A DNA stretch of 36,715 nt, from NCBI GenBank assembly GCA_021300505.1, contig JAJTDQ010000088.1:1-36715 (forward strand), written 5' to 3'. Source of the DNA: Cryomorphaceae bacterium. Its GTDB lineage: Bacteria > Bacteroidota > Bacteroidia > Flavobacteriales_D > Crocinitomicaceae. Shown here piece after piece: positions 1 through 36,715 of this stretch. Both the position numbers and the translations under genes were made by a program. How positions within the stretch are numbered: the stretch's first letter is position 1; every line of letters begins with the position of its first letter. The notes under the pieces are model-generated. The model saw only the letters and a list, made by a program, of their open reading frames with translations. It searched no databases and was not told where the DNA came from.

Positions 1-1851
1 GCCAACATTCAAACGTTGTGGATCAAACTGTCTCCAGCCTACAAAAAAGCTTGTTCCAACAGAAACCTTAGCCGTATCCTCAAAATAATAGGTCTCAAAA
101 TGATTTCTTTCTGAACCGTAAACGGGTGAACGTGGGAAGAAAATATCATCTTCATAGAGTACAGCGCCAGGAACACCATTGTTGTTTTCCCAAACCGTCA
201 ATAGAAATAACTTATCAGAAACGTCCGTCACAGAGGGCACAAAATGAAATTGAACCCCAATGATTGAATCGGCTACATACGCATCAAATTTGACTGCCAA
301 ACGTGCTTGAGCTCCGGTTGGACCATAAGCTGCTTCTGCCGTTCCATCGTTGTAACTGTAGTAGTTACCAAAATACTGAACTCCAAAAGTGGAATCGTTT
401 TGTGCGAGATTAGGGAATTGAGCTCCAGCTGTGGCGATGAGATCAAATGTTTGTTGGTTGCCCGGTTTTGTTATGTCGTAATTATATCCCCCAGACAAAT
501 CGTGGTAGGAAAGGTATGTTTCGCGCGGACCATAGTTGATGTTTCCCCCAGATAATGTCTGTGCATTCATGACAAAAGAACCTTCAGTTACTCCTCCATA
601 CGCGACTTTGACTTCACCATTTAAGTTGTTTTCAGAAAGCGTACTACCATTGTGCACGGTGATTGGCAGCGAATCAGTCATATGTCCTGCTGGACTTGCT
701 ACTAAATGATCCCAAGGAACGGAGGTGTAGTCTTTCAACAAGCTACCTATAGGGTATGAAAAAGCGAAATCTTTGAAAATTGTGTCTTGAAAACCCGACA
801 AAGCCCTCAAATGAACATAATCGATATGGAAATGGTCTAAGCTTCCGGATAATGCGCCGTAATTTCTAAATCTAAATTGAAATCCTTTCTTGAAATAATC
901 CACTGATGCTACCTTGATATTCGCTGCTTTAAAATCAGAAACAGGCGCGCCAGACGTACTCCATACGCGATTCCATTGATCGAGGTCTTTCGCATAAAAC
1001 TCTAACACCAATGAGTCCGATTCTTCAGGAATATCTCCAAATCCTTCCGTTTGATACAAGAAACTAAAATAAACGGAATCACCCGCATTCAACGTCGACA
1101 TATTGATAGGCTTTGACGTCAACACATCCGCGTAATTGGTAATTGCGGTATTAATGACATATGGGTACCCGCGTTCATCGAGACCATCAAAAGTAACGAC
1201 TCCAAGGGAACGAGGTTCAACAGCAAATCGATAATTGTGGTACGCGAAGTCATCCAACCATAGTTTTGAAGGGTCATTTATAGTCATGAAAAATTGTGTC
1301 GCTGAATCTTGAGCAAATTCCGGGCTGTCAATCCAAATCGTGTCCGACAAATCACCGACTAGTCCAAGCGTATCATAAATGTAATACGGTGGAAACAAAT
1401 CGGTTGAAGCATACACTACAGGATAAGCGCTAAGGTCTCCCACTTGAAATGTTGTAGAGGGAAGATTCTCGTCAACATAAGTGAGCGTTGTATTATCGAA
1501 GATACGACGAAATGTTTGCTGTGCGGTAAAGAATGATGTATTGGCTATAGGCAAGCCAGTGACATCATCTAGAATGCGGTATTTCTTTTCTGATGTTACG
1601 CCTGGTGCGGAATAATTCTGGCTGTAATTCTGAAATTTGTTTTTGCTAAACTCATCAAAAAACGGCAATGATAAAGTATCAGTTGAATAGATAAACGTAC
1701 TATCAAAGGTACTTGGGTTGGATTTTTCATTGGCGTCAACCTTACTTTTTAAATCCGGATTCCCTGTCAATGGTCCAAGTTCCTCTCCCTGAGAGAAGGC
1801 GATTGATACACTACAGATTGCACTCAGGCTGAGCAAAAAATTCTTGATCAT
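1..1851 (-). CDS. T9SS-type secreted surface protein, C-terminus outside window
   Basis: This reading frame is open for 617 codons from the ATG at 1851 to the window edge; the ORF track omits it because its stop lies outside. The protein begins with a signal peptide (MIKNFLLSLSAICSVSIAFS, then Q), followed by a long extracellular-type sequence rich in S, T, N, Y and D. Phrases such as FDGLDERGYPY and SLPFFDEFSK resemble large Bacteroidota secreted proteins that end in a type A type IX sorting domain. That domain would lie beyond the left edge, so export by T9SS is inferred. The start is 9 bp after the stop of the PASTA gene, so the two are probably co-transcribed. I recognise no enzymatic domain. 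Confidence 0.8.
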   Translation of the reverse strand, partial: MIKNFLLSLSAICSVSIAFSQGEELGPLTGNPDLKSKVDANEKSNPSTFDSTFIYSTDTLSLPFFDEFSKNKFQNYSQNYSAPGVTSEKKYRILDDVTGLPIANTSFFTAQQTFRRIFDNTTLTYVDENLPSTTFQVGDLSAYPVVYASTDLFPPYYIYDTLGLVGDLSDTIWIDSPEFAQDSATQFFMTINDPSKLWLDDFAYHNYRFAVEPRSLGVVTFDGLDERGYPYVINTAITNYADVLTSKPINMSTLNAGDSVYFSFLYQTEGFGDIPEESDSLVLEFYAKDLDQWNRVWSTSGAPVSDFKAANIKVASVDYFKKGFQFRFRNYGALSGSLDHFHIDYVHLRALSGFQDTIFKDFAFSYPIGSLLKDYTSVPWDHLVASPAGHMTDSLPITVHNGSTLSENNLNGEVKVAYGGVTEGSFVMNAQTLSGGNINYGPRETYLSYHDLSGGYNYDITKPGNQQTFDLIATAGAQFPNLAQNDSTFGVQYFGNYYSYNDGTAEAAYGPTGAQARLAVKFDAYVADSIIGVQFHFVPSVTDVSDKLFLLTVWENNNGVPGAVLYEDDIFFPRSPVYGSERNHFETYYFEDTAKVSVGTSFFVGWRQFDPQRLNVG

Positions 1852-1860
1852 AGACACACA

Positions 1861-2676
1861 TTATGGATTTTGTCCGCCTCCTGAGAAATTCTTTGTGGCA
1901 TTTACCGTAAAAGGCGACCCTGTTAGAATCGTTGCACCCTCAACGTATTCAGGTGATTGTGAAATGACGCGGGCCGCGCTAGAATCCTCATAAGTCAAAC
2001 ATTCGGGGCATTGTGGATAGAACTCAAAACTTCCCAGGGCAGCTAAACGTTCTTTTGCCTCAAAAATTGTAAGACCATATAAATCTGGAATCTGTACAGG
2101 TTCACCCAATTCATTTCTTCCCACTATAAGGGTAATCGTCGAACCGATTTTAATCTTTACTCCTTCTTTAATATGTTTTCCATTATACAGCTGATCGAGG
2201 ACTGCCCCATCTGCTTCGGCTGTTGCTTTGTATTTGATACGATGTTTAAAGCCCCTGTTCTCCAATATTCCAATGGCAAAGCGCTCTGATCTACCTACAA
2301 GACTTGGCATCTCTCGGTTGTCTGTCTTTTTGCTGACTCTAAACTTAATGATTCGCCCTTCCTTTACAAAAAGTTTAGAAAAAGAAGTAGGTTTCGGATT
2401 TTGTTCAATGATCGTTCCAGGCAACTTGTCAGGTCTGTATATGGAGTCCAAAACTTCATATTGAAGTCCCAATTCTTCTATTTGAGTGCCTACACTGCTC
2501 ACATGTTTTCCAACAAAATTGGGCACTGGGATTTGTTCACCGTGGTGGGTATAGCTATCCAAATAGAAAACAGTGATGGCAATAATCACGAGATAAGCAA
2601 TCACCACCAAGCCAAGTTGCTTGAGGAAATGTTTGCTCAAAACGAACAATTTTAGCTTGCTAAAAAATTCTCTCAT
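1861..2676 (-). CDS. Membrane-anchored PASTA-domain protein
   Basis: A protein of 271 aa. A short basic cytoplasmic N-terminus is followed by one membrane segment (about residues 16-40, LGLVVIAYLVIIAITVFYL) and then three PASTA domains (about 45-110, 113-187 and 189-262). Each opens with a PxLxG-like motif (VPNFVGK, MPSLVGR, IPDLYGL). PASTA domains bind peptidoglycan or muropeptides outside the cytoplasmic membrane. In Gram-positives they sit on PknB kinases and PBPs, but here no kinase or transpeptidase is attached. The ORF track starts at a TTG two codons earlier; the ATG at 2676 is more likely. It lies between the LOG-family gene (35 bp upstream) and the secreted protein (9 bp downstream). 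A periplasmic wall-sensing or scaffolding role is inferred. Confidence 0.88.
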   Translation of the reverse strand: MREFFSKLKLFVLSKHFLKQLGLVVIAYLVIIAITVFYLDSYTHHGEQIPVPNFVGKHVSSVGTQIEELGLQYEVLDSIYRPDKLPGTIIEQNPKPTSFSKLFVKEGRIIKFRVSKKTDNREMPSLVGRSERFAIGILENRGFKHRIKYKATAEADGAVLDQLYNGKHIKEGVKIKIGSTITLIVGRNELGEPVQIPDLYGLTIFEAKERLAALGSFEFYPQCPECLTYEDSSAARVISQSPEYVEGATILTGSPFTVNATKNFSGGGQNP

Positions 2677-2711
2677 ACCCAATTAAGTGAACAAATATAG
2701 CAAATTATGTC

Positions 2712-3395
2712 CTAGAAATTCGGGGATAATTCGTGGAACTTGTAGAATTCATCGATGTAATTATAGGCTTCCTCAGCCGTATCCACCAAAGCGAACATTT
2801 GCATGTCTGATGCAGAAATATTGTGCTCCTCATCCAACATCACTTTTTTGATCCAGTCAATCAATCCTACCCAATATTCTTTTCCAACCAAGACCACAGG
2901 ACGTTGATTGATTTTCTTCGTTTGAATCAGTGTGAGTGCTTCAAAAAGCTCGTCCAAGGTTCCAAACCCACCGGGAAGAATAACGAATGCTTGGGCATAT
3001 TTCACAAAAATTACCTTTCGTACAAAGAAGTAATCAAATTCTAAATTGTGTTCTTGGTCGATATACGGATTGTAGTTTTGCTCAAACGGCAAGTCAATAT
3101 TTAATCCAACGGATTTGCCTCCCCCCTGCTGCGCTCCTTTATTTGCTGCTTCCATGATCCCTGGTCCGCCGCCCGTAATTACCCCATATCCAGCATTTGC
3201 CAATTTTTCAGCCAGCTCCACACCAATTTTATAGTACTTATTGTCTTCATGTGTTCGTGCAGAACCAAATATAGAGATGCAGGGACCTATCTTCGCCATG
3301 CGATCGTATCCCTCAACAAATTCAGACATGATTTTAAAAATCGCCCAACTGTCGTTGATTTTAATATCGTTCCAGTCTTTTCTTACCTTATTCAT
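2712..3395 (-). CDS. LOG-family protein (TIGR00730-type nucleoside monophosphate phosphoribohydrolase)
   Basis: A protein of 227 aa with the Rossmann-like fold of the LOG ('lysine decarboxylase-like') family. The two diagnostic motifs are present: GGGPGIMEAANKGA near residue 76 and PGGFGTLDE near residue 142, which hold the catalytic Arg/Glu site and the phosphate-binding loop. Characterised members cleave the N-glycosidic bond of (cytokinin) nucleoside 5'-monophosphates to release the base and ribose 5-phosphate; older annotations as lysine decarboxylase are wrong. Length is typical and the gene looks intact. It is first in an apparent operon with the PASTA protein and the large secreted protein. 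The context gives no clear clue to its substrate. Confidence 0.92.
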   Translation of the reverse strand: MNKVRKDWNDIKINDSWAIFKIMSEFVEGYDRMAKIGPCISIFGSARTHEDNKYYKIGVELAEKLANAGYGVITGGGPGIMEAANKGAQQGGGKSVGLNIDLPFEQNYNPYIDQEHNLEFDYFFVRKVIFVKYAQAFVILPGGFGTLDELFEALTLIQTKKINQRPVVLVGKEYWVGLIDWIKKVMLDEEHNISASDMQMFALVDTAEEAYNYIDEFYKFHELSPNF

Positions 3396-3512
3396 AATTC
3401 CTAAATTTTATCATTTGTTTAACGCTCGTTTTCACAGTTCTAAATGACATGTAAAAGTACACTTTCGGTGCTTGAACTGTCCAACCTAACAAATCTTTTT
3501 TCAACACCGAAA

Positions 3513-3543
3513 TTGAATTATTGTCCCATTTGATATACTTTCG
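3513..3543 (+). promoter_or_regulatory. Bacteroidota-type promoter of the DUF2279 gene
   Basis: TTG (3513-3515), 20 bases, then TACTTTCG (3536-3543) fits the -33/-7 pattern of the Bacteroidota primary sigma factor (TTTG, about 19-21 bp, TAnnTTTG). The ATG at 3550 is only six bases past the element, so the transcript would be leaderless or nearly so. The same TTG-N20-TACTTTCG arrangement recurs at 29793-29823. Confidence 0.6.
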
Positions 3544-3549
3544 AGGGAC

Positions 3550-4449
3550 ATGAAGCACCTGATTGTTCTTATTACGCTCATCTCGTTTCCTTTTAACGGG
3601 AAGTCGCAAGCGAATGTATTTGCCTATTCGGACACGTCAAATAAACCTCGATCAATAGGTGTTACTTCAGTTTCTGGTGGATTATGGACTGGCAGTATGG
3701 TTGGACTTTGGCGTGTTTGGTACAAAGATGTTCCAAAATCCAAATTCCATACATTCAACGACAGTAAAAACTGGCTTCAAATGGACAAGGCAGGGCATTT
3801 TTACACTGCCAATAAAATTGCTTTATTGACAGGAAATGCCTTTCGTTGGTCTGGAATGAACGTAAAAACGGCAGCGCTTCTTGGTACTGGAATTTCCCTT
3901 GGATATCAAACAACACTTGAATTTTTAGATGCTTACAGCGCAGAATGGGGCTTCTCATGGTCTGATGTTGCGGCGAATACGCTTGGTTCTGGATTCTACC
4001 TTGGGCAAGAACTGCTTTGGCAAGAACAACGTTTCCTCCTTAAATTCTCGGCACATCCAACCGAATTTGCTGCACTTCGTCCCTCTGTACTCGGTTCAAG
4101 CTTTGCCGAACGACTTTTAAAAGATTACAACGAGCAGACCTATTGGCTTTCATTTAACCCGGCACAATTCATCCACAACAGCAAATTTCCGGCTTGGCTT
4201 TGCCTTTCTTTTGGCTATAGTGCCCATGCTAAAATCGTTGGTGATCAAGACTTCTATACCGACATAGTAGGAAAGAACTATATCGCGCAGCGTGAATTTC
4301 TTTTGTCCTTGGACATTGATTTCAGCCGACTACCAGTCAAAAGACCTTGGCTAAAAACTGTTTTGCGACAACTGAATTATGTGAAGATACCTTTCCCTGC
4401 CTTGCTCCTGCGAAATGGTCAGTTGACTGCTCTGCCAGTATATTTCTAA
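3550..4449 (+). CDS. DUF2279 family (YfiM-like) envelope protein
   Basis: A protein of 299 aa. An N-terminal signal peptide (about residues 1-19, ending FNGKSQA) is followed by the conserved block of DUF2279: WLQMDKAGHFYTA at about 76-88, GYQTTLEFLDAYSAEWGFSW at about 118-137, and DVAANTLGSG with LLWQEQR after it. The repeated small hydrophobic stretches suggest membrane association or a barrel in the outer membrane. The family has no established biochemical function. The gene stands alone on the + strand between divergent and convergent neighbours, with its own promoter. Its stop is 4 bp from the stop of the convergent YceI-fusion gene. It appears full length. Function unknown. Confidence 0.85.
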   Translation: MKHLIVLITLISFPFNGKSQANVFAYSDTSNKPRSIGVTSVSGGLWTGSMVGLWRVWYKDVPKSKFHTFNDSKNWLQMDKAGHFYTANKIALLTGNAFRWSGMNVKTAALLGTGISLGYQTTLEFLDAYSAEWGFSWSDVAANTLGSGFYLGQELLWQEQRFLLKFSAHPTEFAALRPSVLGSSFAERLLKDYNEQTYWLSFNPAQFIHNSKFPAWLCLSFGYSAHAKIVGDQDFYTDIVGKNYIAQREFLLSLDIDFSRLPVKRPWLKTVLRQLNYVKIPFPALLLRNGQLTALPVYF

Positions 4450-4453
4450 GGAA

Positions 4454-5974
4454 TTATTGCTTTAACAGCTCCGCTCTAAACTCAAAGTCAACTACATTTC
4501 CTTCTTTGGCATCAGGTTTCATTCCATATTTTGTTCGGTCAATGGTTGACCTTCCAACGATTACAGGCGCACCCGAATCGGTTTTGCCCACATACTTGAC
4601 ATCCACGTTTAATGGCAACTTTACTCCACGAAGGGTAAAAAAGCCTTGTAAAGTCAAGGCATCATTCACTACTGACAAGGATTTAGCCTCAAAACGCATG
4701 TCCGGAAATTTTGCCACATTAAAATATGCTTCCTCTACCAAAGATTCGTCGCGGTAAGCATTAAAGGTAGTGAGTTGGTTTAATGGAAGTAAAACCTCAA
4801 ACCGTGATTTTTCCAAGGTTGCTTCTACACGAACTGTTCCTGAAAATTGTTTGATTGCACCTTTGGTAATTCCACCTTTAGGTCCCAATTGAAAGGTCAC
4901 TTGAGCATGTGACACATCGATTCGATAATTCCCAACAATATCGCTCCAAGGCAATCCTTTTTGGTCAAATACACTAGGCGCTGCTTCTACATCTTTGCTT
5001 TTACCATCCGTTTTCTGAGCACCCTCAACGGGCAAAGTCGACAAGGCCAGCTCTTCTGTATTCAAGGTTACCTCAGCCACTTTCACCCCAGCAGCAATCA
5101 AAAGTGGCGCAATCAACAAGGCGTTCGCATTTTGTCCATTGGTAAAAAAGACAATCGCAAAACCAATCATCCCAGCCACATAGCTATCCATACCCCCTAA
5201 ATCTGACTTGATCGTTCCGAAAAAGCCCAATACAGCCAATATTCCAGTGAATAATACAGAAAAACCAATTCTTTGCGCTATGAAAAAAGGTCTCTCCATT
5301 GAAATTTGGGTGATCATCCTTCCCGCAAAAATCCCAACGAACAGCCCAAGAATATTTTTACCTAAAGTGACATCTACACTGATTACTTCTCCTATCGTTA
5401 GGATCAAAGGGATCGTCGCTAAAAGCAACAACGCGCTTGTCTGACCAATTGAAACTTTTTCTCTGTAAAAATCGCCTGCCGCAAATGAACATGCAATGAC
5501 AAGCAGTCCAACAGGCCCTCCCAAAAAGTACCCGCCAAAGATGACAATCCCAGCCCACAAGTAGTCAAATGATCGCTCATGGTGACTTGAATCTCCACCG
5601 AAAAACTTGGCAAAATAAATGGCTTTACCTTGAGCTAAATCGTGTAGAAAAAAGGTTAATGCCATTACGATGAGCATGGGATACTCCGTCGAAAACATGA
5701 AATTATAGCGCTCAACTTCATGAGGAATGAGCATCAATAGCGGAACAGCTACGCTGAAACCTACACATCGAATAAGAAACTGATAGGATTGAATTTTAAG
5801 ATGCGACAACCCAAAGTTTAGCAATAGCCATCCACCTAATATTAACGAAAGAGCATAGCTATCGTAACCTTGGATCAACGCAATTACAGACAATGACAAA
5901 AGTAAAATCGCTACCTTTTTCTTCAAGAAGAACGCGGATAGAAATGCAGGTAGAAATATAAGGAAGATAATCAT
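4454..5974 (-). CDS. Polytopic membrane protein with C-terminal YceI-like domain
   Basis: A protein of 506 aa in two parts. Residues 1 to about 305 hold roughly ten hydrophobic segments with short loops and no family I can name. Residues about 345-506 form a YceI-like domain (YRIDVSHAQVTFQLGPKGG, GTVRVEATLEKSRFEV, TTFNAYRDESLVEEAYFNVAKFPDMRFEA, then the closing RSTIDRTKYGM). YceI proteins are lipocalin-like barrels in the periplasm that bind polyprenyl chains or other amphiphiles. They are usually short, secreted, stand-alone proteins, so fusion to a large integral membrane unit is unusual. A linker rich in E, K, D and S (about 310-340) joins them. I infer that the YceI barrel receives or presents a lipid at the outer face of the inner membrane. 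A -7 element lies just upstream. Confidence 0.82.
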   Translation of the reverse strand: MIIFLIFLPAFLSAFFLKKKVAILLLSLSVIALIQGYDSYALSLILGGWLLLNFGLSHLKIQSYQFLIRCVGFSVAVPLLMLIPHEVERYNFMFSTEYPMLIVMALTFFLHDLAQGKAIYFAKFFGGDSSHHERSFDYLWAGIVIFGGYFLGGPVGLLVIACSFAAGDFYREKVSIGQTSALLLLATIPLILTIGEVISVDVTLGKNILGLFVGIFAGRMITQISMERPFFIAQRIGFSVLFTGILAVLGFFGTIKSDLGGMDSYVAGMIGFAIVFFTNGQNANALLIAPLLIAAGVKVAEVTLNTEELALSTLPVEGAQKTDGKSKDVEAAPSVFDQKGLPWSDIVGNYRIDVSHAQVTFQLGPKGGITKGAIKQFSGTVRVEATLEKSRFEVLLPLNQLTTFNAYRDESLVEEAYFNVAKFPDMRFEAKSLSVVNDALTLQGFFTLRGVKLPLNVDVKYVGKTDSGAPVIVGRSTIDRTKYGMKPDAKEGNVVDFEFRAELLKQ

Positions 5975-5995
5975 GAAGAGGTTTTAATTGCCTTC

Positions 5996-6003
5996 CGAAA
6001 TTA
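5996..6003 (-). promoter_or_regulatory. -7 promoter element for the membrane-YceI gene
   Basis: On the - strand TAATTTCG matches TAnnTTTG/TTCG and ends about 20 bases before the ATG at 5974. No convincing TTG lies 19-21 bases further upstream, so the call rests on the -7 element alone. Confidence 0.4.
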
Positions 6004-6060
6004 CGAAAATCTAAGCAAATGTCCATTCAGCACATTGGGATACATCACACCTTATATCGT

Positions 6061-6801
6061 CTAGCCGAGTGATTGATTTTTCAATGCAAGCTGAGACAAT
6101 TTTGCAATGTAAGGTTTATTGAGATTTTCCTCCATAGTCAAAAGATGTTGCATGCGATGGCAATCAGAACCGATGAAATCAACCAAGTTTTGATCAATCA
6201 ATTTTTCGGCTTGCTTGCGTACTTCAGGACCATAGTTACCTGTTAAAGAATTGATGTTTACTTGAATTTGAGCGCCTTTATCGCGGTATTCCTTGGCCTT
6301 TTCTGTTGAACCATGGAAATAAGGGTAGCGTTCAAAATGTGCGAGCACCGGTTTATAGCGGGCCATCTGCATTTCAAAAAACAGAATGTCATCATAAACA
6401 GGTGGGGTATGAAACGAAAACTCAACAAGCACATATTGATCTCCAAAGGTCAACACCTCGCGTTTCTTCACAAGATTCACCAAGTAATCGTCGAAATAGT
6501 ATTCAGCTGCAGCCTCAATCTCTATCTTCAAACCGTGATGTTTAACTTCGGCCCTGACCTCCTCCAATCCTTTAAGAATTATTTCCGGTGTGTTGTTGTA
6601 CACCTCAGACATAATATGCGGTGTGGTAATCACTTTACGGTAGCCTAAGCGCTCGAATTTTGCCAACATGGCAATTGTTTCATCCATTGATTTTGATCCA
6701 TCATCAATTCCAGGAATTAAATGGCTGTGCATATCAACACCAATCAACGAAAGGTCGAGAGGTTCTATCTGCGATTTCTTAAATCTGGAAAAAAGTCCCA
6801 C
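6061..6801 (-). CDS. CpsB/YwqE-family protein tyrosine phosphatase (PHP domain)
   Basis: A metal-dependent PHP-family phosphatase of 246 aa that dephosphorylates tyrosine residues of polysaccharide co-polymerase kinases (BY-kinases) and their targets. The PHP metal motifs are visible: DMHSHLIPGIDDG at about 22-34, TTPHI at about 61, AAEYYFDD at about 96, a central VLAHFERYPY and the closing FIGSDCH. The ORF track extends 30 residues into rmlB. The sequence supports GTG at 6801 (MGLFSRFKKS...), two bases after the rmlB stop; TTG at 6807 is the alternative. It is the last gene of the nucleotide-sugar operon, which fits a role in controlling surface-polysaccharide output. No BY-kinase is visible in the window, so its partner must be elsewhere. 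Confidence 0.9.
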   Translation of the reverse strand: MGLFSRFKKSQIEPLDLSLIGVDMHSHLIPGIDDGSKSMDETIAMLAKFERLGYRKVITTPHIMSEVYNNTPEIILKGLEEVRAEVKHHGLKIEIEAAAEYYFDDYLVNLVKKREVLTFGDQYVLVEFSFHTPPVYDDILFFEMQMARYKPVLAHFERYPYFHGSTEKAKEYRDKGAQIQVNINSLTGNYGPEVRKQAEKLIDQNLVDFIGSDCHRMQHLLTMEENLNKPYIAKLSQLALKNQSLG

Positions 6802-6803
6802 AA

Positions 6804-7812
6804 TCAACGATTCTGATACATGTTCTCGTAATAGGCACGGTAGGCACCAGAAGTGATTTGTTCCACCCACTCGCTGTTGGCTAAGTACCAATCAACTGTA
6901 TTTTCCAACCCCACTTCAAACGTGATGGATGGCTTCCAACCTAACTCTCTTGCGAGTTTGGTTGCGTCAATCGCATAGCGCATATCGTGACCTTTTCGAT
7001 CGGTCACGTAGGTAATAAGTTGCTCTGATTCTCCTTCGTTTCTACCCAATTTCTTATCCATCAAACGGCAGAGAAAAAGCACTAAATCGATGTTTTTCCA
7101 TTCATTCAGACCGCCGATATTGTAAGATTCACCGAACTCGCCATTGTGAAAAATCACATCAATCGCCTTCGCATGATCTTCCACCCACAACCAATCGCGA
7201 ATATTATCCCCCTTACCGTAGACTGGAAGCGGCTTTTTTTCTCGAATATTGTTAATCATCAAAGGAATGAGCTTCTCCGGGAAATGGTGTGAACCATAAT
7301 TGTTGGAACAATTTGACAATTTAACGGGCAATCCGTAGGTATGGAAATAAGCCCTTACAAAATGGTCAGATGAGGCCTTTGATGCAGAATAAGGACTTCT
7401 CGGATCATACGAAGTTTGCTCCGTGAACAACCCTTCATCCGATAAACTGCCATACACCTCATCGGTTGACACATGATGAAAAACATGAGATTCATTGTTC
7501 TTCCATGTCTCCCTGGCGGCTTGCAAAAGATTGACTGTACCCACCACATTGGTCATCACGAATTCCATAGGACCTTCGATCGATCGATCCACATGTGATT
7601 CGGCAGCTAAATGTATGACATCAGTAATCTTAAATTCTGTAAATACCTTTTGAACATCAGATGCCGATACGATATCTCCTTTGACAAACGTGTAGTTCGC
7701 TGCATCTTGAACATCTGTTAGATTCTCAAGATTTCCAGCAAAACAACCGAACGACATGCGAGCCTATAAACCCTGCCCCACCTGTGATCAATAGTGTTTT
7801 CTCAAAAGTCAT
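6804..7812 (-). pseudogene. rmlB: dTDP-glucose 4,6-dehydratase, internal deletion with frameshift near the N-terminus
   Basis: RmlB oxidises dTDP-glucose at C4 and eliminates water to give dTDP-4-keto-6-deoxyglucose. The true start is the ATG at 7812: MTFEKTLLITGGAGFIGSHV holds the NAD-binding GxxGxxG. After HVVRLF that frame runs into a stop, while the +1 frame resumes at AGNLENLTDV and stays homologous to the end (STDEVYG, YSASKASSDH with catalytic Tyr/Lys, NYGSHHFPEKLIP, DWLWVEDH). About 17-20 residues are missing at about 7738-7748, including the Asp that binds the NAD ribose. The ORF-track start at 7757 is therefore not a real start. As written the enzyme should be inactive. The close spacing to wbpA (9 bp) and the phosphatase places it in the operon. 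No rmlA, rmlC or rmlD is present in the window. Confidence 0.85.
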
Positions 7813-7821
7813 CGGTAAATC

Positions 7822-9126
7822 TTAAAGCGACCAGTATTCTAAGTCCTTAATTTTATTTTTGAAGATACCTTTCACATCCACAAAAACACCTGTACCATCT
7901 GTCAACATTCCTTTGAAGTCGGATTCAGTCATTTGTTGGTATTCTTTATGATTCACTGCAACAATAATCGCATCGTAGTCATTAGAGGCCTTTTCCACCA
8001 ATCCAACACCATATTCGTGTTTCATCTCATCAGAAGAAGCATGCGGGTCAATTAAATCTACATGAACCTGGAAGGACACCAATTCAGAAACGATATCGAT
8101 TACCTTAGAATTTCGAATATCGCTTACATCCTCTTTAAATGTAGCACCCATCACCAATACTTTTGCATCTTGAATGTGCTTGCCACGCGCGATGATTTTC
8201 TTCACGGTTTGCTTCGCAATATAAAAGCCCATGGAGTCATTCACATAGCGACCACTTGTAATCACTTTTGAATGGTAGCCTGCGAGTTGTGCTTTGTGTG
8301 TGAGGTAATAGGGATCAACACCGATGCAGTGTCCTCCAACAAGTCCTGGTGAAAATTTCAAGAAATTCCACTTCGTACCTGCTGCTTCGAGAACATCAAA
8401 AGTGTTTATTTTCAATTTATTGAAGATGATTGATAGCTCATTGATCAAGGCGATATTGACATCGCGCTGGGTATTTTCAATGATTTTAGCGGCTTCAGCC
8501 ACTTTAATTGAAGGTGCTCTGTGAACGCCAGCATCTACAACCAACTCATATACTTTTGCAATCTGATCTAGAGACACGTCACAGCATCCCGAAACGACTT
8601 TAATTACATTGCGAAGTGTATGTTCCTTGTCACCTGGATTGATGCGCTCAGGAGAATACCCGACCATAAAGTCATCTCTGAATTTCAATCCGCTTTCTGA
8701 TTCAAGTACAGGAATACAGTCTTCCTCAGTACAACCAGGGTAAACAGTCGACTCAAAAACGACATAGTCACCTTTCTTCAACACCTTTCCTACCGTTGCA
8801 CTTGCGCCAAGCAGAGGCTTGAGGTTAGGAAGATTGGCATCATCAATTGGTGTCGGAACAGCCACGACAAAGAACGTCACATCGCGTAAGTCATTCAAAT
8901 CAAACGTAAATGTAATATCACACCCCTCAAATGCCGTTGATTCAAGCTCATTGCTTGGGTCAATATTGTTTTTCATTAGGTCAACACGCTCTTGGTTGAT
9001 GTCAAATCCAACCACTTTAATTTTACGTGCAAACTCCAATGCGATAGGTAATCCAACGTAACCAAGGCCGATCACTGCGATCTTAGTCTCCTTCTGAATC
9101 AATTTGTCAAAGATTAAACTGCTCAT
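7822..9126 (-). CDS. wbpA: UDP-N-acetylglucosamine 6-dehydrogenase (WbpA/WecC family)
   Basis: An NAD-dependent nucleotide-sugar dehydrogenase of 434 aa. Expected reaction: two-step oxidation of UDP-GlcNAc at C6 to UDP-GlcNAcA. Domains: Rossmann fold with VIGLGYVGLP at about 18-27, a central domain with the motif VAEAAKIIENTQRDVNIALINE, the catalytic Cys in GGHCIGVDPYYL, and the C-terminal UDP-binding domain (GATFKEDVSDIRNSK). The ENTQRDVNIAL and GGHCIGVDPYYL signatures fit the UDP-HexNAc group rather than UDP-glucose dehydrogenases. I chose ATG 9126 over the upstream TTG at 9150; it overlaps the end of wbpB by 20 bp, which suggests translational coupling. wbpB, wbpD and wbpE in the same operon support the pathway to UDP-GlcNAc(3NAc)A. 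Intact. Confidence 0.9.
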   Translation of the reverse strand: MSSLIFDKLIQKETKIAVIGLGYVGLPIALEFARKIKVVGFDINQERVDLMKNNIDPSNELESTAFEGCDITFTFDLNDLRDVTFFVVAVPTPIDDANLPNLKPLLGASATVGKVLKKGDYVVFESTVYPGCTEEDCIPVLESESGLKFRDDFMVGYSPERINPGDKEHTLRNVIKVVSGCCDVSLDQIAKVYELVVDAGVHRAPSIKVAEAAKIIENTQRDVNIALINELSIIFNKLKINTFDVLEAAGTKWNFLKFSPGLVGGHCIGVDPYYLTHKAQLAGYHSKVITSGRYVNDSMGFYIAKQTVKKIIARGKHIQDAKVLVMGATFKEDVSDIRNSKVIDIVSELVSFQVHVDLIDPHASSDEMKHEYGVGLVEKASNDYDAIIVAVNHKEYQQMTESDFKGMLTDGTGVFVDVKGIFKNKIKDLEYWSL

Positions 9127-10070
9127 TTCTAACTTTATAGATTCGTTCAATAATCTCGACGACTTTTAAGCCTTCTAAAGCGTTTGTAGTAGCCGATGTT
9201 CTTCCCTTCAATGTCTCAATGACATTTCGGATGACAAAGTTATGATTTGCTGCGGAACCTTTGTACGCTCCGTAGTCATTTCCTGGATTTGTAGGTGCCA
9301 ATTCAGGCATTTCATAGCCCTCAATGTTGCAAATTTCCACCTCGTTCATGTACTGTCCGCCAATCTTCACACTCCCCTTCTTTCCGATGATAGTAATCGA
9401 ACTCTCAAGGTTTTGCGTCGCCACAGAAGTCGAATAATTGATGCATCCCATACCCCCATTTGTGAAGTCAAAACTTACAAATCCAGAATCTTCAAAATCT
9501 GTTAAAGATGAAATGCGAAAATTGGGTAAACAAAGTGCCTCCGTCAAGATCCTCTCTTCCTTTCCAACCTCCTTGCTTGTAATAGCGTTCGTCACGGTTC
9601 CAGTAACAGTTCAGTTGAACCATAAAAATTTCACCCAACACCTCGTTTTCAATCAAGTCTTTGATCCATACTGATGGCGGTGAATACCTGTTTTGCATGA
9701 CACAGAAAACCTGCTTAGACACCTGCAAAGACTTAAAAATCATTTTCTCGCAGCTGTCTTTCGTTAAGCCCATTGGCTTTTCACATACTACGTGTTTCTT
9801 CGCATTGAGGGCAGCCAAACTTTGCGCAGCATGGAATCCATTCGGTGTACACACATTCACGACATCGAAGTCCAAACCTGAGGCTAACAATTCATCAAAT
9901 GTGTGAAAAAATGGAACATCCCAATCATGGACTCCACATTCCTCTTTCGAACGCACATCCACCATGGCTACCAATTCACCCTCCTCATCACGACGAATCA
10001 TTTCTGCGTGACGCTTGCCGATGTGTCCGGCTCCGATTACTGCAAATCGTACTTTATTTTCAGCTGTCAT
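9107..10070 (-). pseudogene. wbpB: UDP-GlcNAcA 3-dehydrogenase (Gfo/Idh/MocA family), split by internal deletion and frameshift
   Basis: WbpB oxidises C3 of UDP-GlcNAcA, the second step of UDP-GlcNAc(3NAc)A synthesis. The first part (from ATG 10070) is a clear Gfo/Idh/MocA Rossmann domain: FAVIGAGHIGKRHAEMI, NVCTPNGFHA, CEKPMGL and then WKGREDLDGGTLFTQFSHF. There the frame breaks (about 9500-9515). The ORF-track piece 9107-9595 carries the C-terminal part from SLTDFEDSGFVSFDF onward in another frame. The family normally continues from SHFI with a block of about 20 residues (often DxxxWLFG-like) before this point, so roughly 60 bases seem to be missing. The catalytic-region Lys of EKP is kept. 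The gene sits 23 bp after wbpD and overlaps wbpA. Both ORF pieces belong to one gene. Confidence 0.85.
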
Positions 10071-10093
10071 AAACTATAAAACTCTAATCAATA

Positions 10094-10666
10094 TTAATGA
10101 ATTCGATTCACTTCGCCTGCTTTCAACTCATATTCCTGTCCACTTTCATGGCATGAGGCATGACCGTTTTCGTCAAATGACAAACGATGACCATATTCAC
10201 TTACCCATCCTATTTGTCTGGCAGGATTGCCCACAACGAGTGCATAAGCAAGCACCGTTTTCGTCACCACCGCGCCTGCACCGATAAAAGCAAAAGCACC
10301 AATATCGTGACCACATACTATCGTTGCATTGGCGCCAATACTTGCACCTTTGCCCACATGTGTTTTTGCGTATTGCTCGCGACGGTTCACTGCACTGCGC
10401 GGGTTGATCACATTGGTAAAAACCATTGATGGACCCAAGAAAACGTCATCCTCACAGTTAACCCCTGTGTAGATAGACACGTTATTTTGCACCTTCACGT
10501 TATTACCCAAATGTACCTCTGGTGAGATCACCACATTCTGTCCAATGTTACAACGTTCTCCAATGATACAAGCAGGCATAATGTGTGAAAAATGCCAAAT
10601 TTTTGTCCCCTCACCGATGCTACATCCTTCATCGACTACTGCTGTTTCGTGCGCAAAATATGCCAT
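10094..10666 (-). CDS. wbpD: UDP-2-acetamido-3-amino-dideoxyglucuronate N-acetyltransferase (left-handed beta-helix)
   Basis: A protein of 190 aa built of hexapeptide repeats (I/V-G-x-x-x-x), for example IGEGTKIWHFSHI, IGERCNIGQNVVISP, VGKGASIGANATIVCG and IGAFAFIGAGAVVTK, ending in VVGNPARQIGW. It belongs to the WbpD/WlbB acetyltransferases, which use acetyl-CoA to acetylate the C3 amino group of UDP-GlcNAc(3N)A. The helical core with HFSHI, NNVSIYTGV and NPRSAVNRR is typical of the group. Its start codon shares one base with the stop of the upstream decarboxylase gene (TGATG), a sign of translational coupling. The neighbouring wbpA, wbpB and wbpE support the assignment. Intact. Confidence 0.9.
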   Translation of the reverse strand: MAYFAHETAVVDEGCSIGEGTKIWHFSHIMPACIIGERCNIGQNVVISPEVHLGNNVKVQNNVSIYTGVNCEDDVFLGPSMVFTNVINPRSAVNRREQYAKTHVGKGASIGANATIVCGHDIGAFAFIGAGAVVTKTVLAYALVVGNPARQIGWVSEYGHRLSFDENGHASCHESGQEYELKAGEVNRIH

Positions 10667-11661
10667 CAGCGAATAATGTATTTATCGAAGTCGTTGTGAT
10701 CTGTCTGTTCCAACTCTTCTTTGGTTAAACTTTTAAAATAATCGTAGGTAATCTTCAATCCCTCAGCGCGATTTACAGTAGGTTCCCAATTTAAAATTGC
10801 CTTTGCACGCGTAATGTCTGGTTGACGTTGTTTTGGATCATCAACAGGTAAGTCCTTGTAGATAATTTGCTGATCTGAGCCTGTAAGCTGAATAATTTCC
10901 TCTGCAAATTCACGAATCGATATTTCGTCTGGATTGCCCACATTCACTGGCATATGGTAATCGCTATGCAATAAACGAACAATACCCTCTACTAAATCGT
11001 CAATGTAGCAGAACGAACGCGTTTGTGAACCATCACCAAAAACGGTAATGTTTTCCCCACGTAAAGCCTGACCGATAAAAGCAGGTAAAGCCCGTCCATC
11101 ATTTAAACGCATTCGTGGACCGTAGGTGTTGAAAATTCGAACGATACGTGTCTCTAAACCGTGAAAATTGTGGTAAGCCATGGTAATCGCTTCCTGAAAA
11201 CGCTTTGCTTCATCGTACACGCCTCGGGGACCAACAGGATTGACATTTCCCCAATAATCTTCATTTTGCGGGTGAACCGTTGGATCGCCATAGACTTCAG
11301 AAGTTGATGCGATCAAAATACGTGAACCTTTCTGCTTTGCAAGTCCAAGGCAATTGTGAATACCCAAAGACCCCACTTTCAAGGTTTGAATTGGAATTTT
11401 TAAATAATCAATTGGACTTGCCGGCGAGGCGAAGTGCAGAATATAATCCAACTTGCCTGATACGTGTATGAATTTTGAGACATCATGATTATAGAATTCA
11501 AAATTCTCCAACTTGAAAAGGTGTTCAATATTTTTTAGGCGACCAGTAATAAGGTTGTCCATTCCGATAACATGGTAACCATCCTTCACAAAACGATCAC
11601 AGAGATGGGATCCCAAAAATCCCGCTGCTCCCGTTATCAATATCCGTTTTTGCTCTTTCAT
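10666..11661 (-). CDS. UDP-glucuronate decarboxylase (UDP-xylose synthase)
   Basis: An extended short-chain dehydrogenase/reductase of 331 aa. NAD motif [17 protein letters not shown] at the N-terminus; Tyr-Lys pair in RGVYDEAKR; further signatures of UDP-xylose synthases are [52 protein letters not shown] and [10 protein letters not shown]. The enzyme oxidises UDP-glucuronate at C4, decarboxylates it and yields UDP-xylose. Its substrate is supplied by the UDP-glucose 6-dehydrogenase encoded 2 bp upstream. It overlaps wbpD by one base. Intact and of normal length. This implies that the polysaccharide made by the cell contains xylose or a sugar derived from it. Confidence 0.92.
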
Positions 11662-11663
11662 GA

Positions 11664-12980
11664 TTACGATTCAATTGTCCGTCTTCCTATGGAATTGTAA
11701 TAAAATCCTTTTTCGGTCATTTCGTCCACATCGAACAAGTTACGGCCATCAAAAATCACCTTGTCGTTCATGACCTTTGCCATTCGTTCAAAATCTGGAT
11801 TTCTGAAAATTCCCCATTCGGTGCAAATTATGAGTGCATCTGCAGCGTGCAACGCGTCGTATTCTGAACCAGAGAACTCAAGTTGATCACCAAATCGCTG
11901 TTTCACATTAGGCATTGCCTCAGGGTCATAACTTGAAATCACAGCCCCTTCCTTCAGTAAGTAAGCGATAATTTCCAATGCTGGTGCTTCGCGAATATCA
12001 TCCGTATCTGGTTTAAACGCCAGTCCCCAAATCGCTATTTTTTTACCGGTTAAATTGCCACGGAAATAGTTTTTCACTTTAGGCAGCAATACCTTTTTTT
12101 GATCATTATTGATGTCGATGACCGCTTCCAAAATTCGGAAGTTGAATTCCTTTTCCTTCCCTGACTTTACAAGTGCTTGAACGTCCTTTGGAAAGCAAGA
12201 TCCTCCGTAGCCGATACCTGGAAATAAAAATCGTTTCCCAATGCGGTCGTCCGATCCAATTCCTATACGTACTTTATCTACATCAGCCCCAACCAACTCG
12301 CAGAAATTTGCCACCTCGTTCATGAAGGTAATCTTTGTTGCCAAGAACGAATTCGCAGCGTATTTGGTCAGTTCCGCAGAACGTTCATCCATGAAGATGA
12401 TTGGATTTCCTTGGCGAACGAAAGGCTTGTACAACTGTTCCATGACCTTGCGCGCTCTTTCAGAACTTGCCCCAATCACCACGCGGTCTGGCTTCATAAA
12501 GTCACTTACAGCAAAACCCTCTCGCAAAAATTCCGGATTGGATACCACATCAAATTGGCAGCGTGCATTTTTCGCAATTGCTTCTCTTACTTTGTCCGCT
12601 GTTCCTACAGGCACTGTACTCTTGTCTACAATCACAGCATAATCCGAAAGCAGATGTCCAAGTTGTTCAGCGACACCAAGGATGTAGCTCAAATCCGCAG
12701 AGCCATCTTCACCTGGAGGAGTTGGAAGTGCGAGAAAAATAATCTCAGCGTCTTTAATACCTACCTCGAGGCTTGTTGTAAAATTGAGTCGTTCTGTACG
12801 CAAATTTCGCTCAAACAAGACATCGAGATTCGGTTCGAAAATGGGAACCTCACCATTGCGCATGCGTTCAACCTTTGATTCGTCGATGTCAATGCAAACC
12901 ACTTGATTGCCTGTTTCGGCAAAGCAGGTTCCCGTCACGAGACCAACGTATCCTGTTCCTACGACTGCAATTTTTTTCAT
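11664..12980 (-). CDS. ugd: UDP-glucose 6-dehydrogenase
   Basis: A protein of 438 aa, three-domain UDP-sugar dehydrogenase. N-terminal Rossmann motif [19 protein letters not shown]; the catalytic Cys sits in [17 protein letters not shown] (about residue 260); the active-site Lys and Asn in [23 protein letters not shown]-terminal domain with [25 protein letters not shown] and FKPDTDD are specific for UDP-glucose dehydrogenases, unlike the wbpA gene downstream. It converts UDP-glucose to UDP-glucuronate with two NAD+, feeding the UDP-xylose synthase next door. It starts 6 bp after the restored stop of wbpE and ends 2 bp before the decarboxylase gene. Intact. Confidence 0.94.
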
Positions 12981-12986
12981 TCCAAA

Positions 12987-14077
12987 TTAAGAATGGGCTG
13001 TTATGAATTCCGCAACTGATGCGCAGATAAAATCAAGTTGTTCTTGCTCCATTTCTGTATCAATACTGTTGATGCACTTCCGAAAGCAGAAAACATCTTT
13101 TGTCGGTGTGCCGGTACTGGGTAGTAAATCATAGATGGCACCTCTTTCGTAGCAAGAAAACTCACGAGCGCATCACGATCAATACCAGTCAGTTGCATGG
13201 TATATTGATGGAACACATGGCGAGATTCTTTACCTCGAACGGGGGTTTTTATTTGAGGGTAAGCCGCAAAAAACGCATCATAATGATCCGCAACTTTTCT
13301 GCGCGCATCGATGTAAGCATCCAAACGTGGCAACTTAATGCGAAGAATGGCCGCTTGAATGGTGTCTAAACGAGAGTTACACCCAACAACATCGTGGTAA
13401 TAACGTTGACTTTGTCCGTGATTCGCAATCATGCGCATCTTCGCTGCAAGCTCGTCGTTATTGGTGCAAATCGCACCACCATCTCCGTAGCATCCTAGAT
13501 TTTTTGATGGGAAGAATGAAGTACAACCGATGTCTCCAATGGTCCCGGTCTTTGAAACCGATCCATCGTTGTGGTAATAGTCACTGCCAATCGCTTGTGC
13601 ATTGTCTTCTACGACATGTAAATTATGCTGTTTCGCAATGTGCATGATGGCATCCATATTGGCTGCTTGACCATACAAATGTACAGGAACAATTGCTTTT
13701 GTTTTTTCTGTAATAGCAGCGTGGATGGTGTTGGGGTCAATACAAAACGTATCTGTATCTACTTCAACAAAAACAGGCTTTAAGCCAAGTAGAGCCATTA
13801 CTTCTGTAGTTGCGATATAGGTAAATGAAGGAGTAATTACCTCATCCCCTGGCTTTAAATCCAAGGCCATCAATGCTATTTGAAGTGCATCTGTACCATT
13901 CGCACACGGAATGACATGTTTTACACCTAGATATTCCTCCAATTCTTTTTGGAACAGTTGAACATCTGGACCGTTGATAAACTGCGCATTTTCAATGACA
14001 TTCATCAGTGCCGTATCAACCTCTGTTTTGATCTGCTGGTACTGTGTCATCAGATCGACCATTTGAATCTTTTTCAT
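12987..14077 (-). pseudogene. wbpE: DegT/DnrJ/EryC1 aminotransferase (WbpE-like), C-terminal deletion with frameshift
   Basis: A PLP-dependent sugar aminotransferase, expected to convert UDP-3-keto-GlcNAcA to UDP-GlcNAc(3N)A. Visible family features: the start MKKIQMVDLMTQYQQIK, GTDALQIALMAL, VPVHLYGQAANMDAI, VVEDNAQAIG, and the PLP-lysine motif TSFFPSKNLGCYGDGGAI. The ORF-track frame runs to 13001 but its last about 20 residues (after SAFGSASTVL) are out of frame. In another frame EMEQEQLDFICASVAEFITA follows, a typical family C-terminus, with a stop at 12987. About 15-18 residues are missing near 13055-13070, the usual SLPxHxx segment. First gene of the operon, 31 bp after a -7 promoter element. 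The active-site half is intact, so residual function cannot be excluded. Confidence 0.82.
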
Positions 14078-14107
14078 TCAAGAATGCAATTAATCAGTTC
14101 AAGTGGA

Positions 14108-14115
14108 CAAAGGTA
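14108..14115 (-). promoter_or_regulatory. -7 promoter element of the nucleotide-sugar operon
   Basis: On the - strand TACCTTTG is a full match to TAnnTTTG and ends about 30 bases before the wbpE ATG (14077). No good TTG is found at the ideal distance upstream. All eight operon genes downstream are tightly spaced, so this is the likely single promoter. Confidence 0.5.
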
Positions 14116-14241
14116 CGAATTCGATAGCGATTATGAGAAAAGACATTCAAAAAATGGGGGCTTGAATATGAGAATTCAATGAATTGACACAATCAAAGTG
14201 ACATTTTCCTCGTTTTTAACATTCACATCCTAAAATGACCT

Positions 14242-14249
14242 TAAATTTG
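14242..14249 (+). promoter_or_regulatory. -7 promoter element directly before the outer-membrane protein gene
   Basis: TAAATTTG matches TAnnTTTG and ends four bases before the ATG at 14254, which would give a leaderless transcript. No TTG is seen at the usual distance, so confidence is limited. Confidence 0.4.
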
Positions 14250-14253
14250 AGCC

Positions 14254-15018
14254 ATGCTGCGGAAAATTGTTTTACTCACTTTCATTGCCCTTTCGCTCAC
14301 CATTGTTGGTCAGCGGAATGTGACAGACTCTATTATTGGAACACCCTGGGTTGGAGTTCATTACGGAGGGAACTGGACAGGTGGAGATTTGGCCAATCGC
14401 TATGGTTACTTAAATCATGCCGGATTTATGGCTGGATACAAAACAAACAAGAATGTGTATTTGGGAATGGAAGCCAATTTCATTTTCGGCAATGACCTAG
14501 ACACCTCTTTTAATCATATTTTTGACCACTTGTTAGATTCATATGGAAACATTACTGATGTAAACGGTGATATCGCTAAGGTATTGGTTTATTCCAGAGG
14601 AATGCATGTTAACCTCTCCATCGGTAAAGTCATACCCGTTTTATCTAGCAATAAAAACTCTGGAATTTTCCTTCACGGTGGAGTTGGACTTTTACTGCAT
14701 CGCTTGCGCATTGAAACACAAGATCAAGTTATTCCACAATTGGAGCTCGACTACAAAAAAGGGTATGATCGACTGTCTATAGGTCCTAACCTGCATCAAT
14801 TTGTGGGCTATGCCTTTTTAGCCGACGGTGGATATTACAACTTTTACGGAGGATTTTATTGTCAACAAGGGTTCACTAAAAATCAACGTACAATCAATTT
14901 TGATCAACCCGATGTGCCCGTTTCACAAAAAACAATGTTTGACCTCCAATATGGATTTCGTCTAGGTTGGTTTATTCCGTTCTACAAACGTGAAGTCAAA
15001 GATTACTATTTCGACTGA
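14254..15018 (+). CDS. Outer-membrane beta-barrel-like protein
   Basis: A protein of 254 aa with a signal peptide (MLRKIVLLTFIALSLTIVGQ). Alternating hydrophobic and polar stretches rich in Y, G and F follow (WVGVHYGGNWTGGDLANRYGYL, HAGFMAGYKTNKNVYLGMEANFIFG, GIFLHGGVGLLLHRLRI, GYAFLADGGYYNFYGGFYCQQGF, LQYGFRLGWFIPFY). The pattern suits a small porin-like barrel of about 8-10 strands, ending in an aromatic-rich last strand. Its stop and the waaA start overlap (TGATG), so the two genes are translationally coupled. That suggests a link with lipopolysaccharide or outer-membrane biogenesis. I recognise no named family. Confidence 0.75.
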   Translation: MLRKIVLLTFIALSLTIVGQRNVTDSIIGTPWVGVHYGGNWTGGDLANRYGYLNHAGFMAGYKTNKNVYLGMEANFIFGNDLDTSFNHIFDHLLDSYGNITDVNGDIAKVLVYSRGMHVNLSIGKVIPVLSSNKNSGIFLHGGVGLLLHRLRIETQDQVIPQLELDYKKGYDRLSIGPNLHQFVGYAFLADGGYYNFYGGFYCQQGFTKNQRTINFDQPDVPVSQKTMFDLQYGFRLGWFIPFYKREVKDYYFD

Positions 15019-16232
15019 TGTATTTGTTGTATAACATCAGCATTCACCTTTTCGGACTTGCCATTCGTTTGGCTTCGCTTTTCAATCCCAAAGCAAAGGA
15101 ATGGGTGAAGGGCCGCAAACATTACTTTTCACATCTTCCCGAATCGACTAAACCTGTCCTTTGGTTTCATTGTGCTTCTCTTGGAGAATTTGACATGGCC
15201 ATTCCTGTGATGCACGAAATGCGCGTCTCGCATCCGAACCATACCATTCTCGTTACCTTCTTCTCCCCTTCCGGAATGCAGCATTACCACAAAAGAAATC
15301 ACCCCGCCGACCTTGTACTTTATTTACCCATCGACACACCGAAAAATGCCAAGCGCTTTGTATCGCACTTTAAGCCAGAAAAAGCATTTTTTGTGAAGTA
15401 TGAGTTTTGGGCAAATTACCTTGACGCATTAAAAAAATCGGGGACTAGCGTTTTTTCCATATGCACTTTACTCCGCCCCGAGCATCGTTTTTTTCGCTGG
15501 TATGGTGGGTTTTTTCGACGATCACTGCGCAACTTTGACCATTTCTATGTTCAAAATGAAGCGACCAAGTCATTACTTCATTCTATCGGAATTAAACATG
15601 TGAGCATTACAGGCGACACCCGCTACGACAAGGTCATTGAAACCAGGGATAAACGAGAGCGTAATCCTAGGATTGAAGAGTTTTTACAAGGACAACAAGC
15701 CGTAATCTTTGGAAGCACTTGGCCACAAGATGAGGCGATCATTCTGCCTTGGATTGAGATCAACCCAACCATAAAATGCATCATTGCTCCGCATAATATC
15801 GATGCAGCACATGTTCAATCGTTGAAAAGAGCATTAGGGGAAAGTTGCATTCGTTTCACAGAAAAGGATACAAAAGATTGTCAGGTATTGATCTTGGATA
15901 CCATCGGACATCTATCAAGTGCGTATGGATCTGCGAAAATTGCCTATGTCGGTGGTGGGTTTTCTGGTAAACTTCACAACATTTTAGAGCCCGCTGTGTA
16001 TGGAATCCCGGTGCTTTTTGGTCCAAAGTTTAACCGTTTTCCGGAAGCACAACAATTTATTGATGCGGGCATTGGATTTTCCGTCTCAGACACGAAATCA
16101 CTTTCTGCAAGGATAACTGATGTCACAAGTCGTTTGAGTGAAATAAAAAACGAGGCAGACGCACTCATTCAACAAAACGCAGGAGCCGCAGTTCGTATCG
16201 CTGAACATCAACAATTGAATTTTCCTGCATAA
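15018..16232 (+). CDS. waaA: 3-deoxy-D-manno-octulosonic acid (Kdo) transferase
   Basis: A GT30-family glycosyltransferase of 404 aa that transfers Kdo from CMP-Kdo to lipid A precursors at the cytoplasmic face of the inner membrane. An N-terminal hydrophobic anchor (YNISIHLFGLAIRLASLF) precedes the catalytic Glu in WFHCASLGEFDMA (about residue 57). The acceptor-domain signature FVKYEFWANYL follows, then GSTWPQDEAIILP, IIAPHNID, and the CMP-Kdo binding loop AYVGGGFSGKLHNILEPAVYGIPVLFGP. Length and motif order are normal. Coupled to the outer-membrane protein upstream and convergent with oxyR, whose stop is 2 bp away. Intact. Confidence 0.94.
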   Translation: MYLLYNISIHLFGLAIRLASLFNPKAKEWVKGRKHYFSHLPESTKPVLWFHCASLGEFDMAIPVMHEMRVSHPNHTILVTFFSPSGMQHYHKRNHPADLVLYLPIDTPKNAKRFVSHFKPEKAFFVKYEFWANYLDALKKSGTSVFSICTLLRPEHRFFRWYGGFFRRSLRNFDHFYVQNEATKSLLHSIGIKHVSITGDTRYDKVIETRDKRERNPRIEEFLQGQQAVIFGSTWPQDEAIILPWIEINPTIKCIIAPHNIDAAHVQSLKRALGESCIRFTEKDTKDCQVLILDTIGHLSSAYGSAKIAYVGGGFSGKLHNILEPAVYGIPVLFGPKFNRFPEAQQFIDAGIGFSVSDTKSLSARITDVTSRLSEIKNEADALIQQNAGAAVRIAEHQQLNFPA

Positions 16233-16233
16233 A

Positions 16234-17034
16234 CTATCCATTCCAACTGAGGACTTCCAATTGTTTGTTTGACCTTGCCCTAAAAGACAATTGAACTTCA
16301 CGAATCATGCGTTCGATGGATCCCCACTTCGTCGTTCGGTGTCCCGCCAATGCAATAATTTCGCGCGCAGGATAATTTTTGCCAGCGCCCGAACGAATGT
16401 GTTTCAGAAAATCGCGTTGATTGAAACTGACCATCTGCGTGCGTAAACAATTTCCTTTGGTCAAAAGCCATGGATGTAAATCCGTCAACTGTGCGATATC
16501 GACCTCTGAAGTTTCAATTTCCTTTGTGTAGGCCATAATTTCCTCTTGGTACAATGGAATTGTTCGAAAAGATGGATCACTCACTGGTCCAGCAAGAATT
16601 GCCAAGTCCACTTGTTTATTCATCATCGCCACCAACAAATCTGGTGTACGCATCTCTTCAATGATCAATTGAACACCAGGTAAATGCGCCTTCCATTTCG
16701 TGAACAATTCTGGAATAAGGTAAGACGCCACAGTCGGAATCACACCCATTCGAATTTCTTCCTTGTAGGTTCCATTCCATTTGGCGGTAATCGTTGATAG
16801 GCGCTGCTCCTCGTTCAGAATATCGCGCAACACGGGAATCAATTCTTGACCGAAAAGTGTTAGTTCGACCGGATTTCTGTCGCGATCAAAGACTACATGT
16901 CCGAGCAGTTGTTCTGCTTTTTTTACCTGCATCGATAGCGTTGGCTGCGTTACATGGCAAAGTTCACTTGCCCGAACGAAATTTCTGGTTTCACTGAGCA
17001 CCACCAGATAGTGCATTTGTTGGATGGAAAGCAT
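16234..17034 (-). CDS. oxyR: OxyR-like LysR-family regulator with an internal deletion in the sensor domain
   Basis: A protein of 266 aa from ATG 17034 (the ORF track adds 18 upstream residues). Winged helix-turn-helix at about 1-60 (MLSIQQMHYLVVLSETRNF, ASELCHVTQPTLSMQVKKAE), then the periplasmic-binding-protein-like sensor domain (GVIPTVASYLIPELF, VDLAILAG). The peroxide-sensing Cys is kept in TKGNCLRTQM. OxyR proteins have a second Cys about nine residues later, after Q-x-x-x-F. Here MVSF is followed directly by NQRDFLKHIRSG, and about 43 residues of the second lobe are absent compared with family members (about 305-310 aa). The join at about 16418-16428 stays in frame. The gene is divergent from the thioredoxin and peroxiredoxin genes, its expected targets. 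As written it should not sense peroxide normally. Confidence 0.85.
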   Translation of the reverse strand: MLSIQQMHYLVVLSETRNFVRASELCHVTQPTLSMQVKKAEQLLGHVVFDRDRNPVELTLFGQELIPVLRDILNEEQRLSTITAKWNGTYKEEIRMGVIPTVASYLIPELFTKWKAHLPGVQLIIEEMRTPDLLVAMMNKQVDLAILAGPVSDPSFRTIPLYQEEIMAYTKEIETSEVDIAQLTDLHPWLLTKGNCLRTQMVSFNQRDFLKHIRSGAGKNYPAREIIALAGHRTTKWGSIERMIREVQLSFRARSNKQLEVLSWNG

Positions 17035-17092
17035 ATAGATAAATTCAATGGAAGTATAAATATAATTGAAAAATACTATACCTATCACGATA

Positions 17093-17100
17093 TACCTTCG
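17093..17100 (+). promoter_or_regulatory. -7 promoter element in the oxyR-divergent intergenic region
   Basis: TACCTTCG matches TAnnTTCG, about 32 bases before the ATG at 17133. The surrounding A/T-rich 100 bp between oxyR and this gene would also be the place for an OxyR operator; I see no motif clear enough to mark. Confidence 0.45.
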
Positions 17101-17132
17101 AACCTATGAATTAATTACTAAAACGAAAGACC

Positions 17133-17432
17133 ATGAAAAAATTAATCCGCCGTTTGAAAAGACGCATTTTCAAGAAACCGAAGCATCAACTTGTCATCGT
17201 TAAAAAGGAAGCAGAAAGCATTGCCGAATCCATGGGAGTCGATATGTTCCGCTTTTCAATGCTCGAACAGATCTGCATTGTATCGCGCCATGAAAGCACA
17301 AGTAAGGTTTCTTGTTTCCAAAAAATCGTTTCGCATTGTGAAAACACGAATGAAATCGTTTTAATGATTTACTTGTTCGATAAAATTCTAGAAAATTACT
17401 ACGAACAAGTGCGGAAGGCTCACTTGAATTGA
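17133..17432 (+). CDS. Small basic protein of unknown function
   Basis: A protein of 99 aa with a strongly basic N-terminus (MKKLIRRLKRRIFKKPK) followed by a more acidic, helical body containing three Cys (ICIVSRHE, KVSCFQKIVSHCE). No membrane segment or signal peptide is visible and I do not recognise the family. It lies between oxyR and the thioredoxin gene and has its own -7 element, so it may belong to the peroxide-stress regulon. The cysteines could suit a redox role, but that is speculation. The coding call rests on an uninterrupted frame, a suitable promoter and host-like codon use. Confidence 0.7.
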   Translation: MKKLIRRLKRRIFKKPKHQLVIVKKEAESIAESMGVDMFRFSMLEQICIVSRHESTSKVSCFQKIVSHCENTNEIVLMIYLFDKILENYYEQVRKAHLN

Positions 17433-17515
17433 GTCGAATTCACAAGCAATCAACTCATCGATTCATCCTATTTAAAAATAGATTAAATCGATAAAAACTA
17501 GTTATAACAACCCAC

Positions 17516-17523
17516 TAATTTTG
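17516..17523 (+). promoter_or_regulatory. -7 promoter element of the thioredoxin gene
   Basis: TAATTTTG is a full match to TAnnTTTG, ending about 20 bases before the ATG at 17545. This indicates that the thioredoxin gene has its own promoter and confirms that the TTG start at 17521 in the ORF track lies in the promoter, not in the gene. Confidence 0.5.
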
Positions 17524-17544
17524 TTTCACAAAAAAATTAAAAAC

Positions 17545-17868
17545 ATGTCTAAATTGATCCAAATAACCCAAGAAAATATCAATGAGATTCTGAATGAATC
17601 TGAAAAAATTGTCGTGCTTGATTTTTATTCCCCAGGATGTGGTCCATGCGAAAGCCTTAAACCTATCCTAGAAGAATTAGCAGATGAGTATTCAGAAAAG
17701 GCAATCTTTGCAAAAATAAATGCTTTAGAATTCATGAATCTTGCGACGAAGAATCTCATTCGAGCAGTACCCCATGTGCTTATTTTTAAAACTGGAGAAG
17801 TAATTCAACACATTCCAAAAAAGCAAGACAGAGAAGTCTATAAAAAACACCTCGACGCGTTGATTTAA
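17545..17868 (+). CDS. Thioredoxin-family protein
   Basis: A protein of 107 aa with the thioredoxin fold. The active site CGPC lies in VVLDFYSPGCGPCESLKPIL at about residue 33. The cis-Pro follows in AVPHVLIFKTGEV. The trailing FKTGEVIQHI and the closing helix are of normal length. It is expected to be cytoplasmic and to reduce disulfides of partner proteins, plausibly the peroxiredoxin encoded 81 bp downstream. Start: ATG 17545, after the -7 element; the TTG upstream is rejected. Confidence 0.92.
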   Translation: MSKLIQITQENINEILNESEKIVVLDFYSPGCGPCESLKPILEELADEYSEKAIFAKINALEFMNLATKNLIRAVPHVLIFKTGEVIQHIPKKQDREVYKKHLDALI

Positions 17869-17907
17869 TTTTTCAACTTCGTCGTATGTATTCGAACCGA
17901 AAAGCAG

Positions 17908-17915
17908 TAAATTTG
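17908..17915 (+). promoter_or_regulatory. -7 promoter element of the peroxiredoxin gene
   Basis: TAAATTTG is a full match to TAnnTTTG and lies 34 bases before the ATG at 17950, allowing independent expression of the peroxiredoxin. Confidence 0.45.
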
Positions 17916-17949
17916 TTAACAGTTATATAAATCAACAATTCAATTAAAA

Positions 17950-18582
17950 ATGGGAGTATTAGTAGGCAAAAAAGCACCGTCTTTCAAGGCGTCAGCAGTA
18001 GTAAATGGCGGAGAGATCGTTAGCGACTTTTCATTGGACCGGTACATTGGTAAAAATCATGTGATTTTCTTCTTTTACCCGAAAGATTTCACGTTTGTAT
18101 GTCCATCTGAGTTGCATGCATTTCAGGCGAAGTTGGCTGATTTCGAAGCACGCGGCGTAAAAGTTGTCGCATGTTCAACAGACACAGAAGAATCGCACTG
18201 GGGATGGTTGCAAGTACCTAAAAACAAAGGAGGAATCGAGGGTGTTAAATACCCAATCGTTGCCGATACATCAAAAACAATTTCAGAAGCATTTGGTGTT
18301 CTTGCCGGAGAATATGAGTACGATATGGATGGTGCGTTGGTAGCAACAGGACCAATGATCGCTTACCGTGGTTTGTTCTTGATCAACAAAGAAGGTGTGG
18401 TTATGCACCAATTGGTAAACATGTTCCCATTGGGACGTAACGTTGACGAAGCGCTCCGTATGGTTGATGCACTTCAGTTCTTCGAAGAAAACGGCGAAGT
18501 ATGTCCAGCAAACTGGCAAAAAGGTGACGAAGGAATGAAAGCGAGCTTTGATGGCGTTGCTGATTACCTTGCTGCGCATTAA
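17950..18582 (+). CDS. Typical 2-Cys peroxiredoxin (AhpC/Tsa family)
   Basis: A protein of 210 aa. The peroxidatic Cys is in FYPKDFTFVCPSELHAF (about residue 53) and the resolving Cys in NGEVCPANWQKG near the C-terminus. The substrate Arg is in the segment LVNMFPLGRNVDEALRMVD, and the family pattern ACSTDTEESHWGW is present. The enzyme reduces hydrogen peroxide and organic peroxides with electrons from thioredoxin or AhpF. The neighbouring thioredoxin and divergent oxyR point to a peroxide-defence cluster. Length is slightly above AhpC (187 aa) because of an inserted loop (EYEYDMDGALVATG). A strong terminator follows. Confidence 0.95.
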   Translation: MGVLVGKKAPSFKASAVVNGGEIVSDFSLDRYIGKNHVIFFFYPKDFTFVCPSELHAFQAKLADFEARGVKVVACSTDTEESHWGWLQVPKNKGGIEGVKYPIVADTSKTISEAFGVLAGEYEYDMDGALVATGPMIAYRGLFLINKEGVVMHQLVNMFPLGRNVDEALRMVDALQFFEENGEVCPANWQKGDEGMKASFDGVADYLAAH

Positions 18583-18596
18583 GCAAATATGAGATG

Positions 18597-18628
18597 AAAA
18601 AAAAGCTGCTGAAAAGCGGCTTTTTTTT
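18597..18628 (+). terminator. Rho-independent terminator after the peroxiredoxin gene
   Basis: A-run, AAGC/TGCT stem, GAAA loop, AGCG/GCTT and a run of eight Ts form an A/T-extended hairpin 15 bases after the peroxiredoxin stop. Confidence 0.85.
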
Positions 18629-18630
18629 GA

Positions 18631-18822
18631 CTAGATGTTAAGATATTAAGATTTCAAGATGTTAGGCCTACTTCTTCGCTCTATGAGCTTCGAAGTTTGA
18701 AAGACAAAAGACTTCGAAGAAGTTACTAATTACTAATGACGAGTTACGAGTTGGGGGGATTTACTTCAAAAAGTTACGAATGACGAGGACTAATGACGAG
18801 GACTAATGACTAAAAAGGAAAG
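18631..18822. repeat. Gene-free tract of short repeats (TTAAGAT-like, CTTCGAAG, ACTAATGACGAG)
   Basis: Between the two terminators I see no gene. The tract holds near-repeats of TTAAGATAT, two copies of the palindrome CTTCGAAG (18688-18695 and 18712-18719), several TTACTAAT/TTACGA words, and a 13-bp unit ATGACGAGGACTA twice in tandem (18780-18805). Similar words (GACGAGTTA, AGTTACTAA, TTCGTAA) recur on the far side of the integrase/cassette module at 21202-21430. Such tracts may be remnants of repeat expansion or recombination targets. Confidence 0.6.
18758..18777 (+). repeat. Left copy of a 20-bp direct repeat flanking the integrase-cassette module
   Basis: GATTTACTTCAAAAAGTTAC is present here and again, identical and in the same orientation, at 21189-21208. 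The pair brackets the recombinase and its kinase cassette (about 2.4 kb apart). Confidence 0.8.
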
Positions 18823-18852
18823 AGGTTCAACTAATGGGTTGGACCTTTTTTT
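18823..18852 (+). terminator. Rho-independent terminator upstream of the integrase
   Basis: AGGTTCAAC, a six-base loop and GTTGGACCT pair over 9 bp (one G-T), followed by seven Ts. It shields the integrase gene from upstream readthrough. Confidence 0.75.
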
Positions 18853-18936
18853 ATGTCAACTTTTTTTCATTTTTTCAACTCAAACACTTTTTCTAAATCA
18901 ACTTTTTCAATAACTTAAGTAGAAAATTGATTTTTC

Positions 18937-20064
18937 ATGTTACCCACTTTTCACCTCAATCGCCAGGAAATTGGCTTAAAAACCTACTATTACATCACCT
19001 TTCCATTCAACCGGGATTTGTATGCTTTGTTTCGTTCATTCGAACATGTTCATTGGGATAAGTACGAAAAATCCTTCGTATTTGACGAGAACGATTTGTC
19101 CATTGATTCGCTGCTTTCCCACGTTGAAGGAAAGGCGCAGGTTGAATTTCTTGAGAAACGATTAGAAAGTGTGGAATACAAGCGATCTCATTTGCGTCCT
19201 TCCGATTTTTTGGAACCCCTGGATGACATAAAGTCGCATGAAATTGTGCGTTTCGAGCATTATTTGCAATCAAAGCGCTACAGTTCGAATACCATCAAGG
19301 TTTACGCTGAAACCTTTCGTGTCTTTCTGCGCTACTTCGCGAGCAAAGCGATTGAAGAAATTAGCAATGACGACCTCATCGCTTTCAACAACGATTATAT
19401 TTTGAAGAATAATTTTTCTTCTTCCTACCAAAACCAGCTTGTGAATGCGGTGAAGTTGTATTATTCGGTGATTCAGCACAAGCGTATCGATGTGGAATTG
19501 GTGCATCGACCACGTCGAGAGAAAACCTTACCGAATGTGCTGAGTAAAGAGGAGGTGAAAAAACTATTAAATGCTTCAACCAATCTTAAACACAGAACAA
19601 TGCTATCATTAATCTATGCCTGTGGTTTGCGGCGCAGTGAATTGTTGAACTTAACTTTTAAAGACATACAAGCTGACCGACTAATTATTACTGTTCGACA
19701 ATCGAAAGGAAAAAAAGATCGAATAGTAACTTTGAGTCCAATGTTACTAGTAGAATTAAGACAATACTACCTTCAGTTTAGGCCACTAAAATATCTCTTC
19801 GAAGGACAGGTTGTAGGGGAAAAATATTCCGCTAGAAGTTTAGAGGAGATTTTAAAAAAAGCATGTAAAACAGCAAAAATCAACAAACCAGTTACTCTGC
19901 ATTGGTTAAGACATAGCTATGCAACACATTTATTGGAACGAGGAACTGATTTACGTTACATTCAGGAATTATTAGGACATAGTTCAAGTCGCACGACAGA
20001 AATATATACCCATGTGAGTATCAAAAGTCTAAGTCAGATTTGTTCACCTTTTGATGATTTGTAA
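18937..20064 (+). CDS. Tyrosine recombinase/integrase of Xer-like length with N-terminal extension, next to an integron-like cassette
   Basis: A site-specific recombinase of 375 aa. Residues 1 to about 105 are an unusual N-terminal domain (YYYITFPFNRDLYALFRSF, HWDKYEKSFVF). A SAM-like core-binding domain follows (FEHYLQSKRYSSNTIKVYAETFRVFLRYF), then the catalytic domain. All catalytic residues are visible: Arg in CGLRRSELL, Lys in SKGKKDR, HxxR in HWLRHSYATHLLERGTD, His in LLGHSS and Tyr in EIYTHV. It ends in SPFDDL, reminiscent of the SPLDxL end of integron integrases. The 20-40-residue insertion that marks IntI between the Lys and HxxR motifs is not evident. The cassette boundary lies 97 bp past its stop, on the same strand. 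GC falls from about 45% to about 34% near 19560, inside the gene (hand counts of several lines). Confidence 0.9.
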   Translation: MLPTFHLNRQEIGLKTYYYITFPFNRDLYALFRSFEHVHWDKYEKSFVFDENDLSIDSLLSHVEGKAQVEFLEKRLESVEYKRSHLRPSDFLEPLDDIKSHEIVRFEHYLQSKRYSSNTIKVYAETFRVFLRYFASKAIEEISNDDLIAFNNDYILKNNFSSSYQNQLVNAVKLYYSVIQHKRIDVELVHRPRREKTLPNVLSKEEVKKLLNASTNLKHRTMLSLIYACGLRRSELLNLTFKDIQADRLIITVRQSKGKKDRIVTLSPMLLVELRQYYLQFRPLKYLFEGQVVGEKYSARSLEEILKKACKTAKINKPVTLHWLRHSYATHLLERGTDLRYIQELLGHSSSRTTEIYTHVSIKSLSQICSPFDDL

Positions 20065-20160
20065 ATAACACACAATACATTTTCAAATTTATTGAGCATA
20101 GCTAGCAAAGCGCTGTTTGTAAAACTCACTTTTTATAATTATAATTGAGCATATATAGAA

Positions 20161-20169
20161 GTTAGTGGC
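20161..20169 (+). other. Probable attI/cassette junction (core site G^TTAGTGGC)
   Basis: GTTAGTGGC is the exact reverse complement of GCCACTAAC at 21033-21041, the left end of the attC-like palindrome after the kinase. In integrons the circular cassette has these two sequences as R' and R''. After insertion R' is split, so that the first bases of the cassette (TTAGTGGC) complement its own R''. This match fixes the crossover between 20161 and 20162. The G-T-T core fits the integron consensus GTTRRRY; the rest is imperfect. Confidence 0.6.
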
Positions 20170-21160
20170 AAGGTTTAACCTATGCAACGAATAAATACAA
20201 ATCATTATGAAACGCATAAGAACATTAGGAAAAGGGGGACTAGGCATTGTGTCACTTTACCAATCTAACAACGGTCAGAATTTCGCTCTTAAACAGATGC
20301 TTTACCAATGGGACGAGAATTACTACGAGCGTTTTAAAAGAGAGGTTGAGATAATGGCTACTCTTGTTCATAAGAATATCGTCAATGTTTTGAATTTTAA
20401 TATTCTCAACAACAATCCATGGTATTTAATGCCATATTATGAAGATGGTAGCCTGAGAGATAAATTGATGGATATAAAAAGTAAGGGACAGATATATTCG
20501 TTAAAAGGTGCAACCGGAATTATTTACCAACTAGCCGATGCATTGCATCACGCGCATGAATTTGGCGTTATACATCGAGATATAAAACCTGAAAATATAT
20601 TATTCAATGGAAAGGATCCAGTAATAGCTGATTGGGGTCTTGGAAAATTCATTCATAAAAAAAGTAAAGTACTAACTAATGTTGGCCTTGGAACAAAGTC
20701 TTATTGCTCACCTGAACAGTGGGAAAGTGGTGTTTCTGACAGCCGTTCAGATATTTATTCACTCGGTTTAGTTTACAGAGAATTATTAACGGGATCGCTA
20801 ACAGGTCAAATACAAGAAAGAAGAATTAATGATATTGTAAACAAAATGACGGCAACAAGCCCAGCTGATCGTTATCAAAGAATGAGCGAGGTAAAAGAAG
20901 CCATAAGAGCTCTAAATGAAATATCCACCAGCGACCCGATGAAAGATTTTTGGGAAGGTGTTATTGCAGCATCAGCAGTGGTTGGAATTGCAATTCTATT
21001 GGCTAAACTAATTGAAAATAAATGAAAACCCAGCCACTAACAGCACCTACCCAAAAGGCGGGGTTTCGTGTTCTAAAGACAGTTTTGTGGTTAATCAAAC
21101 ATTAGTTTTTCAAATCAAGTTTTGTGGTAAAAGTCCCGCCCTTCGGGTAGCTGCAAACCG
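20162..21160 (+). mobile_element. Integron-like gene cassette (999 bp) carrying a Ser/Thr kinase
   Basis: One compact unit: a short 45-bp leader, one ORF covering most of the length in the same direction as the site, 7 bp to the R'' box, and a palindromic recombination site at the 3' end. Cassette ends are G^TTAGTGGC (20161/20162) and G^TTATGTGCC (21160/21161). The GC content (about 30-35% in counted lines) is below that of the flanks. No further cassette or second attC-like site is seen downstream up to the MFS gene, so it would be a single-cassette array. Confidence 0.6.
20207..21025 (+). CDS. Membrane-anchored Hanks-type Ser/Thr protein kinase (cassette gene)
   Basis: A kinase of 272 aa. 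Gly-rich loop LGKGGLGIV at 7-15, catalytic Lys in FALKQ (about 28), Glu in the C-helix (FKREVEIM), catalytic loop VIHRDIKPENILF (about 122-134), metal-binding motif DWG in IADWGLGKF instead of the usual DFG, activation-segment end CSPEQWE, and SDIYSLGLVYRELLTG. A C-terminal membrane segment follows (VIAASAVVGIAILLAKLIENK, about 251-272). The kinase domain thus lies in the cytoplasm with a tail anchor and no extracellular sensor. All catalytic residues are present, so it is probably active. It is the only gene of the cassette, and no partner phosphatase or substrate is adjacent. Role unknown; a signalling or defence function is possible but untested. Confidence 0.92.
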   Translation: MKRIRTLGKGGLGIVSLYQSNNGQNFALKQMLYQWDENYYERFKREVEIMATLVHKNIVNVLNFNILNNNPWYLMPYYEDGSLRDKLMDIKSKGQIYSLKGATGIIYQLADALHHAHEFGVIHRDIKPENILFNGKDPVIADWGLGKFIHKKSKVLTNVGLGTKSYCSPEQWESGVSDSRSDIYSLGLVYRELLTGSLTGQIQERRINDIVNKMTATSPADRYQRMSEVKEAIRALNEISTSDPMKDFWEGVIAASAVVGIAILLAKLIENK

Positions 21161-21169
21161 TTATGTGCC
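21033..21169 (+). repeat. attC-like recombination site (imperfect palindrome)
   Basis: R''-like GCCACTAAC (21033-21041) is followed by the left arm GCACCTACCCAAAAGGCGGG. A central stretch of about 71 bases comes next, then the right arm CCCGCCCTTCGGGTAGCTGC and R'-like GTTATGTGCC (21160-21169). CTACCC pairs with GGGTAG, GGCGGG with CCCGCC, and GCA with TGC, separated by unpaired AAAA/CTTC and an extra C. This is the stem, spacer and extrahelical-base layout of integron attC sites. Overall length (about 135 bases) is at the upper end of the known range. Confidence 0.65.
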
Positions 21170-21188
21170 AATTATTGCACTTCACAGA

Positions 21189-21208
21189 GATTTACTTCAA
21201 AAAGTTAC
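21189..21208 (+). repeat. Right copy of the 20-bp direct repeat flanking the module
   Basis: Identical to 18758-18777 and in the same orientation. It starts 20 bases after the attC-like site and is followed by GACGAGTTAGGAGTT, close to GACGAGTTACGAGTT near the left copy. Confidence 0.8.
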
Positions 21209-21236
21209 AAGTTACTAAGACGAGTTAGGAGTTAGC

Positions 21237-21425
21237 AATTCCCGAAGGGATCCCGCCACAGCGGACTTGACAGCAAATTGACGCAGCATTCAGCCGCGGC
21301 TGACAAGCATTACAAATTCCCGAAGGAGTCAAATTCTAAATTCCCGAAGGGATCAAATTGCGAAGCATCAAATTTTTAATTCCCGAAGGGATCAAATTTG
21401 CAAACTCGTAATTCGTAATTCGTAA
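21237..21425. repeat. Cluster of four palindromic AATTCCCGAAGGGATC repeats plus ATTCGTA repeats
   Basis: Copies begin at 21237, 21315 (GGAGTC variant), 21339 and 21378; three are followed by AAATT. Each has the inner palindrome TCCC-GAA-GGGA. CCCGAAGGG is the reverse complement of CCCTTCGGG in the right arm of the attC-like site (21139-21147). The end of the tract is a short array of ATTCGTA. No gene is visible between the cassette and the MFS gene. Confidence 0.75.
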
Positions 21426-21432
21426 CTTATAA

Positions 21433-22728
21433 CTATTGCCCCTCCAAATAATCCAAGTCCTTCCCAAAAGTTTCCTTCAATCGCGAAATACTGTAAAACG
21501 CAATCGCAATAAAGAGCAAGCCAACCAACAGCGCTGCAAGTCCATCGGAGAGGTGAAAGGACAACAACAAACCGAAAAGCAAGACAATGATATTCACAGA
21601 GCCACGCACGAAGTTAGGGATGGTATTGGCTGCGGTTGAGCGAATATTGGTACCGAACTGTTCTGCAGCGATGGTCACGAAAATGGCCCAATAGCCCGTT
21701 CCTGTTCCCAAAAGAAAACACATGAGGTAGTACATATTGACGCTGATGTCCTTCAACACAAAGAGGAAAATAACGGTGGTCAGCAAAGTGAAGCATAGAT
21801 AAAGGTAGACAACGAACTTTCTGCTTTTAAACACTTGACTGAGTAGCCCAGAAAGTAAATCACCAAAGGAAAGTCCAATGTAAGCATACATCACGGCAAG
21901 TCCATTTTCCACATTTTCCACACCCAGCCAAGGTCCGAAGTGGTCTTTGGAGTTCATGATCAATAAGCCTATGACATACCAAATGGGGATGCCAATTAAG
22001 ATGCAATGCAGGTATTTGATTCGGTTGGAGGCGTTGCCAAAGATCAATCTCAAATCGCCTTTTTTCACCCCACCTTCCTGCTTGATCCCTTTGAAAAAAG
22101 CGGACTCGATGGTGCCCACCCGCATGAGTAAAAGTACCAAGCCCATGGTTCCTCCAAGTACATAAGCTACTTGCCAATTTGCGAGATGAGAACCAGTTAA
22201 TCCTTTGATAAAATGTCCAATCGCATCGCCATTCATTCCCACCAAAGAAGCGACTACAGCGCCCAAAGCACCGAAAGTCACAATAATCATGGTGCCGTAT
22301 CCCCGTTTTTCTTTGGACATCATTTCTGACACCAGCGTAATTCCAGCACCTAGCTCTCCTGCCAATCCAATCCCCGCAATGATGCGCACCACCGCATATG
22401 TACTTGTATCAGTCACAAACGCATTGGCAATATTGGCCACGGAATACAACAAAATGGAACCGAATAACACCTTTAATCGTCCTTTCTTGTCACCTAATAT
22501 TCCCCAGAGTAATCCACCGATGAGCATACCGAGCATCTGCATGTTGAAGAGAAATTTCCCCATGGCTGCCTTTGCATCTGGACTAGCATTGGTCATGATT
22601 TGATCCAAGCTTTCTGCCTTCACCACTCCGAACAAGACTAAATCATAGATGTCGACAAAATAGCCGAGCGCAGCAACGATGATGAGTAGTGCAATCTGGC
22701 GGTTCTTTTTATTTTCTGCAGGTATCAT
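21433..22728 (-). CDS. Major facilitator superfamily transporter
   Basis: A protein of 431 aa with about 12 hydrophobic segments. The MFS signature GILGDKKGRLKVL lies in the loop after the second segment, and VVRIIAGIGLAGELGAGITLVSEM in the fourth and fifth segments is typical of the metabolite:H+ symporter (sugar-transporter-like) branch. The ORF track's first 50 residues run through the intergenic region into ribD, so the ATG at 22728 (MIPAENKKNRQIALLI) is the start. It is divergent from ribD by 76 bp. The substrate cannot be told from sequence alone. Intact. Confidence 0.88.
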   Translation of the reverse strand: MIPAENKKNRQIALLIIVAALGYFVDIYDLVLFGVVKAESLDQIMTNASPDAKAAMGKFLFNMQMLGMLIGGLLWGILGDKKGRLKVLFGSILLYSVANIANAFVTDTSTYAVVRIIAGIGLAGELGAGITLVSEMMSKEKRGYGTMIIVTFGALGAVVASLVGMNGDAIGHFIKGLTGSHLANWQVAYVLGGTMGLVLLLMRVGTIESAFFKGIKQEGGVKKGDLRLIFGNASNRIKYLHCILIGIPIWYVIGLLIMNSKDHFGPWLGVENVENGLAVMYAYIGLSFGDLLSGLLSQVFKSRKFVVYLYLCFTLLTTVIFLFVLKDISVNMYYLMCFLLGTGTGYWAIFVTIAAEQFGTNIRSTAANTIPNFVRGSVNIIVLLFGLLLSFHLSDGLAALLVGLLFIAIAFYSISRLKETFGKDLDYLEGQ

Positions 22729-22792
22729 GGCTACGAAAATAGAATATTCTTGAATGCCAAGCACCATCCCTCCAAATGTCATCAGCACTTTG

Positions 22793-22800
22793 TATCTTCG
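22793..22800 (+). promoter_or_regulatory. -7 promoter element immediately before ribD
   Basis: TATCTTCG matches TAnnTTCG and ends four bases before the ATG at 22805, again suggesting a leaderless mRNA. No clear TTG lies upstream at the standard distance. Confidence 0.35.
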
Positions 22801-22804
22801 TGCC

Positions 22805-23664
22805 ATGCTTTCCGATGAAACATACATGCAACGTTGCATCGATCTTGCCCGCATGGGACAAGGCTTTGTTTCACCCAATCCAATGGTTGGTGCTGTGGTT
22901 GTGCATGAGGGAAAAATTGTAGGTGAAGGTTACCATCGTAAATTCGGTGAGCCCCATGCAGAAGTCAATGCTATTGCGGACGTTAAAGACCAATCGATTT
23001 TATCTCAATGCACACTTTATGTCAATTTAGAACCTTGCGCTCACCATGGGAAAACACCACCTTGTGCAAATTTATTGGTAGAAAAGAAGCTCAAACGGGT
23101 GGTGATCGGTTGTTCTGATCCACACAGTAAAGTAAGTGGTAAGGGTGTTGATTTGTTGAAGAAAGCAGGCATTGATGTGCGATTGGGCGTTTTACAGCAG
23201 GAATGCCGTGAATTGAACCGCCGTTTCATCACTTTTCACGAACGTCAACGACCTTATGTGATTTTGAAATGGGCACAGACCAAAGATGGATTCCTTGACC
23301 GCATTCGCCACGACGAAGAAACGGGCATCAATTGGATCACCTCACCAGAGACGAAATCCTTGGTTCATAAGTGGCGTTCGCAGTACGCGGAAACATTGAA
23401 TGGATTCGCATTCCTGAAACGAATACCAAGCACATCTTAGACGAATTGTACAAACGCAACATCTTATCCGTTTTCGTAGAAGGAGGAAGCCGCACCTTAC
23501 AGTATTTCATCATTGATAACCACTGGGATGAAGCCCGTGTGATTGTTGGAAACACCACATTTGGCGAGGGAGTCAAAGCGCCTGCCATCGGGAAAGTTCC
23601 ATCGCGCAGTTATTCCTTTTCCACGGATACTGTCCACCATTATTTTCGAAGATGGCCCCTTTAA
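22805..23664 (+). pseudogene. ribD: Riboflavin biosynthesis deaminase/reductase with large internal deletion and frameshift
   Basis: RibD deaminates and then reduces the pyrimidine intermediate of riboflavin synthesis. The deaminase domain is complete: PNPMVGAVVVHEGKIVGEGY, the zinc sites HAEVNAI and EPCAHHGKTPPCANLL. The reductase domain starts (RPYVILKWAQTKDGFLDR, ETKSLVHKWRSQ) and then breaks at about 23380-23392. In another frame it resumes at GNIEWIRIPETN and continues with ILSVFVEGGSRTLQYFI to the stop at 23664. Family members are about 340-370 aa, so roughly 70-90 residues of the NADPH/substrate region are missing. The ORF-track pieces 22754-23440 and 23371-23664 are one gene. It overlaps the EamA gene by 13 bp. 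As written the reductase is lost. Confidence 0.88.
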
Positions 23665-24527
23665 TTCTCTCGATCCTTTGCTCCAGCATCATCTTTGTGC
23701 TGTTTAAATTGTTTCCTCGCTTTGGCGTAGACACCTTTCAAGCCATAGTATTCAATTACTTCACTGCCTTTTTGTGTGGTATTCTATTCTTCGGTAAAGA
23801 GTGGAATCCACATGCCTTGGAATCGGGGAATTGGCCCATTTTTGTGTTGCTTGCAGCAGCATTGTTCATCTCGCTCTTCATTTTAATGGGACTCAGCTCA
23901 CAGAAGAATGGTGTTGCCATGACTTCCATTGCCGTGAAAATGAGCATGGCCATCTCATTGATTTTAATGATTGTTTTGTACAATGAGGATTTAGGTTGGA
24001 TGAAAGTTGCCGGAATAGCTCTCGCATTTACAGGCGTATTCCTGGTTTCCTATACGGGGAAATCTGACAATAGCGCTGCGAAAAGTGAAGTATGGATGCT
24101 GGCCACCCTATTTATCGGAAGTGGAATTCTTGATTTCATCTTGAACTATGTCCAAAAGCATCACCTCGATCACCTCACTCCTTCCCTATTTTCAGCCTTC
24201 GGGTTTGGTGGGGCCGGGCTAATTGGATTTGCCATCTTAATGACACAGGTACTTAGAAAACAAGCAAGTCTATCCGTGAAGAATGTTGTTGCGGGTGTTG
24301 CGCTAGGTATACCGAATTACTTTTCGATTTACCTTTTAATGGAATCGTATCGCTCCACCGGATGGAATGATTCAACCGTTTTGGCCGTGATAAACGTATC
24401 GATCGTAATGATTTCCTCCGTCATCGGATTTATCGCCTTCAAAGAAAATGTCACCATTAAAAAAATAATTGGTCTTGTCGCGGCAATCGCAGCCATTGTT
24501 GTCCTTTACCTCGCAAGTCAATCTTAA
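23652..24527 (+). CDS. EamA/DMT-family membrane transporter
   Basis: A protein of 291 aa with about ten hydrophobic segments in two similar halves, the two-EamA-domain layout of drug/metabolite transporters. Conserved ends of the repeats are visible: LGWMKVAGIALAFTGVFLVSY closes the first half and TIKKIIGLVAAIAAIVVLYL the second. The start ATG overlaps the end of ribD, and the metallo-hydrolase gene follows after 10 bp, so the three probably form an operon. Substrate unknown; the proximity to ribD invites a flavin or precursor role, but nothing in the protein proves it. Confidence 0.85.
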   Translation: MAPLILSILCSSIIFVLFKLFPRFGVDTFQAIVFNYFTAFLCGILFFGKEWNPHALESGNWPIFVLLAAALFISLFILMGLSSQKNGVAMTSIAVKMSMAISLILMIVLYNEDLGWMKVAGIALAFTGVFLVSYTGKSDNSAAKSEVWMLATLFIGSGILDFILNYVQKHHLDHLTPSLFSAFGFGGAGLIGFAILMTQVLRKQASLSVKNVVAGVALGIPNYFSIYLLMESYRSTGWNDSTVLAVINVSIVMISSVIGFIAFKENVTIKKIIGLVAAIAAIVVLYLASQS

Positions 24528-24537
24528 TCATATTCCT

Positions 24538-25395
24538 ATGAAAATTCACCCACTCAACACTGGAGATTTTAAACTCGATGGGGGCGCCATGTTTGGGGTC
24601 GTTCCAAAAACTATGTGGTCTAAAACCAATCCCGCTGATGAAAACAACATGTGCAATTGGTCGATGCGCTGTCTTTTGATTGAAGACGGTAACCGGTTGA
24701 TGTTGATTGATGCGGGAATTGGTGACAAGCAATCGGAAAAATTCTTTTCGCACTATTACTTGCATGGAACAGATAGTTTAGAAGGAAACCTCAAGGCACT
24801 TGGGTTTGGCAAAGATGACATTACAGATGTATTCTTGACGCATTTGCACTTTGATCACTGCGGTGGTGCCATTCAATGGAACAAGGAACACACAGGATTT
24901 GAACCCGTTTTCAAAAACGCGCATTTTTGGAGTACAGAAAATCATTGGAAATGGGCGACGGAACCCAATGCCCGTGAAAAAGCATCCTTTCTGACGGAGA
25001 ACATTCAACCCATTCAAGAAAGTGGTCAATTGAAATTCATTGAACGAACAGGGAATTACACGGCCAATGCTTTTTCAGACATGGATGTCTTGTTTGTTGA
25101 TGGTCACACCGAAAGCATGATGATTCCACACATCCGTTACCAAGGAAAAACCATCGTCTTCATGGCGGATCTTTTACCTAGTGTGGGACACATTCCACTT
25201 CCTTACGTGATGGGGTACGATACACGACCATTGATTACACTTGATGAAAAATCGAAGTTCTTGAATACAGCGTGTGACAACGAGTATATCTTATTTCTGG
25301 AGCACGATAGCATAAACGAGTGTTGCACCTTGGAGCGCACTGAGAAAGGCATTCGATTGAAAGAAACGATGCGTTTTAGCGAGTTGTTTTCTTAA
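24538..25395 (+). CDS. Metallo-beta-lactamase-fold hydrolase
   Basis: A protein of 285 aa. The metal-binding HxHxDH motif appears in VFLTHLHFDHCGG (about residue 100), a His in the lid (DGHTESMMIPH) and the Asp ligand in KTIVFMADLLPS. An N-terminal strand pattern (FGVVPKTMWSK and LLIEDGNRLMLIDAG) resembles the AHL-lactonase/quinoprotein-type subgroup of these hydrolases. The specific substrate cannot be told. The ORF track starts at GTG/ATG-like sites in the previous gene; the ATG at 24538 after the EamA stop is more likely. Its stop overlaps that of the convergent GAPDH gene inside the palindrome CTTAAG. Confidence 0.88.
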   Translation: MKIHPLNTGDFKLDGGAMFGVVPKTMWSKTNPADENNMCNWSMRCLLIEDGNRLMLIDAGIGDKQSEKFFSHYYLHGTDSLEGNLKALGFGKDDITDVFLTHLHFDHCGGAIQWNKEHTGFEPVFKNAHFWSTENHWKWATEPNAREKASFLTENIQPIQESGQLKFIERTGNYTANAFSDMDVLFVDGHTESMMIPHIRYQGKTIVFMADLLPSVGHIPLPYVMGYDTRPLITLDEKSKFLNTACDNEYILFLEHDSINECCTLERTEKGIRLKETMRFSELFS

Positions 25396-26390
25396 GACTG
25401 ACCCAACTTACGAACGAGGTCAATCAAGCGGTTGGAATACCCTGCTTCGTTGTCGTACCAACCAACCACCTTGACCATGGAGTGAACCACGGAGGTGAGT
25501 TGCGCATCAAACAGACAACTATTAGGATTTCCAATGACATCCACCGAAACGATTGGGTCTTCGGTATAGGCTAGTATTCCTTTAAGTGATGATTCCGCAG
25601 CGCGCTTCATGGCAGCATTAATCACCTCAACACTTGGAGGATTTTTCACCACCATAGTCAAATCCGTAAAGGAACCATCTGGAACGGGTACACGCACCCC
25701 ACATCCACCGATGCAACCTTCCAAATCAGGAAAAATACGCGTCAATGCTTTTGCAGCACCTGTTGTCGTCGGAACGATAGAAGTCGCAGCTGCTCGAGCA
25801 CGACGTAAATCGCGGTGTGGCGCATCGTGCAGGCGTTGGTCTGTCGTGTAACTATGTACCGTTGTGATGTACGCACTTTCGATCTCACACAATTCACGCA
25901 TGACCTTTAGCATAGGTGCTGCGTTGTTGGTTGTGCATGAGGCATTTGAAATGATGCTTTCAGAGAAATCAACAGAATCCTCATTGACTCCAAGAACAAT
26001 GGTTTGAATGTCATCTCCAATTGCTGGCGCTGAAATGATCACCCGCTTCGCACCTCCTGTTAAATGTGCTGATGCCAACTCCTTTGTCAAAAACTGACCT
26101 GTGGATTCAATGACCGTTTCCACACCGAATTTACCCCATAGAATACTCGCAGGATTTGATTCTTGAGTGAAAACAATGCGCTTTCCATTTTCGAAGATTG
26201 CAGTATTTCCTTCAATTGCAAATCCGAGTGGAAATCCTCTGTGAATGCTGTCGTATTTCAACAAGTGCATCAGTGTTTGGATATCCGAGACATCATTCAC
26301 GACTGCGACTTGAATATCATCCGATAATAACGCCAAGCGGGTAAAATACCTGCCTATTCGTCCAAAACCATTTACACCGATGTTTATCAT
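25392..26390 (-). CDS. gap: Glyceraldehyde-3-phosphate dehydrogenase, type I
   Basis: A protein of 332 aa. NAD-binding start INIGVNGFGRIGRYFTRLAL, catalytic Cys in SNASCTTNNAAPMLK, catalytic His in the segment TTVHSYTTDQRLHD, and the end motif VGWYDNEAGYSNRLIDLV. It oxidises glyceraldehyde 3-phosphate with phosphate and NAD+ to 1,3-bisphosphoglycerate in glycolysis. Asp in VVNDVSD suggests NAD preference. Length normal, no damage. Bacteroidota often carry two gap genes; whether this is the glycolytic or the gluconeogenic one cannot be said from the window. Confidence 0.95.
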   Translation of the reverse strand: MINIGVNGFGRIGRYFTRLALLSDDIQVAVVNDVSDIQTLMHLLKYDSIHRGFPLGFAIEGNTAIFENGKRIVFTQESNPASILWGKFGVETVIESTGQFLTKELASAHLTGGAKRVIISAPAIGDDIQTIVLGVNEDSVDFSESIISNASCTTNNAAPMLKVMRELCEIESAYITTVHSYTTDQRLHDAPHRDLRRARAAATSIVPTTTGAAKALTRIFPDLEGCIGGCGVRVPVPDGSFTDLTMVVKNPPSVEVINAAMKRAAESSLKGILAYTEDPIVSVDVIGNPNSCLFDAQLTSVVHSMVKVVGWYDNEAGYSNRLIDLVRKLGQS

Positions 26391-26412
26391 GTTGCTAATT
26401 TACGTATTCTCC

Positions 26413-26451
26413 AAAAAAAACATGGGACATAGATTTTATCCATGCCCCATG
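26413..26451 (-). terminator. Rho-independent terminator of the giant T9SS gene
   Basis: On the - strand a 13-bp stem (CATGGGGCATGGA with TCTATGTCCCATG, two G-T pairs), a short A/T loop and eight Ts follow the stop of the 967-aa gene. Confidence 0.85.
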
Positions 26452-26475
26452 CGCTATTTTGAATGTGTATTATCT

Positions 26476-29379
26476 TTAATACTTCACTTGAACCATTCCC
26501 TGCTTGACCACATCATTTCCACCCTCAAAAGTTGCTTTGATGATGTAGAAGTAAGTCCCTTCCTCCACAGGTGTTCCACCGGTGGTTTTACCGTCCCATT
26601 TACCTAGTGGGTCATTGTACTCGTAGATTTTGTTACCCCAACGGTTCAGAATCACACAATTAAAATCTGCGACTCCATCGAAAGTGACATAGAATGCTTC
26701 GTTACCAGCCAATGAAGACAATACAATAATGTTTGGCACCTCGATATCACAAATTTTCACACCGATTGTTGCTGTATCAGAGTATGTATGGCAAATATTC
26801 GATCCAGTTACAATGTATTCACCCGGCTGGTTAATCGTGATACTTGGTCCTGTCTCACCCGTACTCCAAACAAAGTTATCAATCGTAAAGTTTTCCTGTG
26901 CATTTATCGTGTAGGTCGAGCCTTGACAAATAATTGTATCCAACACATCGGTATAGGCATTTGGTGGGAAGGTAACCAAGGCCGTCAATGTAATGTTACA
27001 CAGATTGTCTGTATAAGTCAGCTGGTAAGTTCCCGGTGTTGACGTGTAGATCAAAGGGTTGTCGATCGTATTTACTGGATTAAAACGAATCGCAGTATCT
27101 GAAGCGGACCAAACTCCACCATCAAAAGAGACCGTATTTTCAATTTGATAAATTCCATAACAACCGATATCATCCGTAAAAATGGATGGAGGAACGATGG
27201 TCGTTAAGTTCGCAGAAACCGAATTATTGCACACATTATCTGTAAACGTAATAATATAGTTTCCTGAGCTCGACGCGGTGATTAGTGGGTTTAAGGTACT
27301 TGTTGATGGACTGAAAGATACATTGGGTGAGGATGCCGACCATACTCCGCCTGTTGAGTATACTTGCGTTCCAGCCGCCTGATAGGTTAAACTACAAAAC
27401 AATGTATCGTCAAACATCACAGGATAAGGTGGATAAATGATGTCCGAGGTCACTGTTTGGTTGCAGGAGTTATCTGTAAAACTGACAGTGTAAGTTCCTG
27501 GCGTCGAGGCGACGAAGGTAGGATTATTGGCGTTCGCATTCGGCAAGATCGTTACCTCTGGATTTGTTGTTGTCCATACACCTCCTGAAACGGAAACAGT
27601 TCCTGAAGCTGTAAATGTTAAGTCACACCCAATCGTATCAGGGAAAATTGTTGGCAATGCCAATGCAAATAGCGTTACAGTTGTATCGTATTCACATCCG
27701 AAGTTGTCGGTTACATGGTACACATAGTTGTGTGCACCCGGCGTGTTCGGTTGAACTACAATTGACGTATCGTTTTGACCTGAAATAATCGTTGGATCAT
27801 TTTCCCAATAGTCAGAAGAAATCGTATTTTGGTATCCACCCAAACCAGGGAAGAAAGAGCCGTCGAAGAACAAGCCCCACTCAAAGATGTATCCATCATC
27901 AATTGTCAAGTTATCTTGAACGTAAATTGTCCAGTTTCCGTTGATCGGACAACCTATCAAACTTGCGAACGATGTATTTGGCGCGTATACATCAGAAGGA
28001 TCCATTGAATTCCCTGTTCCGTTATTACCAGCAGCAATGGAAACAGGAACCGTATTCGTCCAGTTTGCATTCATGGCGCCAATTGTATTGAACACAGAGC
28101 TGAAGCAATATTCCCAGCCATCCCCTGGTCCACCACCTCCACTGTCATCGATTGGGTCACCAATATAGGTACCACCACCGCTTGTTCCTCCTGGCAAGAA
28201 ACCGGGAGAATAGGAGTTCATCAATTGAACAATTTGTCCTGTTGGACATTGAAGCCAAATTTCTAAGTCACCTGCATAAGAGTGTTCCATTGTGATACAC
28301 ACTTGGTTCAAGTCTTGCGCATTTGTAATTGTCGCTGTTGGCGGGAAGCCACTCATTGGAATGGATGTTTGGTATTGAATACCCGAACCATCAGGCAAAT
28401 AAGTTGTACCTGCGTATGCCCCACCCAATTGGAATGTTCCACCGGGGATATTTACACCTACAGTATCTGTAGCTGTTACCCCACCAATTAATTCGGTATT
28501 TTGCCCCATACACACTGTATCTTCAAGCGGACCAGTGCCAGCAAATATTGGCAACTGAGAAACCCTTACTTTACACAGCATACGCTCAAATTGAGGGAAC
28601 TGATCCGTAATTTTGACATCTACAAGGTAACCAGATCGTGCTGGAGGAGTAAACCAAATCGAGTCATTTGCTGGATATACACCACCGTCCGTGACATTCC
28701 AATCAAATGTTACTGTTGAGTTTACATTTTGCGAATATCCATAACCTGTTGTTTCAAGACTGTATGGGAATATAGGTTTAGCAACAAAAAGAATTGAATC
28801 ACCGAAACAAACGTCCACAAATCCTGTGTCAATAGGATTCAATGCGTTTGGACCGACACCATTCACAAATGCTTCGATGTGTGGTTCGAAAGGTTGAAAC
28901 TGATACCCACACTGCACATTTCCTAACCATCCTGTACCTTCAGCAGTTCCATTCGAAATAAATACAATGGTCAAACATCCACTTGGGTTATTCCAAGTCG
29001 CTTGATGCGTAAATCCATTAGGATTTGAAACAGAATTGTGTACACCTAAAAGTGGTGAGGCTGTACTCGGTCCGTCATAGACATAAACGAAGTCTGAGCC
29101 ATCAACGTTCCAGGTATAACCCGCATTGATACCCATGGAAATAGACATTTTCGTACCTGTAGTCAAATCTGGACAAAATACGATAGTGTCGTTATAGTTA
29201 GGCGGGTAGTTTCCCGCGCCTCCTGGATCTTGAAAGTTGGTAGAGGTGGTCCCGAAGGTATTACAGTTTGCGGTATTGGTCAATGGATAACCTGCATCAC
29301 CCATGTTAATCATTTGCGAGAATGCACCTGACACAGCAAGCATCAAGGCAGAAAATGAAAGTAGTATTCTATTCTTCAT
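26476..29379 (-). CDS. Large T9SS type B secreted protein with CUB-like, P-domain-like and Ig-like repeats
   Basis: A protein of 967 aa. Signal peptide (MKNRILLSFSALMLAVSGAFS, then Q). A CUB-like domain (about 25-160: DFVYVYDGPSTASPLL, CLTIVFISNGTAEGTGWLG) comes first. A proprotein-convertase P-like domain follows (about 300-515: VCITMEHSYAGDLEIWLQCP, NGNWTIYVQDNLTIDDGYIFEW). Three tandem repeats of about 80 residues (about 570-810) share GGVW(T/S)..., NP.(F/I).. and GTYT(V/L)(S/T)(F/Y)TDN.CN. The C-terminal 80 residues form a gliding-motility/CHU_C type B sorting domain (VILNRWGNKIYEYNDPLGKWDG, GTYFYIIKATF). Its usual PNxxxPNGDG opening reads PNIIVLSSLAGNEAF here. It is likely surface-bound or released, with an adhesive role. 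The small exported gene 2 bp upstream is probably its operon partner. Confidence 0.9.
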   Translation of the reverse strand: MKNRILLSFSALMLAVSGAFSQMINMGDAGYPLTNTANCNTFGTTSTNFQDPGGAGNYPPNYNDTIVFCPDLTTGTKMSISMGINAGYTWNVDGSDFVYVYDGPSTASPLLGVHNSVSNPNGFTHQATWNNPSGCLTIVFISNGTAEGTGWLGNVQCGYQFQPFEPHIEAFVNGVGPNALNPIDTGFVDVCFGDSILFVAKPIFPYSLETTGYGYSQNVNSTVTFDWNVTDGGVYPANDSIWFTPPARSGYLVDVKITDQFPQFERMLCKVRVSQLPIFAGTGPLEDTVCMGQNTELIGGVTATDTVGVNIPGGTFQLGGAYAGTTYLPDGSGIQYQTSIPMSGFPPTATITNAQDLNQVCITMEHSYAGDLEIWLQCPTGQIVQLMNSYSPGFLPGGTSGGGTYIGDPIDDSGGGGPGDGWEYCFSSVFNTIGAMNANWTNTVPVSIAAGNNGTGNSMDPSDVYAPNTSFASLIGCPINGNWTIYVQDNLTIDDGYIFEWGLFFDGSFFPGLGGYQNTISSDYWENDPTIISGQNDTSIVVQPNTPGAHNYVYHVTDNFGCEYDTTVTLFALALPTIFPDTIGCDLTFTASGTVSVSGGVWTTTNPEVTILPNANANNPTFVASTPGTYTVSFTDNSCNQTVTSDIIYPPYPVMFDDTLFCSLTYQAAGTQVYSTGGVWSASSPNVSFSPSTSTLNPLITASSSGNYIITFTDNVCNNSVSANLTTIVPPSIFTDDIGCYGIYQIENTVSFDGGVWSASDTAIRFNPVNTIDNPLIYTSTPGTYQLTYTDNLCNITLTALVTFPPNAYTDVLDTIICQGSTYTINAQENFTIDNFVWSTGETGPSITINQPGEYIVTGSNICHTYSDTATIGVKICDIEVPNIIVLSSLAGNEAFYVTFDGVADFNCVILNRWGNKIYEYNDPLGKWDGKTTGGTPVEEGTYFYIIKATFEGGNDVVKQGMVQVKY

Positions 29380-29381
29380 GG

Positions 29382-29715
29382 TTACTGTTTATTTTGCATT
29401 TCGTTTGTCAATACCCATTCTGATTTCACAACTAGCACTTTATCAGTTCCTTTGATGCGCAAATATTGGTTTGTCTTCTGAATTTCTAAGCCCAAAGCGA
29501 TAAAATCGACTGGTTGATTTATGTTCATTTCAATCACCCCATTCAATCCATTTTCCTTCCCTTTTGGAACGTCTGCAATGTAGCAGGCATGGTCCAATGC
29601 ATAATTGAGTAAAGTCAATTTAGCAGGGCTTGGTAAGACGCGCATCGATTTCTTGCGAAAACGCAAAAGAAGATGCGCCAAAGAAGATCGTAAACAGCAG
29701 TATTTGTTTCATCAT
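29382..29715 (-). pseudogene. Small exported protein of unknown function, frameshifted
   Basis: From ATG 29715 the frame encodes a signal peptide (MMKQILLFTIFFGASSFAFS, then Q, E, I, D, A, R, L), but it hits a stop at TGC TAA. The adjacent frame picks up at SPAKLTLLNYALDHACYIAD and continues to the stop at 29382 (YLRIKGTDKVLVVKSEW). The change lies at about 29622-29640 and needs either one extra base or a loss of 3n+2 bases. The ORF-track start at 29681 is therefore not the true start. It is probably a secreted or periplasmic protein of about 110 residues or more. I do not recognise the family. It lies 2 bp upstream of the giant T9SS gene and shares its promoter. Confidence 0.7.
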
Positions 29716-29792
29716 TTTAGTGTTGTGAACTTTAAGACCTCAAATGTTGAAAAATGGTTGCATTTGGGGATAAAGTTCCTTTTAGAGCGCCT

Positions 29793-29823
29793 CGAAAGTA
29801 AATAAATAAGGCTAATTTTGCAA
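29793..29823 (-). promoter_or_regulatory. Bacteroidota-type promoter (TTG-N20-TACTTTCG) for the 29.7-26.5 kb operon
   Basis: On the - strand TTG (29823-29821), 20 bases, then TACTTTCG (29800-29793). The spacing and -7 element equal those of the DUF2279 promoter at 3513-3543. The expected 5' leader to ATG 29715 is about 70-75 bases. Confidence 0.6.
29813..29820 (+). promoter_or_regulatory. -7 promoter element of the transketolase operon
   Basis: TAATTTTG is a full match to TAnnTTTG, about 30 bases before the ATG at 29851. It lies inside the spacer of the divergent promoter, so the two promoters interleave. Confidence 0.5.
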
Positions 29824-29850
29824 CAACTAAACAATCCTTTCTAAATTCGG

Positions 29851-30693
29851 ATGGAAACAACAGCATTGCAGCACATAGCATCTCAAGTGAGAAGAGACAT
29901 CGTTCGCATGGTAGCGGGCGTAAATTCAGGTCATCCAGGCGGATCTTTGGGATGTGCCGACTTTCTAACACTTCTGTATTTTGACCAAATGAATCACAAT
30001 GCGGAAACCTACACTATGGATGGCATTGGTCAAGATTTATTTTTTCTCTCCAACGGACATATATCTCCAGTTTGGTATAGCGTGCTAGCCCGAGCTGGAT
30101 ACTTTCCTGTGAATGAATTGGGAACTTTTAGAAAATTATCAACTCGTCTGCAAGGCCACCCTTCAACCGATAAAAAATTACCCGGCATTCGCATGGCCTC
30201 GGGTTCTCTTGGACAAGGACTTTCTGTTGCGGTCGGAGCAGCCCAAGTGAAACGTCTGAATAAAGACAACAGCATTGTGTATTGTTTGCATGGCGATGGT
30301 GAACTTCAAGAAGGACAAATTTGGGAAGCAGCAATGTATGCTTCAGCCCACAAGGTGGATAACGTCATTGCGACAATCGACTGGAACGGCCGTCAAATTG
30401 ACGGAGATGTAGAGAATGTCATATCATTGGGAGACCTTCATGCGAAATGGGCAGCATTCGGATGGGAAGTATTAACCATGGATGGTCACAACTTCACCGA
30501 CATGAAAAACACGCTAATGAAAGCAAAATCGTTATGTGGACATGGGAAACCTGTGGTGATTCTCATGAAAACGGAAATGGGGCAAGGTGTTGATTTCATG
30601 ATGGGATCTCATAAATGGCACGGAGTCGCTCCAAACCCAAGTCAACTTGAAGATGCACTCGGTCAATTGGAAGAAACTCTTGGTGACTACTAA
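29851..30693 (+). CDS. Transketolase, N-terminal (ThDP-binding) subunit
   Basis: A protein of 280 aa that corresponds to the first half of transketolase. It holds the thiamine diphosphate-binding motif (CLHGDGELQEGQIWEAAMYASAHKVDN ... TIDWNGRQ), the early SGHPGGSLGCADFLTLLY and LSNGHISPVWYSVLARAGYF, and GSLGQGLSVAVGAA. It acts in the pentose phosphate pathway, moving two-carbon units between sugar phosphates, as a complex with the C-terminal subunit. In many Bacteroidota the halves are encoded by adjacent genes. Here the partner follows only after an inserted VWA gene. The gene is intact and ends directly before the TTG start of the VWA gene. Confidence 0.93.
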   Translation: METTALQHIASQVRRDIVRMVAGVNSGHPGGSLGCADFLTLLYFDQMNHNAETYTMDGIGQDLFFLSNGHISPVWYSVLARAGYFPVNELGTFRKLSTRLQGHPSTDKKLPGIRMASGSLGQGLSVAVGAAQVKRLNKDNSIVYCLHGDGELQEGQIWEAAMYASAHKVDNVIATIDWNGRQIDGDVENVISLGDLHAKWAAFGWEVLTMDGHNFTDMKNTLMKAKSLCGHGKPVVILMKTEMGQGVDFMMGSHKWHGVAPNPSQLEDALGQLEETLGDY

Positions 30694-32049
30694 TTGAAAC
30701 GGTTACTATTCATAGCATTGGTTTTCATTTCCACTCAAAGTTTTGGGCAGGAAAAGTTGACGAGAATTCTCTTTATTCTCGATGCTTCGAATAGTATGAA
30801 CGCTGTGTGGGGTGCTAATGAAACACGGATAGAGGCGGCAAAGGATTTACTCGCAAAGGCTGTGGATAGTTTGCGGGGAACCGCCAATCTTGAAATTGCG
30901 CTCCGCGTATATGGTCATCAATCGCCAATTACAGCAACATATCAAGATTGTAACGATACGAAGCTAGAAGTTCCCTTTGGTGCGAATAATTTCGATAACG
31001 TAAAGAATAGAATTCGCTCAATAGAGGCAAAAGGTACAACTCCAATTGCACGGTCTTTAGAGGCTGCAGCTAGCGATTTCCCGGATCAGAATTCGAGAAA
31101 CATCATCATCCTGATTACAGACGGGCAAGAAGCGTGCGACAACGACCCTTGTGTGATTGCAAAAAAACTATACGATAAAGGAGTAAAAGTAACCCCCTTT
31201 GTAATCGGATTAGGGCTTGATTTGTCTTACCTAGAAAAATTCAATTGCATTGGTTCCTATACCGAAGCAGAAACAAAAGATGCCTTTAGAAATGTGTTGA
31301 AAAATGTTGTTTCAAAGGCATTGTCGAACACCACCGTTCAGATTAATTTGAACGACACAAACAAACAACCGAAAGAAACTGAAGTGACCATGTTCCTTTA
31401 TGAAGCGGGGACGAAGAATTTAAAATATACGTTTGTTCATACAATTAATCGTTATGGCAACCCTGACACCTTGGTGCTTGACCCAAACATCAAATACGAC
31501 CTGGTGGTAAACACCATTCCAAAGGTCGAAAAAAAGAACATTAGCATCACTAAAAACACACACAACACAATAGTGGTTGATGCCCCTCAAGGCTTTATAA
31601 AGGTGCGTTTTGTGAATGCAACAAAACCTTATCAAATCGATTCACGCATCATGCTGAAAGGCAATCCAAGCACCTTGAATGTTCAAAAGTTGAATGTTTC
31701 CGACAAGTACATAACTGGAAAATATGATGTCGAGGTATTGACATTGCCGAGGACTTATGCCACAGTAGATGTTACACAAAGTTCTACTTCTTATATTGAC
31801 ATTCCTGCACCCGGCACCTTGAACTGTAAATCAATAAACACTATAGTGGCGCAAGTTTTTGTTCTCCGAGAGGGTGGTGTGATCGAATGGGTTTGCAATT
31901 TAGACGAAGCAACAAAAAACTCGTTAACTCAACTTCAGCCCGGCGCGTATCGAGTGGTTTACCGCCAAAAGAACTTGCGTTCATCGACCTATACTATTCA
32001 AAAAGATTTTCGAATAAATTCCAATAAAACAACAACTTTAAACCTTTGA
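30694..32049 (+). CDS. Exported von Willebrand factor A-domain protein
   Basis: A protein of 451 aa starting at TTG directly after the transketolase stop (TAA TTG). Signal peptide [18 protein letters not shown], then Q. VWA domain at about 25-205 with a complete metal-ion-dependent adhesion site: DASNSM (DxSxS), a Thr in [11 protein letters not shown] and an Asp in [12 protein letters not shown]. The C-terminal half (about 215-451) is rich in beta structure with Ig-like or carboxypeptidase-regulatory-like repeats ([30 protein letters not shown]). I see no membrane anchor and no T9SS tag. It probably acts in the periplasm or outer membrane, binding a ligand through a divalent metal ion. Its position between two transketolase genes is unexplained. 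Confidence 0.85.
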
Positions 32050-32051
32050 TC

Positions 32052-33011
32052 ATGACTGAATTTGAAATTCTCGGTAATAAAGACACCCGCTCAGGGTTTG
32101 GTGAAGGACTCGCTGAACTAGGGCGCACGAACGAGAATGTAGTAGCCTTGTGTGCGGACTTAACTGGATCATTGAAAATGGATGCCTTTCAAAAGGAAAA
32201 TCCAGAACGCTTTTTCCAAGTAGGAATCGCTGAAGCAAACATGATTAGCCTTGCTGCAGGAATGACCATTGGGGGAAAAATTCCTTACACAGGAACATTT
32301 GCCAATTTCTCTACAGGTCGTGTTTACGATCAAATTCGTCAGTCTGTAGCCTATTCCAAAAAAAATGTCAAAATCTGTGCTTCACATGCTGGATTAACAC
32401 TTGGTGAGGATGGTGCAACGCATCAAATTCTGGAGGACATCGGAATGATGAAGATGCTTCCTAACATGACAGTAATCGTACCTGCAGATCACAATCAAAC
32501 AAAACAAGCGACAATTGCGATTGCGGCTCATGAAGGTCCAGTTTACTTACGTTTTGGTCGTCCGGTAATGCCTATTTTCGTTAAACCAGATGCAAACTTC
32601 GTCATCGGTAAAGCAGATCTATTAACTGAAGGTACCGATGTCACCATCATCGCGTGTGGTCACTTGGTTTGGAAATCTATCGAAGCATTGAAGGCACTGG
32701 AAGAAGCTGGTATTTCAGTGGAATTGATCAACATGCACACGATCAAGCCACTCGATACAGACGCGATCATGAAATCAATTGCGAAGACAGGTTGCGTTGT
32801 AACTGCTGAAGAACATATGATGCATGGTGGACTTGGTGATTCTGTTGCACAATTCCTTTCTCGCACAAACCCTGTTCCTCAAGAATATGTCGCTGTGAAC
32901 GACACATTTGGAGAAAGTGGAACACCGATGGAGTTGATGACGAAATATAGCATTGACACGCAAGATGTCATCAACGCTGTTCACAAGGTACTGGCGCGCA
33001 AAAACGCATAA
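32052..33011 (+). CDS. Transketolase, C-terminal (pyrimidine-binding) subunit
   Basis: A protein of 319 aa that matches the second half of transketolase: the Pyr domain with [41 protein letters not shown] (holding the catalytic Glu in GIAEANM), [22 protein letters not shown] and [14 protein letters not shown], then a C-terminal domain ([27 protein letters not shown]). It completes the enzyme encoded by the gene at 29851. The ORF-track start is a TTG; ATG 32052 follows the VWA stop closely. It is intact. The VWA gene between the two subunits implies one transcript. Confidence 0.93.
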
Positions 33012-33037
33012 CTCTACTCGTCTAAATTCAAGGTTCA

Positions 33038-34228
33038 ATGTCTCGCGAAGATGATTTTATTCAGTTGCTTGGACAAACAAACCAGCATCCCTTTTTGATC
33101 GATGTAGATCGAGCTGAAGGAATATACATTTACGATAAGTCAGGGAAGTCTTACATGGATATGATTTCTGGTGTTGCCGTGAATAACATTGGACACCGAC
33201 ATCCAAAGGTTGTACAAGCCATTCATCGGCAAGTCGATCAATACCTGCACGTGATGGTCTATGGCGAATACATTCAAGATGCACCATTGCACTTGGCGAA
33301 ACGCCTTGTCGACATTTTACCAGAAAAATTGAATGCTGTTTATATGGTTAATTCCGGAACGGAAGCCAATGAAGCAGCTCTCAAATTAGCAAAGCGCGTA
33401 ACGGGACGAACAGAGCTTGTTTCCTTTCGAGGTTCTTACCACGGAAGTACACACGGGTCATTGAGCGTTTCCGGCAACGAGGTGAAAAAACAAAAATTCA
33501 GACCCCTACTACCTGACGTTCGTTTTTTGAGATTCAATGAAATCGAAGACCTTGAATACATCACCGAGCGAACAGCAGGCGTAATTATCGAAACCATTCA
33601 AGGAGATGCGGGTGTTCGTATTCCTTCAAAAGAGTTTTTACACGCCCTTAGGCAACGCTGCTCTGCGGTTGGTGCTCAACTTATATTTGACGAAATTCAA
33701 TGTGGACTTGGACGCACCGGAAGAAACTTTGCCTTTGAACATTTCAACGTTCATCCAGATATTTTGACACTAGGGAAAGCCCTTGGGGGAGGAATGCCCG
33801 TTGGCGCTTTAGTTTCTTCTCGTGAAAATCTTTGGGAATTCACTTATGCTCCAATGCTTGGTCATATCACTACCTTTGGAGGTCATCCTGTTATTTGCGC
33901 GGCATCAGATGCCTTCATAGATGTTTTGACGAGTGAAATTGATTACGCTGAAGTTGAACGGTTAGGAGGCCTATTGGAAGCGCTCATCGGGCAGCAAAAA
34001 GAAATTCATGCGATTCGTCGCATTGGGATGATGTTCGCCTTTGACATGGTATCGAGCGAAAGAGTGCAGCGTGTTGTCGATCGATGCCTGGACCAAGGAT
34101 TGATCAGTTTTTGGTTCTTGTCTCACCCCTACAGCTTCAGACTTTCACCACCTTTAACAATTACAGAGGAAGAGATTCGGAAGGCAGCAAGTATCATTTG
34201 CGAAGCCATTGAATCAACAAAAGAATGA
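33038..34228 (+). CDS. Class III PLP-dependent aminotransferase (acetylornithine/ornithine aminotransferase-like)
   Basis: A protein of 396 aa. Family features in order: YMDMISGVAVNNIGHRHPKVV, VNSGTEANEAALKLAKR (phosphate cup), FRGSYHGSTHGSL, GVIIETIQGDAGV, LIFDEIQCGLGRTG (Asp holding the PLP ring) and the PLP-lysine in LTLGKALGGGMPVGALVS. The C-terminal part is typical. Such enzymes transfer an amino group from acetylornithine, ornithine or 4-aminobutyrate to 2-oxoglutarate. No arginine-biosynthesis gene is adjacent, so the substrate remains open. The gene is 26 bp after the transketolase subunit and overlaps the next gene by 4 bp (ATGA). Confidence 0.88.
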   Translation: MSREDDFIQLLGQTNQHPFLIDVDRAEGIYIYDKSGKSYMDMISGVAVNNIGHRHPKVVQAIHRQVDQYLHVMVYGEYIQDAPLHLAKRLVDILPEKLNAVYMVNSGTEANEAALKLAKRVTGRTELVSFRGSYHGSTHGSLSVSGNEVKKQKFRPLLPDVRFLRFNEIEDLEYITERTAGVIIETIQGDAGVRIPSKEFLHALRQRCSAVGAQLIFDEIQCGLGRTGRNFAFEHFNVHPDILTLGKALGGGMPVGALVSSRENLWEFTYAPMLGHITTFGGHPVICAASDAFIDVLTSEIDYAEVERLGGLLEALIGQQKEIHAIRRIGMMFAFDMVSSERVQRVVDRCLDQGLISFWFLSHPYSFRLSPPLTITEEEIRKAASIICEAIESTKE

Positions 34229-34730
34229 TTTGTAATCATCGATGGTGGTTAAAATTCTCGATTGTTGCGCTTGCATTCATCGGATGGACTTGTAGTTGTC
34301 AAGAATATGGCAGAAGCCACACACAAAAAACCAAGTCGAAAAAAACACAGAACTCTAGGGTGAATCACGTCGATAAAACAACAAACGACGACACCTCATG
34401 TTTCCAATCGAATCAAGATCAACCGAAAGTAGAACGATTTTCCTATCCTCAAATGTCCTTTTGCGGGGGAGGGCTTGAAGGAATTTACTCCAATGACGAA
34501 CTCATCCGCATAGAATCGACCTATGGCTATGAGAACGGGTTTTCTGAAAAAAATATTGATTTCATGTGGACACGCTCTATATTTTAAAGTTTGAACCGAT
34601 ACGTCATTTCACCATCTATTCAGGTAAGAAAAGAGTCCAGCAGCAAGTTTCAAAAGAACTAATAGACCGATTATTGGAATGCACTGCTACCATGCAGAAA
34701 GAATTAGCTACTGAACGAGCTAAGAGATAA
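34225..34730 (+). pseudogene. Small exported protein, frameshifted in its C-terminal part
   Basis: From ATG 34225 (overlapping the aminotransferase stop) the frame gives a hydrophobic export signal (LKFSIVALAFIGWTCSC; no standard lipobox), a Lys/Thr/Asn-rich linker and a domain with RFSYPQMSFCGGGLEGIYSNDELIRI. It stops at 34587 after FMWTRSIF. In another frame DTLYILKFEPIRHFTIYSG and QQQVSKELIDRLLE follow, in host-like codon use, to a stop at 34728-34730. The two frames join at about 34545-34570, so a stretch of unknown length is missing or the frame is shifted. I do not recognise the family. Exported, probably attached to a membrane. Confidence 0.65.
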
Positions 34731-34949
34731 CCTCATTTTATCTTAAGTCCCCAGCCTTTTGGGTTAGCAATCAGAAAAAATCAAGCTCACTTGCGTAGAA
34801 ATACTTAGAGACTACTGAGCGGAAGCGCTGAAATTGATATGCTTACACCTTTAAATACTTTCATAGCCTTTGGAATGTGTGAACCTTTGTTTCGTCGAAA
34901 GACAGAAAACATGAAAACAAAAAAACAAAACACACACAAAAACACAATT

Positions 34950-35600
34950 ATGAAAACAAAACAAATTTTAATTGCTCTTGGTCTGTTCGCCTTCACCTTG
35001 TTGATTTCAGCGTTCAATTCTAGTGCACAAAGTACGGGAAGCAAAACCCCGCTTTCATTGCAACTTGCAGCTGGTAACCCCTCGTGTTATGCCAGCAATG
35101 ATGGATCAATCGTTCTTGACATACTTGGTGGTTTTCCACCCTATTATGTGAACGGAATTGAAGTATCTGGAAGTCAAGTGATTTTTTCAAATCTTTCTGC
35201 AGGTCCTTACAGCATTTATGTGTCTGACACTTTGCTTTCAAGCGCCCAAGTTGAGGTAATTCTTATATCACCGTTGGAACTTGAGATGTCTGCAGTAGTT
35301 TCTAACGTAAGCATATTCGGCGGAAACGATGGTGCTATTGATTTGACAGTAAACAATCAAGCTGTTACGTATACTTGGATGACACCAGATGGTTCTGGAC
35401 TGGTGGAAAGTCTTGAGGATCAGAGCGGATTGAGCGCGGGAACATATGCCGTGACCGTTACAGAAGCGAATGGATGTCAAACGTATAAACGATTTACTGT
35501 TGAGCAAGCACCTCAAGGATTTGGTACTGGTTCACCATCACCGAATGTGAATCCTAACACGATTGGATCAAGCAGTTCAAATGGTTCTGCCATCTTCTAA
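34950..35600 (+). CDS. SprB-repeat secreted protein without a visible sorting domain
   Basis: A protein of 216 aa from ATG 34950 (ORF track starts earlier). Signal peptide MKTKQILIALGLFAFTLLIS up to AFNSSAQS. Two SprB-type repeats follow (about 30-115 and 120-195): NPSCYASNDGSIVLDILGGFPPYYV, SNLSAGPYSIYVSD and GGNDGAIDLTV, LSAGTYAVTVTEANGCQTYKRF. It ends in a Gly/Ser/Asn-rich tail (NTIGSSSSNGSAIF) and lacks the type A sorting domain of its downstream paralogue. The two proteins align through most of their length, so they are a tandem duplication. SprB repeats occur in Bacteroidota surface adhesins and gliding proteins. The function of this short form is unknown. Confidence 0.82.
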   Translation: MKTKQILIALGLFAFTLLISAFNSSAQSTGSKTPLSLQLAAGNPSCYASNDGSIVLDILGGFPPYYVNGIEVSGSQVIFSNLSAGPYSIYVSDTLLSSAQVEVILISPLELEMSAVVSNVSIFGGNDGAIDLTVNNQAVTYTWMTPDGSGLVESLEDQSGLSAGTYAVTVTEANGCQTYKRFTVEQAPQGFGTGSPSPNVNPNTIGSSSSNGSAIF

Positions 35601-35651
35601 TCCTACACTAAAATAAAGAGTCAACATATACATCATATAAAACACACTATC

Positions 35652-36500
35652 ATGAAAACAAAAAACATATTTTTCTTAGCTGGACTTCTTGCCACAGCAT
35701 TTCAATCTAGCGCTCAGGTATCTACAGTAATTGGAACAACTAAAGTTCCGTTAAAACTTCAAATCACCCAACACTCACCCTTTTGCCATGGCGACCAAAA
35801 CGGTACAATCCTCATTAACATCATTGGAGGTCAAGCGCCTTATTTTGTGAATGAGCAGATGATCAATGGATCAACATTCGAAATGGCCAATCTCGCTGCG
35901 GGATCCTACCGCATTGAGGTCGCTGATAATGCTGTTTCCTATGCAGCAGCAGATGTTGTACTTATCGATCCTGCTGCACTTTCAGTATCGTCTATTGTGA
36001 ACAATGTATCCACCTATCACGGAAGCAACGGAAGCATCAACCTCATTGTCAATGAACCGAACGCCTCTTATGTGTGGGAAGGAAAAAGCAACAACCTTGT
36101 TATCGGTCAGGAAGATCAAACAGGTTTGAGCGCAGGTATTTACGGCGTTACGATCACAAATGCAAAGGGATGCAGCACTTATCGTAAGTTTGAGTTGACA
36201 CAGCCAAATGCACCTGTTGTAAACGGAGTGAACAACCCACAGGTACTTGCAGGTACAGGAGCACCATCCGTGAGCAATATCAATGTGTATCCGAATCCAT
36301 CATCTGGTCATGTGACGCTTAGTGCAGACGCAACAGTTCGCAGTGCGGTAATTACAAACGACCTTGGTATTGTCCTCAAAACAGTAGACTTCAAGAACGA
36401 TGGGGCTATGGCAGGATTGGATTTAAATCCTGGAGTGTATACACTTATTTCCATCGATGAGCTTGGAAATCGCGCAACGGAGCGCATTGTAATCCGATAA
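35652..36500 (+). CDS. SprB-repeat secreted protein with T9SS type A sorting domain
   Basis: A protein of 282 aa, paralogue of the gene upstream. Signal peptide MKTKNIFFLAGLLATAFQSS to AQ; two SprB-like repeats (HSPFCHGDQNGTILINIIGG, ANLAAGSYRIEVAD; GSNGSINLIV, LSAGIYGVTITNAKGCSTYRKF). A type A C-terminal sorting domain follows (about 210-282: NINVYPNPSSGHVTLSADA, LGIVLKTVDF, LNPGVYTLISIDELGN, ending ERIVIR). The sorting domain is expected to be removed during export by the type IX system. It lies 51 bp after its paralogue and is followed by a terminator. Intact. Confidence 0.9.
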   Translation: MKTKNIFFLAGLLATAFQSSAQVSTVIGTTKVPLKLQITQHSPFCHGDQNGTILINIIGGQAPYFVNEQMINGSTFEMANLAAGSYRIEVADNAVSYAAADVVLIDPAALSVSSIVNNVSTYHGSNGSINLIVNEPNASYVWEGKSNNLVIGQEDQTGLSAGIYGVTITNAKGCSTYRKFELTQPNAPVVNGVNNPQVLAGTGAPSVSNINVYPNPSSGHVTLSADATVRSAVITNDLGIVLKTVDFKNDGAMAGLDLNPGVYTLISIDELGNRATERIVIR

Positions 36501-36533
36501 ATTGTCATTTTTTTCAGACCCAGAATAAATGAG

Positions 36534-36560
36534 CCGGCGGGAATTCCCGTCGGTTTTTTT
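36534..36560 (+). terminator. Rho-independent terminator after the SprB gene pair
   Basis: CCGGCGGG-AATT-CCCGTCGG (one G-T pair) followed by seven Ts, 33 bases after the stop of the second SprB gene. Confidence 0.9.
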
Positions 36561-36649
36561 GTTTTGTAATTGAATCATTCTTTGAGTGGGGACTTTGTTG
36601 TTATTTCTAATAAATCTTAAGTACATTTATTCGCCTTAAAAACTGAGCT

Positions 36650-36715
36650 ATGCGTTTACTTCAAACCCAGAACTATCCAATCCTACTTGGACTTTTTCTA
36701 CTCTCATCTTTTGTA
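36650..36715 (+). CDS. Start of an exported protein, cut by the window edge
   Basis: ATG at 36650 opens a 22-codon frame to the edge: MRLLQTQNYPILLGLFLLSS, then F, V. The hydrophobic core looks like a signal peptide. It follows a terminator and an A/T-rich stretch suited to a promoter. Nothing more can be said about the protein. Confidence 0.5.
   Translation, partial: MRLLQTQNYPILLGLFLLSSFV

Follow-up and report, generated by a model that had tools for sequence, protein, structure and literature searches.

A recombinase gene followed by one gene cassette

The window, by which is meant the whole 36,715-nucleotide stretch of DNA from a Cryomorphaceae bacterium that was analysed here, contains a tyrosine recombinase gene that is followed in the same direction by a single protein kinase gene and a long imperfect hairpin. 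The parts of the locus are as follows.

18937-21169: the whole unit, probably a minimal integron (recombinase, attI, one kinase cassette, attC)
18937-20064, + strand: tyrosine recombinase, 375 aa, the proposed integron integrase (Pfam, NCBIfam, tree, insert length)
20065-20163, + strand: attI, from the recombinase stop to the GTT core at 20161-20163; its 3' end reads ATATATAGAA up to the boundary with GTTA
20161-21159, + strand: gene cassette, 999 bp from G^TT to G^TT
20161-20169, + strand: cassette start GTTAGTGGC, exact complement of 21033-21041, acting as the attC R' box when the cassette is circular
20207-21025, + strand: cassette gene, Ser/Thr protein kinase of 272 aa with a hydrophobic C-terminal stretch (Pfam PF00069, 1.2e-40)
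21033-21169, - strand: attC site, bottom strand the proposed substrate (fold z -2.86; 130 bits with covariance model R1, whose training set includes this site)
21033-21041, + strand: R'' box GCCACTAAC
21043-21063, + strand: attC stem, L'' arm
21135-21154, + strand: attC stem, L' arm
21160-21169, + strand: GTTATGTGCC, the R' box past the cassette and the end of a one-cassette array

This arrangement was first noticed in a sequence-only reading of the locus, whose individual observations are borne out: the nonamer that opens the cassette is exactly complementary to the R'' box, the imperfect palindrome is present together with its terminal GTTATGTGCC, the distance between the two G^TT positions gives the claimed unit of 999 bp, and a single co-directional ORF lies beside the recombinase. 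Of the designation as an integron, the architecture stands, and the recombinase falls outside IntI as usually defined, because it is without the IntI-specific insertion and lies in a sister clade. Among 200 genomes of the window's family, 3 contain the cassette kinase, whose PADLOC match to the PD-T4-6 anti-phage kinases (1.9e-44) is a generic kinase-domain match.

Covariance model R1 finds no attC in the window beyond 21033-21169, and among Rfam families searched over 18500-22500 attC is absent, with sub-threshold matches only. One promoter-like site lies within attI at 20117-20145, with a site count no higher than in shuffled sequence, and the scan of the locus for promoters and terminators stayed at chance level. 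In the genome from which the window comes, only one other attC was found, which counts against the preferred explanation as far as local activity is concerned; this second site (L178, G000:C57:339-478) lies on another contig, where no recombinase was found. A 20-bp direct repeat, GATTTACTTCAAAAAGTTAC, brackets the recombinase-cassette unit at 18758-18777 and 21189-21208, in a repeat-rich region where it may be incidental.

Structure and strand polarity of attC

The bottom strands of 35 attC sites make up alignment A1, from which model R1 was derived. The consensus hairpin has 23 pairs, 18 of which show compensatory changes, and most hairpins are 84-140 nt long. Folding of the bottom strand, which had been suggested as a check, agrees with the assignment: as single-stranded DNA, the bottom strand of the window's site reaches -22.5 kcal/mol (z -2.86 against shuffles), with a z of 0.08 for the top strand, and the bottom strand is the more stable one at 39 of 44 attC sites (p 8e-8). 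At one stem position the bottom strand carries a G.T wobble in 32/35 sites and a Watson-Crick pair in 0/35. The L stem is without a consistent bulge when checked for extrahelical bases, and exactly one of two neighbouring positions is mispaired in 20 of the 35 sites. The departure of the boxes from RYYYAAC/GTTRRRY, remarked on for the window, extends to the whole family, as the canonical form is matched by R'' in 2/35 sites and by R' in 1/35, with GTTR present in 35/35. Such non-canonical boxes would help to explain why these sites are missed by standard searches.

One pair of sites departs from the simple model. The window (21033-21044) and a locus of another genus (L181:389-400, genome G187) share the kinase and the R'' box, with 98.5% identity over 400 nt, and then continue into different attC bodies. 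This switch is a single case that the simple model does not predict and that counts against the preferred explanation. The pattern would be in keeping with a crossover located at the AAC of R'' and not at GTT; attC bodies may be exchanged at R'', with a possible bearing on the way in which genes acquire or alter an attC.

Exchange of cassettes at attI

The recombinase and attI of the window are 98.2% identical to those of locus L004 over 18703-20164, and the identity ends at GTTA, after which L004 carries a different cassette, with a start that is complementary to its own R'' box (GTTACCAGTA/TACTGGTAAC). Loci L005 and L017 repeat the pattern, with 89.6% identity through attI and different genes after it. 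Gene exchange between such sites, the absence of which the sequence-only reading had set beforehand as its refuting test, thus occurs. In most relatives, 92-106 nt separate the recombinase stop from the insertion core, whose surroundings resemble TATAWRNWAGTTA. A search for a cassette-free copy of the window's attI found none.

The ends of contigs are unevenly placed around the recombinase: of 52 contigs, 22 end less than 1 kb downstream and 2 less than 1 kb upstream, and some of the ends fall exactly on the GTT of attI. Breaks of this kind could be those expected from the assembly of a mixed population with differing cassettes, and repeats alone could also produce them. Within attI itself, direct repeats are significant in 7/41 sites and inverted repeats in 12/41, which is too weak for defining binding sites.

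Two further observations concern the platform. Recombinase and attI of L004 are 98% identical to those of the window, versus 81-90% for the genome upstream, so the platform itself may move or recombine. A Bro-N domain gene, a possible regulator, lies between recombinase and attI at L005:9151-9978, and also in L006 and L017.

Cassette arrays and the start/R'' relation

A search for other genes between such sites beside homologous recombinases had likewise been suggested from the sequence alone, and dozens have been found. In three well-assembled genomes the arrays comprise at least 32 attC in 110 kb (in a single-contig genome), 21 in 70 kb and 19 in 51 kb, with all sites of an array on a single strand; in all, the attC-type structure recurs at about 100 sites in arrays. 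In seven arrays, the start of a unit matches its own R'' box at 6-7 of the 7 bases after GTT in 60 of 74 adjacent pairs (49/55 for units shorter than 3 kb), compared with 4.1% of 1104 non-adjacent pairs. The 14 adjacent pairs without a match count against the preferred explanation; some of them span long gaps, where an attC was perhaps overlooked. The chaining of starts and R'' boxes is also seen in other families of the window's class. An exact 9-mer complement within 1 kb would arise by chance alone in about 0.4% of cases, and the complement in the window is not a coincidence because the same relation holds for adjacent pairs in other genomes.

Cassettes shared between genera and with resistance genes

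When attC ends were all compared with one another, 22 near-identical pairs from different loci, not all of them independent, stopped at the GTT core and 0 continued past it. Identical cassettes occur in different genera, and their identity again stops at GTT. For instance, the erm(F) cassette of a chromosomal array in genome G078, identified as erm(F) from the annotation of the plasmid copy, is 99.9% identical over 1294 bp to that of a Myroides plasmid, exactly from GTT to GTT. On Bacteroidota plasmids, the start matches R'' at 10/10 positions for tet(X2), aadS, ere(D) and OXA-347, and at 9/10 for erm(F).

The blaVEB-1 cassette of a class 1 integron also has an attC of the same form, with a start/R'' match of 10/10, and IntI1 has therefore apparently accepted a cassette of this type. 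The R1 search of the tet(X3), blaVEB-3 and rAID loci, in which attC is truncated or of another form, gave no match; these loci were judged by their boxes.

The recombinase and its distribution

The recombinase consists of an N-terminal extension of about 95 aa, a SAM-like core-binding domain and a catalytic domain, with Y357 as the probable catalytic tyrosine. It matches PF00589/PF13495 in Pfam and, above the cut-off, NF040815 in NCBIfam; TIGR02249, the IntI model, matches below its cut-off and in two pieces. By Pfam and NCBIfam it is a tyrosine recombinase closest to XerA/IntI, and by sequence and fold its best characterised relatives are XerA and then IntI4. The alignment with IntI4 (2A3V) is interrupted where IntI has its insertion. 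In an alignment of 70 proteins, which also yielded the tree, members of the clade have 26-27 residues at the position of this insertion (I2) versus 68 in 12/12 IntI, a count restricted to IntI with intact sequence; it excludes the 2A3V row, which was assembled from an alignment, and the IntI1 row is 100% identical to plasmid records. The clade, in which the recombinases of rAID, tet(X3) and VEB-3 fall, has support of 96/96 and IntI of 100/99, and the two are joined at 92/95, apart from Xer; given the long branches of this tree, its deeper order is less certain. An AlphaFold model of fair quality (pLDDT 80, pTM 0.49) confirms the tyrosine-recombinase fold only.

Clade recombinases also lie immediately 5' of tet(X3) and blaVEB-3 (L092 and L093), on plasmids of Acinetobacter and Klebsiella. 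Genome G078 has nine recombinase matches, eight of which are near-alike copies of a 42-43%-identical recombinase, perhaps a transposable relative.

In the window's family (200 genomes), the recombinase is found in 117/200 genomes and attC, by model R1, in 173/200; in the window's class, 159/296 genomes carry a clade recombinase. The attC type is not confined to this class, as was considered at one stage, since it is present in other classes, where R1 attC mostly adjoin a clade recombinase.

On a rival view, the cassettes and their attC are genuine, and a true IntI encoded elsewhere, whether in the same cell or in the population, moves them, with the adjacent recombinase a Xer-like bystander. 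True IntI above the curated cut-off are indeed present in 84/297 genomes of the phylum sample, and the class 1 blaVEB-1 cassette suggests that IntI1 is able to use such sites. However, only one of these IntI genomes belongs to the window's class, and arrays of attC start mostly behind the clade recombinase even where IntI sits on another contig: in genomes G215 and G296, attC follow directly behind the clade recombinase, and the IntI is on a separate contig. We regard a bystander role as improbable.

Even less credence goes to a module system of the Xer/dif type, in which a XerA-like recombinase would swap genes between double-stranded dif-like sites. The rank of XerA, ahead of IntI4, among the characterised relatives speaks for it. 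However, the sites are not 28-bp dif sites but hairpins, mostly of 84-140 nt, that are strand-polar and have arms that covary; each gene has one site and shows the complementarity of start and R''; and in the tree the clade falls beside IntI and separately from the XerC/D-type rows. This model is largely refuted by the covariation within attC and by the boundaries of the cassettes. Finally, many unrelated short repeats crowd 21189-21434, as might suit a chance palindrome, terminator or repeat element near an ordinary integrase, without gene capture, but that reading is refuted by the arrays, with the same structure at about 100 sites, by exchange at attI and by identical cassettes across genera.

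A probable minimal integron with a different integrase

The explanation that we prefer, with a probability of roughly 0.9, is that the window contains a minimal chromosomal integron of a kind found throughout the Bacteroidota, with the clade recombinase as its integrase. Judged by sequence, it is an integron in its GTT boundary and the exchange that takes place there, in the tandem arrays, in the complementarity of starts and R'' boxes, in the cassettes shared across genera and in the polar attC stem. The recombinase at 18937-20064 would be the catalyst and the bottom strand its substrate. In the mechanism that we propose, this recombinase would insert circular cassettes of one gene each into the double-stranded attI that follows its gene, and cassettes would enter and leave through attC sites recombined as folded bottom strands; the crossover would lie at G^TT and, by analogy with IntI, the junction would be resolved by replication. 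The G.T wobble, a one-sided bulge of four nucleotides and the mismatch near the base of the stem would tell the enzyme which strand and which orientation to use. This strand signal would take the place of the extrahelical bases and of I2, the element with which IntI reads them. The IntI-specific insertion is described as essential for integron function (PMC8138268), and a recombinase without it counts against the preferred explanation.

Relation to known systems

Like the IntI integrons, both class 1 and chromosomal, the window-type system combines an integrase, attI and tandem single-gene cassettes with a GTT crossover, has cassette starts complementary to their own R'' boxes and has an attC hairpin that is more stable on the bottom strand. 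Unlike them, it has an integrase of a sister clade without I2 (26-27 versus 68 residues), a recombinase gene that reads toward the cassettes, R boxes that depart from RYYYAAC/GTTRRRY, and a strand mark made of a G.T wobble and a mismatch in place of clearly bulged bases. In the Bacteroidetes proper, a single complete integron, that of Salinibacter, was reported with IntegronFinder 2.0 (PMC9024848).

The rAID-1 arrays of Bacteroidales share with the window a clade recombinase and intergenic hairpins, and differ in an ATT/AAC core and shorter sites. In rAID-1, the start matches its own R'' at 8-9 of 9 positions in 4/8 genes, and a fifth fits by eye with AAT. The window was also considered as a rAID-1 array itself and rejected as such, given its single kinase cassette and GTT core, despite the same recombinase clade. 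A 2025 preprint describes rAID arrays as having a tyrosine recombinase and conserved intergenic motifs, makes no mention of integrons and calls the mechanism of acquisition unclear (PMC12247911).

In Riemerella anatipestifer, a resistance gene with a 27-bp leader and a 140-bp attC-like 3' tail integrates without homology during natural transformation (PMC13148043). The mechanism is given as unknown, with no recombinase named and no integron found (PMC13148043). The attC-like 3' tail is a feature shared with the window type, and the insertion may be linked to a recombinase of the clade.

The xerD-tet(X) and tetX-catB11-IS91-XerD clusters of Flavobacteriales have been presented as mobile elements lying side by side and not as cassettes of an integron (PMC11194056). 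The recombinase adjacent to tet(X3) belongs to the same clade as that of the window, and tet(X2) has the form of a cassette, with its start/R'' match of 10/10. A search of the literature on integrons and attC in Bacteroidota, largely confined to sources other than subscription journals and non-PMC bioRxiv preprints, found no description of the system as a whole, and an earlier report is possible.

Implications

Taken as a whole, the comparisons lead us to favour, with some reserve, a broader reading, in which a second lineage of integrons, devoid of I2 and sister to IntI, would extend across the Bacteroidota and recombine folded attC by way of another strand signal. It would be the native platform of tet(X), erm(F), aadS, ere(D), OXA-347, VEB and the rAID genes, and would represent or resemble the state of IntI before I2. 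The origin of I2 relative to attC has been called a chicken-egg paradox, and the puzzle of how attC and I2 could each have evolved before the other (PMC4792948) would become testable.

Furthermore, integrons of Bacteroidetes have been reported as rare (PMC9024848), yet those described here are common and some exceed 100 kb, which would fill a gap. Resistance genes so far placed only in the vicinity of XerD or insertion sequences would gain a shared mechanism, as would the unexplained growth of rAID arrays, and surveillance could include a new type of cassette and of integrase.
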